Source: Halomarina ordinaria
GTDB lineage: Archaea > Halobacteriota > Halobacteria > Halobacteriales > Haloarculaceae
Direction of reading: 5' to 3'
DNA: 64,000 bases
NCBI RefSeq assembly: GCF_030553305.1
Contig: NZ_JARRAH010000001.1
Span: forward strand, 1,302,001-1,366,000
The position numbers and the translations under genes are program-made. Below are positions 1-64,000 of this stretch, in pieces. The notes beneath the pieces were generated by a model. That model ran no database searches and was not told the origin of the DNA. It was given only the letters and a program-made list of their open reading frames with translations. How positions within the stretch are numbered: the first letter of the stretch is position 1; each line of letters opens with the position of its first letter.

Positions 1-99
1 CGAGTAGTCGAGCGAGATGGTCGAGTCGGGGTACGCCTCCTCCAGCCGGTCGATGACCTCCACGGCCTGTTCCTCGCGCGAATCGAGGGGGACTCCCAT
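1..99 (-). CDS. nth: Endonuclease III, N-terminal fragment (runs off the window)
   Basis: Only the first 33 codons are inside the window, read leftward from an ATG at 97-99. The visible start, MGVPLDSREEQ followed by a PDSTISLDYS segment, resembles the start of haloarchaeal endonuclease III, a base-excision-repair glycosylase/AP lyase that acts on oxidised pyrimidines. The helix-hairpin-helix and iron-sulfur cluster that would settle the matter lie outside. Naming is therefore by N-terminal resemblance only; the frame itself is convincing because third positions are almost all G or C. Confidence 0.55.
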   Translation of the reverse strand, partial: MGVPLDSREEQAVEVIDRLEEAYPDSTISLDYS

Positions 100-225
100 G
101 GCGAATCGGCGCGCGGAACCGACTTCGGTGTTGTCGTTCGTCGCGGCACGGTGGTCCGAGCGCGGTCCGACAGGTGGGGCTGTCGAATGGGACGAACTAC
201 CCCCCTGCCGTCCCCGCTCCGACCC

Positions 226-756
226 ATGCCCGGTCCCGTGTTCCGCTCGAACGACCGCGTCGCCCTCCGGACCGTCGAGGAGTCGGACCTCGACTTCCTC
301 CGTGAGACGAGTAACCACCCCGACGTGCGCCGGAACGTCGGGAACTCCGCCCCGCACGACGCACTCGCCACGCGCGAGGAGTTCGAACGGAAGAGTACCG
401 ACGACGACACCGCCGAGTTCCTCGTCTGCGTCGAGGACGAGCGCGTCGGGGTCGTCGGCCTCTACGACGTCCGCGACGGGTGGGGCCGCGCGGAGACGGG
501 CTACTACCTCCACCCCGACCACTGGGGGAACGGCTACGCCACCGACGCGGTCCGACTCGTCTGCGAGTACGGCTTCCGCGAGCGACGACTGAACAAGGTT
601 GCCGGACGCACCTTCGCGTTCAACGAGGCGTCGGGCCGCGTGCTGGAGAAGGTCGGCTTCGAGTGCGAGGGGCGACTCCGCCGGGAAGCGTTCGAGCGCG
701 GGACGTACGTCGACCTGCTGTACTGGGGACTGCTCGCCGAGGAGTTCGAGGCGTGA
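226..756 (+). CDS. GNAT-family N-acetyltransferase (RimJ/RimL-like)
   Basis: A 176-residue cytoplasmic acetyltransferase of the GNAT fold. The acetyl-CoA pyrophosphate-binding segment is visible as HPDHWGNGYAT, followed by the RimJ/RimL-type block FNEASGRVLEKVGF that closes the fold. Such proteins transfer an acetyl group to the N terminus of a protein or to a small amine; the substrate cannot be told from sequence. The ATG at 226 is preferred over an upstream in-frame GTG at 151 because the intervening stretch is Arg/Pro-rich and unlike the family. It converges with the acyl-CoA dehydrogenase gene, with 7 bases between the stops. Confidence 0.85.
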   Translation: MPGPVFRSNDRVALRTVEESDLDFLRETSNHPDVRRNVGNSAPHDALATREEFERKSTDDDTAEFLVCVEDERVGVVGLYDVRDGWGRAETGYYLHPDHWGNGYATDAVRLVCEYGFRERRLNKVAGRTFAFNEASGRVLEKVGFECEGRLRREAFERGTYVDLLYWGLLAEEFEA

Positions 757-763
757 GTCTACT

Positions 764-1906
764 TCACAGTCCGAGTTCGCGCCCGAGCACGAGGCGCTGT
801 ATCTCGCTGGTCCCCTCGCCGATCTCCATCAGCTTCGCGTCACGGTAGAAACGCTGGGGGGCGAAGTCGGTCGTGTAACCGTAGCCGCCGAGGACCTGGA
901 CGGCGTCCTCGGCCACCTCGCGGGCGGCCTCGCTCGCGTCGTACTTCGCCATGGCGGAGATGCGGGTGACGTCCTCGCTGGCGTCGTACTTCGTGGCGGC
1001 CTTGTGGGTGAGCAGGCGCGCGCGCTCGGCCTTGCGGTCCATCTCGACGAGCATGTCGCGGACGGCGTCGAACTTCCCGATGGGTTTGCCGAACTGCTCG
1101 CGCTGCTTGGCGTAGTGGAGCGCGGCGTCGAACGCGCCCTGCGCCAGCCCCGTCGAGAGCGCGGCGATGGAGATGCGCCCGCCGTTGAGCGTCTTCATCG
1201 TCTGCGTCCAGCCCTCGCCCTCCGCGCCGAGCAGGCGGTCCTCGGGGACGCGGCAGTTCGTGAACTTGATCTCGCAGGTGGGCGAGGCGTTGAGGCCCAT
1301 CTTCTCCCACTCGGTGACGACCTCGAACCCGTCGTCCTCGCGCGGGTCGACGATGAACGTCGAGATACCGTCGTAACCCGCGCCGGGGTCGGTGACGGCC
1401 TTCACGAGGATGCTCCCCGCGACGCTCGCGTTCGTGATGAACTGCTTCGTCCCGTCGATGACGTACTCGTCGCCCTCCTTCCTCGCCATGGTGTCCATGT
1501 CGCTCGCGTCGCTCCCGGAGCCGGGTTCGGTGAGCGCCCACGCGCCGAGGTACTCGCCGGTGGCGAGCGGCGGGAGCCAGCGCTCCTTCTGGGCGTCGGT
1601 GCCGAACAGCTCGATGGGCTTGGTGGCGAGGCTCGTGTGCGCGGCGTACGAGAGGCCGATGGAGCCCGAGACGCGACCGAGTTCCTCGGTGACCAGCGCG
1701 TACATCAACTGGTCGCCGTCGAGGCCGCCATACTCCTCGCTCACGGGCACGCCCATCATGTCGAGGTCGGCGAGCGCGTCGAACACCTCCTCGGGGAAGC
1801 GGTGTTCCTCCTCGATGTCCCACGCGATGGGTTCTATCTCCTCCTCGCAGAACTCCCGCACCGTGTCGCGAATCATCCGGTGCTCGGCGGGCAGGTCGAA
1901 ATCCAT
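764..1906 (-). CDS. Acyl-CoA dehydrogenase
   Basis: A 380-residue FAD flavoprotein that introduces the trans-2 double bond into acyl-CoA, the first oxidation of beta-oxidation or branched-chain amino acid breakdown. The N-terminal helical domain, central beta domain (TEPGSGSDAS, WITNxS-like FITNASVAG) and C-terminal helical domain (REQFGKPIGKFDAVRDML) appear in order. The catalytic base is probably Glu364 in the IGEGTSEIQR motif. Length matches the family exactly from the ATG at 1906; the open frame continues far upstream but is out of family there. A second paralogue lies at 46094-47236. Electrons would go to an electron-transfer flavoprotein, which is not in the window. Confidence 0.95.
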   Translation of the reverse strand: MDFDLPAEHRMIRDTVREFCEEEIEPIAWDIEEEHRFPEEVFDALADLDMMGVPVSEEYGGLDGDQLMYALVTEELGRVSGSIGLSYAAHTSLATKPIELFGTDAQKERWLPPLATGEYLGAWALTEPGSGSDASDMDTMARKEGDEYVIDGTKQFITNASVAGSILVKAVTDPGAGYDGISTFIVDPREDDGFEVVTEWEKMGLNASPTCEIKFTNCRVPEDRLLGAEGEGWTQTMKTLNGGRISIAALSTGLAQGAFDAALHYAKQREQFGKPIGKFDAVRDMLVEMDRKAERARLLTHKAATKYDASEDVTRISAMAKYDASEAAREVAEDAVQVLGGYGYTTDFAPQRFYRDAKLMEIGEGTSEIQRLVLGRELGL

Positions 1907-1921
1907 GGTTCGACTCACGAG

Positions 1922-1941
1922 GGAGCGCTGATAAACGCTCC
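1922..1941 (-). promoter_or_regulatory. A/T box inside a 6-bp inverted repeat, upstream of the acyl-CoA dehydrogenase gene
   Basis: GGAGCG at 1922-1927 and CGCTCC at 1936-1941 form a dyad around the A/T-rich ctgataaa. On the minus strand this reads as a TTTATC box centred about 27 bases before the ATG at 1906, the usual spacing for a leaderless haloarchaeal promoter. The flanking dyad may be an operator or chance in GC-rich DNA. Confidence 0.4.
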
Positions 1942-1962
1942 GGCAAGTGTTGCGAGGGGCGC

Positions 1963-3243
1963 TCAGCGGCCCGTCTGGCCGGAGAGACGGTCGGACGCGT
2001 CGCCGGCGCCGAGGTCGAATCGGTTGGCGTGGGTGAGCGTCGTCCAGCCGAGGAGCCGCTCGTCGCGCACGGGGCGCCCGCGCGAGTCGATGGCGTCCTG
2101 GTGCTGTTCGACGTAGGTCGGTTCGTTGCGCACCTCGCTCCCCCGCGACCGGACGACGCGGAGGAACGACTCGTCCTCCCACTGCGAGTACGCGAGTTCG
2201 TACGCCGAGGTCCCCTCCTCGCGTTCGCGGGCGGCGAACCCGCCGACTTCCCCGAAGCGTTCGTCGAACGCCTCGGGGTCGAAGAAGAAGGGGACGTGCG
2301 CCTCGAACAGCCGCCGGAGGGCCGGTTCGCCGTCTCGCTCGTACCCGTAGAGGTCCTCGCCGTAGTGGCGGCCGAGTTCGGCGGCCGTGACGAACGCCTT
2401 CAACGCGTACAGCGAGTAGCTGAGTCCCTCCGAGCGCTGGAGTTCGTTCGCGAGCAGCCAGTCCTCGCGGCGCTGGCGGAACCCGTCGGCGCGGATGCGG
2501 TCGAACGCCTCGCGCAGGCGCCCGTCGTCGCCGAGGTACGCCGCACCCGCCGCCCGACACGTCTCGCGCCAGACGAAGATGTTCTGGACCCAGTCGGGCG
2601 TCGCCGTCGGAATCGTCGAGAGGAACGTGTCGGTCCACTCCTCCAGTGCGGCGTGCGACCCGACGCTCCCGTCGTCCCACGCGTCGTGGTTCCGGACGAG
2701 GTCGGCACCGTACCACAGTTTCGGAATCGTGACGTACAGTTCGATGCCGTTGGTCAGGCGCGGTTCCATCCGCGTCTCGGGGTCGAGGAACCAGTGGTCG
2801 AGGAACGCGACGGTGCGTTCGGCGTAGCGGTCCTCGCCGGTGAACTGGTAGGCGAGGCCGAGGTCGCGCACCCGGTCGCCCATCTCGATGGCGGCGGTGT
2901 AGTCGGCGCGCGCCGACTCGCCCGACCCGGGGTCGCCGCTCCGGAAGGTCGACCCCCCGCTGTCGGTGACGCTCCGCGGCGTGGCCGTCAGCGACTCCCG
3001 CACGTCGGCGGCGAACGTCTCGAAGGCGCTCGCCCACGGGTCGTCGCCGGCCAGGACGCGCCGGCGCACCGCGGCCAGTTCCCCGAGGTGGACGAACAGC
3101 GCCGGACGCCGCTCGCCCGTCGGGAGACCGGTCGACCCGTCCTGTGCGCCCCCGCGACCGGTCCCGAGGCCGGTCACGCCCGCCACCGTCGCGACCCCTC
3201 GCAGATACCGCCGTCGGCTCCACCCGCCGCCGTCACCTGTCAT
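1963..3243 (-). CDS. Tat-exported alginate-lyase-family protein
   Basis: A 426-residue secreted protein. Residues 9-14 (SRRRYL) followed by a hydrophobic stretch to about residue 33 form a twin-arginine signal, so the protein is exported folded, as is common in haloarchaea. The mature part has the alpha/alpha-toroid pattern of the alginate lyase family (Pfam Alginate_lyase): RPALFVHLGELAAVRRR near residue 47, NGIELYVTIPKLWYGADLV in the middle, and ELQRSEGLSYSLYALKAF with the conserved Tyr-rich helix. The family cleaves uronic-acid-containing polysaccharides by beta-elimination; substrate is inferred only. The ATG at 3243 is chosen because the Tat motif starts right after it. No sugar transporter is adjacent. 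Confidence 0.75.
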   Translation of the reverse strand: MTGDGGGWSRRRYLRGVATVAGVTGLGTGRGGAQDGSTGLPTGERRPALFVHLGELAAVRRRVLAGDDPWASAFETFAADVRESLTATPRSVTDSGGSTFRSGDPGSGESARADYTAAIEMGDRVRDLGLAYQFTGEDRYAERTVAFLDHWFLDPETRMEPRLTNGIELYVTIPKLWYGADLVRNHDAWDDGSVGSHAALEEWTDTFLSTIPTATPDWVQNIFVWRETCRAAGAAYLGDDGRLREAFDRIRADGFRQRREDWLLANELQRSEGLSYSLYALKAFVTAAELGRHYGEDLYGYERDGEPALRRLFEAHVPFFFDPEAFDERFGEVGGFAAREREEGTSAYELAYSQWEDESFLRVVRSRGSEVRNEPTYVEQHQDAIDSRGRPVRDERLLGWTTLTHANRFDLGAGDASDRLSGQTGR

Positions 3244-3399
3244 CGTCCCGTGACGTCGGCCGGCGAGAGTGGTATCGATTTCGGCCCTCCCGACGACGGT
3301 CAGGGGTTCCGAGGGGACGGGCGTGACCGTCGAGTGTGGCGCGGCGACCGCTACGCGACCGAGTAACACTCATACTCGCGGGTCGTCTCGTCTCGTCGT

Positions 3400-4212
3400 A
3401 TGGCCGTCCGGCGGTTGCTGAAGGGGACCATCGAGTGGAACCGGCTCGAGAGCGTCGCGGTCGAGGTGGCCCGCCGGTACGACCGGTCGTCCGTTCGCGT
3501 CGAGTTCCTCGACGCCGACAACTGGCTCTCGACGCCGTTCGTCGTCGACGACCGCTGGTTCGTGAAGGTCGTCTCCGAGCAACACGCCCTCCTGCACGCG
3601 GTCCTCACCACCGGCCGGAACCTCGGGGCGTTCTCCAGCGGCGTCCCGGGGTTCTTCGACCACGTCCGCGACCCGGCGGAGATGGCCGACCTCGAACTGG
3701 CGGCGACCCGGCGGATGCGCGACCTGGGGGTGAACGTCCCCGAACCGGTCGAGGCGTTCGAGCACGACGGCCTCGGCGTCCTCGTCGTCGAGTACCTCCC
3801 CGCCTTCCGTACGCTCGGTGAACTCGACGAGAGCGAGGTGCTGCGCTACGCCCCCGAACTCTTCGACGCGCTCTCGCGTATCCACGACGCCGGCCTCGCT
3901 CACGGCGACCTGCGCGCGGAGAACGTCCTCGTCGCCGACGAGCGCCTCTTCCTCATCGACGCGACGAGCGTCCGTCCGGGGGCCGTCGAGCAAGCGCGGG
4001 CGTACGACGTCGCCTGCGCGCTGGCCGCCGTCACCCCCCTCCTCGACTCCCGCGCGGCCGTCGACGCCGCGCGCGAGCACTACCCCGTCTCGGTCCTGCT
4101 GGACGCGCGCGACTTCCTCGACTTCGTCAACATCCGTCCGGACCACGACTTCGACGCGGCGGGCGTGAAAGGCGAGATAGAGAAGGACGCGAGCGGCGGG
4201 GGCGAGGGTTAG
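3400..4212 (+). CDS. RIO/APH-like protein kinase
   Basis: A 270-residue cytoplasmic protein with a minimal kinase fold. Lys56 in WFVKVV is the likely ATP-anchoring lysine, His168-Gly-Asp170 with Asn175 (HGDLRAENVLV) is the catalytic loop, and Asp187 in LIDATS is the metal-binding residue that replaces DFG. This arrangement is shared by RIO-type and aminoglycoside-phosphotransferase-like kinases and by archaeal Bud32 relatives; residues 1-45 are unassigned. The substrate is unknown. The gene starts at the first ATG and its stop overlaps by 4 bases the stop of the convergent gene on the other strand. Confidence 0.8.
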   Translation: MAVRRLLKGTIEWNRLESVAVEVARRYDRSSVRVEFLDADNWLSTPFVVDDRWFVKVVSEQHALLHAVLTTGRNLGAFSSGVPGFFDHVRDPAEMADLELAATRRMRDLGVNVPEPVEAFEHDGLGVLVVEYLPAFRTLGELDESEVLRYAPELFDALSRIHDAGLAHGDLRAENVLVADERLFLIDATSVRPGAVEQARAYDVACALAAVTPLLDSRAAVDAAREHYPVSVLLDARDFLDFVNIRPDHDFDAAGVKGEIEKDASGGGEG

Positions 4213-4538
4213 ACCCACCGCGTCGAGACGAACGCGTATGTCACCACGAGGTGCAGGGCGAACGCGAGGACGCCGACGACGAGCACGTAGTGATAGGGGA
4301 CGTCGCGTTCGACGCGGAGGTACATCGCCCCGCCGACGAGCGCGGCGCTCGCGCCGCCGAGGACGAGGAGCGCGAGACCACCGAGGAGCCACGCGCCGCG
4401 GTTGGCGGGGTCCGCCGGAGTCGCGTCGCGTCGTATCTGGAACGCCCAGAAGGCGAGCAATCCGGCGGTCACGACCCCGAGCAGGAGGAAGTAGCCGAGC
4501 GTCGGCAGGGACTGGAGGGGGACGGAGACGGCGACCAT
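4209..4538 (-). CDS. Small integral membrane protein, three predicted helices
   Basis: A 109-residue protein of unknown function. Hydrophobic segments at about residues 12-32, 49-71 and 83-104 are long enough to cross the membrane, with short charged loops between them (RRDATPADPANRG after the first). I recognise no catalytic motif. It is transcribed toward the kinase gene and their last four bases overlap tail to tail, so the two are convergent rather than an operon. Confidence 0.75.
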   Translation of the reverse strand: MVAVSVPLQSLPTLGYFLLLGVVTAGLLAFWAFQIRRDATPADPANRGAWLLGGLALLVLGGASAALVGGAMYLRVERDVPYHYVLVVGVLAFALHLVVTYAFVSTRWV

Positions 4539-4609
4539 GCGCTGAAATTCACGCTACCCGACAAAAATCTTGGGCGGCGCGGGCGGTCCCGGTTCGCGCG
4601 GTCCCCGCC

Positions 4610-5032
4610 TCACTCGGTAATCTCGATGCGGATGGCCTCCGCGTCGTCGCGTTCGCGGCGGGCCGCCTCGCGTTCGAGGTGGCGCTCGACGAGTTCGACG
4701 TTCCGGACGTTGGCCTTGATGAACGCGTCGAACACCGGGCCGACGACCGGCACCGCGCCCGCGACGGCGTCGGCCCCGATGTTCAGCAGCATGCGGACGA
4801 TGGTGGAGTACGACACGCCGAGGTTGGCGGCCTCGACGACGATGTACAGCGAGAGGCCGGCGGCGGCGACGTCGCCGGCGCCCGGGAGGACGCCGAGCAG
4901 GGGGTCGATACCGAAGCGGAAGTCCGTCCCCGGGACGCGAAACCCCTCGTCGAGCAGGTATGCGACGGTGCGCATCCGGTCGAGGGCCGCTTCGTCCGCC
5001 GCGTCGAGCGCGATGTCGATGTCGTCGTCCAT
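4610..5032 (-). CDS. DUF4112-family membrane protein
   Basis: A 140-residue protein with the DUF4112 signature IDPLLGVLPGAGDVAAAG in its first third, followed by two hydrophobic segments (about 63-80 and 92-112) and a charged C-terminal tail rich in Arg and Glu. The family is widespread in bacteria and archaea, is membrane-associated and has no established activity. ATGs at 5032 and 5059 are in frame; 5032 is preferred because the family begins near the MDDDIDIALD segment, but the longer form cannot be excluded. Confidence 0.8.
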   Translation of the reverse strand: MDDDIDIALDAADEAALDRMRTVAYLLDEGFRVPGTDFRFGIDPLLGVLPGAGDVAAAGLSLYIVVEAANLGVSYSTIVRMLLNIGADAVAGAVPVVGPVFDAFIKANVRNVELVERHLEREAARRERDDAEAIRIEITE

Positions 5033-5125
5033 ACCCCTCGCCAGGAGTGCCACCGACATGAGGCTACGTATCGCTCGGTGTTCCGACCTGTCCGTGCGGA
5101 CGGAACGACTCGTGGACACGGTGAG

Positions 5126-5132
5126 TTTTTAC
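5126..5132 (+). promoter_or_regulatory. TATA-like box of the aldehyde dehydrogenase gene
   Basis: TTTTTAC centred about 32 bases before the ATG at 5161. The spacing implies transcription starting at or a few bases before the start codon, so the mRNA is probably leaderless. Confidence 0.55.
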
Positions 5133-5160
5133 CCCCCTCCCTCGCAATTCTTACCAGGAT

Positions 5161-6699
5161 ATGAGCCAGCAGACCACGGAGACCAACCGACACTACATCG
5201 CCGGCGAGTTCACCGCCGGCGCGGGTGAGGAGACGTTCGAGTCGCGCAATCCCGCCACGGGTGAGACGCTCGCGACGTTCGAGCGCGGGACGCCCGAGGA
5301 CGTCCAGCGCGCCGTCGACGCCGCCGCCGACGCCTTCGAGGAGTGGCGCTCGCTCAGCCACATCGACCGCGCGGAGTACCTCTGGGACATCTACCACGAA
5401 CTGCGCGAGCGCACCGACGAACTCGGGGCGGTCGTCACGAAGGAGTGCGGCAAGGAGATAAGCGAGGGGAGGGCCGACGTCATCGAGGCGTACCACATGG
5501 TCGAGTGGGCGGCGGGCGACGCCCGCCACCCGAAGGGCGACGTGGTACCTTCGGAGATTCCGGGGAAGGACGCCTACATGCGGCGCAAGCCCCGCGGCGT
5601 CGTCGGCTGTATCACGCCGTGGAACTTCCCGGTCGCCATCCCGTTCTGGCACATGGCGGTCGCGCTGGTCGAGGGGAACACGGTGGTCTGGAAGCCCGCC
5701 GAGCAGACGCCGATGTGCGGCCAGATCATCGCCGAGATGTTCGAGGACGCGGGCATCCCCGAGGGCGTCTTCAACATGGTCCAGGGCTTCGGCGACGCCG
5801 GCGCCGAAATCGTCGACAACGAGGCGGTCAACGCGGTGCTGTTCACCGGGAGCGCCGAGGTCGGTCACGAGGTCGCCCGCAAGGTCGCCGAGCAGCCGGG
5901 CACGCTCGCGGCCTGCGAGATGGGTGGGAAGAACGGCATCGTCGTCACCGAGGAGGCGGACCTCGACGTCGCCGTCCACTCCGCCGTGATGTCGAGCTTC
6001 AAGACGACGGGCCAGCGCTGCGTCTCCTCCGAGCGCCTCATCGTCCACGAGGACGTCTACGACGAGTTCAAGGAGCGCTTCGTCGAGGTGGCGAAGGGGG
6101 TGTCCGTCGGCGACCCGCTCTCCGAGGGGACGTTCATGGGACCGGCCATCGAACCGGACCACGTCGAGAAGATACGCAAGTACAACGACCTCGCGCGCGA
6201 GGAGGCCACCGAGGTGCTCGTCGACCGCACCGAACTCGACGCGGACGAGATTCCCGAGGGGCACGAGGACGGCAACTGGGTCGGTCCGTTCGTCTACGAG
6301 GTCGAGTACGACGACGAAGGCGAACAGCGTTCCATCCGCGAGGAGGTCTTCGGGCCGCACGTCGCGCTCATGAAGTACAGCGGCGACGTCGAGCGCGGCG
6401 TCGAGATTCACAACGACACGCCCTACGGTCTCGCCGGCGCCATCATCAGCGAGGACTACCGGCAGATAAACTACTACCGCGACCGCGCCGAGGTCGGTCT
6501 CTCCTACGGCAACCTCCCGTGCATCGGCGCGGAGGTGCAACTCCCCTTCGGCGGCGTCAAGAAGTCCGGCAACGGCTACCCCTCCGCTCGCGAGGTCATC
6601 GAGGCCGTCACCGAGCGCACCGCCTGGACGCTCAACAACTCGAAGGACATCCAGATGGCTCAGGGACTCTCGGCCGACATCAAGACGCAGGAGGACTGA
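5161..6699 (+). CDS. Aldehyde dehydrogenase family protein
   Basis: A 512-residue NAD(P)-dependent dehydrogenase that oxidises an aldehyde to the carboxylic acid in the cytoplasm. All family landmarks are present: Asn155 in TPWNFP, Lys178 for cofactor binding, the FTGSAEVG nucleotide loop, general base Glu253 in CEMGGKNG and nucleophile Cys287 in TGQRCVSS. The C-terminal half carries an acidic insert around EVEYDDEGEQR typical of halophiles. Similar haloarchaeal enzymes act on semialdehydes from sugar-acid or amino-acid breakdown, but the substrate here is not decided by neighbours, which are unrelated. Confidence 0.95.
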   Translation: MSQQTTETNRHYIAGEFTAGAGEETFESRNPATGETLATFERGTPEDVQRAVDAAADAFEEWRSLSHIDRAEYLWDIYHELRERTDELGAVVTKECGKEISEGRADVIEAYHMVEWAAGDARHPKGDVVPSEIPGKDAYMRRKPRGVVGCITPWNFPVAIPFWHMAVALVEGNTVVWKPAEQTPMCGQIIAEMFEDAGIPEGVFNMVQGFGDAGAEIVDNEAVNAVLFTGSAEVGHEVARKVAEQPGTLAACEMGGKNGIVVTEEADLDVAVHSAVMSSFKTTGQRCVSSERLIVHEDVYDEFKERFVEVAKGVSVGDPLSEGTFMGPAIEPDHVEKIRKYNDLAREEATEVLVDRTELDADEIPEGHEDGNWVGPFVYEVEYDDEGEQRSIREEVFGPHVALMKYSGDVERGVEIHNDTPYGLAGAIISEDYRQINYYRDRAEVGLSYGNLPCIGAEVQLPFGGVKKSGNGYPSAREVIEAVTERTAWTLNNSKDIQMAQGLSADIKTQED

Positions 6700-6973
6700 C
6701 TCACGACTCGAGGCCGCAGTCTCGCTCTTTTACCGACTGCGACGGTCGAACGACGGAGAGGGACGGCGACAGCGCTCGGGTGCGTGGGTGTCCGGATGTG
6801 ACGCGAAGGGGGAGGCGGTCGAATGCCGTCGAGGCCGACCCTCCTCGACAGCGGGTGTGGCGGCCTGTTTCACCGAACGAACGAGAAAAGCGCCCGTCCG
6901 GCACGTGTACATGCGAGCGCCTCGGTATAAAACGTTGACGACGGGACAGTCACGCGATAGCGAACCACACGCC

Positions 6974-7771
6974 CTACGACCGGCGGTCGCGGAGCGCGGG
7001 GAACTCCTCGCGGACGTCGGCGACGGCGTCGGGGTCGCAGTCGGCGACGACCAGCGCGGGGTCCTCGCCGCTCCCCGCGAGCGCGACGCCCCAGGGGTCG
7101 TAGACCGTCGAGCGCCCGACCAAGGCGGCGTCCTCGAACGCCCCCGACCCGTTGGCCGCGGCGACGTACGCGAGGTTCTCCACCGCGCGCGCCCGCGGGA
7201 GGAGCGTCCAGTGCTCGACGCGGGGGTAGGGCCACGCGCTCGGGACGCAGAACAGCGTCGCGCCCGCGTCGGTGAACGCGCGGTACAGTTCGGGGAACCG
7301 GAGGTCGTAGCAGGTGGTCGTGGCGACGCCGAACCCCTCGAAGTCGACGACGGGAAGGGACTCGCCGGGGACGAGCAGGTCCGCCTCCGCCGAGTCGTAG
7401 CCGAAGAGGTGGCGCTTGCGGTAGACGGCGCGCCGCTCTCCCGCCCGGTCGAGGAAGACGGAGGTGTTCGCGTACCCCTCGTCGGCCGGCCCCCCCTCGG
7501 TCGTCGCGAGGTCCTCGACGATGCTCCCCGCCACGATGGCCACCTCGCGGTCACGGGCGACCTCGGCCAGCCGCGAGAGCGTCGGCCCGTCGAGCGACTC
7601 CGCGCGGCGGGCGTAGGCGTCGAACGCGAAGTAACCGACGGTGAACACCTCCGGCAGGACGACGAGGTCCGCGCCCCGGTCGGCGGCCGTCTCCACGGCG
7701 TCGACCGCGCGGCCGACGTTCCCCCGCACGTCGGCGGCCTCGATGGCCAGCTGGGCGAGTGCGACGCGCAT
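6974..7771 (-). CDS. Carbon-nitrogen hydrolase (nitrilase superfamily)
   Basis: A 265-residue cytoplasmic amidase with the complete Glu-Lys-Cys triad: Glu41 (VVLPEVF), Lys119 (YRKRHLFG) and Cys154 (TTCYDLRFPE). The YRKxHLF segment and length place it near omega-amidase/NIT2-like enzymes that hydrolyse alpha-ketoglutaramate or deaminated glutathione, a metabolite-repair role; this is family inference. It follows the SRPBCC gene on the same strand with only one base between stop and start, so the two are co-transcribed. Confidence 0.9.
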   Translation of the reverse strand: MRVALAQLAIEAADVRGNVGRAVDAVETAADRGADLVVLPEVFTVGYFAFDAYARRAESLDGPTLSRLAEVARDREVAIVAGSIVEDLATTEGGPADEGYANTSVFLDRAGERRAVYRKRHLFGYDSAEADLLVPGESLPVVDFEGFGVATTTCYDLRFPELYRAFTDAGATLFCVPSAWPYPRVEHWTLLPRARAVENLAYVAAANGSGAFEDAALVGRSTVYDPWGVALAGSGEDPALVVADCDPDAVADVREEFPALRDRRS

Positions 7772-7772
7772 C

Positions 7773-8198
7773 TCAGTCGAGGCCGAGGTCCGCCCTGATG
7801 GCGTCCTCGAGGTTGTCGAGTTCGTCGTCGAGGTTACGCTTGAAGAAGCGCTCGACGCCGGGGAGTTTACCGTCGACGGTGAACCGGTTCGTCAGGCGCG
7901 TGCCGCCCTCGACCGACTCCAGTTCGTGTTCCCCGACGACGCGCATCACCTTCGAGCGCCCGACGAAGCGGACGTACGAGGGGGGTTCGACCGTCGTCTC
8001 GCGCGTCTCGACGGCGATGGTCCGGTCGACCAGCGGGATGGGGAGTTTCACGTGCCACGTGGCGGTCCGCTCGCCCGTCGTCTCGAACTCGTCGACGACG
8101 CTGATGGGTCGGGCCCGTTTCTCCGGGTCGGAGATGAAGTCCCACACGTCCTCGGGTGCCGCGTCCAACTCGAACGACCGCTCTACCCGGACAGTCAT
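7773..8198 (-). CDS. SRPBCC-family protein (CoxG/polyketide-cyclase-like)
   Basis: A 141-residue single-domain START-like protein. The N-terminal strand VERSFELDAAPEDVWDFISDPEKR and the late LTNRFTVDGKLPGVERFF helix match the helix-grip fold that encloses a hydrophobic ligand. Ligand and function are unknown; CoxG-like members bind quinone or lipid-like molecules. It is the first gene of a two-gene unit with the nitrilase downstream. A TTTTTA-like box (on the minus strand) lies about 25 bases before its start. Confidence 0.85.
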   Translation of the reverse strand: MTVRVERSFELDAAPEDVWDFISDPEKRARPISVVDEFETTGERTATWHVKLPIPLVDRTIAVETRETTVEPPSYVRFVGRSKVMRVVGEHELESVEGGTRLTNRFTVDGKLPGVERFFKRNLDDELDNLEDAIRADLGLD

Positions 8199-8231
8199 AC
8201 CGGCACTTCGCCGGCGACCGTAAAAAGTGTC

Positions 8232-8456
8232 CTACCCGAGCGTCACGCGCCAGGTCGTCGAGCGCGCGCGTCCCCACTTCTCGATTTCGATGTCGTCGGC
8301 GGAGTCGGCGAGTCGCGGGAGCCGAGCGCCGACCTGCTTGGCGGAGAGGCCGATGCTGTCGGCGATGCGCTTCGCCCGGAAGTAGCTGTTTCCCTGCGCA
8401 ATGCTCTCGTGCAGGTAATCGAGGATGCGCTGGTCCTCTTCGCTGAACTCGGCCAT
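8232..8456 (-). CDS. Small winged-helix-like haloarchaeal protein
   Basis: A 74-residue basic/acidic mixed protein whose FSEEDQRILDYLHES, YFRAKRIADSIGLSAKQVGARL and WGRARSTTWRV segments read as helix, helix-turn-helix and wing. This layout is recurrent in short haloarchaeal regulators of unknown target. DNA binding is inferred from the predicted fold only. It stands alone between two convergently spaced minus-strand genes. Confidence 0.8.
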   Translation of the reverse strand: MAEFSEEDQRILDYLHESIAQGNSYFRAKRIADSIGLSAKQVGARLPRLADSADDIEIEKWGRARSTTWRVTLG

Positions 8457-8495
8457 AGCTCCTCTAGGGGGCTTGCCGGATTAACGATTACGGCA

Positions 8496-8687
8496 TTACT
8501 CGTAGAGGTGCAACGCCGCGACCGCGAGGACGCCCGCGAGCATCGCCGCCGCGAACCCCCACCCCGAGAGCACCTGGTTCCCGCCCATCGCGGCCACGTA
8601 CATCAGCACCGCGCCCCCGAACCCGAGGACACCGAACACCAACGCGAGGCCGAGTTCCATGTCGGTTCCCGACGCCGTTCCTTCCAT
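8496..8687 (-). CDS. Small membrane protein, two predicted helices
   Basis: A 63-residue peptide dominated by two hydrophobic segments (about residues 12-32 and 41-60) separated by a short Gly/Asn loop, ending HLYE. No function is known. An alternative ATG at 8660 (MELGLALVFG) would remove nine polar residues. A TTTTATC-like box just upstream on the minus strand supports the 8687 start with a very short leader. Confidence 0.7.
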   Translation of the reverse strand: MEGTASGTDMELGLALVFGVLGFGGAVLMYVAAMGGNQVLSGWGFAAAMLAGVLAVAALHLYE

Positions 8688-9070
8688 ACGCGGCCAGGGG
8701 ACCCGCCCGATAAAAACACTCCCGGTTCGATACCCTCCGGGAGCTCCGATATACCGGATACCGCGATAGCAAATCGGTTCGTCGCCCGACTCCCGGGGCG
8801 TATCGGGACGGACCCGGGTCCGCCGCGGCGGCCGCCTCCCACTCCGCGACGAGGTCGTCCGTGGTCGTGATGGTCACGCCGTCGACGTCTTCGAGGTACG
8901 CCAGCCCGTTTCGGTGGTCCTCCTCGGTGAACGCGTCGACGCCGGGGAGCGTTCGGCAGGCGGGTGCGTCCCGGTTCCGGGACGCTCTCGGTCGGAATCC
9001 GTGCCCTCCGCCGGGGAGGCGGGTCGGCGAGATAACCACGTTTTTGTGGTGGGCGAGCCAACTCCGTCCC
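8688..9070. other. Intergenic region with a coding-like remnant on the minus strand
   Basis: No complete gene is supported in these 383 bases. On the minus strand, roughly 8824-8956, one frame reads LPGVDAFTEEDHRNGLAYLE then VTITTTDDLVAEWEAAAA, with codon usage like a real haloarchaeal protein, but there is no start codon with a promoter and no nearby stop in frame. It looks like the decayed piece of a gene. The right end holds the A/T box of the gene at 9071. Confidence 0.5.
9040..9046 (+). promoter_or_regulatory. TATA-like box upstream of the Gly/Met-rich gene
   Basis: GTTTTTG centred about 28 bases before the ATG at 9071, matching the leaderless pattern seen across the window. Confidence 0.45.
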
Positions 9071-9508
9071 ATGTCTGACGAGGAGGAGCAGCCGACCGAC
9101 GAGGAGCAGAGTACCGGCGACGGCGACGAGGAGAAGTCCTTCCGCGAGCGCGTCGAGGAGATCCGACAGCAACGAGAACAGGAGCGAGAGGAGGGAGAGG
9201 GCTCCTCGCGCGAGGAGCGCCTGGAGGAGGTCTTCGGCGGCGGCGGCGAGGGCGGCCCCGGCGGCATGGGCGGTAACCCCTTCGCCCAGATGATGGGCGG
9301 TATGATGGGCGGCGGCGGCGGCCCCGGCGGCATGGGCGGCGGCCCGGGGATGGGCGGTCCCGGTGGCCCCGGCGGCCCCGGTGCGCGCGGGCGCGAGCAG
9401 GGCGAGGAGGGGAACGAGGAACTCGTCCGCGAGGTCCGGAAGGTCCGCGACGAGATTCACGACGTGCGGCGCGAACTGGAGCGCATCGCCGACGCTCTCG
9501 AGGACTAG
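9071..9508 (+). CDS. Gly/Met-rich low-complexity protein flanked by charged coiled coils
   Basis: A 145-residue protein of unknown function in three parts. Residues 1-55 are almost all Glu, Asp, Gln, Arg and Ser with heptad-like spacing. Residues about 56-105 are low-complexity Gly, Met and Pro with repeated GGMGG, MMGGMMGG and GPGGPGG blocks. Residues 115-145 form a second charged helix ending RRELERIADALED. The layout suggests a self-associating protein with a flexible centre; Met-rich stretches can bind copper(I), but this is speculation. Start fixed by the ATG after a TATA-like box. Confidence 0.75.
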   Translation: MSDEEEQPTDEEQSTGDGDEEKSFRERVEEIRQQREQEREEGEGSSREERLEEVFGGGGEGGPGGMGGNPFAQMMGGMMGGGGGPGGMGGGPGMGGPGGPGGPGARGREQGEEGNEELVREVRKVRDEIHDVRRELERIADALED

Positions 9509-9526
9509 ACGACCCTTCTCCCCGTT

Positions 9527-10279
9527 TCAGAAGCTCGCGAGACTCGACTGTAGCTCACGGTCGCTCGCCCCGTCGCGGAGTTCGTAGCCGACGAGGTCGC
9601 GCAGGTCGACCGCGTAGGTCCCCGTCTCGCGCTCCAGGACGAGGAGACGGCCTTTCGTCCCGCGGACGCGGCCCGTCGCTAGCGTCTCGGGAACGGGCTG
9701 GTCCGCGAGCGCGAGGCCGTAGTCGAACTCGAAGCGTTCGGCGACGTCGAAGTCCGCGAGCAGCGCCGCCCACGCCTCGTCGTCGACCCGGCGATGGAGA
9801 CCGGCGACCTTCGTCGGGACGCGCACCCTGTCCGTGACGTCCCGTGCGATGTCGGCCTCCAGTTCGCGTGCGATGCGGCCGTTCGAGACGGTGTGGACGT
9901 GGGCCCCCCGGTCGGCACCCTGTTCCCGCAGGCGGGTCTCGAGGCGTTCGAGGCGCGTGACGCCCACCTTGAACGTCGCGGGTGCGAACGCGGCGAGGTA
10001 GACCGCGTGCTCTTGGTAGCAGTCCATCTCGTCCTTCAGACACGTCCCGGTACAGCGCGCGCAGACCCACGTCGAGCGGTGGGCCTCGCAGTACGGTGCC
10101 GCCGGCGCGTCGCAGGCGACGTGGCCGTCGGCGGTCAACGCGCCCGCGCAGTGGCGCTCGCCGAGGGAGAACGCGAGGTCCGCTCCGCGCGCGAGCGGGA
10201 CGCGCTCGACGCCCCCGTCGGCGGCGTCGCTGGTCACGAGGAGGGCCGGGTCGAGTGGCTGGTAACCGACGACCTGCAC
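9527..10279 (-). CDS. DUF2797-family protein
   Basis: A 250-residue cytoplasmic protein. The first 85 residues contain a Cys/His-rich zone (HCAG, HVACDA, PYCEAH, CARCTGTCLKDEMDC) suggesting one or two zinc sites, followed by the diagnostic YLAAFAPATFKVGVTRLERL and REQGADRGAHVHTV segments. The family is conserved in haloarchaea without an assigned reaction; the KVGVT block recalls GIY-YIG-like nuclease folds, which is inference. A GTG start at 10279 is used because the family begins with the VQVVGYQPL segment; the frame stays open further upstream. It is divergent from the gene at 10409. Confidence 0.85.
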   Translation of the reverse strand: MQVVGYQPLDPALLVTSDAADGGVERVPLARGADLAFSLGERHCAGALTADGHVACDAPAAPYCEAHRSTWVCARCTGTCLKDEMDCYQEHAVYLAAFAPATFKVGVTRLERLETRLREQGADRGAHVHTVSNGRIARELEADIARDVTDRVRVPTKVAGLHRRVDDEAWAALLADFDVAERFEFDYGLALADQPVPETLATGRVRGTKGRLLVLERETGTYAVDLRDLVGYELRDGASDRELQSSLASF

Positions 10280-10408
10280 GGAGGAACGTCGGCGCGCGCG
10301 CCTAATACGCTGTTCGCCTCGCCCGAACCGGCCCCTCACCGCCGGAGACGTGTGTCTCCCGCCCGCAGCGCGGTCGGGGCGAACAGTCATAACCTCGCCG
10401 CACCAAGT

Positions 10409-11152
10409 ATGCGTGTGAAAGACACCCACGATATCGGGGCGCTCCAGCGACTCGACCCCGAGCGCTTCGCCGGCCTCGTGCGCGAGTTCGCCGACGCGCG
10501 GTGGGAGGACTGGACGGTGGAGGTCGCCCCGCCGACGCCGGCGGGCGCCATCGACGTCCACCTGGAGCGGGAGGGGCGACGACACCTCCTGCACGTCCGT
10601 CACTACCCCGAGACCAGCCGCGTCGACGTGCGGGTGGTCCGCGACCTCGTCGCCGTCGGCACCGAGCGGGGGTTCGACGCCGTCACGCTCGCGACCACGT
10701 CGGCGTTCACCCCGGAAGCGGCGAGCAGAGCGACCGAGGCGGACGTCGAGACGCTCGACGGCGAGGCGCTGGCCCGGGCGTTCGACGAGGCGGGCGTCGA
10801 GTTCCCGGAGGGGGACGGTGCCGAACTCGCCTCCTCGCTACGGACCCTCGACTACTGGCCCGAACCGCTCGTCGAACGCATCGAGGCCGTCATCGCCCTG
10901 CTCGACGAGGCCGCGCCGGACGACCAGCACCGCACGCGGACGAGCACCTACACGGACGTCGACTACTACCGCGAGGACGTCGAGGGACTGTTCGCGAAGG
11001 CGCGCGTCACGGGGCACAGTTTCCTCGCGTACGTGCGCGTCGACGGCCGCCTCCAGCCGGTCGTCAGGCTGTCGGTCCACGAGAGCCCCGAACGCTCGCT
11101 GGACGCGGAGCGAGAACTCTCCGCCGCCATCCGGCGGGCGCTCAGTCACTGA
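10409..11152 (+). CDS. Restriction-endonuclease-like (Mrr-type) protein with altered active site
   Basis: A 247-residue protein. Residues 12-110 follow the Mrr-type PD-(D/E)xK nuclease layout: an N-terminal helix (LDPERFAGLVREF), Asp49 in GAIDVHL, then the strand LLHVRHY where the catalytic QxK is expected. Here it reads His62-Val-Arg64, so the catalytic lysine is replaced by arginine and cleavage may be lost. The C-terminal part (from about residue 150) is an acidic domain I do not recognise, with TYTDVDYYREDVEGLF. No methyltransferase partner is nearby, so this is not a typical restriction-modification system. The start follows the divergent DUF2797 promoter region. Confidence 0.7.
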   Translation: MRVKDTHDIGALQRLDPERFAGLVREFADARWEDWTVEVAPPTPAGAIDVHLEREGRRHLLHVRHYPETSRVDVRVVRDLVAVGTERGFDAVTLATTSAFTPEAASRATEADVETLDGEALARAFDEAGVEFPEGDGAELASSLRTLDYWPEPLVERIEAVIALLDEAAPDDQHRTRTSTYTDVDYYREDVEGLFAKARVTGHSFLAYVRVDGRLQPVVRLSVHESPERSLDAERELSAAIRRALSH

Positions 11153-11252
11153 GCGAGAAGCGGTAGCGAACCGGGGCGACCCGCCTCCCAGCCCTCCGAA
11201 TGCGGTCACGTGCCGGCGTCACGTTGACGTGCCGTCGCGGGACATCCCGTGT

Positions 11253-11987
11253 ATGGTCACGACGACGACTGCCGCTGGCGCGTTCGCGCTCGGTCTCGCC
11301 GCGGTCCACGTCCTCGCGGGACGGCTCGGGCGCCTCGACCCCGCCTCGCGGCGGGCGACCGTCTCGTTCGCCGGCGGGGTGTCGGTCGCATACGTGTTCG
11401 CGCTGTTGCTCCCGGAGGTCAACCGCGCCGTCCTCGAGGCCGTCGAGAGCGGCAGTACCGTCGGGTCGTTCTTCCGACGCGACGTCCACGTCTACCTGGT
11501 CGTCCTCCTCGGGTTCGTCGTCTTCTACGGCGTCCACGCTCTCGTCGCGACGTCGAACCGGGACGCGGAGGCGAGCGACGCCGCGACGCCGGTGTTCGTC
11601 GCACACGTCGTCGCCTTCACCGGCTACAACGCGCTCGTCGGCTACCTCCTCTTCCACCAGGAGGGGCCGGGCCTCCTCGAACTCTCGTTCTACGCGGTGG
11701 CGCTCGGGATGCACTTCCTCGTCGTCGACGCGTCGTTCAGGCGGCACCACGGCACCGCCTACGACCGTCTCGGACGGTGGATTCTGGCGGGCGCGGTCCT
11801 CGCCGGAGCGGCCGTCGGTGCGGTCACGCCCATCGACGAGGCGACGCTGTCGGTGCTGTTCGCCTTCCTCGCGGGGAGCGTCGTGTTCAACAGTATCCGG
11901 GAGGAGCTCCCGGAACCGGGCCGTATCCGGTACCTGGCGTTCCTGGTCGGGACGGGCGTCTACAGCGCCGTCCTGCTGTTCGCGTGA
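11253..11987 (+). CDS. Polytopic membrane protein (ZIP-like helices)
   Basis: A 244-residue integral membrane protein with seven or eight hydrophobic segments. The SFAGGVSVAYVFALLLPEV helix and later GMHFLVVDASFRRHH segment are reminiscent of ZIP-family metal transporters, but the paired His motifs that bind metal in ZIPs are not complete, so transport is not established. The ATG at 11253 gives a signal-less start directly at the first helix. It stands alone between the nuclease-like gene and the BsuPI-like gene. Confidence 0.7.
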   Translation: MVTTTTAAGAFALGLAAVHVLAGRLGRLDPASRRATVSFAGGVSVAYVFALLLPEVNRAVLEAVESGSTVGSFFRRDVHVYLVVLLGFVVFYGVHALVATSNRDAEASDAATPVFVAHVVAFTGYNALVGYLLFHQEGPGLLELSFYAVALGMHFLVVDASFRRHHGTAYDRLGRWILAGAVLAGAAVGAVTPIDEATLSVLFAFLAGSVVFNSIREELPEPGRIRYLAFLVGTGVYSAVLLFA

Positions 11988-12067
11988 GTCGTCACGACCC
12001 ACCTTCGATATAGCACTGCGAGGTGTATCGCCGCGGTGCCTATCACGAGGGCGGTCGACGGAAGCGT

Positions 12068-12397
12068 ATGCTCGACTGCGACCTCTCGGCCGCCCTCGAC
12101 GGGAGCGTGACGTTCGCGTACGTGGTTCGAAACGCGGGCGAGACGCCGGTCACCTGCCGGTTCTCGGACGCGGCGCGGATGGAGGTCGTGGTCACGGAGG
12201 GTGGCGCGGAGCGCTGGCGCTCCTCCGACGGACAGGTGTTCGCGCAGGTGCTCGGCGAGGAGACCCTCGCGCCGGGGGAGTCCGTGACCTACGAGGCGGA
12301 GTGGGCGGACCCACCGACGGGGCGCTACGAGGCGCGGGCGGACCTGCTCGCGAGGGAGCGGTCCTGTGCGGCGCGAGTAGCGTTCGAGGTGCCGTAG
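12068..12397 (+). CDS. BsuPI-like (intracellular proteinase inhibitor) domain protein
   Basis: A 109-residue all-beta protein. The pattern VTFAYVVRNAGETPVTCRFSD, then LAPGESVTYEAEW and GRYEARADLLARE, matches the BsuPI domain, an immunoglobulin-like sandwich first described as an intracellular proteinase inhibitor. In archaea its partner is unknown, so inhibitor activity is only a family association. No signal peptide is visible, so it is cytoplasmic. Its stop codon abuts the stop of the epimerase gene on the other strand. Confidence 0.75.
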   Translation: MLDCDLSAALDGSVTFAYVVRNAGETPVTCRFSDAARMEVVVTEGGAERWRSSDGQVFAQVLGEETLAPGESVTYEAEWADPPTGRYEARADLLARERSCAARVAFEVP

Positions 12398-13327
12398 TCA
12401 GTCGAGCGCGAGCAGTTCGCGGGTCGCCCGGCGGACGGACTCGTCGCTCGTGAGTTCCGGTTCCCAGCCGAGGGCGGCCAGTTTATCGATGGGGAGGAAG
12501 ACGCGGGGGACGTCGCCGGTCCAGCCGCGGTCGCCGCCGGTGTAGGCGTAGTCGGGGTCGAGACCCATCTCCTCGCTGACGATGTCGGCGATGCGGGTGA
12601 CGCTCGTCGTCTCGTGGGTACCGAGGTTGTAGACGTTGAGGTCGGCGTCGGCGTGTTCGACGACGTGACACATCGCGTCGACGCACTCGGTGACGTGCAT
12701 GTAGGACTTCTCCTGGCGGCCGTCGCCGAGGACGGTGAGCGTCTCGGGGTTCTCTCGGAGTTTCTCGACGAAATCGGGGACGACGCCGGCGCCGAAGCGC
12801 GGACCGACGATGTTGGCGAAGCGGAACGTCCACACGGTGACGTCGTGGCTGTGAGCGTACACCGAACAGACGGACTCCTCGGCGAGTTTCGTCGCGCCGT
12901 AGCCGCTGATGGGTTCGAGCGGGCCGTAGTCCTCGGGCGTGGGTTCGCCCGCGTCGCCGTAGACGGTACACGAGGAGGTGAACGCGAGGTTGTCGACGCC
13001 CACCTCGGCCATCCGTTCGAGGATGCCGTAGGTGATGGCCGTGTTCGCCTCGAACTGCGCGCGCGGGTGGTCCGTGTCGACGTACTTGTCGGCCGCCGCG
13101 AGGTGGCAGACGAGGTCGACGTCCCCGGTGACGACGTCGGCGACGACCGACGCGTCGGTGAGGTCGCCCTCCACGAACGTCGCCCCCTCGGGTACCGACG
13201 CGGGGTCGCCGTTCGAGAGGTCGTCGACGACGACGACGTCGTTGTCGGGGGCGAGCGTGCGCGCGAGGTGTGACCCGATGAGACCCGCGCCGCCGGTGAC
13301 GACGACGCGCTGGCCGGAGAGTTCCAT
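12398..13327 (-). CDS. NAD-dependent sugar-nucleotide epimerase/dehydratase
   Basis: A 309-residue extended short-chain dehydrogenase. The Rossmann motif TGGAGLIGSHLA (residues 11-22), catalytic Ser118/Ser119, Tyr143 and Lys147 (YGATK) and the NIVGPRFG and GDGRQEKSYMHV substrate segments are all present. Such enzymes interconvert UDP-glucose/galactose or make related sugar nucleotides for S-layer and surface glycans. The exact substrate cannot be read off; haloarchaeal AglM/GalE-type proteins look similar. It converges end to end with the BsuPI-like gene and is divergent from the tRNA methyltransferase. Confidence 0.9.
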   Translation of the reverse strand: MELSGQRVVVTGGAGLIGSHLARTLAPDNDVVVVDDLSNGDPASVPEGATFVEGDLTDASVVADVVTGDVDLVCHLAAADKYVDTDHPRAQFEANTAITYGILERMAEVGVDNLAFTSSCTVYGDAGEPTPEDYGPLEPISGYGATKLAEESVCSVYAHSHDVTVWTFRFANIVGPRFGAGVVPDFVEKLRENPETLTVLGDGRQEKSYMHVTECVDAMCHVVEHADADLNVYNLGTHETTSVTRIADIVSEEMGLDPDYAYTGGDRGWTGDVPRVFLPIDKLAALGWEPELTSDESVRRATRELLALD

Positions 13328-13418
13328 GTCGGGAGTGTACCGGCGCCGCGCAAGTGGCTTGCGACTCGTCGTGCTCGGTTCCGAAAGCCATACTCGCGCG
13401 CGAGCGAACTCACGGTCG

Positions 13419-13961
13419 ATGAACGAACACGAGGTCGCGGTCCTCCGCCTCGGCCACCGTCCCGGGCGGGACAACCGCATGACGACCCACGTCGGCCTCA
13501 CGGCGCGTGCGCTCGGCGCCGACCGCGTACTCCTCTCCGGCGACGCGGGCGGGTCGCGCGACACCATCGAGGACATCACCGCCCGCTTCGGCGGTCCGTT
13601 CGCGGTCGAACAGACCGACGAACCGAAGCGCGTGATTCGGGAGTTCCCGGGACGGGTCGTCCACCTGACGATGTACGGCCTCCCCGTCCAGGACGTCGAG
13701 GGGGAGATACGGACGGCCTGCCGCGAGGGTCCCCTGCTGGTCGTCGTCGGTGCCGAGAAGGTCCCCTTCGACGTCTACGAGCGCGCCGACTGGAACGTGG
13801 GCGTCACCAACCAGCCACACTCGGAGGTGGCGGGCCTCGCCGTCTTCCTCGACCGCCTGTTCGAGGGGCGGGAACTCGACCGCGAGTGGGCGGGCGCGAC
13901 CCACCGGGTCGTCCCGAAGTCCACCGGCAAGGAGGTCGTGCCCGTCGACGCCGAGGAGTAA
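13419..13961 (+). CDS. tRNA (cytidine(56)-2'-O)-methyltransferase, aTrm56
   Basis: A 180-residue SPOUT-fold methyltransferase that uses S-adenosylmethionine to 2'-O-methylate C56 in the T-loop of archaeal tRNAs. The archaeal signature VLRLGHRPGRDNRMTTHVGL is at the N terminus, and the knot region VVVGAEKVPFDVY with WNVGVTNQPHSEVAGLAVFL is typical. Length matches the family. The start is the ATG at 13419, directly after an A/T-poor divergent spacer shared with the epimerase; no ribosome-binding site is seen. Confidence 0.93.
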   Translation: MNEHEVAVLRLGHRPGRDNRMTTHVGLTARALGADRVLLSGDAGGSRDTIEDITARFGGPFAVEQTDEPKRVIREFPGRVVHLTMYGLPVQDVEGEIRTACREGPLLVVVGAEKVPFDVYERADWNVGVTNQPHSEVAGLAVFLDRLFEGRELDREWAGATHRVVPKSTGKEVVPVDAEE

Positions 13962-14077
13962 GGTGACCCGTCGCATCGCATCCCGTCGGGTTTCGGAGGA
14001 TGGGACGCCCGGGGGCGAGTCCCGAACGGTCGTCGTGTGTGGAGCGACCGAAAGAGCGCGTGGTGGGACGCGGCGGG

Positions 14078-14683
14078 TCAGGCCCCGCGCGCGCTGGCTG
14101 CGGTGTCGGTGGCGGTCGCCTCATCTCGACCCGTCATGGCGACCATCGCCATCGAGACGCCGGTCGTCAGGAGGCTGATACCGAACAGGAGGCCGACGGC
14201 CCAGACGGCGCTCGTCGGGAAGTCGGCCCAGAGGAGCGCCGCGAGGACGACGGAGATGGCGCCGCTCGCCACCAGCCAGCCCCAGCGAGGCTCGCCGCGC
14301 AGGCGCAGTCCCAACGCGATCTCGACGATACCGTCGACGAGGAAGTACGCGATGAGCAGCAGCGTCAGCGACAGGAGTCCGACGACGGGGTTCACCAGCA
14401 GCGCGACCCCCGCGAGGAGGTAGACGACCCCCAGGACTATCTGCCACATCGACCCGCGCCAGCCCTCGGCGGTGAACGCGTGTGCGCCGTGGACGACGGC
14501 GCCGACGACCAGCGCCGCGCCGAGGAATATCGATATCGAGAGACCGGTGACGAACGGGAAGACGATGGCGGCCACCCCGAGGAGGGCGATGAGCACACCG
14601 CCGGCGAGGAGCGTGCGCCACGACCCGTACAGTCCGGTGTCTGCCCGCCGCGTCTCGACGTCTCTCGTGGTTTCGTGACTCAT
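14078..14683 (-). CDS. HdeD/DUF308-family membrane protein
   Basis: A 201-residue integral membrane protein with six hydrophobic helices in three similar pairs, as in the HdeD (acid-resistance membrane protein) family: SWRTLLAGGVLIALLGVAAI, then WQIVLGVVYLLAGVALLVNP, then WGWLVASGAISVVLAALLWA. The function of archaeal members is unknown. A CTTAAG box at 14719-14724 lies about 36 bases upstream on the minus strand. Confidence 0.88.
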   Translation of the reverse strand: MSHETTRDVETRRADTGLYGSWRTLLAGGVLIALLGVAAIVFPFVTGLSISIFLGAALVVGAVVHGAHAFTAEGWRGSMWQIVLGVVYLLAGVALLVNPVVGLLSLTLLLIAYFLVDGIVEIALGLRLRGEPRWGWLVASGAISVVLAALLWADFPTSAVWAVGLLFGISLLTTGVSMAMVAMTGRDEATATDTAASARGA

Positions 14684-14784
14684 GGTGACTCTCGACGAGA
14701 GGGTAGGTAACTGACGGGCTTAAGCGGTGTTGATAGTTTGTCATACACTCCGAGAAACGGACCGCAGAAGACTCGTCCGTCCCG

Positions 14785-14800
14785 TGATAGGGCGCTATCA
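14785..14800 (-). terminator. Stem-loop downstream of the hypothetical gene at 14809-15183
   Basis: TGATAG at 14785-14790 pairs with CTATCA at 14795-14800 around a GGCG loop, starting 9 bases after the minus-strand stop codon. Its place fits a transcript end, though archaeal termination relies more on T-tracts, which are absent here. Confidence 0.35.
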
Positions 14801-14808
14801 GACTGTCT

Positions 14809-15183
14809 TCAGTCGTTCACTTCCCCGACGGCGACCGTCCACCGACGGTCCTCGCCGCCGTCGGGGCGTCGGCGTCGTTCGGTCGTGACGTGGTACACGG
14901 ACGGGCCGTGGGGGCAGTCGGAACGGTCGGTCGCGCAGGGCTGGCGCCTGTGGACCACCGGGAACCCGTCTCGTTCGACCACGCGGACGAGTCCCTCTCC
15001 CCGGAGTGCCTCGACCTCGGGCGCGTCGTGGCGCTCTCGGAGGGAGCGCTGAACGTGGACGACCGCCGGGTGCAGGTCGTGCCCGGAGCAGTCCGCGAGC
15101 GCCCGGACGGCGGGGCGGGGAGGGCCGACGACGGCGCGTCGGACGTCGTGGTGCAGGGACGGGACGGAGCGGAGGGTACGCAC
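14809..15183 (-). CDS. Hypothetical haloarchaeal protein
   Basis: A 124-residue protein I do not recognise. Codon third positions are nearly all G/C, supporting a real gene. The middle reads LHPAVVHVQRSLRERHDAPE, and a possible metal motif CATDRSDCPHG sits near residue 85. It is unusually rich in His and Arg for a halophile. It is divergent from tfe, and its promoter box may be the same A/T patch read in the opposite direction (15207-15213), placing its start 27 bases downstream of that box. Confidence 0.65.
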   Translation of the reverse strand: MRTLRSVPSLHHDVRRAVVGPPRPAVRALADCSGHDLHPAVVHVQRSLRERHDAPEVEALRGEGLVRVVERDGFPVVHRRQPCATDRSDCPHGPSVYHVTTERRRRPDGGEDRRWTVAVGEVND

Positions 15184-15206
15184 GGACGGCCCTACGGCGA
15201 ACGGAA

Positions 15207-15213
15207 GTTTTAC
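15207..15213. promoter_or_regulatory. Shared A/T box between tfe and the divergent hypothetical gene
   Basis: GTTTTAC on the plus strand is about 30 bases before the tfe ATG (15240); the same bases read GTAAAAC on the minus strand, about 27 bases before the ATG at 15183. No other A/T patch exists in the 56-base spacer, so one element may serve both directions. Confidence 0.45.
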
Positions 15214-15239
15214 CCGCCCCAGTCGCGCAATTCTCCGTA

Positions 15240-15758
15240 ATGGCCTTCGAGGAGCTACTGAACGACCCCGTCATCCAGAAATACCTCCACGAGCTGGTCG
15301 GTCCGACGGGCATGCCGGTCGCCGCCGCACCCCCGGACGGTGAGGTGACCGACGAGGAACTCGCCGAGGAACTCGACCTCGAACTCAACGACGTCCGGCG
15401 GGCGCTGTTCATCCTGTACGAGAACGACCTGGCGAGCTACCGCCGCCTGCGCGACGAGGACTCCGGGTGGCTCACCTACCTCTGGACGTTCGAGTACGAC
15501 CACATCCCCGAGAAGCTCGAGGAGGAGATGTACGACCTCCTCGACGCGCTGGAGGAGCGCCGCGAGTACGAGGCGGACAACGAGTTCTACCTCTGTCCCG
15601 AGGAGTCGCTGCGCTTCGAGTTCGGCGAGGCGATGGAGTTCAACTTCCAGTGTCCGAGCTGTGGCGCAGACCTCGACTCGATGAACAACGACCGCCTCGT
15701 CGAGGCGATGAACGACCGCATCGCGGGGCTCCGCGACGAACTGAACGTGGACGTCTAG
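15240..15758 (+). CDS. tfe: Transcription initiation factor TFE
   Basis: A 172-residue general transcription factor, the archaeal counterpart of TFIIE-alpha. Residues 1-90 form the winged-helix domain that contacts RNA polymerase clamp and upstream DNA (FEELLNDPVIQKYL, ELAEELDLELNDVRRALFIL). Residues about 118-150 are the C-terminal zinc ribbon. Only three cysteines are visible there (LCPEE and CPSCG), one fewer than a classical four-Cys ribbon. First gene of a tight operon: the next gene starts immediately after its stop. Confidence 0.95.
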   Translation: MAFEELLNDPVIQKYLHELVGPTGMPVAAAPPDGEVTDEELAEELDLELNDVRRALFILYENDLASYRRLRDEDSGWLTYLWTFEYDHIPEKLEEEMYDLLDALEERREYEADNEFYLCPEESLRFEFGEAMEFNFQCPSCGADLDSMNNDRLVEAMNDRIAGLRDELNVDV

Positions 15759-16424
15759 ATGGTCGTCCTCGCAACGAAAGTGTACGTCGGCGGCGGCGCG
15801 CGCGAACGGGCGCTCGACTCGCTTCGCTCGCTCGTCGCCAACAGCCTCGGCGACCTGGACGTGGACTTCGACGTCGGCGTCCGCGCGGACGGCTTCCCCT
15901 CCGTGACCATCACCGGCGAGGACGCCGTCGTGGCGCGTAACGTCCTCCGCGAGGAGTGGGGCGCGGTCACGCCCGACTTCCGCGACGGCGAGGAGTACGT
16001 CGGCACGCTCGAGTCGTGGGACGGCGACGGGTTCGTCCTCGACGCGGGCGAGGAGGTCCGCATCCCGGCCGACGGCCTCGGCCTCGGACCCGGCGACCCG
16101 ACCCAGATTCGCCGGCGCTTCGGCCTCGTCCAGCACGTCCCCCTGCGGTTCGTCTACGGCGACGACCCGCGCCTCGCCGACGCCGAGCGCGACCGACTGT
16201 TCGAGTGGACCCGGGGGACCGGCCGCCTGAACGTCAACAGCGCCACCCGCGCCGAGGTGCGCGCGACGGTCAACCGCGCCGGTCACGCCGAGGACATCGT
16301 CACCGTCGAGCGCCTCGGCCTGCTCGAACAGAGCGTCGTCTGCCGGGAGGGGACCGACCCGCCCGGCCTGCTCTCGAACGTCGGGGAGTACCTCCCCTCG
16401 GAACTGCTCTGCGTCGTTCCATGA
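15759..16424 (+). CDS. DUF2110-family protein
   Basis: A 221-residue cytoplasmic protein of the archaeal DUF2110 family, beginning MVVLATKVYVGGGARERAL. The central part (FRDGEEYVGTLESWDGDGFVL) looks like an RNA-binding-type beta barrel, and the C-terminal part RLNVNSATRAEVRATVNRAG resembles a helix-hairpin-helix-type segment; both readings are inference. The gene begins at the base after the tfe stop, so translation is probably coupled. The constant company of TFE suggests a role in transcription or RNA metabolism. Confidence 0.88.
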   Translation: MVVLATKVYVGGGARERALDSLRSLVANSLGDLDVDFDVGVRADGFPSVTITGEDAVVARNVLREEWGAVTPDFRDGEEYVGTLESWDGDGFVLDAGEEVRIPADGLGLGPGDPTQIRRRFGLVQHVPLRFVYGDDPRLADAERDRLFEWTRGTGRLNVNSATRAEVRATVNRAGHAEDIVTVERLGLLEQSVVCREGTDPPGLLSNVGEYLPSELLCVVP

Positions 16425-17158
16425 GGCGCCTGCTCGCGCTCGCCATGTTGGTCCTCCTCACGATGAGCGCGGGCTGTACCAGCCTCTTCGGTCCCGGTGA
16501 CCTCGACCAGGAGCAGTTGAACGCCGAGGCGGAGTACGACTGGGACACCGACGCGACGGCCACCATCGACCTCCGCGCGGACCGTTCGCGGTCGGTGTAC
16601 GACCTCGAGGACCGCCGGAACCTCTCGGTGTACGGGAGCAACGCCCTCGGCCTGGAACGTCCGCCGAACCTCCAGTCGGTGCGCTATCAGTACCCCAACG
16701 GAACGGTCATCGCGCCCGACGACAGCGAGGAGTTCCGGGTCCAGCAGTCGCGCGAGCGCGCGACCATCCGCGTCCCGGAGGCGGGCGGGAAGGTGGCGTT
16801 CACCATCCCGCGCAACGGCAAGTCGTTCACGACGCCGACGTTCGTCGAGGACACCTCCTACGAGGTGGTCCTCCCCTCGAACACCGACGTCGCCGTCCCG
16901 CTGCTCGGGAAGGTGTCGCCCGGCGGGTACACGACCGAGCAGGTCGGCGACCGGGTCCACATCCGGTGGGACACCGTCGAGACGAGCGCCATCTCGGTGC
17001 GCTACTACCTCGACCGCGACCTGCTCATCTTCGGGTCGCTCGCGGGCCTCCTCACCGTCGCGGGACTCCTCGGGGCCGTCTACTACCAGATGCAGATACG
17101 CGAACTCGCCCGCCGGCGACAGGAGGTCGGCCTCGACATGGAGTCAGGCGAGGAGTAG
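16421..17158 (+). CDS. DUF5803-family lipoprotein with C-terminal membrane helix
   Basis: A 245-residue envelope protein. The N terminus MRRLLALAMLVLLTMSAGC carries a lipobox with Cys19 as the likely lipid-attachment site. The extracellular part is beta-rich (VYGSNALGLERPPNLQSVRY, NGTVIAPDD). A second hydrophobic segment near residues 200-222 is followed by a charged cytoplasmic tail. The ATG overlaps the DUF2110 stop (ATGA), so it is the third gene of the tfe operon. Function unknown. Confidence 0.82.
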   Translation: MRRLLALAMLVLLTMSAGCTSLFGPGDLDQEQLNAEAEYDWDTDATATIDLRADRSRSVYDLEDRRNLSVYGSNALGLERPPNLQSVRYQYPNGTVIAPDDSEEFRVQQSRERATIRVPEAGGKVAFTIPRNGKSFTTPTFVEDTSYEVVLPSNTDVAVPLLGKVSPGGYTTEQVGDRVHIRWDTVETSAISVRYYLDRDLLIFGSLAGLLTVAGLLGAVYYQMQIRELARRRQEVGLDMESGEE

Positions 17159-17175
17159 CGCGGCCGGCGGCTGCA

Positions 17176-17182
17176 CTTTTAC
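17176..17182 (+). promoter_or_regulatory. TATA-like box of the CinA-like gene
   Basis: CTTTTAC centred about 27 bases upstream of the ATG at 17206, separating this gene from the tfe operon that ends 18 bases before the box. Confidence 0.5.
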
Positions 17183-17205
17183 CCCACCCCCGCGTAGCCG
17201 GGGCC

Positions 17206-17913
17206 ATGCGTGTCGCGGTCGTGACCGTCGGTGACGAACTCCTCGCTGGTGAGACAGTGAACACGAACGCCGCCTGGCTGGGCGAGCAGCTGACGGCCCG
17301 GGGCGCGCGCGTCGAGCGCGTGGTGACCGTCCCGGACCGCGTCGAGGACATCGCGGACGTCGTCCGCGAGTACCACGACCGGTACGACGCCGTCGTCGTC
17401 ACGGGGGGGCTGGGGCCGACGCACGACGACCTCACGATGGAGGCGGTGGCGAGCGCGTTCGACCGGGACCTCGAACGCGACGAGTCGGCGCTCGACTGGC
17501 TGGAGGCCAACGGGGGGTACGTCCGCGAGGACCTCACCGCCGGGACGGCGGACCTCCCGGCGGGCGCGCGGGTCCTCCACAACGAGGAGGGCGTCGCCCC
17601 GGGCTGCGTCGTCGAGTCGGTGTACGTCCTCCCGGGCGTCCCGGCGGAGATGAAGGCGATGTTCGAGGGCATCAGGGAGGAGTTCACGGGGACGAGACGC
17701 CACGTCGCGACCGTCGCGGTGGACGAACCGGAGAGCGCGCTGCTCGACCGGTTCGAGGAACTCCGCGAGCGCTTCGGCGTGACGGTGGGGAGCTATCCGG
17801 GCGAGTTCGTCCGGGTGAAGCTCCGAGGAGAGGACGCGACGGCCGTCGAGGCGGCCGCCGCGTGGTTGCGCGAGCGGTCGACGCTCGTCGACTCCGGGGC
17901 GGTCACCGAGTGA
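17206..17913 (+). CDS. CinA-type MoCF-domain protein (molybdopterin-binding fold)
   Basis: A 235-residue protein made only of the MoCF/COG1058 domain (VVTVGDELLAGETVNTNAAW, VVVTGGLGPTHDDLTMEAVA, VLPGVPAEMKAMFE) plus a short C-terminal part. Bacterial CinA adds a nicotinamide-nucleotide amidase domain that is missing here. COG1058 proteins have ADP-ribose or nucleotide pyrophosphatase activity in some bacteria; a metabolite-repair or cofactor role is likely but not shown. Its last 11 bases overlap the end of a small gene on the opposite strand. Confidence 0.88.
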   Translation: MRVAVVTVGDELLAGETVNTNAAWLGEQLTARGARVERVVTVPDRVEDIADVVREYHDRYDAVVVTGGLGPTHDDLTMEAVASAFDRDLERDESALDWLEANGGYVREDLTAGTADLPAGARVLHNEEGVAPGCVVESVYVLPGVPAEMKAMFEGIREEFTGTRRHVATVAVDEPESALLDRFEELRERFGVTVGSYPGEFVRVKLRGEDATAVEAAAAWLRERSTLVDSGAVTE

Positions 17914-18019
17914 GGTAGGCGAGCCACGCGGCGGTCAGCGCGAGCCCGCCGAGCGTGATGACGTACCCCGCGGCGTCTACGACGCCCGTCTGGACACCCT
18001 CCTGCAAGATGACGTACAT
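17903..18019 (-). CDS. 38-residue membrane micropeptide opposite the end of the CinA-like gene
   Basis: A short frame running from an ATG at 18017-18019 to a TGA that overlaps the 3' end of the CinA-like gene. The peptide starts MYVILQEGVQTGVVDAAGY, continues with one hydrophobic helix (VITLGGLALTAAWLAYL) and ends TR. It has G/C-rich wobble positions and a TTATACCC-like box about 25 bases upstream on the minus strand (near 18040). These features favour a real single-span membrane peptide; function unknown. Confidence 0.6.
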   Translation of the reverse strand: MYVILQEGVQTGVVDAAGYVITLGGLALTAAWLAYLTR

Positions 18020-18108
18020 AGCTCCGCGTTCCGGCGGGGAGGGTATAAGCGATGCGTTCGCGGCGTCGCTTCCGGGGGGCTTTTGCGGTCGCTCGGGGAA
18101 GGGAGAGC

Positions 18109-19176
18109 GTGAGACGAATCGGGTTCCTGCTCAACCCCGTCGCCGGGATGGGGGGACGGGTCGGACTGAAGGGGACGGACGGGAAGGTCGAGGAGGCGCG
18201 CGCGCTCGGTGCCGAACCGCGAGCGCCCGACCGCGCGAGCGAGGCGCTCGCCGCGCTCGCCGACCACGACCCCACGGTCGACCTCCTCGCGTACGGCGAC
18301 CCGATGGGGGCGAGCCAGGTGCGGTCGGCGGGGTTCGACCCGACGGTCGTCGGCCACCCGGCGGGCGAGGAGACGGGCGCCGAGGACACCCGGGCGGCGG
18401 TCCGGGCGTTCCTCGACCACGGGGTCGACCTGGTGCTGTTCGTCGGGGGCGACGGGACGGCCGTCGACGTCGCCGAGGTGCTCGAAGCCGGTGGCGTCGA
18501 GACGCCGATGCTCGGCGTCCCCGCCGGCGTGAAGGTCTACTCGTCGGTGTTCGCGGTGACGCCCCGGGCCGCCGGGCGCATCGCCGCCACCTACGAGCGC
18601 ACCGCCGACCGGGAGGTCAACGACATCGACGAGGACGAGTACAGGGAGGGGGAGGTCCACACCGAGTTGAAGGCGGTCGTCCGCGTTCCGGTCGCCGAGG
18701 AGGTACAGTCGAGCAAGCAACTCGGCGGGGGGAGCGTCGAGTCGCTCGCGGCGGGCGTCGCCGAGGAGGCCGACCCCGACGTCACCTACGCCCTCGGCCC
18801 GGGGAGTACGGTCGGGGCGGTGAAACGGGAACTCGGCTTCGAGGGGTCGCCCCTCGGCGTCGACGTCTGGCGCGACGGCGAGGTGCTGGTGCGCGACGGG
18901 AGCGAGCGCGAGATACTGGACGCGCTCGGCGAGTCGAACGTCGTCGTCGTCTCGCCCATCGGCGGCCAGGGGTTCGTCTTCGGCCGGGGGAACCAGCAGC
19001 TCTCGCCGACGGTGCTCCGGCGCTCGGAGGTGCTCGTCGTCGCCTCACGGGCCAAACTCGACGACATCGGCGTCCTCCGCGTCGACACCGGCGACCCCGA
19101 CCTCGACGAGGAGTTGCGCGGGTGGCGGCGGGTGCGGACCGGCCGCTTCGAGCACCGCCTCATGCAGGTGGAGTGA
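18109..19176 (+). CDS. ATP-NAD kinase-like (AcoX/NadK-fold) protein
   Basis: A 355-residue protein with the NAD kinase/diacylglycerol kinase fold. The nucleotide motif FVGGDGT lies at residues 111-117, and LLNPVAGMGGRVGLKGTDG at the N terminus is the typical AcoX-like start. The C-terminal half contains YALGPGSTVGAVKREL and VVVSPIGGQGFVFGRGNQQLSP, conserved in the archaeal/bacterial ATP-NAD kinase-like group. The true substrate is unsettled for this branch. A GTG start at 18109 is chosen because homologues begin VRRIGFLLNP; upstream in-frame codons encode an Arg-rich stretch unlike the family. Confidence 0.85.
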   Translation: MRRIGFLLNPVAGMGGRVGLKGTDGKVEEARALGAEPRAPDRASEALAALADHDPTVDLLAYGDPMGASQVRSAGFDPTVVGHPAGEETGAEDTRAAVRAFLDHGVDLVLFVGGDGTAVDVAEVLEAGGVETPMLGVPAGVKVYSSVFAVTPRAAGRIAATYERTADREVNDIDEDEYREGEVHTELKAVVRVPVAEEVQSSKQLGGGSVESLAAGVAEEADPDVTYALGPGSTVGAVKRELGFEGSPLGVDVWRDGEVLVRDGSEREILDALGESNVVVVSPIGGQGFVFGRGNQQLSPTVLRRSEVLVVASRAKLDDIGVLRVDTGDPDLDEELRGWRRVRTGRFEHRLMQVE

Positions 19177-19263
19177 GCCGTCTCGACGGAGGGACCGCCC
19201 GCCGAACGTGTGAGTGACTATCAGTATTATATGGCACAGACTGACTAGTCGTGTTGAGATATC

Positions 19264-19270
19264 CTTAAGG
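19264..19270 (+). promoter_or_regulatory. Promoter region of the AbrB-PhoU gene
   Basis: CTTAAGG lies about 28 bases before the ATG at 19295. A second A/T-rich patch (TATTATAT, 19225-19232) and the palindrome GACTAGTC (19243-19250) sit just upstream, giving an unusually A/T-rich and dyad-containing control region for this genome. Confidence 0.45.
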
Positions 19271-19294
19271 TCGTTGGGTGCGCTATCCCGTTGC

Positions 19295-20329
19295 ATGGAA
19301 ACGCGGAAAGTCCAGCGCCTGGGGCCGTCGACGCTGGCTATGACGTTACCGGCGGAGTGGGCGAAACAGTACAACGTCGAGAAGGGGGACGAGGTGTCGA
19401 TTCGTATCGGGGGCAAGGGGATGTTGACCGTGATGCCCGAGTCCGTCCAGCGCGAGGAGAGCGAAGCGGTCATCCACGCGGGGAGCCTCGACGCCGACGC
19501 CGTCGAGCGCGCCATCGTCGCCCAGTACGTCCTCGGGCGGCGGGTCATCCACGTGGAGGCCCCCGAGGACGAGACGCTCGACAGCGCGCACATCAACGCC
19601 GTCTACAACGCCGAGACGCAGTTGATGGGGCTCGGCGTCATCGAGGAGCGACCCGAGCGCATCGCCATCCGCTGCTCGGTCGACCCCGAGGACTTCACGC
19701 TCGACAACCTGCTCGAACGCCTCGAGTCGACGGGCCAGACGATGCGCAACGAGGCGATTCGCGCGCTCGCCCACGGCAACCCGGACCTCGCCCAGCGTGC
19801 GCTCAACCGCGAGCGCCAGGCGAACAAGATCTTCGTCCTCCTGCTGCGTCTCATCTTCACCGCCTACCAGAACCCCAACCTCACGAACGCGCTCGGCCTC
19901 GACGACGGTTTCGCGCTCATCGGCTACCGCTCCATCGCGAAGAACCTCGAACTCACCGCCGACAACGCCGAGGACATCGCCGAGATAGCGCTCAACGCCG
20001 AGAACCACTCGCTGAAGGTCGACCAGCCGACGATGCGGAAGATCCGCGACTTCACCGACAAGGTCAACGAGATAACGGAGAAGGGCGTGCGCTGCGCCGT
20101 CGAGCGCGACTACGACACCGCCATCGAGGTGCGCCGCCTGTTCGCGGACATCAAGGACCGCGAACGCGAGATACTGAACGAACTGCCGGACATGCCGAAC
20201 GAGGACCTCCTCGAGGTGCGCGAGGTGCTCGTCAGCCTCCAGCAGACGGCCCAGTACGCGGTCCGGAACGCCGAAATCGCGACCAACCTCGCGCTCAACG
20301 CCGAGAGCGAGCACACGACGATTCGGTAA
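19295..20329 (+). CDS. AbrB/SpoVT-PhoU domain regulator
   Basis: A 344-residue cytoplasmic protein. Residues 1-50 (METRKVQRLGPSTLAMTLPA, WAKQYNVEKGDEVSI) form an AbrB/SpoVT swapped-hairpin DNA-binding domain. The rest contains two PhoU-type three-helix bundles with metal-binding acidic faces (NLELTADNAEDIAEIALNAE and a second copy near the C terminus, AVRNAEIATNLALNAE). Such fusions are common in archaea and are proposed to regulate phosphate uptake. No pst transporter genes are adjacent, so the regulon is unknown. The upstream region is discussed in its own entry. Confidence 0.9.
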   Translation: METRKVQRLGPSTLAMTLPAEWAKQYNVEKGDEVSIRIGGKGMLTVMPESVQREESEAVIHAGSLDADAVERAIVAQYVLGRRVIHVEAPEDETLDSAHINAVYNAETQLMGLGVIEERPERIAIRCSVDPEDFTLDNLLERLESTGQTMRNEAIRALAHGNPDLAQRALNRERQANKIFVLLLRLIFTAYQNPNLTNALGLDDGFALIGYRSIAKNLELTADNAEDIAEIALNAENHSLKVDQPTMRKIRDFTDKVNEITEKGVRCAVERDYDTAIEVRRLFADIKDREREILNELPDMPNEDLLEVREVLVSLQQTAQYAVRNAEIATNLALNAESEHTTIR

Positions 20330-20334
20330 CCGCC

Positions 20335-21486
20335 TCAGGCGCCGACCGGGCGCGCGAGCGCCCCGAGGAGCCCGCCGTCGTCGCGCTCGGCTCCGTCGTC
20401 GTCGGAGCCGTCCGTCCCGTTCACGTCGGTCTCGTCCCCGTCCGTCCCGTTCACGTCACCGTCGTTGGAGTCGTCACCCGTCGAGGCGTTCCCGTCGTCC
20501 TCGCCGGCGGTCCCTCCGCCGTCACCGCCCGCCGCGGTCGCGTTCTTCGTCCCGAAGACGTCCGTCTCGACGGTCGTCGTGTACGTGAGGGCGTCGAGGG
20601 GGAGTCGAACCGTCTCGCCCGACGGGAGTTCGGCCGTCGCGTAGAAGTCGATGCGGACGTCCGTCACCTGGTTCCGTTCGAGGTGCGACACCCACCACTC
20701 GTCGAGGCGGTCGTTGCGTATCGCCGTCGTCGTGTCGACGGTCTCCTCCGCCCCCGGTTCGATGACGTGCGCGCGCTCGGTCGACCCGCTTCCCACCTCG
20801 ACGTCGTTCATCGTCATCTCGTAACCGATTTCGGTGAGAACGTATGGCGAACTGTTGGGGTTGTAGACGACGAAGCGGGTGTCGATGGGCGTGCGCTCCG
20901 CGGTCACCTCGCCCCACGCCGCATCCGTCTCGCGGACGACGAGGACGGGGTCGGGCGCGAGCGGCGAGTCGCTCCGAACCGGCCGGTCCTCGGTGGAGCG
21001 GAACTGACCGATGACGTCCGTCTCGACGGTTCGCTCACGGGAGGCGGACACGCTCCGTCCGACCGACGAGAGGCGGGCGCGCGCGTCGACGCTGACCGTG
21101 GTGGTCTCGTCGGCCCGGACGTGCGACACCCACCACGCGGGGATGCGCTCGTTGTCCATCGTCGTCGACAGCGAGGTCGTCGAGTTACCGGCCGGGAGGG
21201 CGACGCCCGACGTTCCCCCCCTCGCGAGGGCGACGTCGTTCATCGCCACGGTGTAGTTCGCCGTCGTTCCGCCCAACCGGACGCCGACGGGGTTGGGGTT
21301 GTGGAGGTGGAGGTCCGTGTGGACGACGGTTCGACTGTCGTTCACCGCGCCGAACCGGTTCTCGACGTCGGTCACTCCGGGGGCACCGACGACCCCGGTG
21401 AGCAGTGCGCCGCCGGTGCCGGCGGTGAGGACCACCAGCAGGACCCCGACCGTGCGACTCCGGGATGCGAGCAGACCACGTAGCAT
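20335..21486 (-). CDS. LEA14/WHy-type exported protein with acidic, sequon-rich tail
   Basis: A 383-residue envelope protein. Residues 10-35 form a hydrophobic signal or anchor helix. Two similar beta domains follow (about 45-150 and 175-310), each with the WHy/LEA-type core: HTDLHLHNPNPVGVRLGGTT in the first and FVVYNPNSSPYVLTEIGYEM in the second, and each ending in a paired RIPAWWVSHV / RLDEWWVSHL motif. The tail (about 320-370) is Asp/Gly/Asn-rich with three NGT or NAS sequons for N-glycosylation and an encoded repeat DVNGTDG. WHy domains are linked to desiccation or stress tolerance; the role here is unknown. Confidence 0.82.
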   Translation of the reverse strand: MLRGLLASRSRTVGVLLVVLTAGTGGALLTGVVGAPGVTDVENRFGAVNDSRTVVHTDLHLHNPNPVGVRLGGTTANYTVAMNDVALARGGTSGVALPAGNSTTSLSTTMDNERIPAWWVSHVRADETTTVSVDARARLSSVGRSVSASRERTVETDVIGQFRSTEDRPVRSDSPLAPDPVLVVRETDAAWGEVTAERTPIDTRFVVYNPNSSPYVLTEIGYEMTMNDVEVGSGSTERAHVIEPGAEETVDTTTAIRNDRLDEWWVSHLERNQVTDVRIDFYATAELPSGETVRLPLDALTYTTTVETDVFGTKNATAAGGDGGGTAGEDDGNASTGDDSNDGDVNGTDGDETDVNGTDGSDDDGAERDDGGLLGALARPVGA

Positions 21487-21519
21487 GTGGACAGTTCGCC
21501 CACGGAGATGTATAAGTTT

Positions 21520-22623
21520 TCAGTACTGTTCGAGCGAGACGCGATAGACGCTCTCGAGCGTGTCGACGGCCCGTTCGACGCTCATGCGCTCGCGGGCGAC
21601 GAGACAGGAGGTACGCAGACGCGCCCGTTCGTCGAGCGTCCGGCGAATCGCGGCGCGGAACCCGGAGACGTCGCCGGGGGCGTAGTGGTAGCCCGTCGAC
21701 CCCTCCTCGACGGTGTCGGCCAGCGCGCCGGCGTCGACGGCGACGACGGGCGTGCCGCAGGCGATGGCCTCCAGCGCGACCAGCCCCTGCGTCTCGACGG
21801 GACTCGGGAAGACGAACGCGTCGAGCGCGGAGTAGAACGCCGGGAGTTCGTCGCGGTCGAGGAAGCCGAGGAACCGGACGTCGATGTCCGCCTCGGCCGC
21901 GCGGGTCTCGAGCGCCGCGCGGGCCGGGCCGTCGCCGCCGAAGACGACGGAGACGTCGAGCCCCTCCGCGGCGTCGACGACGTCCTCCAGACGCTTCTCG
22001 TAGCCGTGGCGGCCGGTGTAGCCGACGAGCGGCCCCGAGGGGAGGTCGTAGGCCTCGCGGAAGGCGTCGCCGTCGCTCGGGGCGAAGCGGTCGACGTCGA
22101 TGCCGTTCGAGACGACGGTGATGGGCGGTTCGACGCCGCGGTCGAGCAGGCGCGCGCGGGCGCTCTGGCTCGGCGTGACGACGTGGTCGGCGCGGTTGAG
22201 GTAGCGCGTCTCGTAGCCGTTGGCGACGCGCTCGACGAAGGCGGCGAGGCGGCTGTCGAACAGGTAACTGGCGTACTCGGAGGTGGGCGTGTGAAACGAG
22301 ACGATGAACGGGACGTCGCGCCGGCGGGCGAGGCGGTAGCCCGCGAGGCCGATGCCGAAGGGAGTGTGCGAGTGGACGAGGTCGGCGTCGCGCACCGCCG
22401 CCGGCACTCGCGGCAGGCCGACGTGGAACCCCTCGTAGAACGGGAACGGGACGCTCGTGACCGGGTGTTCGCTCGCCGACGGCACGTGGTCGCTCCCCGG
22501 GTAGACGACGCCCATCCGCCCGCCGCGGCGCTCCCAGCAGTCGCGCCACGCCTCGATGGTGTAGGTGACGCCGTTGACGGTGGGGAGATACGTGTCGGTG
22601 AAGACGGCCACCTCCGGTCGCAT
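21520..22623 (-). CDS. Glycosyltransferase family 4 protein
   Basis: A 367-residue GT-B fold glycosyltransferase. The N-terminal acceptor domain begins VAVFTDTYLPTVNGVTYTIE, typical of GT4 enzymes of the GPI/mannosyl-type group; the C-terminal donor domain has VVSNGIDVDRFAP, VGYTGRHGYEKRLEDVV and the E-x7-E motif in SPVETQGLVALEAIACGTPV. It transfers a sugar from a nucleotide donor to a lipid or glycan at the cytoplasmic membrane face. It is the last of three minus-strand genes (sulfatase, GT4, GT4) spaced about 50 bases apart. Confidence 0.92.
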   Translation of the reverse strand: MRPEVAVFTDTYLPTVNGVTYTIEAWRDCWERRGGRMGVVYPGSDHVPSASEHPVTSVPFPFYEGFHVGLPRVPAAVRDADLVHSHTPFGIGLAGYRLARRRDVPFIVSFHTPTSEYASYLFDSRLAAFVERVANGYETRYLNRADHVVTPSQSARARLLDRGVEPPITVVSNGIDVDRFAPSDGDAFREAYDLPSGPLVGYTGRHGYEKRLEDVVDAAEGLDVSVVFGGDGPARAALETRAAEADIDVRFLGFLDRDELPAFYSALDAFVFPSPVETQGLVALEAIACGTPVVAVDAGALADTVEEGSTGYHYAPGDVSGFRAAIRRTLDERARLRTSCLVARERMSVERAVDTLESVYRVSLEQY

Positions 22624-22677
22624 TTCCTGAGAGTCCAGCGCGGGGGGGTTAATGGGTTGTGACTTCGACCCGGCGCG

Positions 22678-23745
22678 TCAGCGACCGGCGCGACCGGCGG
22701 TCACGTCCTCGTACGCCCGGACGAGTTCCGACCCCACCCGGTCGAGGCTGTGGGCGGCGGCCGTCTCGCGGGCGTTCTCGCCGAGTCGGTCGCGCAGGTC
22801 GGGGTCGGCTGCGAGTCGCGAGAGCGCCTCGCGGAACTCCTCGCGCGAGTCACAGAGCAGACAGTCCTCGCCGTCGGTGTAGAACTCGCGGAAGACGGGG
22901 AGGTCCCGGAGGACGACGGCCTTCCCGCAGGCCATCGCCTCCAGCACCACGAGTCCCTGGTTCTCGACCTTCGCCGGGAAGCAGAACACGTCGCCCGCGG
23001 CGAACGCCCCGCGCTTGTCGTCGACCCAGCCCGTGAACGTGACGTTCTCGGGCGGGTCGGTCGTCCACCGTCTCACCGTCGGACTCGCCTGCGGGCCGGT
23101 GTCGTAGGGGCCGAACCAGGCGAAGTCGTAGTCGGTCTCCTCGGCGAGGCGGCAGAAGTCGGTGAGGCCCTTGCGCTCGAAGACGTTCCCGACGGCGAAG
23201 ACGACCGTCCCCTCGAGGTCGAACCGCTCGCGGTAGTCCTCGCGGAACGACTCGAACCCGGCGAGCGACGCGGTGTCGACCCCGTTCGAGATCGCTCTGA
23301 TCGGCGCGTCGACGGGGTAGGAGTCGAGGACGCCCCTCGTGTACTCGCTGGGGCAGAGCACCAGGTCGGCCTGCGAGTAGAACCACCGGAGGTAGCGTTC
23401 GAGCGCCGGGCCGACGCGCGTCGACCCGCGGAAGCTCTCGGCGAAGTCCTCGCGGGTGACGTGGGCGTGGAGGACGAGCGGGACGCCCTCGCGGCGGGCG
23501 TGGCGGGCGACGGCGACCGACCCGGGGCCGACGACGTTGCAGTGCGCGAGGTCGAAGTCGGCGAACGCGCCGTCGCCGACGAGCGCGTGCTGGAGGGCAC
23601 TCGCTGGGGTCCCCCCGCGCCACGGCGAGACGAGGAGGTCGACGTCGGTCCGGTCGGCGAGCGCTTTCCGCTGGTGAGAAACGGAGGTCCCGATGCCGCT
23701 CCTGACGAGGTGGGCTTCGAGTTCGAGGTAGTTGCAGACGCGCAT
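22678..23745 (-). CDS. Glycosyltransferase family 4 protein
   Basis: A 355-residue GT-B glycosyltransferase, distinct from its neighbour. The acceptor half begins MRVCNYLELEAHLVRSGIGT; the donor half has ISNGVDTASLAGF, VFAVGNVFERKGLTDFCRLA and the E-x7-E motif in AKVENQGLVVLEAMACGKAV. Haloarchaeal relatives act in surface glycan or glycolipid assembly. It lies 54 bases from the next GT4 gene and 52 bases from the sulfatase gene upstream, and the three are likely one functional unit, although each has a short spacer that could hold its own promoter. Confidence 0.92.
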   Translation of the reverse strand: MRVCNYLELEAHLVRSGIGTSVSHQRKALADRTDVDLLVSPWRGGTPASALQHALVGDGAFADFDLAHCNVVGPGSVAVARHARREGVPLVLHAHVTREDFAESFRGSTRVGPALERYLRWFYSQADLVLCPSEYTRGVLDSYPVDAPIRAISNGVDTASLAGFESFREDYRERFDLEGTVVFAVGNVFERKGLTDFCRLAEETDYDFAWFGPYDTGPQASPTVRRWTTDPPENVTFTGWVDDKRGAFAAGDVFCFPAKVENQGLVVLEAMACGKAVVLRDLPVFREFYTDGEDCLLCDSREEFREALSRLAADPDLRDRLGENARETAAAHSLDRVGSELVRAYEDVTAGRAGR

Positions 23746-23797
23746 CCGTATGCCCCGCGCTGGTCGCGGGAGGCGATTAACCGTACCGACTCGCCGC

Positions 23798-25216
23798 TCA
23801 GGCGTAGCCCAGGTCGCGGAGGTGTTCCATCGTCGCGTCGTCGTAGTCGTCGTCGCGTGCCGCGGCGAGCGGCCGGCCGGCGTCGAAATGGTCGAGGGCG
23901 GCGGGGGTGACGCGCTCGTCGTGGTACTTCTCCAGCGCCGAGGGCACCCGGAGGGTCGCGGTGCGGTCGCCGCGGCGAACCGTCTTCACCACGCCCTCGC
24001 CGTCGTGCTCGTAGACGACGCGGGCGCCCGCCGTCAGTTCCTCGAGCGCCATCGCCTCGCGGCGGTCGGCGTCGAGGAGGTGCGTGTCGTGCCACTCGAC
24101 GGACGCCGGGACGGGGCCGTCGGCCGCGAACGAGGAGCGCTCGCCGGCGCGGACCGCCTCGACGGCGTCGGGGAAGCCGGTGAGCGGCGCGAGGTCGGGG
24201 ACGACCCGGGCCGTGGTCTGACCGGGGTCGCGCACGACGAGTGGGACGTGCAGGAGTTCCTCGATGGCGTAGCGGCCGTGGCCCGCCACCCGGTGTCGGC
24301 GCGCCGTCTCGCTCGGTTCGCCGAACGCCTCGCCGTGGTCGCTCGTGACGACCAGCAGGGTGTCGTCGAGGACGCCGCGCGCGCGGAGCGTCTCGACCAG
24401 GTGGCCGACGGCGGCGTCCGCGTCGCGAATCGCGTCGTTGTACAGCGGTTCCATCGCTCGCAGGAGCCACCAGGGGTGGTCGCCGGCGTAGAAGTCCCAG
24501 ATGTAGTCCTCGATGCGCCCTTCGAGTCCGACGAGCGTCTCGTCGCCCTCCACGAGCGTCTCGGGGCGGTAGGGTGCGTGGGCGTCCATGAGGTTCATGC
24601 AGGCGGCCCACGGCTCGTCGGTCGCCGCCTCCCACTGCAGGAAGTCGTCGACGATGGTGGGGGCGTGGACGACGTCCGGTCCGCCGAGGCCGGGGAGGTC
24701 AGGGAGGTCGCTGCGGAGTTTCAGTTCGAGGCCGTTGCACAGCGAGTGGAGGGGTCGGTCGTGGTCGAGACACGCCCGCAGGTAGTCGGCGTACTGGCCG
24801 GTCCCCTCGTCGAAGACGAACGCCCGGGGGTCGAGGGCGTCGGGGAAGCGAAGCGGCTTCGGCGACCCGACGTGGTCGAAGGCGTCCTTCAGCCCGTTGT
24901 TCGTCGTCACGAGGAACGGGTTGCCGGAGAAGACGCCCGTCTCGTAGCCGTCCTCGGCGAGCGACTCGAATATCGTATGGCCCGACGGGAGTCGGTCGCG
25001 CGTGGAGTAGACGCCGTGTTCGTGGGCGTGGCGGCCGGTGAAGAGGCTGGCGTGACTCGGCAGGCTCCAGCTCGAGGGGGCGCGGGCGTTGCGGTAGGTC
25101 GTCGCCTCCTCGGCCAGCGTCGAGAGGGCGGGCGTCGTCGTCAGCGTCGGGTCGTGGAGCGAGGTGTTCCTCGCCCGGACGCTGTCGAGGACCACCAGAA
25201 GGACGTTCGGGGGCAT
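23798..25216 (-). CDS. Sulfatase/alkaline-phosphatase-fold hydrolase (serine-type active site)
   Basis: A 472-residue protein of the sulfatase family. The metal-binding start NVLLVVLDSVRARNTS and the later LVVTSDHGEAFGE are intact. The nucleophile motif C/SxPSR appears as Ser51-Leu-Pro53-Ser54-His55 (SWSLPSHASLFTG), so the residue normally modified to formylglycine is Ser, and the following Arg is His. No signal peptide is present. It may be a sulfatase with Ser-type maturation, or a phosphoester/phosphoglycerol transferase of the same fold. The gene neighbourhood with two GT4 enzymes suggests surface glycan modification. Confidence 0.88.
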   Translation of the reverse strand: MPPNVLLVVLDSVRARNTSLHDPTLTTTPALSTLAEEATTYRNARAPSSWSLPSHASLFTGRHAHEHGVYSTRDRLPSGHTIFESLAEDGYETGVFSGNPFLVTTNNGLKDAFDHVGSPKPLRFPDALDPRAFVFDEGTGQYADYLRACLDHDRPLHSLCNGLELKLRSDLPDLPGLGGPDVVHAPTIVDDFLQWEAATDEPWAACMNLMDAHAPYRPETLVEGDETLVGLEGRIEDYIWDFYAGDHPWWLLRAMEPLYNDAIRDADAAVGHLVETLRARGVLDDTLLVVTSDHGEAFGEPSETARRHRVAGHGRYAIEELLHVPLVVRDPGQTTARVVPDLAPLTGFPDAVEAVRAGERSSFAADGPVPASVEWHDTHLLDADRREAMALEELTAGARVVYEHDGEGVVKTVRRGDRTATLRVPSALEKYHDERVTPAALDHFDAGRPLAAARDDDYDDATMEHLRDLGYA

Positions 25217-25350
25217 ATCGTCTGCACAGACCTTCGCAGGGAGCGACTTGAGACTTTCCGTGAGTGGTAATGTTTTCTGACGGATGACTGTCGCGGCCGG
25301 TAGACGGCGGACAACGCAACGACGATGTACCTCCGCGGGTCACCGACCGT

Positions 25351-25659
25351 ATGGGCATCCCCGAGGAGCGCATCGAGCGCCTCCACGCGCTGGCGCGACG
25401 GGCGGTCGCCGAGGGCCACGAGGACCGCTCGCGGGCGTACGTGCGCCTCGCGCGGCGGGTCGCCGAGCGCAACCGCTGTGGCCTCCCGCGCCGGTTCAAG
25501 CGCTTCACCTGCGACGCCTGCGACGTCTACCTCCGGCCGGGGCGGAACGCCCGCGTCCGCCTGCAGGACGGCCACGTGGTCGTCACCTGCGACTGCGGCG
25601 CGCAGAAGCGCTACCCGTACGAGGGGCCCGACGACGCGCCGGCGAGCGCCGAGCGGTGA
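25351..25659 (+). CDS. rnp4: Ribonuclease P protein component 4
   Basis: A 102-residue subunit (Rpp21/Rpr2 family) of archaeal RNase P, which matures the 5' end of tRNAs. N-terminal helices (ERIERLHALARRAVAEGHED, SRAYVRLARRVAERNR) pack against Rpp29; the zinc ribbon uses Cys pairs in CDACDVYL and CDCGAQ. It is followed on the same strand by YhbY and MscS genes. The ATG at 25351 agrees with the family's N terminus. Confidence 0.93.
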   Translation: MGIPEERIERLHALARRAVAEGHEDRSRAYVRLARRVAERNRCGLPRRFKRFTCDACDVYLRPGRNARVRLQDGHVVVTCDCGAQKRYPYEGPDDAPASAER

Positions 25660-25713
25660 GCGACGGGGCGAAGTGGAAACGTTGAACCGGACCGCATCGC
25701 TAGCGAGTGGACG

Positions 25714-25959
25714 ATGGCAGACGACTCGCTGAAGGCACGTATCCACGACCTCGACGTCACCGTCTGGGTCGGGAAGGGCGGTCTCGAACCCGTCGTCGAG
25801 GAACTGCGCGACCAGCTACGGGAGAACGACCTCGTGAAGGTGAAGTTCCTGCGCGCGTCCCGGGGCGGCACGACGACCGAGGCGCTGGCGGAGGACCTCG
25901 CGGACCGGGTGAACGCCGAACTCGTCGACAGCCGGGGACACACCGCCGTCTTCCACTGA
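25714..25959 (+). CDS. YhbY/CRM-domain RNA-binding protein
   Basis: An 81-residue protein made of a single CRS1-YhbY domain: KARIHDLDVTVWVGKGGLEP, then LRENDLVKVKFLRASRGG and AELVDSRGHTAVFH. In bacteria YhbY binds pre-50S ribosomal particles, and in archaea it is thought to act in ribosome assembly. The position between an RNase P subunit and MscS repeats a haloarchaeal arrangement known to me only as general gene order. Its stop overlaps the MscS start (TGATG). Confidence 0.93.
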   Translation: MADDSLKARIHDLDVTVWVGKGGLEPVVEELRDQLRENDLVKVKFLRASRGGTTTEALAEDLADRVNAELVDSRGHTAVFH

Positions 25960-26915
25960 TGGGGCTCGCGACGGTGCTGTTGCAGACCGGCGAGGAGGGG
26001 AACCTCACCCTCGGCGACACGGGCGTCGAGGCCTCGGGCGTCGTCTCGAAGACCATCGAGGAGACGTTCAACCTCGACGTGGAGTACGCCAACGCCCTCG
26101 GGTCGCTGGTGGTGTTCGTCGGCTCGTTCCTCGCGCTCTACGGCGTGGGGCGGGCGCTCGCGCTTCCGCTCGCCGGGCGACTGCTCGACGCCCGCGACGT
26201 GGACGAGCACGCGAAGCGCCCGCTGATGCGCGTCGTCCACGTCGTGGTGGCGTTCGTCGCCGTCGCCGTGGCGTTCGGCTTCGCCGGCTACGGGAACTTC
26301 CTCACCTCGCTCGCGACGGTCGCGGCGGCGGCGACGCTCGCCGTCGGGCTGGCGCTCCAGGACGTCCTGAAGAACCTCGTCGCCGGCGTGTTCATCTACA
26401 TGGACCGACCCTTCCGCATCGGCGACTGGATCGAGTGGGAGGACTACTCGGGCGTCGTCGAGGACATCAGCCTGCGCGTCACCCGCGTACGGACGTTCGA
26501 CAACGAACTGCTCACGGTCCCCAACTCGCAGCTCACCGACGGCGTCATCAAGAACCCCGTCGCGAAGGACAAACTCCGCCTGAAGTTCGTCTTCGGCATC
26601 GGCTACGACGACGACGTCCAGCGGGCGACGGACATCATCGTCGATGAGGCGACCGAGCACCCGGACATCCTCTCGTCGCCGGCGCCCTCCGTGCGCCTGA
26701 CCGAACTCGGCGACTCCTCGGTCGGCCTCCAGTCGCGCTTCTGGATCGGCGACCCCAGCCGCGCGGAGTTCATGCGCATCCGCGGGGAGTACGTGACGGC
26801 GGTCAAGCGGCGGTTCGACGAGGACGGTATCGACATCCCGTACCCGCAGGTCGACCTCCACGGCGGCATCGAACTGGCCAACGCCGCGCTGGCGTCCGAA
26901 TCGGCCGACGACTGA
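25959..26915 (+). CDS. Mechanosensitive ion channel, MscS family
   Basis: A 318-residue membrane channel that opens on hypo-osmotic shock. An extracellular N-terminal segment is followed by three transmembrane helices (about 45-65, 88-108, 112-145); the last is Gly/Ala-rich and lines the pore (AAAATLAVGLALQDVLKNLV). The beta domain begins with the conserved MDRPFRIGDWIEWEDYSG, and a cytoplasmic alpha/beta domain follows. The ATG is embedded in the YhbY stop (TGATG), so translation is coupled. Confidence 0.95.
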   Translation: MGLATVLLQTGEEGNLTLGDTGVEASGVVSKTIEETFNLDVEYANALGSLVVFVGSFLALYGVGRALALPLAGRLLDARDVDEHAKRPLMRVVHVVVAFVAVAVAFGFAGYGNFLTSLATVAAAATLAVGLALQDVLKNLVAGVFIYMDRPFRIGDWIEWEDYSGVVEDISLRVTRVRTFDNELLTVPNSQLTDGVIKNPVAKDKLRLKFVFGIGYDDDVQRATDIIVDEATEHPDILSSPAPSVRLTELGDSSVGLQSRFWIGDPSRAEFMRIRGEYVTAVKRRFDEDGIDIPYPQVDLHGGIELANAALASESADD

Positions 26916-26943
26916 CCCGCTCGCTTCTCCCCGTCCGACCCCG

Positions 26944-27777
26944 TCAGCGGGCGTCCTCGGTGTCGTCCGGACCGTCGCAGACCGCCGCGGTGCGTCCGTC
27001 GAGTCGGGTCGGGTCGCCCGCGAGTCGGAACGGGAGGGTGTAGGCCGCGCTCCCGCCGGACGCGTGGACGACGGCCACCTCGGCGGTCCGCTCGGCCCCC
27101 TCGCAGGCGGCCGCCTCGGTGCCCCCGGGGAACGCGAACGGGGCGTACGTCGTCTCGAACGGCGCCGTCTCGCCGGAGGGCACGACCAGGTCGGTCCGGG
27201 ACGGCGAGAGCGGGCGGTTCCGGCCGACGCCGACGACGCCCGGGCCGGGGTCGAACGACGAGCGGTCGAACGAGTCGGCCTGCGGGTCGACCGTCGGGTT
27301 CGGGACGTCCTCGCCGTGAATCGCGACGAACCGGACGAGCAGCGGCGCGTCGCCCTGGTTCTCGACCGCGAACCGCGCACGACCGTCCGGACGGACCTCA
27401 ACCCCGTCGACGTGGCCGTGGACGGTTCCGGGAATCCGCCGGTCGACCTGCCCGTCGGCCGTCTCGGCGCGCACGTGGAGCGTCCCCGAGACGTACGTCT
27501 CCGGTCGGTCCGGGAAGACGACCGGGAATCGGACCGGGCCCCGCGGTCGGTCGACCGTCTCGTGCTCCTCGTCGGTGGACGAGTCGTACAGGGCGGCGCT
27601 CCGCACGTCGACGTCGTCCCGGAAGCGGACGACGAGGTCGGACTCCTCGAACCGGTAACTCTCGAACACGTCCGACGCCTCGGGTCGGTCGGCCGCGAGC
27701 GAGACCGACTCCAGACAACCGGCCGCCGCCAGCGTGCCGCCGACCGCGAGGTGCCGGAGGAGGGCACGACGCTTCAT
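26944..27777 (-). CDS. Secreted lipoprotein of unknown function
   Basis: A 277-residue envelope protein. MKRRALLRHLAVGGTLAAAG followed by Cys21 is a signal with twin Arg (Arg3-Arg4) and a lipobox (AAAGC), the usual haloarchaeal Tat lipoprotein form. The mature domain is beta-rich with two conserved-looking segments (RFAVENQGDAPLLVRFVAIH, and LSPSRTDLVVPSGETAPFET) and two further cysteines near the C terminus (AAACEGAE, AAVCDGPD) that could form a disulfide. I do not recognise a family. Confidence 0.8.
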   Translation of the reverse strand: MKRRALLRHLAVGGTLAAAGCLESVSLAADRPEASDVFESYRFEESDLVVRFRDDVDVRSAALYDSSTDEEHETVDRPRGPVRFPVVFPDRPETYVSGTLHVRAETADGQVDRRIPGTVHGHVDGVEVRPDGRARFAVENQGDAPLLVRFVAIHGEDVPNPTVDPQADSFDRSSFDPGPGVVGVGRNRPLSPSRTDLVVPSGETAPFETTYAPFAFPGGTEAAACEGAERTAEVAVVHASGGSAAYTLPFRLAGDPTRLDGRTAAVCDGPDDTEDAR

Positions 27778-27913
27778 GTGCGTGTGGTGTCTCGTACAGC
27801 GACAAGTATCTTCGGCGTGTTGAGGTGTCGGTCACCGGTCGCGTGGACACCCGCCTCCAGTCACCCGTCGAACCGCGAGCGAACGCGGTGAGCGAGCGGG
27901 CCGACGACCGAAG

Positions 27914-27934
27914 GGCGCGCTCTCCGAGCGCGCC
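27914..27934. repeat. Perfect 9-bp stem-loop
   Basis: GGCGCGCTC at 27914-27922 and GAGCGCGCC at 27926-27934 pair perfectly around a 3-base loop. It lies between the 3' end of the SRP RNA and the lipoprotein gene start. It may end the SRP transcript or be a protein-binding site; a TTTT follows on the plus strand at 27949-27952, which would suit a plus-strand transcript, but none is known there. Confidence 0.5.
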
Positions 27935-28039
27935 GCGAGGGAGGAGTGTTTTCGGTCGAGCGTTTGCCAGTGAACCGTCAGCGACCGCGAAACGTGTCGC
28001 TGACTCGTGAACGCAGCAAAAGATGGGGTATGAATGGGT

Positions 28040-28345
28040 GGACGCCCGGGGTTGCCCGGCGTCCCGATGCGGGGAATCCCGGTCACCTTCTCCACCCCGC
28101 GACCCTTCGAGCGGCAGGTGTCCGCGGGTCCGCTGCTCGCTTCCGCGCCTGGCGGGCTGTCCGCGATCAACCACGGCGCGACGCCCCTGCAGGCGTAACG
28201 CCGTGGACCGCTGGCCCCGAAGGACGAGGCTTCTACGTTGGCTTCCGGGGCCCGCACCGGTCGGACCGGACGCGCCCGGGATTCGGTCCCCGCTGAAGAC
28301 CGTAGTGCGGGTGACGAGCAGGGCCTAACTGCCCGACCTAGTCCG
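28040..28345 (-). ncRNA. Signal recognition particle 7S RNA
   Basis: Read on the minus strand, a roughly 306-base archaeal SRP RNA. The helix 8 SRP54-binding motif is canonical: CCAGG, then CGC-GGAA-GCG closing a GGAA tetraloop, then AGCAGC (plus-strand 28132-28152). The 5' small domain GGTCGGGCAGTTAGGCCCTG with a matching ACCCGC/GCGGG pair is the tRNA-like helix 3/4 region that binds SRP19-side elements. The 3' end shows a strong GGACGCC/GGCGTCC stem (28040-28063). Ends are estimated from the promoter spacing and the usual 300-310 base length. Several open frames here on both strands are not genes. Confidence 0.92.
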
Positions 28346-28367
28346 GTATGAACGTACCCGACTGCGG

Positions 28368-28374
28368 CTTAAAC
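28368..28374 (-). promoter_or_regulatory. TATA box of the SRP RNA gene
   Basis: On the minus strand GTTTAAG, about 26 bases upstream of the expected 5' end near 28345. It is the best-formed A/T box in this GC-rich stretch. Confidence 0.65.
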
Positions 28375-28404
28375 GCCTTTCGGTACGGTGGTTTTCGTGG
28401 GACG

Positions 28405-28818
28405 TCACACCAGGCGGAGCGCCCGGGCGTACCAGAGCCCGCCCGCGGGGAGGAAGAGCGCGACGACGACGAGCAGGTAGCGGTGGTACTCGATGGCCGT
28501 CTCCGTCGTCAACGAGAGGACGAAGTCCGCGGGGACGGTGAACGCCCACAGCGCACAGAACAGGAGAGTGAACAGTCCGAAGACGAGGCCCGCGCCGGCC
28601 GCGAGCGCGGGGTCGGAGCGCTCCTGGCGCCCGGCGGCGAAGACGATGACGGCGACGAGCGCGAAGAGCCCGGCGAACTGCGGGTCGACGAGGCCCCCGC
28701 CGTAGTACGCGCCGACGGTCCCGGGCGTGTCGATGAGGGCGTACGGGACCGCGAGGACGGCGACGACGGCGAGCGCGGCGACGATGCCGACGGCGGGGGC
28801 GAGGCGGGTGTCGTCCAT
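28405..28818 (-). CDS. Integral membrane protein, four predicted helices
   Basis: A 137-residue protein with hydrophobic segments at about residues 8-30, 46-64, 73-95 and 112-132, and a conserved-looking EYHRYLL motif before the last helix. It has no recognised catalytic residues. The family appears restricted to haloarchaea as far as I can judge. It sits just upstream of the SRP RNA on the same strand. Confidence 0.78.
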   Translation of the reverse strand: MDDTRLAPAVGIVAALAVVAVLAVPYALIDTPGTVGAYYGGGLVDPQFAGLFALVAVIVFAAGRQERSDPALAAGAGLVFGLFTLLFCALWAFTVPADFVLSLTTETAIEYHRYLLVVVALFLPAGGLWYARALRLV

Positions 28819-28921
28819 ACGGACACCCCGTCCGGCAGGGGCTTAATCGCCACGAAGCGCGACACGTCGCCGACGGCCGCGCTCCGCAAGGCACAGGTAG
28901 CTCCGGGCCGGGCACACGCAC

Positions 28922-29284
28922 ATGGGACTCGGAGGAACCGCCTCGAAGCTGCAGAAGGTCGCAGCGATGGCGGAGGACGTCTACGAGAAGCTCAACGACC
29001 TGCGCGACCAGGTCGTCGAACTGCGCCAGCGCGTCGAGCGCGTCGACCGCACGGCGGAGGACAACCGCGCGCTCCTCGAAGCGCTCGCGCGCGAGCAGGG
29101 CATCGACGTGGAGACGGTGCTCGCGGAGGCGTCCATCGAGGAGGCAGAGAGCACGGACACGACGGACACGACCGCGGCCGAGACCGAGTCGACGGCCACC
29201 GACGCCACCGGTGACAGCGACGGACCGACCGAGTCGACCGGGTCGACGAACGCGACCACGCCGAGCGACCGGACGGACGGCTGA
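28922..29284 (+). CDS. DUF5798-type coiled-coil protein with acidic low-complexity tail
   Basis: A 120-residue haloarchaeal protein. Residues 1-60 form a long amphipathic helix (LQKVAAMAEDVYEKLNDLRD, VVELRQRVERVDRTAEDNRA) ending in LLEALAREQGID; residues 70-120 are a Thr/Glu/Asp/Ser-rich disordered tail (ESTDTTDTTAAETESTATD). No activity is known. It is divergent from the membrane protein gene at 28405-28818. Confidence 0.8.
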   Translation: MGLGGTASKLQKVAAMAEDVYEKLNDLRDQVVELRQRVERVDRTAEDNRALLEALAREQGIDVETVLAEASIEEAESTDTTDTTAAETESTATDATGDSDGPTESTGSTNATTPSDRTDG

Positions 29285-29343
29285 CGACTGACAATCGACG
29301 ACCGACCGGTCACCGGTCGACCGGTTCGATACCGGACGAGCGC

Positions 29344-29754
29344 CTACGCGACCAGCCGACCGTGTTCGACCTTCAGACAGTGGTCCTGGACGAACCGGCG
29401 GCCCGACTCCTCGACGCGCGCACCGGCCTCGGCGTCGCGGATGCCGAGCTGGAGCCAGACGGTGTCGACGTCGTCGCGCTCGAGCACCTCGTCGACGATA
29501 CCGCTCACCTCCTCGCTCGGGCGGAACACGTCGACGATATCTATCTCCGCTTCGACCTCGGCGAGCGAGTCGTACGCCTCGCGGCCGAACACCTCCTCCG
29601 CGTAGGGGTTCACGGGGACGACCTCGTACCCGTGTTCGCGCATGTACTTCGGTATCTCGTGGGCGTCCTTCCCGGGGGTGGCGGAGCACCCGACGACGGC
29701 GATGGTCTCCTGCGAGAGGATGGATGCGAGTTCCTCGTCGGATTCGACGGGCAT
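29344..29754 (-). CDS. CoA-binding domain protein (YccU-like)
   Basis: A 136-residue single Rossmann-like CoA_binding domain: TIAVVGCSATPGKDAHEIPK at the nucleotide loop, HGYEVVPVNPYAEEVFGREA, IVDVFRPSEEV and TVWLQLGIRDAEAG. These stand-alone proteins are thought to bind CoA or a nucleotide and may sense or modify acyl-CoA status; the reaction is unknown. ATG at 29754 chosen because the upstream part of the open frame is Arg/Pro-rich. It is 41 bases downstream of the prenyltransferase-side spacer on the same strand but reads after that gene's end. Confidence 0.88.
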   Translation of the reverse strand: MPVESDEELASILSQETIAVVGCSATPGKDAHEIPKYMREHGYEVVPVNPYAEEVFGREAYDSLAEVEAEIDIVDVFRPSEEVSGIVDEVLERDDVDTVWLQLGIRDAEAGARVEESGRRFVQDHCLKVEHGRLVA

Positions 29755-29795
29755 GTCTCTCACTACCCTCGCCGCGAGGAAAAGCGTGGCGTCGG

Positions 29796-30629
29796 TCAGA
29801 GCGGGACCGCCCGCCCGACGACGAACGCCGCCGCCGCGAGGAACATCCCGTACTTGAGGTGCGTCTGACCGGCCGTCGGGTCCGAGAAGCCCTCGACTGC
29901 GGCCGCGAGCATCACCAGGTCCGCGGGGACGACGAGCGCGAGGTACGCGAGGCCGAGCGTCCCGGTGACGTAGGGGACCGGGCTGGCGAGGACGGCGACG
30001 GCGAGGCACGCCACGCCGACGAGGAGCGCCCGCCGCTCCCCGATGGCGATGGGCAGGGTGTTCAACCCTTCCTCGCGGTCACCCGCGAGGTCCTCGACGT
30101 CTTTCACCACCTCGCGGGTGAACGTCGAGAGCGCGGCGAGGGCGGCGAGCGTCACCACCGTCGTCAACTGCCCGTCGACGGCCGCGCCGCCGAAGAGGAA
30201 CGTGCTCCCGCCGAGGTAGGCGACGACGGCGTTGCCGACCCCGGGCAGGCCCTTGAACAGTTCCGTGTAGGCGACCAGCGCCAGCAGGTTGAACGCCGCG
30301 ATGCCGAGCGCGAGGAGGGGGAGCGTGAGCGCGAACGCGACGGCGAGCGCGAAGAGGACGACGCTGAACCAGAGCGCGCCGCGCTCGGTGACCGCTCCCC
30401 GTGGAATGGGGCGGCCGGGTGCGTTGATGCGGTCGATGACGGCGTCGAAGTAGTCGTTGATGGCGTTGCCGGCGCCCACGGCGAGGACGGTGGCGATGCC
30501 CGCGGCGGCGGCCGCGAGGGGGGCGTCCACGACACCCCCGGCGACGTAGGCGCCGATGAGCGTGAGGACGCCCGCCGCGACGGCGTTCACCGGGCGGGTG
30601 AGTTCGACCAGTCCACGCAGCTCGGGCAT
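29796..30629 (-). CDS. Digeranylgeranylglyceryl phosphate synthase (UbiA family)
   Basis: A 277-residue membrane prenyltransferase that attaches the second geranylgeranyl chain to geranylgeranylglyceryl phosphate, a key step in archaeal ether-lipid synthesis. The first Asp-rich motif NDYFDAVIDRINAPGRPIP (Asp59, Asp62, Asp66) and the second REVVKDVEDLAGDREEG bind Mg-diphosphate; eight to nine hydrophobic helices surround them. The family includes quinone and heme prenyltransferases, but the N-terminal ELTRPVNAVAAG and the motif spacing favour the lipid enzyme. Gene ends 41 bases before the CoA-binding protein gene. Confidence 0.92.
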   Translation of the reverse strand: MPELRGLVELTRPVNAVAAGVLTLIGAYVAGGVVDAPLAAAAAGIATVLAVGAGNAINDYFDAVIDRINAPGRPIPRGAVTERGALWFSVVLFALAVAFALTLPLLALGIAAFNLLALVAYTELFKGLPGVGNAVVAYLGGSTFLFGGAAVDGQLTTVVTLAALAALSTFTREVVKDVEDLAGDREEGLNTLPIAIGERRALLVGVACLAVAVLASPVPYVTGTLGLAYLALVVPADLVMLAAAVEGFSDPTAGQTHLKYGMFLAAAAFVVGRAVPL

Positions 30630-30680
30630 ACCCGTCGGTGTTCCAGTCGGAGGTTAAAGCCCCCGAAACCGATGGACAGA

Positions 30681-30688
30681 GTTAAATC
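30681..30688 (+). promoter_or_regulatory. TATA-like box of tRNA-Arg
   Basis: GTTAAATC centred about 28 bases before the first base of the tRNA at 30713. Confidence 0.55.
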
Positions 30689-30712
30689 ACGCACGCCATT
30701 CGTCTACGATGA

Positions 30713-30787
30713 GGGCGCTTAGCTCAGCCTGGACAGAGTGACTGGCTTCGGACCAGTTTGTCGGGGGTTCGAATCCCTCAGCGCCCG
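30713..30787 (+). tRNA. tRNA-Arg, anticodon TCG
   Basis: A 75-base cloverleaf. Acceptor GGGCGCT pairs with AGCGCCC (30780-30786), discriminator G at 30787. The anticodon stem ACTGG/CCAGT encloses the loop CTTCGGA with TCG at 30748-30750, decoding CGA. The T arm carries GGTTCGAATCC. No intron is seen and the 3' CCA is not encoded, as is usual in haloarchaea. Confidence 0.97.
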
Positions 30788-30821
30788 TTTTCCGGCGAAC
30801 GAAGTGAGCCGTGAAAACGGG
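30784..30821 (+). terminator. Inverted repeat overlapping the 3' end of tRNA-Arg
   Basis: CCCGTTTTC (30784-30792) pairs with GAAAACGGG (30813-30821) around a 20-base loop that reads CGGCGAACGAAGTGAGCCGT. The left arm includes the last four bases of the tRNA and a TTTT run. It may end transcription or be a remnant of a recombination event at the tRNA; the short T-run alone could terminate the tRNA transcript. Confidence 0.45.
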
Positions 30822-30887
30822 TCCTGTGGATTCGAATCAGGGAGCGACTGTCGTTCGGATTCCCCAGTACCCCTTTCCCTACACACC

Positions 30888-31376
30888 TCACGACCGTCCC
30901 CGTATCGCCCGTACCACCAATCGCGGCCCCGTGACCAGTACCGCCGGGAACGAGAGGCCCAACTGTCGGCGGAGGTCCCCGGTGTCGACGAACGCACGGT
31001 CTTCGACGATGCGGCCGTCGGCGTAGCGGAGCACCGCGGTCCCGTCGAGTTCGACGGTCCGGCCCGTCGGCGGGAGCGGTCCAAGCGGCCCCTCGTTCGT
31101 CCCCGAGAGGGTGTAGTGGGTCATGAGGCGGTCACCGTCCGCGAGGACGGCGTGCTGGTCGACGCGGAAGTCGGGGAACGCGGCCAGCGTGTCGCGGACG
31201 TACGCCGCGTACTCCTCGGGACCGCGTATCGGGTCGGGGTAGGTCGGGTCGTAGACGACGGCGTCGGGCGCGAGGAACTCGGGGACGGCGTCGAGGTTTC
31301 GCCCGTTCCAGACCTCGCTGACGAACCGGCGTTGCGTCTCTGCGTTCGACTGTGAACGGGTGTCAGTGGTCGTCAT
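30888..31376 (-). CDS. SnoaL-like (NTF2-fold) ester-cyclase-type protein
   Basis: A 162-residue protein with the NTF2/SnoaL cone fold: an N-terminal helix (NAETQRRFVSEVWNGRNLDA), then AVVYDPTYPDPIRGPEEYAA, FPDFRVDQHAVLADGDRLMT and a strand pair ending VEDRAFVDTGDLRRQLG. These proteins act as small-molecule cyclases or isomerases or as ligand carriers; the substrate is unknown. ATG at 31376 is preferred to an upstream start at 31412 that would add residues unlike the family. Confidence 0.85.
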   Translation of the reverse strand: MTTTDTRSQSNAETQRRFVSEVWNGRNLDAVPEFLAPDAVVYDPTYPDPIRGPEEYAAYVRDTLAAFPDFRVDQHAVLADGDRLMTHYTLSGTNEGPLGPLPPTGRTVELDGTAVLRYADGRIVEDRAFVDTGDLRRQLGLSFPAVLVTGPRLVVRAIRGRS

Positions 31377-31479
31377 CTGCCCCGCTCGATAGACCTGCTG
31401 ATGTCTTAACACTAGCCGTCGAGCGGTTCGCGCCCGTCCTCGAAGAGGACCGACGTGGGCGTCGTCCGAGAGAGGGCAG

Positions 31480-31629
31480 TCAGATGATGCGTCGCGAGAC
31501 GAAGACGAACAGCCCTACGGCCAGGAAGCCGACACCCCAGTAGAAGGAGTCGTAGGGGAGGTACAGGAGCGCGAGCGTGATGATGCCGGAGACGATGAGC
31601 GAGATGCCGATAGTCGTGCGATAACTCAC
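31480..31629 (-). CDS. 49-residue small membrane protein
   Basis: Starts with GTG at 31627-31629 and reads MSYRTTIGISLIVSGIITLA, then LLYLPYDSFYWGVGFLAVGL and FVFVSRRII. It has two hydrophobic helices with a Tyr/Pro/Asp turn and a basic C terminus. A CTTTATCC box about 26 bases upstream on the minus strand and the good wobble composition support it as real. Function unknown. Confidence 0.62.
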   Translation of the reverse strand: MSYRTTIGISLIVSGIITLALLYLPYDSFYWGVGFLAVGLFVFVSRRII

Positions 31630-31769
31630 GTTTCAGAAGACCCGTGGCTGGCGGATAAAGCTACACGTGGAGCGGGCAAGGCGGCTATATGCAGAGTCAC
31701 CAAGTATATACCCGGGCTGACCAACACCGGTAGCGTGCGTCGACGGTTCGTCGACGCCGGCACACGACC

Positions 31770-32018
31770 ATGACCGACACCTCCACGCCGGACGCGCCGG
31801 TGTTCGGCCCGACCGTCTGTCGGTGCACCGGCCACGAGTGGGTGCAGGCGCCGCCCGACGATGCCGACCGCGACCGGGAGTGCAGGCGTTGCGGCGCGAG
31901 CGACGACGCCGACCGCCTCGACATCTCGCCCCGACTCCTCGCGGTCGGCGTCGCCGTCGGGGTGCTCGTCGGCGCCCTGCTCACCACCGGGTTCCTCATG
32001 TACTCGACCGGGTTCTAG
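31770..32018 (+). CDS. Small zinc-ribbon-like protein with C-terminal membrane helix
   Basis: An 82-residue protein. The N-terminal half has two possible Cys pairs (VCRCTGHEW and ECRRCGAS) that could hold a zinc; the C-terminal half is one transmembrane helix (LAVGVAVGVLVGALLTTGFL) with a short tail. The polar part would face the cytoplasm by charge. Two A/T patches (31685-31690 and AGTATATACC at 31703-31712) lie upstream. Function unknown. Confidence 0.7.
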   Translation: MTDTSTPDAPVFGPTVCRCTGHEWVQAPPDDADRDRECRRCGASDDADRLDISPRLLAVGVAVGVLVGALLTTGFLMYSTGF

Positions 32019-32144
32019 TCGAGCCTCGTCGGTCGCCCGCGCCGAGGCGTGGTTCGGCCACGTCGAAACGCCCCGAACAGAAGGTACGTTCGTGGTCATC
32101 GAGAGGGGACGGTATCGCGCCGGTACGAGCCGGTGTGGCCTACC

Positions 32145-32488
32145 ATGGACTCGTCTTCGCCGCCCATCGACCTCCAGACCGCCACCGACGCCGAGTTGGG
32201 CTATCACTCCCACGTGTTGCGGACGGCCTGTACGCCGGCGCGTATCCGGGTGCTGGAGGCCCTCGAGTCGTGCGCAGCCGAGGCGCCGGCGACGGCCGAG
32301 GGACTCGCGCGCGAACTCGTCGTCGACGCAGAGGGTCTCGACGCCGACGTGCAGGCGCTGCGCGAGGTGGAGTTGGTCTCGGTCCGGGCGCACTCGGGGA
32401 CGACCGACTGACGATAACTCCCCTCGGCCAACTCGTGGTCGACGCGCTCCAGGGATTCATCGACGAGGAGCACCGCCTCCGCGGCTGA
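32145..32488 (+). pseudogene. Winged-helix regulator-like gene interrupted by a one-base frameshift
   Basis: Frame one gives 88 residues from the ATG at 32145 (LGYHSHVLRTACTPARIRVL, LVVDAEGLDADVQALREVEL, VSVRAHSG) and stops at 32409-32411. A second frame continues without break as DDRLTITPLGQLVVDALQGF then IDEEHRLRG to a stop at 32486-32488, supplying the wing and last helix expected of a small winged-helix protein. One extra G in the run at 32396-32399 would join them into a 114-residue protein. Either a sequencing error at a homopolymer or a recent inactivation. Confidence 0.6.
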
Positions 32489-32489
32489 G

Positions 32490-32993
32490 TCAGTCGATGC
32501 GGCGGCTGTGTTCGGCGTGCCGACGCGCGCGCTCGACGTAGTGGTCGCCCGCCTGTGCCCACGGCGAGTCCTCGACTTCCTTCACGACCCTCGCCGGCGT
32601 CCCGGCGACGAGCGTGTTCGGCGGCACCTCGGTCCCCTCGGTGACCACGGCGCCGGCGGCGACGAGCGCTCGCTCGCCGACGACGGCGTCGTCGAGGACG
32701 ACCGACCCCATCCCGACCATCGCGCGTTCCTCGACCGTCGCGGCGTGGACGATGGCGGTGTGGCCGACGGTGACGTACGGGCCGATCTCGGTCCCCTCGT
32801 GACAGACCGCGTTGTCCTGGACGTTCGACCCCTCCCGGAGGACGATGGCTCCCGAATCCCCTCTGAGGGTGACGTTCGGCCAGACGCTCGCGTCCGCCTC
32901 GACGGTCACGTCCCCGATGACCACGGCGGTCTCGTCCACGTACGCGCTCTCGGCTATCGTCGGCTCGACTCCGTCCAGACTTCGCACGACCAT
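32490..32993 (-). CDS. Gamma-class carbonic anhydrase family protein
   Basis: A 167-residue left-handed beta-helix trimer-forming protein. The zinc ligands of gamma carbonic anhydrases are visible as His65, His78 and His83 (CHEG, VGHTAIVHAA), with Arg44-Gly-Asp46 and Gln59 in NVQDN. It may hydrate carbon dioxide or act as an acyl-group carrier, because many archaeal homologues have not been tested. It converges with the frameshifted gene at 32145-32488, one base between stops, and is divergent from the BtpA gene. Confidence 0.92.
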   Translation of the reverse strand: MVVRSLDGVEPTIAESAYVDETAVVIGDVTVEADASVWPNVTLRGDSGAIVLREGSNVQDNAVCHEGTEIGPYVTVGHTAIVHAATVEERAMVGMGSVVLDDAVVGERALVAAGAVVTEGTEVPPNTLVAGTPARVVKEVEDSPWAQAGDHYVERARRHAEHSRRID

Positions 32994-33072
32994 GGCTCAC
33001 GAGCGCCCGCCGACGCGATAAAGCTACGCCGCGAGGCGGAGCGGTTTTGCCGCGGACGGCGCACCCTCCCCT

Positions 33073-33861
33073 ATGCACGACTGGTTCACCGACGACCCCG
33101 TCGTCGGCATGGTCCACCTCCCACCGCTCCCGGGGGCGCCGCGATACGACGGCGACCGCGAGGCGATACGCGACCGGGCGCTCGCGGACGCCCGCGCGCT
33201 GGTCGACGGTGGCGTCGACGCCGTGCTGGTCGAGAACTTCGGCGACGCACCGTTCTACCCGGACGACGTGCCGAACCACACGGTCGCGGAGCTGACCGCG
33301 CACGTCGCCGCCGTCCGCGACGCGGTCGACCGTCCGGTGGGCGTCAACGTCCTGCGCAACGACGCGACGGCGGCGCTGTCGGTCGCCGCCGCCACGGGGA
33401 GCGCGTTCGTCCGCGTGAACGTCCACGCCGGCGCGCGGGTCACCGACCAGGGCGTCGTCGAGGGGCGCGCCCACGAGACGATGCGACTGCGAGACCGACT
33501 GCAAGCCGACGTGGCCGTCCTCGCGGACGTCGGCGTGAAACACAGCGCGCCGCTCGGACCCGAGGACCTCGCGGGGGCGACCCACGACGTGGTCGACCGC
33601 GGCCTCGCGGACGCCGTCGTCGTCTCCGGGAGCGGGACCGGTCGGGCCGTCGACGAGGAACGCCTCCGGACGGTCGCGGCGGCGGCCGACGCGCTCGGCG
33701 TCCCGACGTTCGTGGGGAGCGGCGTGACCGAGGAGACGGTCGGCGACCTGCTCTCGGTCGCCGACGGCGTCGTCGTCGGGTCGGCGCTGAAGCGGGGTGA
33801 CGTCTCCTCCCCGGTGGACGAGGCGCGGGTCGCGGCGCTGGTACGGGCCGCCCGCGAGTGA
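33073..33861 (+). CDS. BtpA/SgcQ family protein
   Basis: A 262-residue TIM-barrel protein. VVGMVHLPPLPGAPRYDGD near the N terminus and DAVLVENFGDAPFYPDDVPN are the BtpA family signature; the C-terminal phosphate-binding part reads VVVSGSGTGRAVDEE, FVGSGVTEETV and GVVVGSALK. BtpA was linked to photosystem I stability in cyanobacteria, while SgcQ-type members sit with sugar metabolism; in haloarchaea the function is unknown. The ATG at 33073 follows a TTTTGCCG patch. Confidence 0.92.
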   Translation: MHDWFTDDPVVGMVHLPPLPGAPRYDGDREAIRDRALADARALVDGGVDAVLVENFGDAPFYPDDVPNHTVAELTAHVAAVRDAVDRPVGVNVLRNDATAALSVAAATGSAFVRVNVHAGARVTDQGVVEGRAHETMRLRDRLQADVAVLADVGVKHSAPLGPEDLAGATHDVVDRGLADAVVVSGSGTGRAVDEERLRTVAAAADALGVPTFVGSGVTEETVGDLLSVADGVVVGSALKRGDVSSPVDEARVAALVRAARE

Positions 33862-33920
33862 GCGCAGGAGGAGCGCGAGGCCGTACAGCTATGTGTCGCC
33901 CTCCCGTGGGCGGACACGAC

Positions 33921-34409
33921 ATGAAGAAGGTCGCCCTCGACGAGGTACGCAACGAACCGAACCCCCTCCAGGTCCACGAGGTCAGGAAACCCGTCTCGAA
34001 GGTGCTCGACACGTCCGACTTCGCGATGAACTACTTCGAACTCGACGCGGGCGAGTCGTTCTCCGGGGGCCTCCACACCCACCACGACCAGGAGGAGGTG
34101 TTCTACATCCAGGAGGGGACGGCCACCTTCGAGGTGCGCGACGACGTCGACGACGAGACCAGTGAGGTCGACGTCGGCCCCGACGCGGCCGTCCGCTTCG
34201 CCCCCGGCGAGTTCCAGCAGGGCGTCAACAAGGGCGAGGAGCGCGTCGTCGGCCTCGCCCTCGGGGCACCCGGCGCGACGCACGACTGGGACGACATCGA
34301 GTCGGTCGTCTACTGCCCCGACTGCGGGGAGGAGACGGGCCACAGCCTCGCGCTCGTCGACGGCCGCTTCGAGATGACGTGCAACGAGTGCGGCTACGAA
34401 CACGACTGA
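33921..34409 (+). CDS. Cupin-domain protein with C-terminal zinc ribbon
   Basis: A 162-residue protein. Residues 25-115 form a cupin barrel with the metal motif GLHTHHDQEEVFYIQEG (two His and a Glu) and the second motif FAPGEFQQGVNKGEE. Residues about 130-160 contain CPDCGEETG and CNECGYEHD, a four-cysteine zinc ribbon. The combination is unusual and suggests a regulatory or small-molecule-binding role rather than a plain isomerase. The ATG at 33921 is preferred to an upstream one at 33858 because MKKVALDEVRNEPN is the family-like start. Confidence 0.85.
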   Translation: MKKVALDEVRNEPNPLQVHEVRKPVSKVLDTSDFAMNYFELDAGESFSGGLHTHHDQEEVFYIQEGTATFEVRDDVDDETSEVDVGPDAAVRFAPGEFQQGVNKGEERVVGLALGAPGATHDWDDIESVVYCPDCGEETGHSLALVDGRFEMTCNECGYEHD

Positions 34410-34563
34410 CCGCCAGCACGCGGTCCCGTCCGCGTTCGTTCGGGAGAGATATCGCCGTCGACGGCCGGTGAGTCCGCGAGAGACGTCCTCGCCGTCCGCA
34501 GCGCAGGACCCCGTTCGTCTCGGGTCGATTCCGGAGGCACGCGCTCGCCGGTCGACGGCGGCC

Positions 34564-35532
34564 TCAGAACAGCGCTTCGCTCTCGTCCAGCACCCGCGCC
34601 GGTCCGCCGACCTCCCAGACGCGCGTGGGCGCGTGCTCGCTCACCGCGTCCTCGACGCGGTCGACGTACTCCTCGGTGGTGTTGACGTAGACGCTCGCAC
34701 CGGTGTCGGTCGAGAAGTACACCGGAACGCCGTCGTCGCGGAGTTCCCGGACGGTGTCGAAGACGGCGAGGGTCGTCGGCTGCCAGTAGACCCACCCGGC
34801 CGGGCCGGTCATCGTCGTCGCGGCCAGCGAGAGGGAGTCGTGTTCGGCGAGTTCGAACGTGTCGCCGAAGTCCGCGCGGCGGAGGGCGTCGCGCATCTCG
34901 GCGATCTGGCCGTGGATGTGCGCCATCCGCGCCTCGAACATGTGGCTGTCGGCGGCCTCGGCGTGGGCCTCCTCGGTCTCCTTGTAGGCGGGCACCTCAG
35001 CCGCGACGACGCGCAGGTCCGCCTCCAGGTCGGTCTCGATGCGTTCCGAGCGACAGTCCTCGTCGTTCAGCCCCGTGCGGAGGTGCGAGAACGCGCCCGT
35101 GACGGCGCGCGCGGCCGAGGAGGACCCGCGGCGAGCGACCGTCGATATCTCCGGGCGGGTCAGCCCCAGGTCGGCGGCGGTACAGAGCGCCATCGCGGCG
35201 GCGGCGAACCCCGAGGAGGAGGAGCCGAAGCCGATGTTCGTCGGGAACGACGACTCGCTGACGAAGCGCACCCGGTCGTCGATGCCCGCGAGCGACCGGA
35301 CGTGGTCGACGACCTGCGTGACGCGCTCGGCGGCCCGCCCCGTGACGGGGTCGCCGTCGATGGTCAGGTCGTCCGAGGCGAGGGCGGCGTCGAACTCGAC
35401 GGTCGTGGTCGTGTTGCTCGGCGCCGTACAGACGCTGATGCTGTCGTGGTACGGGAGCCGGAGGTCCGGGTCGCGCATCCCGTGGTACTTCACGAGCCCC
35501 TGAATCGGGTGAGCTCGCGCGGTCGCTTTCAT
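34564..35532 (-). CDS. mvaD: Phosphomevalonate/diphosphomevalonate decarboxylase
   Basis: A 322-residue GHMP-kinase-fold decarboxylase of isoprenoid synthesis. The N-terminal HPIQGLVKYHGMRDPDLRLP with substrate Tyr/Lys, the ATP loop FPTNIGFGSSSSGFAAAAMA, the RGSSSAARAVTGAF segment and the C-terminal FSTDTGASVYV are all typical. In Haloferax volcanii the orthologue decarboxylates phosphomevalonate in an alternative mevalonate pathway, and the same is inferred here. The ATG at 35532 is divergent from the membrane protein gene at 35613, with an 80-base spacer carrying promoters for both. Confidence 0.93.
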   Translation of the reverse strand: MKATARAHPIQGLVKYHGMRDPDLRLPYHDSISVCTAPSNTTTTVEFDAALASDDLTIDGDPVTGRAAERVTQVVDHVRSLAGIDDRVRFVSESSFPTNIGFGSSSSGFAAAAMALCTAADLGLTRPEISTVARRGSSSAARAVTGAFSHLRTGLNDEDCRSERIETDLEADLRVVAAEVPAYKETEEAHAEAADSHMFEARMAHIHGQIAEMRDALRRADFGDTFELAEHDSLSLAATTMTGPAGWVYWQPTTLAVFDTVRELRDDGVPVYFSTDTGASVYVNTTEEYVDRVEDAVSEHAPTRVWEVGGPARVLDESEALF

Positions 35533-35583
35533 ACCAGCATCGCGGCGCGTTGCCCGCTTAAGCAGTTCGGGTCCGCGCGAATA

Positions 35584-35590
35584 CTTATAC
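35584..35590 (+). promoter_or_regulatory. TATA-like box upstream of the membrane protein gene at 35613
   Basis: CTTATAC centred about 26 bases before the ATG at 35613. A GCTTAAGC palindrome in the same 80-base spacer, some 25 bases from the divergent mvaD start, probably serves that gene. Confidence 0.5.
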
Positions 35591-35612
35591 GTTTTCGAGA
35601 CATACCAGAAGT

Positions 35613-36026
35613 ATGAGCTCTCACGTCTGGTTCGTCCCGTCGGTCGTCGGGGGGGTGAGCGTCCTGTTCGGCCTCGTCGTCCTGCTCGCCGGGCCGTCGT
35701 GGCTCTCGGTCCGGGCGGCACCCGACGCGGTCGACGACGTCGGCCTCAGGCGGTTCCTGGGGACGTGTCTCGTCGGCTTCGGCCTCTCGTCGGTCGGCCT
35801 CGGCTTACTCCACGAGACCTACGGTATCCCGCGGTTCGGGTGGGCCGTGTACCTCTTCGCGCTCACGCTCGGGACGTGTTACGTCCTCGCCAGGGCCGCC
35901 CGGTACGTCGAGGACGCGACCGGAGACGGCACCGGCGAGCGTATCGAACGTCCGGAACGCCCGGAACGCCCGGAACGTCCGGAACGCACGCCGGTCGCGG
36001 AACCCGACGTCGACTCCTCGGACTAA
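35613..36026 (+). CDS. Small membrane protein with an RPE-repeat tail
   Basis: A 137-residue protein with three hydrophobic helices (about 9-30, 48-68 and 79-98) and a hydrophilic C-terminal tail of about 38 residues. The tail contains RPERPERPERPER, encoded by a 9-bp tandem repeat (35944-35988), and ends in an acidic stretch. The membrane part resembles the next gene, at 36085, in layout (SVGLGLL versus LVAMGLF helices), so the two may be distant paralogues. Function unknown. Confidence 0.78.
   Translation: MSSHVWFVPSVVGGVSVLFGLVVLLAGPSWLSVRAAPDAVDDVGLRRFLGTCLVGFGLSSVGLGLLHETYGIPRFGWAVYLFALTLGTCYVLARAARYVEDATGDGTGERIERPERPERPERPERTPVAEPDVDSSD
35944..35988. repeat. 9-bp tandem repeat, five copies
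   Basis: Unit CGGAACGYC repeated four times, with a diverged copy on the left (TCGAACGTC), inside the gene at 35613-36026. It encodes Arg-Pro-Glu repeats. Copies are nearly identical, so the array could change length by slippage. Confidence 0.85.
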
Positions 36027-36084
36027 TTTTCTATCCACAGTAGACCGTCGGAAACACTATCTCTCCCACCGTCCAATCCGGTGC

Positions 36085-36390
36085 GTGATGCAGGAGGCGT
36101 GGCTGTTCGACGTCGGTGCCGGGGGGGCCGTCGCGCTCCTCGGGGCGGCCGTCTGGCTCGGCGACGTACCCGCACGCGTGGCGGGCTACGACGCGGAGCG
36201 TGTCACCGACGAGTCGGCACTCACCGCGTTCGTCGGCCGCTGGGTCGTCCTCGTCGGCGCGTTGCTCGTCGCGATGGGCCTGTTCGGCAGTCGCCGGCCC
36301 CTCCCTGACAGCGCGTGGGTGGGGTACGCCGGCGTCGTCCTCGTCGTCTGTTGTTACCTCGCCTACGGGTCGCGTCGCTACGAGGCGTGA
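36085..36390 (+). CDS. Small integral membrane protein, three predicted helices
   Basis: A 101-residue protein beginning MMQEAWLFDVGAGGAVALLG (either of the first two codons may be the start). Hydrophobic segments lie at about 11-29, 51-66 and 79-95. It contains a GYDAERVTDESALTAFVGRW loop typical of DUF3784-like membrane proteins, so the resemblance is mentioned but not certain. It follows the gene at 35613 by 58 bases on the same strand. Confidence 0.75.
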   Translation: MMQEAWLFDVGAGGAVALLGAAVWLGDVPARVAGYDAERVTDESALTAFVGRWVVLVGALLVAMGLFGSRRPLPDSAWVGYAGVVLVVCCYLAYGSRRYEA

Positions 36391-36393
36391 CCC

Positions 36394-37653
36394 TCAGGGC
36401 CACGTCCCGCCCTGTTCGTAGGCGGAGACCACGCGGTCGATGGCGACGATGTACGCCGCGGTGCGGAAACTGGGTGCGTCCTTCCCCTCGTAGGCGGTCA
36501 CCAGCGCGTCGAACCCGTCGACGATGTAGCGTTCGAGTTCGTCGTTGACGCGCTCTTCGGTCCAGTAGAAGCGCTGGCGGTTCTGGACCCACTCGAAGTA
36601 GCTGACGGTGACGCCACCCGCGTTGGCGAGGATGTCGGGGAACACCGCCACCTCCCGCTCGGTGAGCACGTCGTCGGCGTCGGGCGTCACCGGCCCGTTC
36701 GCCGCCTCGACGACGACGTCGGCCTCCATCTCCCGGGCGATGTCCTCGTCGATGGCGTTCTCCAGGGCGGCCGGGACGAGCAGGTCCACGTCGAGCGTCA
36801 GGAGCTCCTCGTTCGAGAGTTCCTCCTCGACGTCCTCGTAGTCGGTGACGCTCCCGGACTCGTCCTTGACGTCCTTGACCGCGGCCGCGTCGAAGCCCTC
36901 GGAGTGGTAGATGGCGCCGCCGGAGTCGGAGACGGCGACGACGTCGGCACCGAGTTCGGACTGGATGAGTTTCGCGGCGACCGACCCGGCGTTGCCGTAC
37001 CCCTGGACGGCGACCGTCGCGCCCTCGGTGTCCTTCCCGAGGTAGTCGAACGCCTCGCGAGCGGTGAGCATCACGGAGCGACCCGTCGCCTCGACGCGCC
37101 CGGCGCTCCCGCCGCTGTCGGGGGCCTTCCCCGTGACGACGCCCGGCGCCGTCGTGTTCTCGAGTGTCTCGTAGGTGTCCTTTATCCAGTTCATCTCCCG
37201 CTGACCGGTGTTGACGTCCGGGGCGGGGACGTCCGTGTCGGGGCCGATGAACGGCCGGAGTTCCTTCGCGAACGCGCGGGTGACGCGCTCGAGTTCGCCG
37301 TCGGAGTACTGGCGGGGGTCGATGGCGATGCCGCCCTTCCCGCCGCCGTAGGGGATGTCGACGATGGCCGTCTTGTACACCATCCACCCGGAGAGCGCCT
37401 TCACCTCGTCGCGCCCCACGTCGGGGTGATAGCGGATACCGCCCTTGTACGGCCCCCGGTCGCCGTTGAACTGCGAGCGAAACGCCTTGAACACCTCGAG
37501 TGACCCGTCGTCGAGTTCGACGGTCAGGTTCGTCTCTATGATTCGCTCGGGGTGTTTCAGCCGTTCGAGCAGGTCCGAAGAGACGTCGAGATGGTGGGCG
37601 GCGTCGTCGAGTTGCTCCTGGAGACTCTCGAAAGGATTTGCCGCATCAGACAT
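36394..37653 (-). CDS. Glutamate dehydrogenase (Glu/Leu/Phe/Val dehydrogenase family)
   Basis: A 419-residue hexameric oxidoreductase that interconverts glutamate with 2-oxoglutarate and ammonia. Substrate and catalytic elements are in place: [20 protein letters not shown], Lys94 in [18 protein letters not shown] with Lys106, [10 protein letters not shown], and the nucleotide loop [17 protein letters not shown] second, more diverged copy lies at 54400-55650. It may feed ammonia assimilation or the methylaspartate cycle. Start at 37653 is supported by the TATA box 37677-37684; an in-frame GTG/ATG six codons upstream lies inside the operator. Confidence 0.95.
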
Positions 37654-37656
37654 AGT

Positions 37657-37674
37657 CGACCCTCGCAAGGGTCG
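37657..37674. promoter_or_regulatory. Operator-like inverted repeat at the glutamate dehydrogenase promoter
   Basis: CGACCCT (37657-37663) and AGGGTCG (37668-37674) form a perfect 7-bp dyad with a 4-base spacer. On the minus strand it lies between the TATA box and the start codon, covering the expected transcription start, which is the usual place for a repressor site. Confidence 0.55.
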
Positions 37675-37676
37675 CT

Positions 37677-37684
37677 GTTAAGTA
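37677..37684 (-). promoter_or_regulatory. TATA-like box of the glutamate dehydrogenase gene
   Basis: On the minus strand TACTTAAC, centred about 27 bases before the ATG at 37653. Confidence 0.55.
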
Positions 37685-37752
37685 TGTCGTCAGCGCTCGT
37701 GGAGCCGTCCACCCACCGCGACCGAGCGTGTCAGTAGCACGCACCTACTCCG

Positions 37753-37768
37753 GTAAGGCGACCCTTAC
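37753..37768 (-). terminator. Small dyad spanning the CitE-like stop codon
   Basis: GTAAGG (37753-37758) and CCTTAC (37763-37768) flank CGAC; the right arm contains the stop codon of the minus-strand gene. It may help end its transcript. The heptamer CGACCCT at 37759-37765 is also one half of the operator-like dyad 100 bases away. Confidence 0.35.
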
Positions 37769-38598
37769 GGCGACTCGTCGGCGCGTTCGAGGACGTTCCG
37801 CGCCCGGGCGACGAGCGGGGCGTCTATCATCTCGCCGTCGACCCGGAGGACGCCCTCACCCTCGCTCGCCGCGTGGGCGGTGAGCACCCGTCGCGCCCAC
37901 GCCACCTGGTCGTCGCTCGGGGAGAACGCCTCGTTCATCACCGGCACCTGTGCCGGGTGGATGGCCATCTTCCCGTCGTACCCCAGGTCGCGGGCGAACG
38001 CGCACTCCTCGCGCAGGCGCTCGGTCCCCTCGATGTCGGTGAAGACGGTGTCGACGGCGTCGACCCGCGCGGCGCTGGCCGCGAGGACGACGTGCTCGCG
38101 GGCGTAGAGCACCTCCGTCCCTTCTTCGGTCCGGTTCGCGCCGATGTCGGCCGAGAGGTCCTCGGCGCCGAAGGCGAGCGCCGTCGTCGCGTCCGCGTCG
38201 GCGATTCCCTCGGCGTTGAGGACGCCACGCGCCGTCTCGCAGAGCGCGAAGACGGGCACGTCGAGCCCTCGCTCGGCGAGTTCGTCGGCGAGCGCGTCCA
38301 CGTCGTCGCCCGACTCGGCCTTCGGGAGCATCACGAGGTCGAGGCGGGGGGTGCCCGCAGCGACGCCGTCGAGGTCCGCGCCCGCCGTCTCGCCGGTGAC
38401 GCGCACGCACACCTCGCAATTGGGGTCGAAGTCAGGGTCCGTGAGGACGCCGTTGACCGCCTCGCGGCCGGCCTCCCTCCGCTCGGGGACGACGGCGTCC
38501 TCCAGGTCGAAGACGACGACGTCGGCGCCCGTGCCGGGGGCTTTCCGCATGAGGTCGGGCTTGTCACCGGGCGAGAAGAGGACGCTCCGTCGTGGCAT
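37765..38598 (-). CDS. HpcH/HpaI aldolase, malyl-CoA/beta-methylmalyl-CoA lyase-like (CitE family)
   Basis: A 277-residue TIM-barrel lyase. VLFSPGDKPDLMRKAPGTGA, the Mg motif FDLEDAVVPERREAGR, CETARGVLNAE and FGAEDLSADIG with KMAIHPAQVPVMNEAFSPS are all CitE/MclA-like. Such enzymes cleave or form malyl-CoA or beta-methylmalyl-CoA, releasing glyoxylate, and haloarchaeal members serve the methylaspartate cycle; the precise substrate here is inferred. It is divergent from a MaoC-type hydratase gene, a natural partner in that chemistry. Confidence 0.88.
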   Translation of the reverse strand: MPRRSVLFSPGDKPDLMRKAPGTGADVVVFDLEDAVVPERREAGREAVNGVLTDPDFDPNCEVCVRVTGETAGADLDGVAAGTPRLDLVMLPKAESGDDVDALADELAERGLDVPVFALCETARGVLNAEGIADADATTALAFGAEDLSADIGANRTEEGTEVLYAREHVVLAASAARVDAVDTVFTDIEGTERLREECAFARDLGYDGKMAIHPAQVPVMNEAFSPSDDQVAWARRVLTAHAASEGEGVLRVDGEMIDAPLVARARNVLERADESP

Positions 38599-38684
38599 AC
38601 CGGAGGGAGTCCGCGAGGGCTCTTGAATCCGGGCGGTCGGGGCCGACCCGGGGGTCTAATACCCCGCCCGGCGCAGTCCCCGCC

Positions 38685-39131
38685 ATGACCGGCCTCTACT
38701 ACGAGGAGTTCGAGGTGGGCCAGACCATCGACCACGAGAAGCGCCGGACGGTGAGCGAGAGCGACAACCAGCGCTTCTGCGACATGACGATGAACCAGCA
38801 GCCGCTCCACCTGGACGGCGAATTCGCCGCCGAGACCGACTTCGAGCGACGACTCGTCAACGGCCTCTACACGATGTCGCTCGCCGTCGGCCTCTCGATT
38901 CCCGATACGACCGACGGCACCATCGTCGCCAACCTCTCGTACGACGACGTCGAACACCCCGCGCCGGTGTTCCACGGCGACACCGTTCGCGCACGGACCA
39001 CGGTCGTCGACAAGCGCGAGACCTCGGACGGCGAGCGCGGCGTCGTCACCATGCGCGTCGAGGCGTTCAACCAGGACGACGACCTCGTCTGCTCGTTCGA
39101 GCGGACGGCGCTCTCGCTGAAGCGGCCGTAG
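38685..39131 (+). CDS. MaoC-family acyl-CoA hydratase
   Basis: A 148-residue single hot-dog-fold hydratase. The hydratase-2-type motif is diverged but visible: TVSESDNQRFCDMTMNQQPL followed by HLDGEFA, and GLYTMSLAVGLSIPDTTDG. The end of the protein has AFNQDDDLVCSFERTALS. It probably hydrates a 2-enoyl-CoA. Because the adjacent divergent gene encodes a malyl-CoA lyase-like enzyme, a mesaconyl-CoA-like substrate is a reasonable guess, though the characterised mesaconyl-CoA hydratase is about twice this size. ATG at 38685 chosen by the MTGLYYEEFEVG start. Confidence 0.85.
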   Translation: MTGLYYEEFEVGQTIDHEKRRTVSESDNQRFCDMTMNQQPLHLDGEFAAETDFERRLVNGLYTMSLAVGLSIPDTTDGTIVANLSYDDVEHPAPVFHGDTVRARTTVVDKRETSDGERGVVTMRVEAFNQDDDLVCSFERTALSLKRP

Positions 39132-39491
39132 TCAGAGGACCGTCGCGATCATCACGACGTTGACGCACACCGCGACGACCCACGGGAGCGCGAGTGCGAG
39201 CGGGACGAGCGCCGCGTAGCGCCGATGGACGACCTGGCGGCCGAAGACGGCGACGCCGAAACCGAAGCCCTTCATCGCGACCATCCCGAGCGCGCCGTAC
39301 TGGGTGATGACGCGAGAGGCGATGGGGTTCATCTCGACGAGCCCGATTCGCAACCCGTACAACGTGAGGGTGATGTCGAGGACCATCGCGGCGACGGCGA
39401 GTCCCCAGAACCCTCGTTCGTACCGGGCCGCGGTGGCGAGCAGGGAGCGGTCGTGACGGCGCACGTACGCGCCCGGTTCGATGAAAGACAT
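39132..39491 (-). CDS. DUF5658-like membrane protein
   Basis: A 119-residue integral membrane protein with helices at about 28-50, 63-83 and 92-117. The signature GLAVAAMVLDITLTLYGLRI followed by GLVEMNPIASRVI matches the DUF5658 group, in which an Asp sits in the first helix and an E-x-NP motif follows. Function unknown. Its stop abuts the MaoC stop on the other strand. ATG at 39491 preferred over an alternative 14 codons upstream. Confidence 0.75.
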   Translation of the reverse strand: MSFIEPGAYVRRHDRSLLATAARYERGFWGLAVAAMVLDITLTLYGLRIGLVEMNPIASRVITQYGALGMVAMKGFGFGVAVFGRQVVHRRYAALVPLALALPWVVAVCVNVVMIATVL

Positions 39492-39687
39492 GTGTGGTGT
39501 AGTGAGTGCGGGTGACGGCGTCCCCATCGACACGTCCCCGCAGTGGTACCTGCTCCGACGGTCCGTTTCGACATTGTTACCAGCGACCTACCCCCGACGG
39601 GTCGGCGTAAAGGACTGTATTGCGCCCGCGCGTCAGACGGAACCGTGGTCCTCACGTTCTGAGAGGCCGCCCCACCGGCCGCACCCC

Positions 39688-41394
39688 CTAGAGGACGGTG
39701 CCGTGTTTCTTGTCAGGGAGGTCCTTCCGGACCGTTTCGTAGAAGTCGAACCTGTTAGTGACCTCTTTACGCAACGCGCTCGGTGGAATTATCTCGTCGA
39801 TGACCATCTCGCTCGCCATCCTGTGGACGTCGATGTCCTGTCGGTACTCCTCGCGGAGTTCGGCCTCGCGCCGGGCGCGTTCCTCGGGGTCGTCGATGGC
39901 GTTCAGTTTGTTCGCGTACACCGCGTTGATGGCTGCCTCCGGCCCCATGATACCGATCTCCCCGCTCGGGAGCGCGATGACGGACTCCGGGTCGTAGGCC
40001 GGCCCGCTCATGGCGTAGATGCCCGCACCGTACGCCTTCCGGACGACGACGCTCTGTTTCGGCACCGTCGCCGAGGAGGTGGCGTAGATCATCTTCTTGC
40101 CCTGTTCGAGGATGCCCTCCTTCTCGACCTGCGACCCCGCCATGAACCCCGGCGTGTCACAGAGATAGAGCAGTGGCACCTCGAAGGCGTCGCACTTCCA
40201 GATGAACTCGGCGGCCTTCTCGGCGGCGTCGGGGAAGATGGCGCCGGCGCGCTGGGCCGGCTGGTTGGCGACGATGCCCACCGGTCGGCCGTCGAGGCGG
40301 GCGAAGGCGGTGAGTATCTCCCCGCCGTAGTTCGGCTGGAGTTCGAGGACCGAGCCCTCGTCGACGACGTGCTCGAGGAACTCGCGCATGTCGTAGCCGC
40401 GGTTCGGTTCCGTCGGGACGACGCGGTCGATGCCCGTCGGCGAGCGGGCCGGGTCCCGCCCCTCCGTCCGGGGCGGTTTCTCGCCCGCCCGGTCGGGCAG
40501 GTAGCTCACGAGCTGTGCGACGAGGTCGCGGGCGTGCTCCTCGTCCTCGGCGACGAGGTCCGCGCTCCCCGAGTGGCGCGCGTGGACGTCCGGCCCGCCG
40601 AGGTCCGCCATCGAGATGTCCTCGCCCGTGACCATCTGGACCATCCGCGGGGAGGCGATGGCCATCGCGCTCATCCCCTCGACCATCACCGTGAAGTCGG
40701 CGAAGACGGGCGTGTAGGCCGCGCCCGCGATACACGGCCCGTAGAGGACGCATATCTGCGGGACGTAGCCCGAGAGCATCGAGTGGTTGTAGTAGTACTT
40801 CCCGATGCCCTCGCGGTTGGCGAAGAAACCCGTCTGCTGGTCGATGCGGCCGCCCGAGGAGTCCATCAGGTAGAGCACCGGCTTGCCCGTCTTGAGCGCG
40901 CGCTGTTGCATCCGGAGGAACTTCTCGACGCCCTTGGCGGCCATCGACCCCGCCTTCACGGTGAAGTCGTTGGCCATGAAGTGGACCTCGCGTCCCTCGA
41001 ACTCCGCGGCCCCCGTGAGCAGGCCGTCGGCGGGGATGCGGTCCTCGGCGTCGAACTCGGCGAACTTGCCGTCCTCGAACAGCAGGTCGCCGAACCAGAG
41101 GTCGAGGCGGTCGCGGACGAACAGCTTCCCCTGCTCGTCGAGTCGCTCCCTGTACTTCTCCGGCCCGCCCTGCTCGATGTCGGCTATCTCCTCGAGCAGG
41201 GCTATCTCGCGGTCGGTCGGGCCGATGTCGTCGAGGGGGCTCGCGTCCCCGACGCGGTTGCCCTCGTGAACGACGGCCGGTTCGTCCGCGCTCCCGATGT
41301 AGACGCGGACCTCCTCGACGGCGTGACGAGCGAGCGCGGCGGCGATTGCGGCGGCCTCGTCGTCGCTCGCACCCTCGTCGATGCGTACCTTCAT
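39688..41394 (-). CDS. Acyl-CoA carboxylase carboxyltransferase subunit (propionyl/acetyl-CoA type)
   Basis: A 568-residue subunit that moves a carboxyl group from biotin to an acyl-CoA. Residues about 95-330 are the N-terminal crotonase-like half (LLTGAAEFEGREVHFMANDF, VLYLMDSSGGRIDQQTG, YGPCIAGAAYTPVF) and 360-568 the C-terminal half (VVANQPAQRAGAIFPDAAEK, LYLCDTPGFMAGSQVEKEG). The first 65 residues (MKVRIDEGASDDEAAAIAAA) are an extension not seen in bacterial PccB. Propionyl-CoA is the likely substrate in a haloarchaeon; the biotin carboxylase subunit is not in the window. The track-like TTG two codons upstream is ignored in favour of the ATG at 41394. Confidence 0.93.
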   Translation of the reverse strand: MKVRIDEGASDDEAAAIAAALARHAVEEVRVYIGSADEPAVVHEGNRVGDASPLDDIGPTDREIALLEEIADIEQGGPEKYRERLDEQGKLFVRDRLDLWFGDLLFEDGKFAEFDAEDRIPADGLLTGAAEFEGREVHFMANDFTVKAGSMAAKGVEKFLRMQQRALKTGKPVLYLMDSSGGRIDQQTGFFANREGIGKYYYNHSMLSGYVPQICVLYGPCIAGAAYTPVFADFTVMVEGMSAMAIASPRMVQMVTGEDISMADLGGPDVHARHSGSADLVAEDEEHARDLVAQLVSYLPDRAGEKPPRTEGRDPARSPTGIDRVVPTEPNRGYDMREFLEHVVDEGSVLELQPNYGGEILTAFARLDGRPVGIVANQPAQRAGAIFPDAAEKAAEFIWKCDAFEVPLLYLCDTPGFMAGSQVEKEGILEQGKKMIYATSSATVPKQSVVVRKAYGAGIYAMSGPAYDPESVIALPSGEIGIMGPEAAINAVYANKLNAIDDPEERARREAELREEYRQDIDVHRMASEMVIDEIIPPSALRKEVTNRFDFYETVRKDLPDKKHGTVL

Positions 41395-41507
41395 GGGCAA
41401 GTGTTGCGTGGAGGGGGGTCAAAACCGTTATCGTCCGGGCGGCGCGATGCGAGACGCGCCGCCCGACGACGCCGCGACGGCCGGTCGAAGAGGGACCGGG
41501 GACGCCC

Positions 41508-42164
41508 TCAGACGAGCCCTGACAGTCGGCTGACGACGCCGAGGGCGACCGGAACCCCGACCACGATGGCGGCGTCCCGCCGGCTGAGCCCGTGGAAGTG
41601 CTGCATCGCGACCGTCCAGATGTAGCCGCTCCACAGCAGCATGAGCAGGCCGAAGACGGTCGCCGCGGTCAGTATCGGGTCGCTCTGGAGGGCCGCGAGC
41701 GCCTCGCCCGCGGCGGCCGACCCCTCCGGGAGGGTCTCGCCGGCGAAGACGGAGAAGTTCGCCGCCGCGCGCACCGCTATCCCGACGAGCGCGGGGACGT
41801 ACCCCCAGCCGACGCCGGCGAAGGTGTCGCTCAGGGACCCGGAGCCGTCGAACGCCACCCGCGCGAGGGCGTAGAAGGCGACGGCGTAGAGCGCCCACTG
41901 GACGTAGACGCCCAGGAACGCGCCGACGAGGCCGACGGTGCCGGCGGCCGCCGAGATGGCCGAGGCCGTCCCCTCGTCGACGGCTTCGCCGCTCTCCGCG
42001 ATGGCACCCGTCGCGAGCTGACTGGTGAGTTCCGAGGACGGGTAGGCGGCGACCACCGCGACGACGGCGACTAGCGTGACGATACCTGCAGGGAGGAGGA
42101 CCCCCGGGTCGTCGGCCCGTCGCCGGAGGGCCGAGTCGGGGTCCGTGACGATTTCGAGGACCAT
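41508..42164 (-). CDS. YIP1-family membrane protein
   Basis: A 218-residue polytopic protein with about five hydrophobic helices. It begins MVLEIVTDPDSALRRRADDP, the charged N-terminal segment common in haloarchaeal Yip1 proteins, and carries the FYALARVAFDGSGSLSDTFA and GWGYVPALVGI segments of that family. Role unknown in archaea. ATG at 42164 is preferred to the adjacent GTG at 42167. It follows the carboxyltransferase region on the same strand with no shared operon spacing (113 bases). Confidence 0.82.
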   Translation of the reverse strand: MVLEIVTDPDSALRRRADDPGVLLPAGIVTLVAVVAVVAAYPSSELTSQLATGAIAESGEAVDEGTASAISAAAGTVGLVGAFLGVYVQWALYAVAFYALARVAFDGSGSLSDTFAGVGWGYVPALVGIAVRAAANFSVFAGETLPEGSAAAGEALAALQSDPILTAATVFGLLMLLWSGYIWTVAMQHFHGLSRRDAAIVVGVPVALGVVSRLSGLV

Positions 42165-42294
42165 CACGTCGTCGTGAGCGGTACCCCTACATTAAACCAC
42201 ACGACCGTTGTGTCCGACGGACCACGGGACGTGCCGGGGGAGAGGGACTGACACGTCCGTCGCCTGTGACCGGCCACGGACCGCGACCGACGGT

Positions 42295-43149
42295 CTACGC
42301 CGACAGCGTCGCCTCGGCGCGCTCGATGAGCGAGCGGTTGCCGACGAAGACGGGCGTCCGCTCGTGGAGGTCCTCGGGCGGGGTCGCGAGCAGCGAGCGC
42401 TCGCCGTCGGTCGACGCCCCGCCGGCCGCCTCGACGATGGCCCCGATGGGGATACCCTCGAACTGGCGACGGAGTTTGCCGTTCGGGTGGGTGGTGAGCG
42501 CGGGGTAGGCGAAGACGCCGCCGTAGGTGAGCACCTGGTTCACGTCGCCGATCATCGCGCCGCCGTAGCGCAGTTTGAGCTCCTGCTCGACCTCGCTGGC
42601 GTAGTCGGCGAAGGCGTCGGTCCAGGCGGGGACGCGCCCGCCGAACCCGTACACCGTGGGTTCGTCGGGGAGCGAGCGGTCGGCCGTCCCGACGTGGCGC
42701 TCGCCCTCGTGGACGACCGACTCGGTGACGGTCCCCTCCCGGAGCGTGACCATCGTCGTCAGCGGGCCGTAGAGGACGTAGGCGGCCGCGACGAGCGACT
42801 CACCGCCCGCCGGGAGCGGGGCGTCGAAGACGCCGACGATGGTCCCCATCGCGTTGTTCGACTTCACGTTCGAGGAGCCGTCGAGGGGGTCGAGCGCGAC
42901 GTGGTAGTCGCCGTCCGCCCCCTCGACGACGTCCTCGCGCTCCTCGCTCGCGTAGGTCGCCACGCCGTCGAGGGCGAGCAGGCGCTCCTCGAACAGTTCG
43001 TCGGCGTAGACGTCGGCCGCCAGTTGCTGTTCGCCCGAGGGGTTCTCGCCCGCCTCGTAGCGTCGACGGCCGACGAGGCTCTCGCGTATCTCGGGGGCCG
43101 CACCGGCGACCGTCTCGAAGACGGCCTCGACGACGTCCGCCCCGCTCAT
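42295..43149 (-). CDS. fbp: Fructose-1,6-bisphosphatase, class I
   Basis: A 284-residue phosphatase that removes the 1-phosphate of fructose-1,6-bisphosphate, the committed step of gluconeogenesis. The metal motif ALDPLDGSSNVKSNNAMG, the acidic EEREDVVEG loop, and the C-terminal FEGIPIGAIVEAAGGASTDG match FBPase. The allosteric AMP site of animal enzymes is not expected. Its ATG lies inside the aldolase stop (ATGA overlap), so the two are translationally coupled and carried on one message driven by the promoter at 43957-43967. Confidence 0.93.
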   Translation of the reverse strand: MSGADVVEAVFETVAGAAPEIRESLVGRRRYEAGENPSGEQQLAADVYADELFEERLLALDGVATYASEEREDVVEGADGDYHVALDPLDGSSNVKSNNAMGTIVGVFDAPLPAGGESLVAAAYVLYGPLTTMVTLREGTVTESVVHEGERHVGTADRSLPDEPTVYGFGGRVPAWTDAFADYASEVEQELKLRYGGAMIGDVNQVLTYGGVFAYPALTTHPNGKLRRQFEGIPIGAIVEAAGGASTDGERSLLATPPEDLHERTPVFVGNRSLIERAEATLSA

Positions 43150-43934
43150 TCGTCGAGGGCGGCGTCGACGGACGCGCCCTCGAAGATGACCTGTTCGAGC
43201 GCGTCGAGGATGTACGTCGGGTCCTCGCGCTGCCAGACGTTCCGGCCGACGGCGAGGCCCCTCCCGCCGGCGTCCATCGCGGCCTTCACGGACTGGAGGA
43301 ACTCGCGGTCCGTGGTCTTCGACCCCCCGGACATGACCACCTTCGTCTTGCCGGCCATCCGGACGGCGTGTTCCATCGCCTCCTTCGAGCCGGGGTACTT
43401 CACCTTCGCCACGTCCGCGCCGAGTTCGAGCGCGAGGCGGGCGGCGTAGGCGATGGTCGTCTCGTCGGTGTCGTTCTTCAACCCCTGACCGCGGGGGTAC
43501 GACCACATGACGACCGGGAGTTCGTACTCGCGGGCCTGTTCCTGGAGCGCGCGGAACTCCTCGGCCATCTCGATTTCGTAGTTCGACCCGCCGTAGAGGG
43601 TGAAGCCGACGGAGTCCGCGCCGACGTCGTAGGCGTACTCGACCGAGCAGTTGAGCGCGGTGTCGGGTTCGCCCATCCAGAGGTTCGACGTCCCGTTGAG
43701 CTTCAGCAGGAGGTCGACGCTGTCCTCGTAGGAGGGGTAGTACGCCTCGGCGAGACCCTTCTGCACCGCGATGGAGGTGACCGCGGGGTGCGTCGCCGCC
43801 TCGAACGTGCGCTCGGGGTTGGCGCTCTCGGGCAGGCCGGTGAAGTCGGCCGGACCGTGTTCGAGGCCGTGGTCGTACGCGAGGATGAGCACCTTACCGT
43901 CGCGGACGAGAGGACTGTCGTCGATGGGTATCAT
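43146..43934 (-). CDS. Class I fructose-bisphosphate aldolase, archaeal type
   Basis: A 262-residue DhnA-type aldolase that joins dihydroxyacetone phosphate and glyceraldehyde 3-phosphate. The start LAYDHGLEHGPADFTG, the Schiff-base region GADVAKVKYPGS (Lys177 or Lys179) and VVMSGGSKTTDREFLQSVKA with the phosphate-binding GLAVGRNVWQR are typical. A closely related family makes a transaldolase-like product for aromatic amino acids, but the FBPase partner argues for gluconeogenesis. First gene of the pair. Confidence 0.92.
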   Translation of the reverse strand: MIPIDDSPLVRDGKVLILAYDHGLEHGPADFTGLPESANPERTFEAATHPAVTSIAVQKGLAEAYYPSYEDSVDLLLKLNGTSNLWMGEPDTALNCSVEYAYDVGADSVGFTLYGGSNYEIEMAEEFRALQEQAREYELPVVMWSYPRGQGLKNDTDETTIAYAARLALELGADVAKVKYPGSKEAMEHAVRMAGKTKVVMSGGSKTTDREFLQSVKAAMDAGGRGLAVGRNVWQREDPTYILDALEQVIFEGASVDAALDE

Positions 43935-43943
43935 ACGGGCGGG

Positions 43944-43979
43944 TGTTCGGCAACGGGGTATAATACTGTTGGTGCAACG
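43944..43979. promoter_or_regulatory. Paired dyads around the aldolase TATA box
   Basis: TGTTCGGCAACG (43944-43955) and TGTTGGTGCAACG (43967-43979) are near-identical direct copies, each itself a dyad (GTT-N4-AAC and GTTG-N3-CAAC), bracketing the palindromic TATA box. The downstream one overlaps the expected transcription start and the upstream one lies where a TFB-contact or activator site would be. Confidence 0.5.
43957..43967 (-). promoter_or_regulatory. TATA box of the aldolase-FBPase operon
   Basis: GTATAATAC (43958-43966), read the same on both strands, centred 28 bases before the ATG at 43934. It is the clearest TATA box in the window. Confidence 0.65.
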
Positions 43980-44156
43980 CCGCGAGCGTGCCCACGAGTC
44001 GCATCGGACAGATTGATACGTCCCAGGCGCGAGCAGTCACGACAGCAAGGGAATGACAGGGCCAGGACAGTACACCGTGCGCGGGGGACGAAGCGGGGCG
44101 AGCGAGGCCGCGACGCGCCCGAACGGCCGTCCCGACGTCGACGCGGGGGCGAGCGC

Positions 44157-44807
44157 GTGAGCTACGAGGCGGTCGTCTTCGACAACGACGGCGTGCTCGT
44201 CGAGCTGCCGAGTCGCGACGCCTTCCGGCGGGCCGCCGAGCGCACGTTCAAGCGTTTCGGCCTCCGCCGACCGACCCGCGACGACGTGCGCGCGCTCGTC
44301 GCCGGCAACCCCGAGCGCATCCGCGAACTCTGTCGGACCTACCGCATCGACGCGCTGGAGTTCTGTTACGAGGCGGCCGCCAACGCCGTCCGCGAGCAGA
44401 AGCGCGAACTCGAAGCCGGCGTTCGACGCCTCTACGACGACGTTCACGCCGTCTGGACGCTCGACGTGCCGTTCGGCCTCGTGAGCAACAACCAGCACGA
44501 GGCGGTCGCGGCCGTCCTCCGCTTCTTCGGCCTCGAGGACCGGTTCGACGCCGTCTACGGCTGTCCGTTCACGCCCACCGGCCTCGGCCGGATGAAGCCG
44601 GACCCCTACTACCTCGACCGGGCGCTCGCGGACCTCGAGACGCGCGACGCGCTCTACGTCGGCGACAGCGCGTGCGACGTCGAGGCCGCCGCCAACGCCG
44701 GTATCGACTCGGCGCTCCTGACACGCGAGGGGAGCGTCGACCCCGCCGTCGAACCGACCCACGAGATACCGAACCTCGGCGCGCTCCCCGGACTCGTCCG
44801 CGCCTAG
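44157..44807 (+). CDS. HAD-family hydrolase
   Basis: A 216-residue phosphatase-type HAD protein. Motif I DNDGVLVELPS with the two catalytic Asp, motif II VSNNQHEAV, motif III Lys in GRMKPDPYYLDRAL and motif IV VGDSACDVEAA are complete; a helical cap follows motif I. The substrate is unknown; haloarchaeal relatives resemble phosphoglycolate phosphatase. A GTG start at 44157 is chosen because it directly precedes SYEAVVFDND; the frame is open upstream but Arg/Gly-rich there. Confidence 0.9.
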   Translation: MSYEAVVFDNDGVLVELPSRDAFRRAAERTFKRFGLRRPTRDDVRALVAGNPERIRELCRTYRIDALEFCYEAAANAVREQKRELEAGVRRLYDDVHAVWTLDVPFGLVSNNQHEAVAAVLRFFGLEDRFDAVYGCPFTPTGLGRMKPDPYYLDRALADLETRDALYVGDSACDVEAAANAGIDSALLTREGSVDPAVEPTHEIPNLGALPGLVRA

Positions 44808-44824
44808 CCGGGCGGAGCCGGCAC

Positions 44825-44831
44825 GTTTTAC
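44825..44831 (+). promoter_or_regulatory. TATA-like box of the 3-hydroxyacyl-CoA dehydrogenase gene
   Basis: GTTTTAC centred about 28 bases before the ATG at 44856, within the 48-base gap after the HAD gene. Confidence 0.5.
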
Positions 44832-44855
44832 TCGCCGGCCGCGTCCACTCCCCCT

Positions 44856-45716
44856 ATGCGTGGTTTCGACTCGATAGAGCGTATCGGCGTCGTCGGCGCG
44901 GGCACCATGGGCGGCGGCATCGCACAGGTCTGCGCCCAGCAGGGCTACGACGTGGTCGTCAGGGACATCGAGCAGGAGTACCTCGACCGTGGCTTCTCGA
45001 ACATCGAGGACTCGCTCGACCGACTGGTGAACTCGGAGAGACTGACCCGCGAGGCGGCCGACGCGGCCCGCGAGCGCCTGACCGGGACGACCGACCTCGC
45101 GGACCTCGTGGACTGCGACCTCGTCGTCGAGGCGGCCCTGGAGGACATGGCGGTCAAGCAGGACGTCTTCGCGGACCTGGACGACGTGGTCGACGAGGAC
45201 GTCGTGCTCGCCACGAACACCTCGACGCTCTCCATCACGACCATCGCGAGCGCGACCGACCGGCCCGAGGGGGTGGTCGGCCTCCACTTCATGAACCCCG
45301 TCCCCGTCATGAAGGGCGTCGAGGTGGTCGTCGGCGAGCGCACCGCGGCGGAGGCCGTCTCGCTCGCCCACGAGTTCGCCGAGGCGCTCGGCAAGGAGAC
45401 CTGGGAGAGCGACGACAAGCCCGGCTTCGTCTCGAACCGCATCCTCATGCCGTGGATAAACGAGGGCGTCCGGGCGTTCGACGAGGGCGTCGCCACGAAG
45501 GAGGACATCGACCGCGGGATGAGACTCGGGACGAACGTCCCGATGGGACCGCTCGAACTCGCCGACCACATCGGCCTCGACATCTGTCTCGACGCCACAC
45601 AGACGCTCCACGAGGAACTCGGCGACCGCTACAAACCGGCGTACCTCCTCGCGCGGAAGGTCGACGCCGGCGACCTCGGCAAGAAGACCGGACGCGGCTT
45701 CTACGACTACGAGTAG
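44856..45716 (+). CDS. 3-hydroxyacyl-CoA dehydrogenase
   Basis: A 286-residue NAD-dependent enzyme that oxidises 3-hydroxyacyl-CoA to 3-ketoacyl-CoA in beta-oxidation or reverses it in PHA metabolism. The nucleotide loop IGVVGAGTMGGGIAQVCAQQ, the TNTSTLSIT catalytic Ser, His in GLHFMNPVPVMKGVEVV and the C-terminal dimerisation domain (NEGVRAFDEGVATKEDID, MGPLELADHIGLD) are visible. The product can join the thiolase encoded at 48451. Length agrees with the short, single-domain archaeal form. Confidence 0.95.
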   Translation: MRGFDSIERIGVVGAGTMGGGIAQVCAQQGYDVVVRDIEQEYLDRGFSNIEDSLDRLVNSERLTREAADAARERLTGTTDLADLVDCDLVVEAALEDMAVKQDVFADLDDVVDEDVVLATNTSTLSITTIASATDRPEGVVGLHFMNPVPVMKGVEVVVGERTAAEAVSLAHEFAEALGKETWESDDKPGFVSNRILMPWINEGVRAFDEGVATKEDIDRGMRLGTNVPMGPLELADHIGLDICLDATQTLHEELGDRYKPAYLLARKVDAGDLGKKTGRGFYDYE

Positions 45717-45773
45717 GGCGGGCCGGCACGGGCGTGCCGGTAGCTTTTCGGTCGCCAGGGACAGAACAGTAGT

Positions 45774-45977
45774 ATGGGACTCAGTAAACTGCTGGCGTCG
45801 AAGTCGTCGCGGCGACTGAGCGCGCTGTCGATGCTCGTTCAGGCGGCACGGGCGCTGTACCGGGGGAACAGGCGCGTCGGGGCGCTGCTGCTCGGGGCCG
45901 CGGTGCTCTCGTACCGCTGGAGCGTCGTCGGCCTCGTGGCCGAACTGGGCATCCGACTGTACCAGCGTTCGCGGTAG
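45774..45977 (+). CDS. Small basic hypothetical protein
   Basis: A 67-residue protein, unusually basic for a halophile, with two weak hydrophobic segments (about 15-28 and 36-56) separated by RALYRGNRRVG. It may be a peripheral membrane protein. A GCTTTTCGG patch lies about 30 bases upstream. No homologue is recognised. Confidence 0.65.
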   Translation: MGLSKLLASKSSRRLSALSMLVQAARALYRGNRRVGALLLGAAVLSYRWSVVGLVAELGIRLYQRSR

Positions 45978-46093
45978 TCACGTCGACCGCCGTCGTCTTT
46001 TCCGACCACCCACTCCGGGAGCGACGCGGCCTCGCGGCGGGGCGTCGGGCGAGGAAGGGAAAAGTACAGGATTGACCACCCGCAACCCACTCC

Positions 46094-47236
46094 ATGGACT
46101 TCAGTCTCTCCGCGGAGCAGAAGCAAATCCGCGACATGGTCGCCGAGTTCGTCGACGAGGAGGTCAAACCCGTCGCGGCGGACATCGACCACGACGACGA
46201 GTTCCCCGCCGACCTCGTCTCCGAGATGGGCGACCTCGGCCTGATGGGGATGCCCTTCCCCGAGGAGTACGGCGGGGCGGGGCTGGACTACCACTCCTAC
46301 GCCATCGGGCTGGAGGAGATATCGCGTGGCTCCGGCGGCCTCGGCACCATCGTCGCCGCACACATCTCGCTCGCGGGCAACATGATATACGCGTTCGGTG
46401 ACGACGCCCAGAAGGAGGAGTACCTCACGCCGCTGGCGCAGGGCGACGACATCGGCGCGTTCGCGCTCTCGGAGCCGCAGGCGGGCAGCGACGTCCCCGC
46501 GATGGAGACGACGGCGGAGAAGGACGGCGACGGCTACGTCGTCGACGGCGGGAAACTGTGGATATCGAACGGCTCGGTCGCCGACACCGTGACCCTGTTC
46601 GCGAAGACCGACCCCGACGCGGGTAACAAGGGCATCTCCTCGTTCGTCGTCCGCCCCGAGGAGGACGACGGCTTCATCGTCGAGGGGACGGAGGACAAAC
46701 TCGGCGACAAGGGCTGTCCCACCGCCGAACTCCGCTTCGACGGCATGTACCTCCCCGAGGACCGCCTGCTCGGCGAGGAGGGCGACGGGTTCGTCCACGC
46801 GCTGAAGACGCTCAACGGCGGGCGCATCACCATCGCCGCTCGCTCCGTCGGCATCGCGCAGGCCGCCCTCGACGAGGCGCTGCGCTACAGCCAGGAGCGC
46901 GAGCAGTTCGACCAGCCCATCTCCGGGTTCCAGGCCATCCAGCACAAACTCGCCGACATGGACACGAAGACCAGCGCCGCCCGCCTGCTCATGCACCAGG
47001 CCGCCGACCTGAAGATACGCGGCGAGTCGTTCGTCAAGGAGGCCGCACAGGCGAAGCTCTACGCCTCGGAGGTGAGCCGCGAGGTGGCCAACGAGGGCAT
47101 CCAGATCCACGGCGGCTACGGCTACACCAAGGACTTCCCCGCCGAGCGCTTCTACCGCGACGCGAAGCTCAACGAGATATACGAGGGCACGAGCGAGGTG
47201 CTGCGCAACACCATCGCCGCGCAACTCCTCGACTGA
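46094..47236 (+). CDS. Acyl-CoA dehydrogenase
   Basis: A 380-residue FAD enzyme of the same family as the gene at 764-1906, with which it shares length and domain order but only moderate identity by eye. The flavin-contact segment is FALSEPQAGSDVPAMETTAE and the second is WISNGSVADTVTLF; the C-terminal helical domain contains REQFDQPISGFQAIQHKLAD, and the catalytic base is probably Glu364 in EIYEGTSEVLR. Likely a short-chain or branched-chain acyl-CoA oxidising isozyme. It lies near other beta-oxidation genes (44856, 48451). Confidence 0.95.
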   Translation: MDFSLSAEQKQIRDMVAEFVDEEVKPVAADIDHDDEFPADLVSEMGDLGLMGMPFPEEYGGAGLDYHSYAIGLEEISRGSGGLGTIVAAHISLAGNMIYAFGDDAQKEEYLTPLAQGDDIGAFALSEPQAGSDVPAMETTAEKDGDGYVVDGGKLWISNGSVADTVTLFAKTDPDAGNKGISSFVVRPEEDDGFIVEGTEDKLGDKGCPTAELRFDGMYLPEDRLLGEEGDGFVHALKTLNGGRITIAARSVGIAQAALDEALRYSQEREQFDQPISGFQAIQHKLADMDTKTSAARLLMHQAADLKIRGESFVKEAAQAKLYASEVSREVANEGIQIHGGYGYTKDFPAERFYRDAKLNEIYEGTSEVLRNTIAAQLLD

Positions 47237-47309
47237 GTCGTCGAGTTTCACTTTCGCTCCGCCCTAGGCTCGCGTACACGTCCGTGCGTCCCCTCCCTTC
47301 GCGTGCGCC

Positions 47310-47714
47310 ATGATAACGGCAGTGACGCACGCGACCCTCCTCGTCGACGACCCCGACGAGGCGCTCGCGTTCTACACCGAGGTGCTCGGCTTCGAGAAAC
47401 ACACCGACGTCGAGAGCGAGGAGGGGCGGTGGCTGACCGTCGCACTTCCCGACGACGAACTCCAGCTCGTGCTCATGCCCCGCGACGGTGAGCGCCCGAA
47501 GCGCGACGACGTGGCGTTCGTCCTCGCCACCGACGACTGTCGCGCGGAGCACGACCGGCTGCGCGCGGCCGACGTCGCGTTCAGCCGCGACCCGACGGTC
47601 CACCCCTACGGCGTCGAGGCGGGGTTCAAGGACCCGGACGGCAACCAGTTGAGCCTCCTCGAACCCGCCGAGACGGTGGGGCCGACGGAGACGGCAGGGA
47701 CGACCGGGGAGTGA
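47310..47714 (+). CDS. VOC-superfamily (glyoxalase-like) protein
   Basis: A 134-residue protein with two paired beta-alpha-beta-beta-beta units. The first starts THATLLVDDPDEALAFYTEV with metal His8; the second ends VEAGFKDPDGNQLSLLEPAE with a Glu that could complete the site. The family includes glyoxalases, dioxygenases and resistance proteins; the substrate here is unknown. The last 15 residues are a Thr/Gly/Glu extension not shared by the core. It converges with the winged-helix gene at 47718. Confidence 0.88.
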   Translation: MITAVTHATLLVDDPDEALAFYTEVLGFEKHTDVESEEGRWLTVALPDDELQLVLMPRDGERPKRDDVAFVLATDDCRAEHDRLRAADVAFSRDPTVHPYGVEAGFKDPDGNQLSLLEPAETVGPTETAGTTGE

Positions 47715-47717
47715 GGC

Positions 47718-47993
47718 TCACCCCTCGACCTGTTCACGGAGCCACGCGCAGTGCTCGCGGACGGCGCGCTCGCCGCGCTCGGTGAGGGCGTAGACGTCGT
47801 CGAGGCCGTCGACGCGCCGCTCGACGTGACCAGCCCGCTCCAGCGCCGCGAGGCGGTCGTAGAACCGCCGCGAGTCGAGGCGGGCGTCGTACCGTCGTTC
47901 GAGCGTGCGCTTCAGCGTCGGCCCGCGTGTCTCGCCGGCGGCGTAGAGCGCTGCGCACATGTCCCGGCGCGTCCCGCTCTCGTGCCACTTCAT
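47718..47993 (-). CDS. PadR-like winged-helix protein
   Basis: A 91-residue protein. The core reads RDMCAALYAAGETRGPTLKR, TLERRYDARLDSRRFYDRLA, ALERAGHVERRVDGLDDVYA and LTERGERAVREHCAWL: helix, recognition helix, wing and long C-terminal helix, as in PadR/MarR-type regulators. The target is unknown. ATG at 47993 preferred because the N-terminal 50 residues of the longer frame are Ser/Arg-rich and overlap the promoter of the gene at 48085. Confidence 0.78.
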   Translation of the reverse strand: MKWHESGTRRDMCAALYAAGETRGPTLKRTLERRYDARLDSRRFYDRLAALERAGHVERRVDGLDDVYALTERGERAVREHCAWLREQVEG

Positions 47994-48084
47994 GGGCGAG
48001 AGGAGCAGCCGGAGTGCCACGTGGGTTGCGCTTTCGCTCGGCCGAGACCGGAACCTACGAGCGGCGCGCCTCCGTACGTCGCCC

Positions 48085-48384
48085 ATGGGCGACCCCACGA
48101 CCGGAACGGAGGCCGACGAGACCGTCGAGGCGGACGGCGTCACCGCCCGGTACTACCTGACGGAGGCGGAGCGCGTGCTGACCTTCGAGCGCGAGGGTGC
48201 GACGGCCGCCGTGGCGCAGAACGTCGACGGCTACGCGATGCTGAAGGTGCGACCGACGCCCGACGGCGACGAACTGGAGCGCTACTACGGCTTCGACATG
48301 GCGCTCGACCACGCCGCCGAACTGCTCGGCGTCGGCGTGAACGACCTCCCCGTCCCCGAGTCGGCGCGCGACATGGGGATGTAG
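48085..48384 (+). CDS. Conserved haloarchaeal hypothetical protein
   Basis: A 99-residue acidic protein of unknown function. The sequence ARYYLTEAERVLTFEREG, then VAQNVDGYAMLKVRPTPDGD, ELERYYGFDMALDHAAELLG and VPESARDMGM reads as a small alpha/beta domain. It is recurrent in haloarchaeal genomes by my recollection, without assigned role. No motif for catalysis or metal binding is visible. Start follows the divergent promoter region shared with the winged-helix gene. Confidence 0.75.
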   Translation: MGDPTTGTEADETVEADGVTARYYLTEAERVLTFEREGATAAVAQNVDGYAMLKVRPTPDGDELERYYGFDMALDHAAELLGVGVNDLPVPESARDMGM

Positions 48385-48450
48385 CGGCGGTCTGGCGCGA
48401 TATCCACCGAGTGCGGCAGAACTTTACACGGGAGTACTGTACGGTATGCA

Positions 48451-49617
48451 ATGTCAGAGGTACGTGTCGCAGGAACTGGGATGACCGACTTCGGTCGGTT
48501 CCCCGAGCGGACCGGGCGTGACCTGTTCGCCGAGGCCGGCCTGGCCGCCCTCGACGACGCAGGCGTCGACCCGGGCGACGTAGAGCACGTGTTCTTCGGG
48601 AACTTCATGGGCGAACTCGCGGAGCACCAGGGCCACATGGGTCCACTGATGGCGGAGGCCGTCGGCGTGAACGCGCCGGCGACGCGCTACGAGGCGGCCT
48701 GCGCGTCGAGCGGCGTCGCCGTCCGCGAGGCCGTCAGGTCCGTCCGTACCGGCGAGTCGGACGTCCTCCTCGTCGGCGGGACCGAACGCATGACGAACAT
48801 GGGGACGGCGGGCGCGACGGAGGGCCTCTCCATCGCGGCCGACGACCTCTACGAGATCCGTGCCGGGATGACGTTCCCCGGCGCCTACGCGCTGATGGCG
48901 CGGGCGTACTTCGAGGAGTTCGGCGGCGACTCGACCGACCTCGCGCACGTCGCCGTGAAGAACCACGAGCACGCCCTGCCGAACGAGCACGCGCAGTTCC
49001 GCTCGGCCATCACCGTCGACCAGGTACTCGACGCGCCGCGCATCGCGGACCCCCTCGGCCTCTACGACTCCTGTCCCATCACGGACGGCGCGAGCGCCGT
49101 CGTCCTCGTCAGCGAGGCGTTCGCCGAGCGCAACGGCCTCGACGCCTCCGTCGCCGTCACGGGGTCGGGCCAGGGCGGCGACAAACTCGCCCTCCAGGAC
49201 CGGGAGTACTTCGCGCGGACGCCGGCGAGTACCGCCGCCGCGGAGGAGGCCTACGCCGACGCCGGCATCACCGCCGACGACGTCGAGGTCGCCGAGGTCC
49301 ACGACTGCTTCACCATCGCCGAGGTGCTCGCCATCGAGTCGCTCGGCCTCTACGACCCCGGCGAGGGGCTGGGCGCGGCCCGCCGGGGCGAGACGACCCG
49401 GCACGGCGACGTCCCGGTGAACCTCTCGGGCGGCCTGAAGGCGAAGGGCCACCCCGTCGGCGCGACGGGCGTCGCACAGCTCGCCTCCATCACGAACCTG
49501 CTCACCGGGACGCACGCACGGTCGCCGGACGTCGGCGACCTGCGCGTCGGCGTGGCGCACAACGCGGGCGGGACGGTCGCCAGCGCGACCGTCCACGTCC
49601 TGGAGGTGGTCGCGTGA
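48451..49617 (+). CDS. Thiolase-family acetyl-CoA acyltransferase
   Basis: A 388-residue SCP2/archaeal-type thiolase. The nucleophile Cys sits in YEAACASSGVAVREA, His in EVHDCFTIAEVL and the C-terminal GLKAKGHPVGATG is the CoA-binding/active-site loop. It condenses or cleaves acetyl units, in beta-oxidation or as the first step of the mevalonate pathway. The next gene encodes a DUF35 protein whose start overlaps this stop, an arrangement known in archaea where the DUF35 protein bridges thiolase and HMG-CoA synthase; the synthase is not in the window. Confidence 0.92.
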   Translation: MSEVRVAGTGMTDFGRFPERTGRDLFAEAGLAALDDAGVDPGDVEHVFFGNFMGELAEHQGHMGPLMAEAVGVNAPATRYEAACASSGVAVREAVRSVRTGESDVLLVGGTERMTNMGTAGATEGLSIAADDLYEIRAGMTFPGAYALMARAYFEEFGGDSTDLAHVAVKNHEHALPNEHAQFRSAITVDQVLDAPRIADPLGLYDSCPITDGASAVVLVSEAFAERNGLDASVAVTGSGQGGDKLALQDREYFARTPASTAAAEEAYADAGITADDVEVAEVHDCFTIAEVLAIESLGLYDPGEGLGAARRGETTRHGDVPVNLSGGLKAKGHPVGATGVAQLASITNLLTGTHARSPDVGDLRVGVAHNAGGTVASATVHVLEVVA

Positions 49618-50030
49618 GCGGAGACGAGCGCGACGGGGAAGCGGGCGGCAGCGAGCGCGTCCGCGACGCCGGGTTCGACGACCTGCTCGACGCCATCGAG
49701 GCGGGCGAGGGGCACTACCTCCGCTGCTCGAACGACCACGGTTCGCTCCCGCCGCGGCGGGTCTGCCCGCACTGCGGCGACCGCGACCTGACGGAGCGCC
49801 CGCTCCCCGACTCGGGGACGGTCAGCACCTACACCGTGGTCGCGGTGCCGACGCCCCAGTTCGCCGACGACGCACCCTACGTGACGGCGGTCGTCGACTT
49901 CGGGACGGTGCGACTGACGGGCGTCGTCGACGCCGACCCCGAGGCGGTCGAGACGGGGATGACGGTCGGCGTCACCGTCGGCACGAGCGAGACGACCGGC
50001 GACCGACTCGTCCGGTTCGTCCCGCGCTGA
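49614..50030 (+). CDS. DUF35 Zn-ribbon/OB-fold protein, thiolase partner
   Basis: A 138-residue protein. The N-terminal rubredoxin-like zinc ribbon uses LRCSND and CPHCGD (with a Cys at the first position), followed by an OB-fold (YTVVAVPTPQFADDAPYVTA, VRLTGVVDADPEAVETGMTV). DUF35 proteins bind acyl-CoA and hold thiolase complexes together. It starts with GTG at 49614, inside the thiolase stop region, so translation is coupled. The first 20 residues are a haloarchaeal acidic extension. Confidence 0.92.
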   Translation: MSGDERDGEAGGSERVRDAGFDDLLDAIEAGEGHYLRCSNDHGSLPPRRVCPHCGDRDLTERPLPDSGTVSTYTVVAVPTPQFADDAPYVTAVVDFGTVRLTGVVDADPEAVETGMTVGVTVGTSETTGDRLVRFVPR

Positions 50031-50032
50031 GT

Positions 50033-50983
50033 CTACTGGACGTTCGCGTACTCGGTCTTCTCCGCGAGTTCACCCCTGACGAGCGCCGCGAACTCGGCGG
50101 GGTGCTCGTAGTGCGGGAGCAGGAGTGTCTCGTCGAAGACGACGAAGCGCGCGTCGGCCTCGTCGGCGAGGTCCTCGCCGCGCTCGACGGGCAGGATGTC
50201 CGCGTCGCGCCCCCAGACGACGGTGACGGGGACGTCGAGGTCGGCGAGCGTCGCCCCGAGGTCCACGTCGGAGTCGAGGAAGCCGCTGACGAACGAGGCG
50301 GGCGCGAAGCGCGCGCCCGGCTGGTGGGTGAGCTGCCAGCGGTAGGCGACCCACTCGTCGTCGGCGTGGGACATGTCGTAGAAGCCGTGGTCGCGCTGGA
50401 AGTAGCGCAGCGAGCGCTCGCTCGCGAGGGCGTTGAACAGCGCCTGCCCGACGAGCGGCGTGCGCAGGAGCGAGCGGACCCACACCCGTCGGCCGGGCAT
50501 CGTCGTCGCGGTGGGACAGACGAGGACGAGTTCGGCGAAGTCGACGTGTTCGGCGGCCTGCGCGGCGTACGCACCCGAGAGCGAGGAGGCGACGACCGTC
50601 GCGTCCTCCGTGACGTCCCCCGCGAAGTCGACCAGGAACGTCTCGTAGAGCGACGCCGAGTACATCAGCGGCGGGCGGTCCGAGAGGCCGAACCCGGGGA
50701 GGTCGGGCGCGACGACGTGGTAGTTCTCGGCGAGCGTGTCGAAGACGGCGGCGAACTCGGCGCTCGACCCGGCGGCGTTGACGCCGTGGACGAGCAGCAG
50801 GTCCGGGTCGTCGGGGTCGCCAGCCTCGGTGTAGGAGACGTCGAACCCGCGCCAGCGGTAGGTCTCGGGCGCGCGCCCGAGCGGCGGGCGGGGCGTCGAC
50901 GCGCGCGATTCGAGCAGTCGGTTCCCGGCCGCGAGGCCGCCGACGGCGGCGACCGCACCGGTCAGGAGCGTTCGAAGTCGCAT
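50033..50983 (-). CDS. Alpha/beta hydrolase
   Basis: A 316-residue hydrolase with an N-terminal hydrophobic helix (residues 6-20, TLLTGAVAAVGGLAAG) that is probably a signal anchor. The oxyanion region is LLVHGVNAAGSS; the nucleophile elbow VVASSLSGAYAA has Ser in S-x-S-x-G rather than the common G-x-S-x-G; the acid is in VVWGRDADILPVERG and the His in LLLPHYEHP. Substrate unknown. ATG at 50983 chosen because upstream codons encode an Arg/Ser-rich stretch. It converges with the DUF35 gene. Confidence 0.88.
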   Translation of the reverse strand: MRLRTLLTGAVAAVGGLAAGNRLLESRASTPRPPLGRAPETYRWRGFDVSYTEAGDPDDPDLLLVHGVNAAGSSAEFAAVFDTLAENYHVVAPDLPGFGLSDRPPLMYSASLYETFLVDFAGDVTEDATVVASSLSGAYAAQAAEHVDFAELVLVCPTATTMPGRRVWVRSLLRTPLVGQALFNALASERSLRYFQRDHGFYDMSHADDEWVAYRWQLTHQPGARFAPASFVSGFLDSDVDLGATLADLDVPVTVVWGRDADILPVERGEDLADEADARFVVFDETLLLPHYEHPAEFAALVRGELAEKTEYANVQ

Positions 50984-51008
50984 GGCGGGGCGTACGCCCG
51001 AGGGCCGC

Positions 51009-52046
51009 TTAATTACTGCCCTCGGCGAGACACTCCGCCAGCGGGTCGACGAGGTCGTCCGCGACGGTGTAGGGGTCGCTCTCGCGCGCGACGACCGCGT
51101 CGACGAACGCCTCCAGCCCACCGCGTCGGTCGATCTCGCGGGCGAGCAGGCGGTTCGTGTCCTCGCGCAGGAGCGTGCGGATCTCCTCGGCGTAGCGCTG
51201 GCGCGCGCGCTCCTCGCGGGTGCCGGACGCCTCGAGGTACTCGACGTGGTCGGCGAGGACCTCGACGAGTTCCGGGACGCCCTCGCCGCTCTTGGCGACC
51301 GTCTCGACGAGTTGGGGCTCCCAGCCGTCCTCCTCCGCGAGGTCGGGTTCGACCACCTGGAGGGCGTCGTCGCCGTGGTGGCCCGTCTCGGTGTAGTCCC
51401 CCCGCGTGTGTATCATCTCGCGGAGTTCCTGGACGGTGCGGTCGGCGCCGGGCATGTCCGCCTTGTTGACGACGAAGACGTCGCCGATTTCGAGGATGCC
51501 GGCCTTCAGCATCTGGATGTCGTCGCCGCTGCCGGGGGGGACGAGGACGGCCACCGTGTCGGCGGCCTTCACGATGTCTATCTCGTTCTGGCCGGCGCCG
51601 ACCGTCTCGACGAGGACGACGTCCTTCCCGAAGGCGTCGAGGGCCTTCACCGCGTCCGCGGTGGCCGTCGAGAGGCCGCCGAGGCTGCCGCGGGCGCTCA
51701 TCGACCGGAAGAACACGTCCATGTCGCCGACGTTCGACGCCATCCGGATGCGGTCGCCGAGGACGGACCCGCCGGTGAACGGCGAGGAGGGGTCGATGGC
51801 GATGACGCCGACGGTCAGCCCTTCGTCGCGGTAGTGTTTGGCGAGTTTGTCGACGAGCGTCGACTTGCCCGCGCCCGGACTGCCGGTGATGCCGACGACG
51901 TCGGCGTCGCCCGTGTGCTCGTGGAGCGCGCTCACGAGGTCGCGGTAGCCCGGCGAGCGGTCCTCTATCTTCGAGATGACCCGGGCGAGCGCGCGGTGCT
52001 CGCCGGCGAGCAGGTCGTCGAGGAGGTCCCGGTTGGCGTCGTTCAT
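51009..52046 (-). CDS. meaB: MeaB-type GTPase of methylmalonyl-CoA mutase
   Basis: A 345-residue G3E-family GTPase that loads and protects coenzyme B12 on methylmalonyl-CoA mutase. P-loop VGITGSPGAGKSTLVDKLAK, switch segments IDPSSPFTGGSVLGDRIRM and VETVGAGQNEIDIVKAADTV, and the guanine motif VNKADMP are complete; a C-terminal helical arm (REERARQRYAEEIRTLL) makes the dimer. It overlaps the B12-binding subunit gene by four bases, so the two are one operon. It belongs to propionate and methylaspartate-cycle metabolism. Confidence 0.95.
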   Translation of the reverse strand: MNDANRDLLDDLLAGEHRALARVISKIEDRSPGYRDLVSALHEHTGDADVVGITGSPGAGKSTLVDKLAKHYRDEGLTVGVIAIDPSSPFTGGSVLGDRIRMASNVGDMDVFFRSMSARGSLGGLSTATADAVKALDAFGKDVVLVETVGAGQNEIDIVKAADTVAVLVPPGSGDDIQMLKAGILEIGDVFVVNKADMPGADRTVQELREMIHTRGDYTETGHHGDDALQVVEPDLAEEDGWEPQLVETVAKSGEGVPELVEVLADHVEYLEASGTREERARQRYAEEIRTLLREDTNRLLAREIDRRGGLEAFVDAVVARESDPYTVADDLVDPLAECLAEGSN

Positions 52047-52462
52047 TCGCGCTCGGGGGCGTTGCGGCGGACGAACTCGACGGTCTCGTCCATCGACGCC
52101 CCGGGACCGAATATCTCCGAGACGCCCGCCTCGCGCAGGGCCGGGCGGTCGTCCTCTGGGATGATGCCGCCGACGATGACCAGCGTATCGGAGAGCGCGC
52201 CGTACTCGTCGAGTCCGTCGAGTATCTTCGGGACGAGCGTGTTGTGCGCTCCCGAGAGGATGGAGATGCCGATGACGTCGACGTCCTCCTGGACGGCCGC
52301 CTGGACGACCTCGTCGGGCGAGCGGTGCAGTCCCGAGTAGATGACTTCGAACCCGGCGTCGCGGAACGCCCGGGCGATGACGTGTGCGCCGCGGTCGTGT
52401 CCGTCGAGGCCGACCTTCGCGACGAGACATCGGATGGTGCGCTGACCCTGGTCGGTACTCAT
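52043..52462 (-). CDS. Methylmalonyl-CoA mutase, cobalamin-binding subunit
   Basis: A 139-residue Rossmann-like B12-binding protein. The motif VAKVGLDGHDRGAHVIARAF with His as lower axial ligand (D-x-H-x-x-G), followed by the SILSGAHNTLVPKIL and VIVGGIIPEDD segments, is diagnostic. It is the separate small subunit of archaeal methylmalonyl-CoA mutase; the catalytic large subunit is not in the window. MeaB follows with a 4-base overlap (ATGA). An A/T patch at 52490-52500 region may be its promoter. Confidence 0.95.
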   Translation of the reverse strand: MSTDQGQRTIRCLVAKVGLDGHDRGAHVIARAFRDAGFEVIYSGLHRSPDEVVQAAVQEDVDVIGISILSGAHNTLVPKILDGLDEYGALSDTLVIVGGIIPEDDRPALREAGVSEIFGPGASMDETVEFVRRNAPERE

Positions 52463-52575
52463 ACGCGGAACAATCGTGAGAATCCGGTTTGACTCTAACG
52501 GTCAGCGCCCCGCCCGCGGGCGGCGCGCTGGCGGGAAAACGAAGCGGCCATACCGACGGCGCCCGAAGGGCCGCC

Positions 52576-53244
52576 ATGGCCACAGCGTCCTCCGAGAACC
52601 CCGTGAAGGCCCACCCGAAGGCCGTCACGGCGGTGCTCTCGGTCGTCGGCTACGCGCTCGTCATCGGCGCGTTCGAGGGACTGGTCCCCATCTTCCCCCC
52701 GCTGTCGGAGGCGACCGTCATCCTGTTCTCCGACCTCATCGCCGTCGTGAACACGATGGCGCTCACCGCCCTCCTCGTCGGCTGGTACTTCATCAGAGCC
52801 GGCGAGGTGCGCCGCCACCGCGCCGCGATGCTCACCGCCTTCTCGCTCATCCTCGTGTTCCTCGTGCTCTACCTCTGGAAGGTCGGCGGGGGCTTCGAGA
52901 AGAGCATCGTCATCGAGGAGGGGCAGTTCCTCGCGTCGTACGCAGGTATCGTCGAACCGCTCTACCTCGCCATGCTCGCGATTCACATCCTCCTGTCGGT
53001 GGTGGCGGTCCCCGTCGTGCTCTACGCCGTCGTCCTCGGCCTCACCCACACCCCGGCGGAACTGCGCGAGACGGCTCACGCCCGCGTCGGCCGGGTCGCC
53101 GTCACGGCGTGGTCGCTCAGCCTCTTCCTCGGCGTGGTCACGTACGTCATGCTCAACCACGTCTACTCGTGGGAGGTGCGCGGCGAGGTCCTCCTCCTGC
53201 TCGCGGCCCCGGCGCGCGGGTGGCTCGACCGCCTTCGCGAGTGA
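52576..53244 (+). CDS. DUF420 membrane protein (CtaM-like)
   Basis: A 222-residue protein with six hydrophobic helices. Conserved polar residues of the DUF420 family appear in the first helices (LSVVGYALVIGAFEGL, LIAVVNTMALTALLVGWYFI) and later His residues lie in HRAAMLTAF and the HILLSVVAVPVVLYAV helix. In Gram-positive bacteria DUF420/CtaM is needed for cytochrome aa3/caa3 oxidase maturation; a similar role is inferred here, supported by the oxidase genes 8-10 kb away. A strong stem-loop follows its stop. Confidence 0.85.
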   Translation: MATASSENPVKAHPKAVTAVLSVVGYALVIGAFEGLVPIFPPLSEATVILFSDLIAVVNTMALTALLVGWYFIRAGEVRRHRAAMLTAFSLILVFLVLYLWKVGGGFEKSIVIEEGQFLASYAGIVEPLYLAMLAIHILLSVVAVPVVLYAVVLGLTHTPAELRETAHARVGRVAVTAWSLSLFLGVVTYVMLNHVYSWEVRGEVLLLLAAPARGWLDRLRE

Positions 53245-53248
53245 GGCG

Positions 53249-53266
53249 GCGCGAGGCTCCTCGCGC
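53249..53266 (+). terminator. Stem-loop after the DUF420 gene
   Basis: GCGCGAGG (53249-53256) pairs with CCTCGCGC (53259-53266), with a minimal loop; the dyad begins five bases after the stop codon. It is a plausible transcript-end hairpin. Confidence 0.45.
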
Positions 53267-53360
53267 GCCCGGTGTGCGTTACGTGGCACACACCCGCACA
53301 CGTTATCCGCGCCGGCGACCTAACCACCGGTAAGTCCGGCGGTCGCCGCCGGCACACCGC

Positions 53361-54398
53361 ATGACCGACCACGACAGCTACGAGGAGTTGTATCGCTCGA
53401 CCATCCCCTCGGTCGTCTCCATCTACCTCGCCGGCGACGGCCGGACGCCGGGCGGGGCGGGGTCGGGGTTCGTCTTCGACGTCGACTCCACCTCCGAGGA
53501 GCGCGAGGGCTACGTCGTCACCAACCACCACGTCGTCGGCACGAACCCGTCGGTGGACGTGCGCTTCAGCGACGGCGACTGGCGCGTCGGCGAGGTCGTC
53601 GGCGCGGACGCCTACACCGACCTCGCCGTCGTCCGCGTCCCGGACCACCCGGAGGACGCCGCCGCGCTCCCGCTGGCGGCGAGCAACCCCGTCCCCGGCA
53701 CGCCCGTCGCCGCCCTCGGCAACCCGATGGGCCTCGACGGGTCGCTCACGACGGGCGTCGTGAGCGGAGCGAGTCGCTCGATGCCCACCCGCGACGGGTT
53801 CGCCATCCCCGACACGGTCCAGACGGACGCGCCCATCAACCCCGGCAACAGCGGCGGGCCGCTCGTCACGACCGACGGAACGGTCGTCGGCGTCAACCGG
53901 GCGCGCGGCGGCGACAACATCGGCTTCGCCGTCAGCGCGGAGGTGGCGGCGCGGGTCGTCCCCGCGCTCGTCGAGGACGGCGAGTACCGCCACTCCTACC
54001 TGAAGGTGCGTACGCTCGACGTCTCCCCGACCGTCGCGGAGGCCAACGGACTGGCGGAGGTGAGAGGGGTCCTCGTCGTGGACGTGGGCGACGGTCCGGG
54101 ACGGGCGGCGCTCCGTGGCGCGACCGGTACCCGGCGCGTTCGCGGCCGGGACGTCCCCGTCGGCGGCGACGTGGTGACGCACATCGACGGCGAGCGCGTC
54201 GACACCCACGAACAGTTGATGCGCTACCTCTTGCTGGAGACCAGACCCGGCGAGACGGTGGCCGTCGACCTGGTGCGCGACGGCCGCGAGCGCCGCGTCG
54301 ACCTCGCGCTCGCCGAGCGCCCGGCGGTCCGTCCCCGACGGGGACGGGGCCGTCGTCGCGGCCGGAGCCGTCGGGGGACCGACGTCCCCATCCGGTGA
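53361..54398 (+). CDS. HtrA/DegP-like serine protease (S1C), no export signal
   Basis: A 345-residue protein. The trypsin-like triad is His57 (TNHHVVG), Asp87 (YTDLAVV) and Ser164 (NPGNSGGPL); a PDZ domain occupies about 205-315 (SPTVAEANGLAEVRGVLVVD, LLLETRPGETVAVDLVRDG). Unlike most HtrA proteins it starts directly with MTDHDSYEELYRSTIPSVV, without signal peptide or membrane anchor, so it would stay in the cytoplasm. The last 20 residues are extremely Arg-rich (ten Arg in 16 residues). It probably degrades or refolds damaged proteins. Confidence 0.9.
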   Translation: MTDHDSYEELYRSTIPSVVSIYLAGDGRTPGGAGSGFVFDVDSTSEEREGYVVTNHHVVGTNPSVDVRFSDGDWRVGEVVGADAYTDLAVVRVPDHPEDAAALPLAASNPVPGTPVAALGNPMGLDGSLTTGVVSGASRSMPTRDGFAIPDTVQTDAPINPGNSGGPLVTTDGTVVGVNRARGGDNIGFAVSAEVAARVVPALVEDGEYRHSYLKVRTLDVSPTVAEANGLAEVRGVLVVDVGDGPGRAALRGATGTRRVRGRDVPVGGDVVTHIDGERVDTHEQLMRYLLLETRPGETVAVDLVRDGRERRVDLALAERPAVRPRRGRGRRRGRSRRGTDVPIR

Positions 54399-54399
54399 G

Positions 54400-55650
54400 T
54401 CAGGGAAACAGGCCCCGGAGTTCGTGGGCCGTGGCGACCCGCCGGAGGGCGATGGTGTAGGCGGCCGTCCGGAGGTCCGGCAGTTCGTCGGCGTGGTAGG
54501 CGGAGACCACCTCGTCGAACGCGCCGGAGAGGCGACGTTCGAGGTCGGCGTTCACTTGCGAGAGCGTCCAGGCGTACTCCTGGGTGTTCTGGACCCACTC
54601 CAGGTAGGAGACGATGACGCCGCCCGCGTTGGCGAGGATGTCGGGCACGACGGGGACGTCGCGCTCGGCGAGGACGTCATCGGCCGCGGTGGTCGTCGGG
54701 CCGTTGGCCGCCTCGACGACGACCGACGCCCGCACGTCGTCGACGTTGTCCGCCGTGATGACGTCCGCGACGGCGGCGGGGATGAGCACGTCCACGTCGA
54801 GTTCGAGCAGGTCCTCGTTGGAGACGAGGTCGCCGCCGTCGTACTCGGCGACGGTCCCGCCGGCCTCGGAGAAGTCGAACAGCGAGAGCACGTCCAGCCC
54901 GTCGGGGTCGTAGCGCGCGCCGGTGACGTCGCTGACCGCGACGACGTTCGCCCCGCGCTCGGCGAGCAGGCGGGCCGCCCAGCTCCCGACGTTGCCGAAC
55001 CCCTGGATGGCGACGGTGGCCTCGGGGAGGTCCTTGTCGAGGTAGTCGAACACCTGCTGGGTGACGATGGCGACGCCCCGGCCCGTCGCCTCGACGCGCC
55101 CCGGCGTCCCGCCCAGCGAGAGGGGTTTGCCCGTGACGACCTGCGGGATGCTGTAGCCCTCGTACATCGAGTAGGTGTCCATCATCCACGCCATCACCTC
55201 CGGGCCGGTGTTCATGTCGGGCGCGGGGACGTCCATGTGCGGGCCGATCATCCGTCGGATGCCCTCCGTGTAGCGCCGGGTCAGTCGGCGCTGTTCGGTC
55301 GTGCTCAGCTCCTTCACCTCGCAGACGACGCCCCCCTTCGCGCCGCCGTAGGGGAGGTCGACGAGCGCCGCCTTCCACGTCATCCACCCCGCGAGCGCCG
55401 TCACCTCGTCCATCGTCACGCTCGGGTGGTAGCGGACGCCGCCCTTGTAGGGACCGCGGGCGCTGTCGAACTGGCAGCGATAGCCCGTGAACACCTCGAC
55501 GGACCCGTCGTCCATCGACACCGGGAGCGTCACCTTCAGCGTCCGCTCGGGGTGTTTCAGCCGCTCGAAGATGCTCGGGTCCACCGCCGCGTACTCCTGG
55601 GCGCGCTCCATCTGCGCCAGCATGTTGTCAAGCGCGTTCGTCTCGACCAT
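54400..55650 (-). CDS. Glutamate dehydrogenase family protein (second copy)
   Basis: A 416-residue Glu/Leu/Phe/Val dehydrogenase, clearly a paralogue of the gene at 36394-37653 but with altered details. It has RGPYKGGVRYHPSVTMDEVT, catalytic Lys105 in LPYGGAKGGVV, MDVPAPDMNTG, the nucleotide loop VAIQGFGNVGSWAARLLAER, and a shorter N terminus. The two may differ in cofactor or direction (biosynthetic versus catabolic), which is inference. It stands on the minus strand between HtrA and the ABC transporter, converging with HtrA. Confidence 0.93.
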   Translation of the reverse strand: MVETNALDNMLAQMERAQEYAAVDPSIFERLKHPERTLKVTLPVSMDDGSVEVFTGYRCQFDSARGPYKGGVRYHPSVTMDEVTALAGWMTWKAALVDLPYGGAKGGVVCEVKELSTTEQRRLTRRYTEGIRRMIGPHMDVPAPDMNTGPEVMAWMMDTYSMYEGYSIPQVVTGKPLSLGGTPGRVEATGRGVAIVTQQVFDYLDKDLPEATVAIQGFGNVGSWAARLLAERGANVVAVSDVTGARYDPDGLDVLSLFDFSEAGGTVAEYDGGDLVSNEDLLELDVDVLIPAAVADVITADNVDDVRASVVVEAANGPTTTAADDVLAERDVPVVPDILANAGGVIVSYLEWVQNTQEYAWTLSQVNADLERRLSGAFDEVVSAYHADELPDLRTAAYTIALRRVATAHELRGLFP

Positions 55651-55704
55651 GCGAGGGCAATACTTGCGGAGGTGATGAAACTAGTGCCGGCAGAGGCGTC
55701 GCGC

Positions 55705-56463
55705 TCAGTCCGTCCGGGGGAGCGCGAGCGCCCCGGCGACGAAGAAGACGGCGGTGAGCGCGGCGAGGACGCCCAGGTCCACGAGCGGGTCACCGCCCCC
55801 GGGGGTGGTGACCGCCCGGACGCCCCGCGAGAAGTACGAGAGCGGCGAGAGCGACAGCGCGGGGACGAACCACTCGGGGAGCATCGACGGCGGGACGAAC
55901 GTCTCCGAGAGGAACAGGAGGGGGATGGCGATGCCGTTGCTCGCGGCGATGACGCCGTCCTGCGAGTCGGCGATGCGTCCGAGCAGCGCCCCGACGCCGC
56001 AGAACAGCGCGACGCCGAGGACGACGAAGGGGACGACGAGCGCGAGGCCCGGTCCGAGCGCGATGTTCGCGCCGGTGACGAGGACGACGAGCGCGAAGAT
56101 GACGAGCGCGGCGACGCCGATGATGCCGACGTTGACGAGCGTGTGCGAGAGCAGCCACTCCGCCCGGGAGAGGGGCGTCGTCGCCAGCTTCTCGAAGCGG
56201 TTGCCCTCGCGGTGGCGCGCCACCTCGCTCCCGACGCGCGACAGCGGCGTGAACAGCACCACCACGGCGAGGTAGCCGGGGAGGTAGTACGCCGGCGGTT
56301 CGGCGAACAGGCCGCCGCCGGTGGGTTGCGTCTGCACCAGCGCGCCGAAGATGAGGATGATGATGACGGGGAAGAAGAACGTGAAGAAGACGGCCGTCCG
56401 TCGCCGGAGGAACGAGCGGGCGGCCGCCGTCGTCTCCGAGCGCACCCGGCGCGTCAGCGTCAC
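55705..56463 (-). CDS. ABC-2 type transporter permease
   Basis: A 252-residue membrane subunit with six helices. RSFLRRRTAVFFTFFFPVII followed by the conserved first-helix region, LVNVGIIGVAALVIFALVVL and the C-terminal ALSLSPLSYFSRGVRAV are typical of ABC-2 permeases such as those of the NatB/NosY group. Its start codon is GTG, in a four-base overlap (GTGA) with the stop of the ATPase gene, so the two proteins are made together. The substrate is unknown; the neighbourhood suggests a link to oxidase or heme/copper biogenesis. Confidence 0.93.
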   Translation of the reverse strand: MTLTRRVRSETTAAARSFLRRRTAVFFTFFFPVIIILIFGALVQTQPTGGGLFAEPPAYYLPGYLAVVVLFTPLSRVGSEVARHREGNRFEKLATTPLSRAEWLLSHTLVNVGIIGVAALVIFALVVLVTGANIALGPGLALVVPFVVLGVALFCGVGALLGRIADSQDGVIAASNGIAIPLLFLSETFVPPSMLPEWFVPALSLSPLSYFSRGVRAVTTPGGGDPLVDLGVLAALTAVFFVAGALALPRTD

Positions 56464-57392
56464 GCCGCCACCTCCGCCTCCCGCTCGACGGCCTCGCCCG
56501 TCTCGGTCACGTCGGTGCCCGTCAGCGCGAGGTAGACCGACTCGAGGTCCGGCTGGCGCCACGAGAGGGCGTCGTACTCGACGCCCGACTCGTCGAGCGT
56601 CCGGACCACCGCCGCGATGGTCTCGGGTGGGATGTCGGAGACGACGACGGCGCGCGGTGTGTGGTCGACGGCGTAGCCGTCGGCCGCCAGCGCGCGCGCG
56701 GCCGCCTCGTCGGCGTCGGTGCGGAGTTCGAGGCGACTCGTCCCGCCGTACTCGGCGACGAGCGCGCTCGGCGACCCCTCCGCGACCAGCCGACCGTCGG
56801 CGAGCAGCCCCACGCGGTCGGCCAACCGTTCGGCCTCCTCCATGTAGTGGGTAGTGAGCACCACCGTCGTCCCGCCGTCGGCGAGCGACTCGAGGAGGTC
56901 CCAGAGGTCGCGCCGGCCGGCCGGGTCGATGCCCGTCGTCGGTTCGTCGAGGACGAGCAGGTCCGGGTCGTTGACGAGCGTCGCCGCGACGCAGACCCGG
57001 CGCTGCTGGCCGCCCGAGAGCTTCCCGTACCACGTGTCGGCGTCGCCGGCCATCCCCACGTCCGCGAGCACCTCGCTCGTGGGTCGCGCCCGGTCGTAGA
57101 GCCCCCCGTAGTAGTCGACCAGTTCGCGGGCGGTGAGGCGCTCGGGCGGGTCGAACGACTGGGGGAGGAGACCGAGACGCTGGGGGTCGGCGTCGACGGG
57201 CGGGCCGCCGAACAGGTCGACCTCCCCCTCGTAGTCGGTCGTCCCGGTGAGCGAGCGGATGAGCGTCGTCTTGCCCGCGCCGTTCGGGCCGATGAGCGCG
57301 TACACCTCCCCCTCGGCGACGGACAGCGAGACGCCGTCGAGCGCGACGGTGTCGCCGTACGCGCGTCGGACGTCCTCGGCGACCAGTACCAT
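56460..57392 (-). CDS. ABC transporter ATP-binding protein
   Basis: A 310-residue ATPase of the ABC-2/CcmA-like group. Walker A ALIGPNGAGKTTLIRSL, the Q-loop LLPQSFDPPERLTARELV, signature KLSGGQQRRVCVAATLV, Walker B LLVLDEPTTGIDPAGRRD and the H-loop TTHYMEEAERLADR are all intact. A C-terminal regulatory domain of about 80 residues follows. It energises the permease encoded immediately downstream. Confidence 0.95.
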   Translation of the reverse strand: MVLVAEDVRRAYGDTVALDGVSLSVAEGEVYALIGPNGAGKTTLIRSLTGTTDYEGEVDLFGGPPVDADPQRLGLLPQSFDPPERLTARELVDYYGGLYDRARPTSEVLADVGMAGDADTWYGKLSGGQQRRVCVAATLVNDPDLLVLDEPTTGIDPAGRRDLWDLLESLADGGTTVVLTTHYMEEAERLADRVGLLADGRLVAEGSPSALVAEYGGTSRLELRTDADEAAARALAADGYAVDHTPRAVVVSDIPPETIAAVVRTLDESGVEYDALSWRQPDLESVYLALTGTDVTETGEAVEREAEVAA

Positions 57393-57485
57393 AGCGAGTC
57401 TCGGTGCGGCCCGCGCGTAAGGGATTCGGATTCCGACGGACCGCACCGACCGAAGCCCTTTGCACCCTTCCCGTGTCGATGGGAC

Positions 57486-58145
57486 ATGGACGACCAGCGC
57501 GACCGGGTGCGGCGAGGGTACGACGCGCTGGCCGAGGCGTACGCGGCCGCACGCTCCGGAGACGGTGACGGCGTCGCACTCCTCTCGGACCTCGCGGCGA
57601 ACCTCCCGGCCGACGCGCGCGTCCTCGACGCCGGCTGTGGACAGGGGGCGCCCGTCCTCACCCGTCTCGACGAACGGTTCGACCCCGTCGGCCTCGACGT
57701 CTCGCGCGCCCAGTTGACCCTCGCACGCGAGGCGTGCGACGCGGCGCTCCTCGCGGGTGACATGACCGCCCTCCCGTTCGTGGACGACAGTTTCGACGGC
57801 GTCACGGCCTACCACTCGCTCATCCACGTCCCGACCGACGAGCACCCGACGGCGCTCGCGGAGTTCGCCCGCGTCCTCCGCCCGGGCGGCTCCCTCCTCC
57901 TCTCGACGGGGATGGGTGCCTGGACGGGGCGAAACCGCGACTGGCTGGACACCGGCGTCGCGATGGAGTGGAGCTTTCCGGACCTGGAGACGACGAAGGC
58001 CACGCTCCGGGACGTGGGGTTCGACCCCGTCGCGGAGTGGTACGTCGAGGACCGGTTGGGGGAGGACGAGGACGACGGAGACGAGGGGGCGACGACCGAC
58101 GAGTCGGTCGACCCGTGGGTGTTCGTGCTGGCGCGCCTCGACTAG
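57486..58145 (+). CDS. Class I SAM-dependent methyltransferase
   Basis: A 219-residue methyltransferase with the SAM motif VLDAGCGQGAPVLTRLDER, the acidic loop LDVSRAQLTLAR and motif II/III regions FDGVTAYHSLIHV and LLLSTGMGAWTGRNRDWLD. The substrate cannot be deduced; the layout is like ubiquinone/menaquinone-type or small-molecule methyltransferases. A Glu/Asp-rich insertion (GEDEDDGDEGATTDES) precedes the last strand. Its stop overlaps the end of the SelW-like gene on the opposite strand. Confidence 0.88.
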   Translation: MDDQRDRVRRGYDALAEAYAAARSGDGDGVALLSDLAANLPADARVLDAGCGQGAPVLTRLDERFDPVGLDVSRAQLTLAREACDAALLAGDMTALPFVDDSFDGVTAYHSLIHVPTDEHPTALAEFARVLRPGGSLLLSTGMGAWTGRNRDWLDTGVAMEWSFPDLETTKATLRDVGFDPVAEWYVEDRLGEDEDDGDEGATTDESVDPWVFVLARLD

Positions 58146-58372
58146 AGTTCCGCGCGCACCCGCCGCACGACCGCGTCGACGTCGAAGTCGTCCTCGCTCA
58201 CGTCGAAGACGCGCTCGCCGTCGACGCGGACGGTGAACACGCCGTGGTCGCCGGTGACGAGCGCGACGCGGTCGAGGCGCTCGCCGAACGTCGTCAGCAG
58301 GACGTGCTGGACGTCCTCCGCGCGGCGCAGGAACCCACACGGGACGCAGTACTCTATCTCGACGCTCGTCAC
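58142..58372 (-). CDS. SelT/SelW/SelH-like (Rdx) thioredoxin-fold protein
   Basis: A 76-residue redoxin with the CxxC motif Cys9-Val-Pro-Cys12 in VEIEYCVPCGFLRRAEDVQ, where many relatives have CxxU. The Rdx family is thioredoxin-like and probably handles thiol redox reactions. The GTG start at 58372 overlaps the stop of the membrane protein gene upstream (58369-58372), and that gene in turn overlaps CtaB, so three proteins come from one message: CtaB fusion, membrane protein, SelW-like. A role in thiol chemistry of oxidase assembly is inferred. Confidence 0.88.
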   Translation of the reverse strand: MTSVEIEYCVPCGFLRRAEDVQHVLLTTFGERLDRVALVTGDHGVFTVRVDGERVFDVSEDDFDVDAVVRRVRAEL

Positions 58373-59070
58373 CGGACCCACCCCCCGAGACGGGCGAGGT
58401 CGGCCGCCGTCGGCCGCCGGACGAGCAGCGCGACGGCGAGAACGAAGACGAGCGTCGAGAGGGCGTAGCTCCCGTCGCCGACGAGCGCCGCACCGTCGCC
58501 GACGAACCCGCCGAGCGTCCCCGCGAGGAGCGGGAGCGCGCCGACGAGACAGGGACCGAGTGCCGCAGGCCCCCTCGTGTCGACGAGCGCGACGGCGAGG
58601 AGGTACGCGAGCGCCGCGTAGCCGACGACTCTGAACGACACGAGCGCGAGCGTGAGGCCGCCGCCGGTGTAGAGGAGCGCGGGGCTCCACCCCGGCGGGA
58701 GGCCGGCGACGACGAGCCGCGGGCCGACGTCTGGACCGCCGGCGCCGACGGCGTAGAGCCCGCCGACGGAGCCGAGGGCGAGCAGGTACCCGACGCCGAG
58801 TGCGCCCGCGACGGCGCGACGGCGCGTCGACGCCCCGGCTGCCGAGACGCGCCGGGCCTGCCGGACCCGCCAGACCCCCCAGAGGGCGACGTTCAGCCAG
58901 ACGAACGGGTAGACGTAGACCAGCGGCCGGTAGGGGACGGCGTCGGAGAGGACGAAGTACGCGAGGAGGGCGAGGAGTTCCGTGTTGACGAGGACGCCGC
59001 CCGCGACGAGCGCGTCGCGCGTCAGGAGGGGCCGGGAACCGGTCCGGGAGGCGGTCCCGGAGGCGGTCAT
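58369..59070 (-). CDS. Polytopic membrane protein of the ctaB operon
   Basis: A 233-residue integral membrane protein with six or seven hydrophobic helices (for example LVNTELLALLAYFVLSDAVP, VYVYPFVWLNVALWGVWRV, GALGVGYLLALGSVGGLYA). I recognise no catalytic motif. It overlaps the CtaA-CtaB fusion gene upstream by four bases (ATGA) and the SelW-like gene downstream by four (GTGA), implying coupled translation in a heme or oxidase biogenesis operon. Function unknown. Confidence 0.82.
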   Translation of the reverse strand: MTASGTASRTGSRPLLTRDALVAGGVLVNTELLALLAYFVLSDAVPYRPLVYVYPFVWLNVALWGVWRVRQARRVSAAGASTRRRAVAGALGVGYLLALGSVGGLYAVGAGGPDVGPRLVVAGLPPGWSPALLYTGGGLTLALVSFRVVGYAALAYLLAVALVDTRGPAALGPCLVGALPLLAGTLGGFVGDGAALVGDGSYALSTLVFVLAVALLVRRPTAADLARLGGWVR

Positions 59071-60476
59071 AGCGCGATGGCGTCGACGAGGACGGCGACG
59101 AGCAGCGCACCCAGGTAGGCGTTCGAGGCGTGGAACGCGCGCAGGGCGGCCCCCTTCGTCCGCTCGCGGTGGAGGCGCACGACCATCCAGAGGAACAGCG
59201 CGCCGAAGGTGACGGTGGCGCTCGCGAACAGCCAGCCGAGGCCGGTCAGCGCCGTGAGGACGCTCGCCGCGACGAGCGTCGCCGCGAGGTAGAAGACGAT
59301 GTGCTTTCGCGTCTCCGTCTCGCCGCGGACGACGGGCATCATCGGGAAGCCGCCGCGGGCGTAGTCCTCCTTGTACGCGAGCGCGAGGTTGTAGAAGTGC
59401 GCCGGCGTCCAGAGGAAGATGACGCCCGCGAGCGCGAGGCCGGCGAGGCCGACCTCGCCCGTCGCCGCGGCCCAGCCGATGAGCGCCGGGAGCGCCCCCG
59501 CCGCGCCGCCGATGACGGTGTTCTGGACGGTGTTGGGCTTGAGGACGAGCGTGTAGACGACGCTGTAGAAGACGATGGCGGCGAAACCGAGGCCCGCCAC
59601 GAGGGTGTTCACCTGGAGGAAGACGGCGACGGCGGCGACGGTGAGCAGGCCGCCGAAGACCAGCGCGTTGCGCACCGGCACCTGGTGGGTGGCGAGCGGG
59701 CGGTCGGCGGTCCGGGCCATCTTCTGGTCGACGTCGCGTTCGAGGACGTGGTTGAACGTCCCGCTGGCGCCGATGGCGAGGACGCCGCCGCCGAGCGTGT
59801 AGGCGATGGTGTCGACCCGGAGGTCGGGGCCGGCGGCGAGCGCCATCGCCGCGCCCGCGACCAGACAGAGCAGCCACATCAGCCGGGGCTTCATGAGCTT
59901 GAAGTAGGCGTAGAGGGTCGCCCGTGCTCGGGCGACGGGGCCGCGCTGTGAGAGGGGCGTGGGGGTGCCGGCGGGGTCGGGCGCGGGCGTGTCGTCCGTG
60001 GCCGAGAGGGTTCCGGCGGCCTCGGTCGTCGCGGGGGGACGGTGGCCCGTCTCGGCTTCGAGTTGCCACGCGAGCGCGAGCGCGAGGCTGGCGAAGATGG
60101 CCACCGCGGCGAGGAGGTGGGCGCCCGCGAGCAGCGAGGGGGCGCCGGCGACGGCGACGAACGCGCCGACGGCGACCTGGACGGGGTAGAGCGCGAGCGC
60201 GACGCCGAGGGCGGCCCGGACGCGTCGCGGGGCCATCGACCAGCCGACCGCGACGGTGGCGAGCAGGAGCACGCCGACGACCGCCGCGGCGACGCGGTGG
60301 CCGGTGGCGACGGCGACCTGCGGGTCGGTGAGCGGTCCCGAGCAGAGCGGCCACGTCCCGCAGGCCGCGACGGCGTCCGCGAGCGCGGTGGTCGCCCCGA
60401 CCACGACCAGCAGGTAGACGCCGACGGTCGTCGCCGTGAGCAACGTCGTAAAGCGGGGGAGTCGAGGCACGGTCAC
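59067..60476 (-). CDS. ctaB: Fusion of a compact heme A synthase-like domain with heme O synthase (CtaB)
   Basis: A 469-residue membrane protein. Residues 1-140 form four helices like half of a CtaA/Cox15 protein: Cys39 and Cys45 (ACGTWPLC), heme-ligand candidates His60 (TGHRVAAA) and His120 (AGAHLLAAV). A linker with Thr/Pro/Ala (145-182) follows. Residues 185-469 are a UbiA-type farnesyltransferase (KLMKPRLM, NHVLERDVDQKMARTADRP, the second motif NLALAYKEDYARGGFPMMPV) that converts heme B to heme O. Together the two halves could make heme A for the oxidase. Compact four-helix CtaA variants are known from Aeropyrum. The next two genes overlap its end. Confidence 0.92.
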   Translation of the reverse strand: MTVPRLPRFTTLLTATTVGVYLLVVVGATTALADAVAACGTWPLCSGPLTDPQVAVATGHRVAAAVVGVLLLATVAVGWSMAPRRVRAALGVALALYPVQVAVGAFVAVAGAPSLLAGAHLLAAVAIFASLALALAWQLEAETGHRPPATTEAAGTLSATDDTPAPDPAGTPTPLSQRGPVARARATLYAYFKLMKPRLMWLLCLVAGAAMALAAGPDLRVDTIAYTLGGGVLAIGASGTFNHVLERDVDQKMARTADRPLATHQVPVRNALVFGGLLTVAAVAVFLQVNTLVAGLGFAAIVFYSVVYTLVLKPNTVQNTVIGGAAGALPALIGWAAATGEVGLAGLALAGVIFLWTPAHFYNLALAYKEDYARGGFPMMPVVRGETETRKHIVFYLAATLVAASVLTALTGLGWLFASATVTFGALFLWMVVRLHRERTKGAALRAFHASNAYLGALLVAVLVDAIAL

Positions 60477-60547
60477 TGCCCGGAACTCGATCGTGTTCGC
60501 ACTTAGACCCCCCGCTTTCGCCGCCGGACCGGGCCGCAGTCAGTAGG

Positions 60548-60554
60548 TATTTAC
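60548..60554 (+). promoter_or_regulatory. TATA-like box of coxB
   Basis: TATTTAC centred about 27 bases before the ATG at 60578, in the 101-base spacer between the divergent ctaB fusion and coxB genes. Confidence 0.55.
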
Positions 60555-60577
60555 GCCGTAGTTTCTAACCGTGAGTC

Positions 60578-61516
60578 ATGAGAGTTACCCGGAGATGGCT
60601 GGGTGCGTCCGGGGGGCTCGCGCTGCTCGCGCTCGCAGTCCTCGCGGAACCCGTCGCCGCCCAGACATCCGTCAACGAGGAGCTCATTTTCGGCCTCAAT
60701 CGGAAGCTGTTGTACGTGGCGATACCGATCACGGTGCTCGTGGAGGGTATCCTCTTCTACACCGTCTACAAGTACCGGAACAACGACGACCCCTCCCCGA
60801 CCCAGGAGAACCGTCGCCTGGAGATCACCTGGACGGTCGCGACGGCCATCATCCTGCTGTTCGTCGGCCTGGCCTCCTACCAGGTCCTCGGCAGTGCCTT
60901 CATCGGCGGCGCGACGGCCGCCAACCCCGGCGACGCCGAGGTCACGAACCTCTCGGAGGACTACGACGGTGCGCAGGCGCCGAGCGAGGCCGACGCCGTC
61001 GAGGTCGAGGTCGTCGCGGCGAAGTACTTCTGGGAGGTGAACTACCCCCAGGAGAACGTGTCGGGTGAGCAAGACACGGTGGTGATACCAGCCGACAGGC
61101 CGGTGTACATCCACGTCACCTCCACCGACTGGCTCCACGCGTTCCACGCGCCCGACCTCGGCCTGAAGCAGGACGCCTTCCCCGGCGAGTACAACACCAT
61201 CAAGACCGAGGTGTACGAGCCCGGGACCTACCAGCTCTACTGCGCCGAGTACTGCGGCGTCGGTCACTCCCAGATGCTCGGGACCATCGAGGTCCTGCCC
61301 GGCGACGAGTACGACCAGTGGATAGAGGACCAGCGTTCGAGCGGCGAGGCCGGCGGCAACGAGACGGCGGGCAACGAGACTGCCAACGCCACCGCGGGCA
61401 ACGAGACCGCCAACGCCACCGCCAACGGGACGGCGGGTAACGAAACCACCAACGCGACGGCCAACGCGACTGCCAACGGCACCGACGCCAACGCGACGGC
61501 CAACGGCACGAGCTGA
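60578..61516 (+). CDS. coxB: Cytochrome c oxidase subunit II with a sequon-rich tail
   Basis: A 312-residue oxidase subunit. After a signal (MRVTRRWLGASGGLALLALA), two transmembrane helices (about 44-66, 88-108) precede the CuA domain. CuA ligands are His187 (WLHAF), Cys222 and Cys226 with Glu224 between them, His230 and Met233 (YCAEYCGVGHSQM). Residues 261-312 are a low-complexity tail of Asn, Ala, Thr and Gly with twelve N-glycosylation sequons. It passes electrons from a blue copper or cytochrome donor to the catalytic subunit, which is not in the window. Confidence 0.96.
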   Translation: MRVTRRWLGASGGLALLALAVLAEPVAAQTSVNEELIFGLNRKLLYVAIPITVLVEGILFYTVYKYRNNDDPSPTQENRRLEITWTVATAIILLFVGLASYQVLGSAFIGGATAANPGDAEVTNLSEDYDGAQAPSEADAVEVEVVAAKYFWEVNYPQENVSGEQDTVVIPADRPVYIHVTSTDWLHAFHAPDLGLKQDAFPGEYNTIKTEVYEPGTYQLYCAEYCGVGHSQMLGTIEVLPGDEYDQWIEDQRSSGEAGGNETAGNETANATAGNETANATANGTAGNETTNATANATANGTDANATANGTS

Positions 61517-62463
61517 CCGGGCCGACACTCCTTCACTTTCTCACGCCGACCAGCGACGGCGACGCCCTCGACCTGACCGTGTCGAAGGACACGCCCTGCA
61601 CGAGGCGCTCGTCAGTCGACGAGACCGCACGCGTCCCCTGGGATGGCCGACGGCGCGCTCGCCGGCCGACGACCACGAGGTCGCCACGCTCCACACTCGG
61701 GTCGGCCGCGCGTGCCGGTCGACGAAACGCGTGGGAGCGGACGCGCTATCCCAGCACCGGACCGCTCGACGTGGACCCGGGCGTCCCACCCGCCACCGCG
61801 CGGGGAGACAGCATTGCGTCGCCCCGGTGCGTGCCGTCCGTGGCGGTTCCCCGACGCTCCCGAGTCGCCGGGGAGCGTCCACACGCTCGCCCCGTGGACG
61901 TGGCTCGTCGGCTGTGAGGGGAACCAGTCCCGTTTCGGCGAGGACAGCGCCGACGACCACGAGAGCCGACCGCTGGGGTGACCGACGTCCTCGCGGAGGA
62001 GCGAACCTCCACCGGTGGACAGTCGAGCGTCCGTCCCACTCGCACGAGGCGGGGCTGACGCCCGTCTCGCTCGCGGTCGGAGCTACCACGACCGTCCCCG
62101 ACGTCCCGGAGCGCGTTCCGTGCGACGACGTGCAGTTCGGCGAGCGACGGCGAGGGCCCACAGCCACGTGGCGACGATGGAACAGCAGTGTCGAGTCGGT
62201 CGTGGCGAGGGAGCGGGGCAGCCGTGACGTGACGCTCGACCCGGGACGCGGCACCCTCGGTCGACGTGTGCTCGCGTGGCCGCCGCGACGTCGGGTGACG
62301 CGCACGCGGGCGGTTCGACGGACGACGGGGGAGTGAGGAGGCTGTGCGGGGCTCGGCATCGCGGTCGTCACAGGAGAGGTGACGAGCAGGCTCGCCGCTA
62401 GCGGTGGCACGTCGATTCGGGGAGAGAGAGAAACCGGACGGGCGATGTGGCCCGTCGGTCGGT
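61517..62463. other. Region without a convincing gene between coxB and coxC
   Basis: These 947 bases separate two convergent genes. Several open frames exist on both strands, but their composition (high Arg/Ser/Pro/Thr, low Asp/Glu) is that of shadow frames and none has a family motif or a promoter at the right place. A short minus-strand stretch reads ALVVVGAVLAETGLVPLTADE, a fragment that looks membrane-like, but no gene can be built around it. Possibly decayed coding DNA or a regulatory/structural spacer. Confidence 0.55.
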
Positions 62464-63330
62464 TCAGATACCGAGTTCGGCGCCGACGTAGAGGACGACG
62501 ACGAGGAAGATCCAGACGGCGTCGACGAAGTGCCAGTACATCGAGACCGTCGAGACGGAGGTGTGTCGCTCGGCGGAGTACTGGCCGTAGAGCGCGCGGA
62601 CGAAGACGATGGCGATGAGGACGGCCCCGAGCGAGACGTGGAGGCCGTGCAGGCCGGTCAGGCCGAAGAAGGCGCTCGCGTAGATGCCCTCCTGCAGGCC
62701 GAAGCCCTCGTTGATGATGAACTCGTAGTACTCGAGGACCTGCCCGCCGATGAAGACGACGCCGAGCAGGAGCGTGACGGCGAGCAGTCCCTTGAAGCGC
62801 CCGTGGTTGTCGTTCAGCAGCGCGACGTGGGCGTAGTGGAGCGTGAAACTGCTCACGACCAGGATGGCGGTGTTGACGAGGACGAGCGAACTCAGGAGGT
62901 GGGGGAGTTCCGCACCCGCCGGGGGCCACGCCCCCGCACGGATGAAGAAGTAGTAGATGAACCCGGCGCCGAAGGTGCTGATTTCGCTCCCGAGGAAGAG
63001 CACCATCGCGAACCTGAGCCCGCGGGCGCTGCTGCCCTCCGGTTCGCCGTCCCAGAAGTTCACGATGAACGCGTGGTACAGCCAGCCGTAGAGACCGGCG
63101 AGGAAGACGACGGTGCTACCGATGAACACCGCCGGTCCGATGAGCGGGTTGATGAGGGGTTCCTGACCGTTGCCGAGGACGAACAGCGCCGCGCCGATGT
63201 AGAACCCGGCGCCGCCGAGGGCGGTGATGAAGGGCCACCAGGAGGCCTCCCCGAACCCGCGGGGCCAGTCCTCGACCGCGGGCAGGTGGTGGTGGTGCCC
63301 GCCGTGCTCGTCCGCTTCGTCTACACTCAT
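62464..63330 (-). CDS. coxC: Cytochrome c oxidase subunit III
   Basis: A 288-residue membrane subunit with seven helices. The N-terminal His-rich tail GGHHHHLPAVEDWPRG faces the cytoplasm. Helices carry the family segments SEISTFGAGFIYYFFIRAGA, FTLHYAHVALLNDN, and FFGLTGLHGLHVSLGAVLIA and SVSTVSMYWHFVDAVWIFLV. Subunit III stabilises the oxidase and helps proton uptake. It is transcribed toward coxB, not with it. No conserved Glu (Glu of the DCCD site) is changed in an obvious way. Confidence 0.96.
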   Translation of the reverse strand: MSVDEADEHGGHHHHLPAVEDWPRGFGEASWWPFITALGGAGFYIGAALFVLGNGQEPLINPLIGPAVFIGSTVVFLAGLYGWLYHAFIVNFWDGEPEGSSARGLRFAMVLFLGSEISTFGAGFIYYFFIRAGAWPPAGAELPHLLSSLVLVNTAILVVSSFTLHYAHVALLNDNHGRFKGLLAVTLLLGVVFIGGQVLEYYEFIINEGFGLQEGIYASAFFGLTGLHGLHVSLGAVLIAIVFVRALYGQYSAERHTSVSTVSMYWHFVDAVWIFLVVVLYVGAELGI

Positions 63331-63450
63331 GAGGCTCAGTTACGAGCGGGGGAGCAAAAAGGCTCTCAAAACCGCGAGGCGCAAGATAGACCTTCGGCCC
63401 CCGCCTACCGCGTGCAACGACCCGGAGACCCCCGCTCCGGCCCCACACCC

Positions 63451-63744
63451 ATGAGCGACGTCGAACCCACGCCGCCGGTCCGCACGCGGACGAACGAAGC
63501 CGACGTATCGACGACCCCCCCGTTCGACTGCGAGTTCTGCGAGCGACGCTTCGCCCACGAGGAGTGGCTGGTGCTCCACCGCGGGCTGGAACACGGCGAC
63601 CGCCTCTCCGAGGCGGAGTACGAGCGGTTCCAGGAGACCTACGAGGACGAGGAGGAGGAGCTGAACCTCTTCCGGCTGAAGGCGCTCGCCCTGCTGGTGT
63701 TCGTCTACTTCGGCTTCCTCATCACGTACGCGTTCGTGGCGTGA
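63451..63744 (+). CDS. C2H2 zinc-finger protein with C-terminal membrane helix
   Basis: A 97-residue protein. Residues 26-48 form a single C2H2 finger: CEFCERRFAHEEWLVLHRGL with the second His in LEHGD. A charged helix (SEAEYERFQETYEDEEEELN) links it to a C-terminal transmembrane segment (LKALALLVFVYFGFLITYAF). The finger would face the cytoplasm. Divergent from coxC, with a short spacer. Related small finger-plus-anchor proteins recur near haloarchaeal oxidase genes by my recollection; role unknown. Confidence 0.82.
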   Translation: MSDVEPTPPVRTRTNEADVSTTPPFDCEFCERRFAHEEWLVLHRGLEHGDRLSEAEYERFQETYEDEEEELNLFRLKALALLVFVYFGFLITYAFVA

Positions 63745-63816
63745 GGCGCGCCGCCACGACGCCCTCCGCACTCGCACCGACGAACCACGGCGGGACGAGA
63801 GGCCGGGGCGGCCGTC

Positions 63817-64000
63817 CTACCGGCGCCGGTGCATCCGACCGCGGTCGCGGGACCGCCGACCCGAACGGTAGGAGGAGTGGCCGCCGTGTGACCCCGACCC
63901 ACCCGACCCGCCCGCCCCCGCCACGGTCGGGTCGTCGAGCACGGCGTCGAGATGGCGTTCGAGTTCGTCCTCGGTGAGGTCGTCGTCGACGTAGCGCCGG
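63817..64000 (-). CDS. C-terminal end of a SHOCT-like domain protein (runs off the window)
   Basis: Only about 60 codons are inside. The frame ending at the stop codon in 63817-63819 reads RRYVDDDLTEDELERHLDAV, a SHOCT-type short helix pair, then a Gly/Ser-rich stretch (AGAGGSGGSGSHGGHSSY) and an Arg-rich end (RSGRRSRDRGRMHRRR). SHOCT domains occur at the ends of small membrane proteins of unknown function. The start of the gene lies beyond the window. Confidence 0.6.
   Translation of the reverse strand, partial: RRYVDDDLTEDELERHLDAVLDDPTVAGAGGSGGSGSHGGHSSYRSGRRSRDRGRMHRRR

Follow-up and report, generated by a model that had tools for sequence, protein, structure and literature searches.

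In Bacillus subtilis, a cytosolic CxxC protein and a polytopic membrane protein with cysteines serve the thiols of the outer face (the TrxA-CcdA-ResA/Sco system, as presented in the available part of PMC9145763). For the assembly of cytochrome bd there is the ABC exporter CydDC, which exports haem according to the accessible portions of PMC10374445 and PMC13337084. CtaM, a DUF420 protein, appears in the available text of PMC13344008 as a proposed copper-handling membrane factor of oxidase assembly. In archaea, SelW-related genes have been reported beside the type 1A haem A synthase, and the part of that report available here offers no mechanism for SelW (PMC12808453). The link between SelW and haem A synthase is already published; literature searches on DUF7546, on the ABC-2 exporter described below, and on the Rdx family together with haloarchaea found nothing.

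The locus considered here lies in a window of 64,000 nucleotides, the whole stretch of DNA analysed, from Halomarina ordinaria (contig NZ_JARRAH010000001.1, positions 1,302,001 to 1,366,000), in which families were assigned with Pfam and NCBIfam models and their curated cut-offs. A fusion gene with a GTG start (59067-60476, minus strand, 469 aa) joins a type 1A-like CtaA, the haem A synthase half, to CtaB, the haem O synthase. The CtaB half scores 295.8 bits with TIGR01473 (cut-off 210.3), and the COX15-CtaA match of the CtaA half reaches 25.2 bits, under the Pfam cut-off of 29.9. CtaA keeps one cysteine pair, C-x2-W-P-x-C (C-x5-C), in 70 of 72 relatives, and this pair probably sits in the first outer loop. 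The start of the next gene on the same strand, encoding the DUF7546 membrane protein with six predicted TM helices (58369-59070; PF24412, 7.2e-49), overlaps the ctaB stop by 4 nt, and its own stop overlaps by 4 nt the start of the gene for Rdx, a SelW-like redoxin (58142-58372, minus strand; PF10262, 7.7e-18). An ABC transporter ATPase, DrrA-like but below the DrrA cut-off (56460-57392, minus strand; PF00005, 5.7e-28), and an ABC-2 permease (55705-56463, minus strand; PF01061 (ABC2_membrane), 82.9 bits, cut-off 26.9) are likewise joined by a 4-nt overlap. The window coordinates thus bear out the overlaps claimed in the original prediction, both the four-base ones linking CtaA-CtaB, the membrane protein and Rdx and the one within the exporter. 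Divergent from ctaAB is coxB, oxidase subunit II (60578-61516, plus strand; TIGR02866, 182.2 bits, cut-off 147.7), whose CuA motif, CAEYCGVGHSQM, was read from the window sequence; coxC, subunit III, lies at 62464-63330 (minus strand; PF00510, 3.4e-33).

As in the TrxA-CcdA-ResA/Sco system, a cytosolic CxxC protein (Rdx) stands next to a polytopic membrane protein with cysteines (DUF7546). The differences are that DUF7546 has a single CxxC and no detected sequence or fold similarity to CcdA, that Rdx is SelW-like, and that the Halomarina ordinaria genome gave no CcdA match and no Sco match. The likeness to CydDC is that of an ABC exporter linked to a terminal oxidase; CydDC is laid out as two fused TM-ATPase half-transporters, whereas here the ATPase and the ABC-2 permease are separate and the oxidase concerned is of the haem-copper type. 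Neither DUF7546 nor the ABC-2 exporter was found in the type 1A neighbourhoods in the accessible part of PMC12808453, and the available portions of PMC8305020 and PMC9240420 do not mention the genes of this cluster.

The surroundings of ctaB were compared at 150 places among the matches listed from 155 Halobacteria genomes. DUF7546 lies within 5 kb, 3′ of ctaB, at 85 of these 150 listed loci and Rdx within 5 kb at 64, whereas the expectation for a neighbour at a random position is about 0.3%. Among 80 named loci, which were collected by sequence patterns with SCVSC included, DUF7546 is 3′ of ctaB in 76 and the ABC ATPase gene is 3′ of DUF7546 in 58. Neighbour maps were drawn for 60 + 20 loci picked by hand; their genes were called by a custom program, which had been trained on ten genes of the window and missed some short genes.

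At the level of whole genomes the ABC-2 permease is present, almost always in single copy, in 151 of 155 Halobacteria and in 386 of the 391 genomes of a larger sample. It occurs in all 151 genomes with ctaB and in none of the four without (Fisher p 4.3e-8); the four genomes that lack the permease are the same four that lack CtaB, and all four also lack COX1, subunit I of the haem-copper oxidase. A congener of one of these oxidase-less genomes (G345) has permease, ctaB and COX1, and one genome (G230) has a haem-copper oxidase and no ABC match. Within the same phylum, outside Halobacteria, no ortholog-level match to the permease was found (best 32% identity), and a PDB sequence search with it gave no match. 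The original prediction proposed to look for co-occurrence with ctaB across haloarchaea; for the ABC part the permease tracks ctaB almost perfectly, and for the other two genes the outcome is divided. Rdx (97 of 155 genomes) and DUF7546 (101 of 155) are confined to ctaB-bearing genomes, but they are absent from 58 and 54 genomes respectively, most of which have ctaB. Each is missing from about a third of ctaB genomes, so neither is obligatory. In Haloferax volcanii, which served as a control, the searches for Rdx, DUF7546, CtaB and Sco all gave matches.

The association of these genes with the oxidase is well supported; observed directly are the gene structure, the conserved order, the co-occurrence of ABC genes and oxidase, the CxxC motif and the DUF7546 copies beside other oxidases. 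We consider a haloarchaeal maturation module for the CuA-type haem-copper oxidase to be the best explanation, with a chance of being right that we put at about even. The earlier notion of an oxidase-assembly kit is partly supported, by the co-occurrence of ABC permease and ctaB, but not in its full membership, since the methyltransferase drops out and Rdx and DUF7546 are absent from part of the genomes. In such a module, CtaA-CtaB would make haem O and haem A. DUF7546, with its six TM helices and a CxxC in the cytosolic half of TM5, may pass either reducing equivalents or Cu(I), the latter bound by its two cysteines, across the membrane; the cysteines at the receiving end could be those of the CuA site in CoxB or those in the CtaA loop. 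Rdx, a cytosolic CxxC protein of thioredoxin fold, would keep the cysteines of DUF7546 reduced in those species that have it. The ABC-2 exporter would be required wherever a haem-copper oxidase is made and, by analogy with CydDC, might carry haem, or else a thiol of low molecular weight, to the outer face. The chemistry (thiol or copper), the direction of flow and the exporter substrate are what we infer. The scarcity of CcdA matches and the lower number of Sco matches in genomes with DUF7546, given below, also speak for the module. Against it count the patchy presence of DUF7546 and Rdx, the cysteine lost from the window's own DUF7546, the lack of resemblance of DUF7546 to CcdA, DsbD_2, CtaA or DUF420, the absence of Rdx from the other DUF7546 loci, the missing anticorrelation with CcdA, the small size of the oxidase-less genomes and the oxidase-bearing genome G230 with no ABC match. 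More tentatively, it is conceivable, if not probable, that haloarchaea, mostly without CcdA and some without Sco, produce CuA oxidases by means of a lineage-specific pair, DUF7546 as a new membrane family and the Rdx that feeds it in many species, with the ABC-2 exporter as the obligatory partner of haem A/O delivery. To our knowledge, the assembly of archaeal haem-copper oxidases is largely unknown; if the proposal is true, it would describe a new route of cofactor insertion and the first defined job of a prokaryotic SelW homologue, and it would give three orphan genes (exporter, CxxC DUF and prokaryotic SelW) a testable job in a genetically tractable group (Haloferax).

The CxxC is found in TM5 of 69 of 70 DUF7546 proteins from loci reached without the SCVSC pattern; the figure for the named loci (80/80) was left unused because the search patterns contained SCVSC. 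In the window protein the second cysteine is lost and the motif is degenerate (CLVG), and a paralogue retains CxxC. The positive-inside pattern places the motif on the cytosolic side. A single conserved CxxC in TM5 is unlike the pattern of CcdA/DsbD, where two membrane cysteines lie in separate repeated helices. Pfam assigned the window protein and four others to DUF7546 alone, with no DsbD_TM or DsbD_2. Kinship with CtaA or with DUF420, the family of CtaM, was rejected for want of hhalign similarity, as was kinship with DsbD_2 or CcdA, these last two being weak comparisons based on 2 sequences for DsbD_2 and 1 for CcdA. A PDB sequence search with DUF7546 gave no match. Foldseek, run with the structure predicted for a homologue from Haloferax (pLDDT 81), returned 15 matches at E <= 10 and 0 at E <= 0.001, with a VIA Z of at most 4.4; CcdA, VKOR and DsbB were not among the matches at E <= 10, which excludes nothing.

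Away from the listed ctaB places, CuA CoxB lies within about 7 kb in 14 of 20 hand-picked DUF7546 loci, and Rdx is found at 0 of the 20. One of those 14 turned out to be a CtaAB locus. One DUF7546 gene appears to share an operon with those for a DsbD_2-like protein and an ATPase of the CcoI type, and at two loci (L104 and L106) DUF7546 adjoins copper P-type ATPases. The latter would suit a different role, which we regard as possible though doubtful: DUF7546 as a putative conduit or exporter of copper(I) in place of a thiol-disulfide transducer, with the TM5 CxxC as a soft-metal site and Rdx as an unrelated hitch-hiker redoxin. A CxxC in an alignment that has no conserved His or Met is in line with such a role, as are the fewer Sco matches in genomes with DUF7546 than in those without (mean 0.93 against 2.44, n=15 and 16, a comparison made on hand-picked genomes and confounded by clade) and the proposal, in the available part of PMC13344008, that the Bacillus DUF420 protein CtaM is a copper exporter. 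The translational overlap of DUF7546 with a CxxC redoxin gene in the window argues against it. Among 35 haloarchaeal genomes picked by hand, a CcdA-family match was obtained in 5 and none in 30, and no anticorrelation between CcdA and DUF7546 was seen.

Rdx itself is assigned above curated cut-offs by two models (PF10262, 64.9 against 22.6 bits; TIGR02174, 42.4 against 34.2 bits), and solved SelW-like chains match the window protein. Its motif is CVPC in the window, both cysteines are present in 51 of 51 aligned relatives, and the selenocysteine form is not present. The original prediction saw Rdx as packed around ctaB, which holds for 64 of 104 Rdx loci, but the other 40 lie away from the listed ctaB places, often beside surE, and the tie is therefore weaker than suggested. 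These 40 loci, and the distance of the permease from ctaB in 60 of 148 genomes among the places listed, are compatible with a mere neighbourhood of aerobic growth, where the genes are co-expressed with ctaB and have separate tasks: general reduction in the cytosol for Rdx, and export of an aerobic by-product for the ABC pair. The oxidase-less genomes are generally small, so that the ABC pair might vanish along with aerobic functions in general. On the other hand, the permeases less than 10 kb from ctaB are without exception 3′ of it and on the same strand (82/82, places listed, 148 genomes), and DUF7546 occurs at other oxidase loci too; we consider the neighbourhood explanation unlikely. That the ABC-2 pair exports drugs or lipids like any ordinary transporter of the DrrAB kind and lies here by chance is highly improbable, for although DrrA and DrrB families are among the best NCBIfam matches, every such match is under its cut-off (TIGR01188, 203.7 against 312.45 bits; TIGR01247, 46.4 against 223.05 bits) and the mostly single-copy permease has a distribution tied to oxidases. 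Rv1456c-Rv1458c, which we take to be an actinobacterial ctaA-ABC neighbourhood parallel to the haloarchaeal cluster, was not used as evidence; the literature, in the part available, describes an ABC system and does not call Rv1456c CtaA.

Two further genes concern the limits of the maturation module. The SAM methyltransferase (57486-58145, plus strand; PF13649, 2.4e-19), formerly counted as part of the set, is a neighbour outside the operon because it is on the plus strand; its 3′ end overlaps that of Rdx by 4 nt, it is separated from the divergent ABC ATPase by 93 nt with no overlap, and it is present in just 3 of the 80 named loci. Three congeners have relatives of this methyltransferase at the same locus. 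The CtaM-like DUF420 gene (52576-53244, plus strand; PF04238, 1e-33, 116.8 bits against a cut-off of 30.5), expected about 3 kb away, was located about 2.5 kb past the end of the cluster (55705-60476) and is an outlying possible member; a DUF420 gene lies within about 8 kb of DUF7546 in 28 of the 80 named loci.

The strongest result concerns the ABC-2 exporter, a pair formed by an ABC ATPase (56460-57392, reverse strand) and a permease (55705-56463, reverse strand), whose genes overlap in the window, as had been claimed, the overlap being four bases. The permease was found in 151 of 155 Halobacteria genomes, and the four genomes without it are exactly the four without CtaB, so that the co-occurrence of the permease with ctaB is borne out across genomes, with a distribution that the original prediction did not anticipate. 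These four genomes are also devoid of COX1, and a congener of one of them carries COX1, CtaB and the permease together. In a larger draw the permease was present in 386 of 391 genomes; the fifth genome without it (G230) has an oxidase, and its assembly consists of 80 contigs. Outside Halobacteria, the best permease match in a draw of 120 genomes of the phylum reached 32% identity. In all 82 cases in which ctaB and the permease are at most 10 kb apart, the permease is downstream on the same strand, and it is found away from ctaB in 60 of the 148 genomes listed. The exporter is tied to haem-copper oxidases beyond the neighbourhood seen in the window, and, as the oxidase-less genomes are small, absence of the permease may alternatively reflect a general loss of aerobic functions. 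The nearest functional model is CydDC, which, according to the abstracts of two papers (PMC10374445, PMC13337084), exports haem for cytochrome bd; by analogy, a CydDC-like role could be suggested for the ABC-2 exporter.

The cluster around ctaB is real and conserved. In the window, CtaA-CtaB (59067-60476), a membrane protein identified by Pfam as DUF7546 (58369-59070) and the SelW-like redoxin Rdx (58142-58372) all lie on the reverse strand, and the proposed four-base overlap is present at each junction; coxB (60578-61516, forward strand) is divergent from ctaAB and contains the full CuA motif. Among the 155 Halobacteria genomes CtaB was found in 151, DUF7546 in 101 and Rdx in 97. DUF7546 follows within 5 kb downstream of ctaB at 85 of the 150 ctaB places listed, on the same strand in 84 of these 85 pairs and with 9-96 nt between the profile matches, and Rdx is near ctaB at 64 of the 150, always downstream on the same strand; both accompany ctaB at 46 of these places and neither at 47. 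At the named loci found with DUF7546 the typical order is CoxB< CtaAB> DUF7546> (Rdx>) ABCatp> ABCperm>. Considering 80 such loci, each reached through DUF7546, CtaAB is present at 76, CoxB at 66, the ABC ATPase at 58, the permease at 56, Rdx at 41 and the CtaM-like DUF420 at 28. The methyltransferase (57486-58145), which had been counted as a member, is not part of the cluster: it is encoded on the opposite strand in the window and occurs at 3 of the 80 loci. A small protein encoded at 63451-63744, whose C-terminus is hydrophobic and which gives a weak C2H2/DUF7410-like match, has relatives at further oxidase loci.

The association of DUF7546 with haem-copper oxidases also extends beyond the neighbourhood seen in the window. 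In a set of 20 DUF7546 loci, hand-chosen so that none is near a listed ctaB, a CuA-type CoxB lies within about 7 kb at 14, one of which (L109) turned out to contain CtaAB, its ctaB being absent from the listing. No oxidase was found close to the DUF7546 copies at four sampled loci (L105, L107, L110 and L111). At L104, the genes for a DsbD_2-like protein and a CcoI-type copper ATPase, both named by likeness to Pfam-scanned relatives, appear to share an operon with DUF7546; this row (L104, 3383-7535) adjoins a ba3-type oxidase. The copy at L107 (5048-8332) carries CPGC and a C-terminal membrane-like extension and adjoins two rhodanese-like genes, named by eye. The second-oxidase loci L092-L103 have as conserved neighbours a DUF7410 zinc-finger protein and two proteins, of 147 and 466 amino acids, that match no Pfam family.

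Aligned DUF7546 relatives share the motif GL-S-C-V-S-C-x-W-P, in which both cysteines are nearly invariant. CxxC is present in 69 of 70 DUF7546 proteins, the sole exception being the copy in the window, where the second motif cysteine is lost; since adjacent residues are altered as well, a single read error is unlikely. The ctaAB-linked DUF7546 has CVSC in all seven congeners, and the second copy in the Halomarina ordinaria genome has CLGC. A model predicted for the Haloferax massiliensis protein (pLDDT 81, pTM 0.77) suggests six transmembrane helices, with TM5 broken at the CxxC, and the charge pattern places the motif, as a prediction, on the cytosolic side. No fold relative was detected by Foldseek (E <= 0.001), and no sequence relative by a PDB search or by hhalign against CcdA, DsbD_2, CtaA and DUF420, the comparisons with DsbD_2 (two sequences) and CcdA (one sequence) being weak.

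The layout of Rdx and DUF7546 matches that of TrxA and CcdA in Bacillus, where, as described in PMC9145763, TrxA reduces CcdA and electrons pass outward to ResA and perhaps to Sco. By analogy, Rdx would feed a thiol relay through DUF7546, of which the CuA and CtaA cysteines would be the likely end users. Nearly as plausible as this relay is that the CxxC of DUF7546 carries copper instead; no conserved His or Met was found among the aligned relatives. In a survey of 35 hand-chosen genomes, CcdA-family matches occurred in 5 and Sco matches in 27, and all four Sco-less genomes having an oxidase possess DUF7546; the Halomarina ordinaria genome gave neither a CcdA nor a Sco match. The mean number of Sco matches was 0.93 in the 15 genomes with DUF7546 versus 2.44 in the 16 oxidase genomes that lack it (Mann-Whitney p 1e-4), the compared groups also differing by clade.

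Rdx, in which a CVPC motif is conserved, is a likely partner in the cluster, though an optional one. Away from the listed ctaB genes lie 40 of 104 Rdx loci, for example adjoining surE, and a 2026 paper (PMC12808453, section 13) describes SelW-related genes adjoining type 1A haem A synthase. In several genomes of one family (f3) a DsbA-like lipoprotein comes directly after ctaAB instead; such loci, where DUF7546 is absent, include L052 (8858-9499), L054 and L064. In one genus (g14; L066-L067 and L087-L089), at whose loci DUF7546 was not found, Rdx has ctaAB on one side and a heavy-metal P-type ATPase on the other, with a CuA oxidase adjacent.

Follow-up and report, generated by a model that had tools for sequence, protein, structure and literature searches.

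Oxidases of the aa3 type depend on heme A, whose synthesis in haloarchaea is the subject here. The window, by which we mean the whole 64,000-nucleotide stretch of Halomarina ordinaria DNA analysed here, contains a gene beside coxB that joins a compact half of the heme A synthase CtaA to the heme O synthase CtaB. Does this single polypeptide make heme A, and if it does not, what is its CtaA half for? The preliminary description of the locus proposed that the half-domain is active alone and that one chain could channel heme B to heme O to heme A. The features on which the argument rests are listed here by position in the window.

58142–58378, minus strand: small thioredoxin-like protein of the Rdx/SelT-W-H family (PF10262, 65 bits)
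58369–59070, minus strand: DUF7546 membrane protein (PF24412, 167 bits)
59067–60476, minus strand: fusion gene, comprising a CtaA half lacking E57, a linker and CtaB (open reading frame, profiles, AlphaFold2, homologues in 288/292 haloarchaeal genomes)
59070–59939, minus strand: predicted heme O synthase (CtaB, UbiA fold), residues 180–469 (NF003349, TIGR01473, Foldseek)
59940–60047, minus strand: linker, residues 144–179, rich in Ala, Thr, Pro and Asp, cytoplasmic or surface, disordered (pLDDT <50 at 146–167)
60048–60476, minus strand: CtaA-like four-helix half, residues 1–143 (profile match to 6a2j; predicted helices)
60117–60119, minus strand: codon of His120, candidate heme ligand (His in 90/90 fused domains)
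60297–60299, minus strand: codon of His60, candidate heme ligand (His in 89/90 fused domains)
60306–60308, minus strand: Ala57, at the position of the conserved, proposed catalytic Glu (B. subtilis E57; alignment of fused domains)
60342–60362, minus strand: Cys pair C39...C45 (CGTWPLC; pair kept in 88/90 fused domains)
60578–61516, plus strand: CoxB, cytochrome oxidase subunit II, divergent from the fusion (PF00116, PF02790)
62464–63330, minus strand: CoxC, cytochrome oxidase subunit III (PF00510, 116 bits)

The fusion is a 469-residue frame that runs from a GTG start at 60476 to a TGA at 59069–59067; the preliminary description had given its coordinates correctly and had read Cys39, Cys45, His60 and His120 exactly. 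Its CtaB part clears the cut-offs of NF003349 (heme o synthase; 303 bits against 246, residues 182–467) and TIGR01473 (296 bits against 210), scores 206 bits with the UbiA Pfam profile and matches UbiA-fold chains including 6m31 and 4tq4 in Foldseek, with E values down to 1e-8. From these matches, residues 180–469 are a complete heme O synthase, predicted to farnesylate heme B. The first prenyltransferase motif (59727–59753, minus strand) reads NHVLERDVD, and the first Asp of the bacterial CtaB motif DRDxD is replaced by Glu in ten aligned haloarchaeal fusions.

The CtaA half scores 25 bits with Pfam, under the 29.9 cut-off. Its homology to CtaA is nevertheless real, because a profile built from 34 fused domains matches B. 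subtilis CtaA (6a2j) with an E value of 3e-24. An AlphaFold2 model of the fusion, computed from an input alignment made of rows of bacterial C-half/CtaB, has a mean pLDDT of 88.5 and shows predicted N-terminal helices at 7–32, 52–81, 84–110 and 114–143, a disordered linker at 146–167 and a UbiA helix bundle from residue 180. Profiles and model together bear out the architecture first described, a compact CtaA half fused to a complete heme O synthase.

The stop codon of the fusion overlaps the start codon of the DUF7546 gene (ATGA, in the sequence ctATGAcc), and because of this overlap the two genes are probably one operon. The DUF7546 protein and the Rdx-family CxxC protein (58142–59070, minus strand) lie directly after the fusion and are possible factors in cytochrome oxidase assembly or in thiol-redox chemistry at the Cys pair. 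Karavaeva et al. (2026, PMC12808453) noted selenoprotein W-like proteins encoded next to type 1A. Near coxC, the C-terminal 97 residues of a plus-strand frame at 62404–63744 correspond to a small protein in which a C2H2-like zinc finger precedes a single transmembrane helix.

One key residue is missing. E57 of the motif E57-x-x-H1-R is strictly conserved in CtaA and has been proposed to be catalytic (PMC12808453). The fused half of the window reads ATGHR around His60 and GAHLL around His120, with Ala at position 57, three residues before His60, an absence that the preliminary description overlooked. Judged by the features of class A or type 1A, the half has the four helices and the Cys pair and lacks the Glu of ExxHR. 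The same holds among 90 distinct haloarchaeal fused domains, where position 57 is Ala in 69, Val in 15, Phe in 4, Tyr in 1, Ile in 1 and Glu in none. His60 (89/90), His120 (90/90) and the Cys pair (88/90) are conserved in these relatives, and the fused half is therefore under selection. Among 77 bacterial eight-helix CtaA proteins, ExxHR is present in every N-terminal half (77/77), and every C-terminal half has the HR motif (77/77) and none the Glu (0/77). The fused domain shares this C-half pattern, with an HR motif and no Glu three residues before it; because it keeps two His and lacks the Glu, it resembles the cofactor (C-type) half and not the catalytic one.

Some genomes carry further fusion copies. 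In family f3, a second, diverged fusion paralog (L127–L132, in G104, G077, G224, G004, G043 and G045) has FWGHR or a similar motif and no Glu57. Two other second copies (L133 in G017 and L134 in G196) have lost the Cys pair from the CtaA half and are decaying or specialised paralogs.

A Glu-bearing CtaA-like protein, which we call E-type, is encoded elsewhere in the same genome. In the genome of the window (G000), the E-type gene (L001, C1:2606712–2607530) encodes an eight-helix protein that scores 51 bits with PF02628 (cut-off 29.9) and contains EWFHR and a second His (TAHF). Haloarchaeal E-types occur in two forms, with eight helices (about 280–340 residues) or four (about 160–210 residues), and all of the former (65/65) and all of the latter (39/39) carry Glu, H1 and H2 (104/104 separate proteins). 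The second half of the eight-helix form is poor in ligands: only 3/65 proteins have His at H3 and only 3/65 have it at H4, whereas bacterial CtaA in the same alignment has it in 8/8 at both positions. The E-type thus combines the Glu with its own His pair and mostly lacks a second pair; the fused half keeps a His pair without the Glu. Because H3 and H4 are lost, the half borne by CtaB is the only bis-His, Glu-less half in most genomes with an eight-helix E-type.

The missing Glu57 (90/90) and the separate Glu-bearing gene in the same genome speak against a half-domain that is active alone, and make the channelling of heme B to O to A within one polypeptide unlikely; CtaB might instead hand heme on to a CtaA made of two proteins. 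The preliminary description had named two findings that, together, would count against its reading: a second CtaA gene is indeed present, whereas both His residues are kept in relatives.

Extra four-helix, Glu-bearing CtaA-like genes (CPDWPxCYG ... EWAHRG ... HLG; L004–L013 and L015–L023) occur in other haloarchaea, in addition to the E-type gene of the same genome. Near-identical copies across genera suggest transfer, and their contigs, mostly 20–400 kb, may be plasmids.

The pairing of the two genes is nearly constant. Across 292 haloarchaeal genomes, E-type genes were called at E <= 1e-33, a threshold that falls between the scores of E-types (>=134 bits) and of fused domains (<=102 bits); the fusion was found in 288, the E-type in 286 and neither in 4 (G001, G007, G093 and G129). 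The only two genomes with a fusion and no E-type (G184 and G205) are drafts that are 93–94% complete. With one genome per genus (n = 77), the fusion is present in 74 and the E-type in the same 74. The four genomes without either gene have no match to PF02628 and none to COX1, and are probably anaerobes; COX1 is present in 10/10 checked fusion-bearing genomes. A Fisher test on the co-occurrence gives p = 5e-8 with shared descent ignored, and the joint absences are spread over two families or more. Two genes of one pathway would in any event be expected to occur together, since heme A synthesis requires both CtaB and CtaA. A profile of the fused protein had suggested that some haloarchaea have the fusion only; this was rejected when the E-type profile found the second gene in 21/21 such genera. 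In the same phylum outside the haloarchaea, 20 sampled genomes matched the fusion in the CtaB part only.

The two genes are seldom adjacent (2/74 genera sampled), and in the window's genome they lie 1.24 Mb from each other. In two genomes of deep families (G021 and G285), a four-helix E-type gene lies directly 5′ of the fusion, on the same strand and overlapping it. The overlap is an ATGA in G285, and in G021 the fusion probably starts at an ATG within the last part of the E-type frame. The resulting order, Glu half, Glu-less half and CtaB, is the order within single-chain bacterial fusions, in which a full eight-helix CtaA is fused to CtaB (L291, L292 and L294–L297, from records of Verrucomicrobia, Chloroflexi, Dehalococcoidia and Armatimonadetes). 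One of these two overlapped fusions (L014/L181, in G021) is the only fused domain in which His60 is replaced by Tyr (WGYR).

Where the fused half came from is a separate question. In a tree of 128 halves, the fused domains form one group (support 100) beside the E-types (support 99), apart from bacterial C-halves; an approximately unbiased (AU) test of a clade uniting fused domains with bacterial C-halves gives p = 0.46, so that this grouping is not rejected. The position of the Pfam match, the Cys spacing and the motif GHRxAA had prompted the idea that the fused half derives from a bacterial CtaA C-half. The tree does not bear this origin out, but the AU value leaves it statistically compatible. 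Match position is in any case undercut as a C-half sign, as four-helix E-type proteins likewise match the C-terminal end of the Pfam profile, and the fused-domain profile scores the N-half of B. subtilis CtaA (57 bits) above its C-half (36 bits). Since the fused half groups with the E-type, a C-half-like function would be convergent. Two origins are possible: a half-size gene may have been duplicated in tandem and one of the copies joined to ctaB, or a single gene for N-half, C-half and CtaB may have split. In the E-type tree, one four-helix group is nested within the eight-helix E-types, with at least two changes in all; this position would fit a loss of the second, His-less half in the nested proteins.

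We consider it somewhat better than an even call that the fusion is a heme O synthase tethered to the heme-binding, Glu-less half of a heme A synthase that is divided in trans. What is observed is the pattern of residues, the complementary losses in the two proteins, the joint presence of the genes and, in two lineages, their overlap; from this we infer that the fused half binds heme and takes part in electron transfer, that the two proteins pair physically and that heme O is handed over. In such a system, the CtaB part would produce heme O, and the E-type would hold it at its Glu/His/His site, where the C8 methyl group would be oxidised. The fused half would bind a low-spin heme b through His60 and His120, in the role of the C-terminal half of bacterial CtaA, and would accept or relay electrons. 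The tether to CtaB would put heme O production beside heme A production.

The main competing explanation, possible though in our view doubtful, is that the E-type needs no other protein to act as heme A synthase, working either as a homodimer or together with the second half of its own chain, and that the fused half is a non-catalytic domain derived from a relic, which docks, holds heme or regulates and brings CtaB along. It meets the divided synthase at its weakest point, which is steric: the chain of the eight-helix E-type already includes a partner for its first half, and this second half may occupy the place where a fused half would dock. According to PMC9145763 and PMC12808453, the four-helix CtaA of Aeropyrum functions as a homodimer. 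That enzyme gets by with a single kind of half, one that carries the Glu, and the E-type may likewise do without the fused half; the grouping of fused domains with E-types in the tree also fits. What the explanation accounts for poorly is that almost every one of the 90 fused halves retains the candidate ligands and the Cys pair, beyond the needs of a mere tether, and that most eight-helix E-types have lost H3 and H4, although H3 is reported to be essential in B. subtilis (PMC12808453).

A self-sufficient fusion, in which the fused half would be a homodimeric heme A synthase and one polypeptide would take heme B to heme A, is improbable: the half does keep the Cys pair and both His, and Aeropyrum has a four-helix CtaA, but the Glu that is strictly conserved in CtaA (PMC12808453), and present in 77/77 bacterial N-halves, is absent from 90/90 fused domains, and a separate Glu-bearing CtaA accompanies the fusion in 286/288 genomes. 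It is less probable still that the half is a remnant without function. Decay does occur in paralogs, as the loss of the Cys pair from the second copies L133 and L134 illustrates, but the main copies retain all four key residues across 74 genera, and the mean column identity of 34 diverse fused domains (53%) is not below that of 31 E-type N-halves (48%). A frame or assembly artefact, or a chance reading frame, would be conceivable in a GC-rich window with many long spurious frames on both strands, but an open frame for this fusion recurs in 288 genomes, which refutes this idea and leaves it a negligible probability.

The divided synthase that we favour can be set against systems already described. 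A fusion of a CtaA half with CtaB in Halobacteria is already known, published as a count: of 273 type 1A sequences, 154 carry a heme o synthase fusion, most of them from Halobacteria (PMC12808453). That study excluded fusions from its alignments; the fusions are the same as ours, and the fused halves never have Glu57. It also found type 1A and type 1A* together in only 10 assemblies, whereas we find fusion and E-type together in 286/292 genomes; the published rarity does not hold once fusions are counted. The eight-helix type 1A* is the separate E-type of the window's genome. Loss of H3 in type 1A* has been noted (Phe in 55%) and its status as a heme A synthase left open (PMC12808453); here, H4 is also mostly lost, and the protein is paired with a two-His fused half.

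The compact four-helix CtaA of Aeropyrum pernix, assigned to class A (Lewin and Hederstedt 2006, as cited in PMC9145763 and PMC12808453), is like the fused half in its four helices, Cys pair and two His; it differs in having the Glu and forming a homodimer, whereas the fused half has no Glu and is attached to CtaB. In B. subtilis CtaA (6a2j) and in bacterial CtaA–CtaB fusions, which are also listed in PMC8239418, an ExxHR N-half precedes a C-half with HR and no Glu, after which CtaB follows in the fusions. Bacterial CtaA thus has both halves in one chain, whereas in haloarchaea the halves are on two genes. We found no prior description of a Glu-less fused half in the open-access papers searched. 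As far as these papers go, the absence of Glu from all fused halves, the near-constant Glu-bearing second gene and the reciprocal losses are new.

For haloarchaea as a group, we regard as an evenly balanced proposition that they have a two-subunit heme A synthase divided in trans, with the heme-b half joined to CtaB, and that it arose by duplication or fission followed by reciprocal loss of the Glu in one half and of His ligands in the other. The co-occurrence would correct the report of rare coexistence of type 1A and type 1A* (PMC12808453). If the division is true, it would explain the type 1A* proteins and settle whether they are heme A synthases. The role of the second, heme b-binding half of CtaA is not fully elucidated (PMC12808453); with the halves on two genes, each could be removed, mutated or swapped separately in a tractable organism, and the role of the cofactor half would be open to separate genetics.
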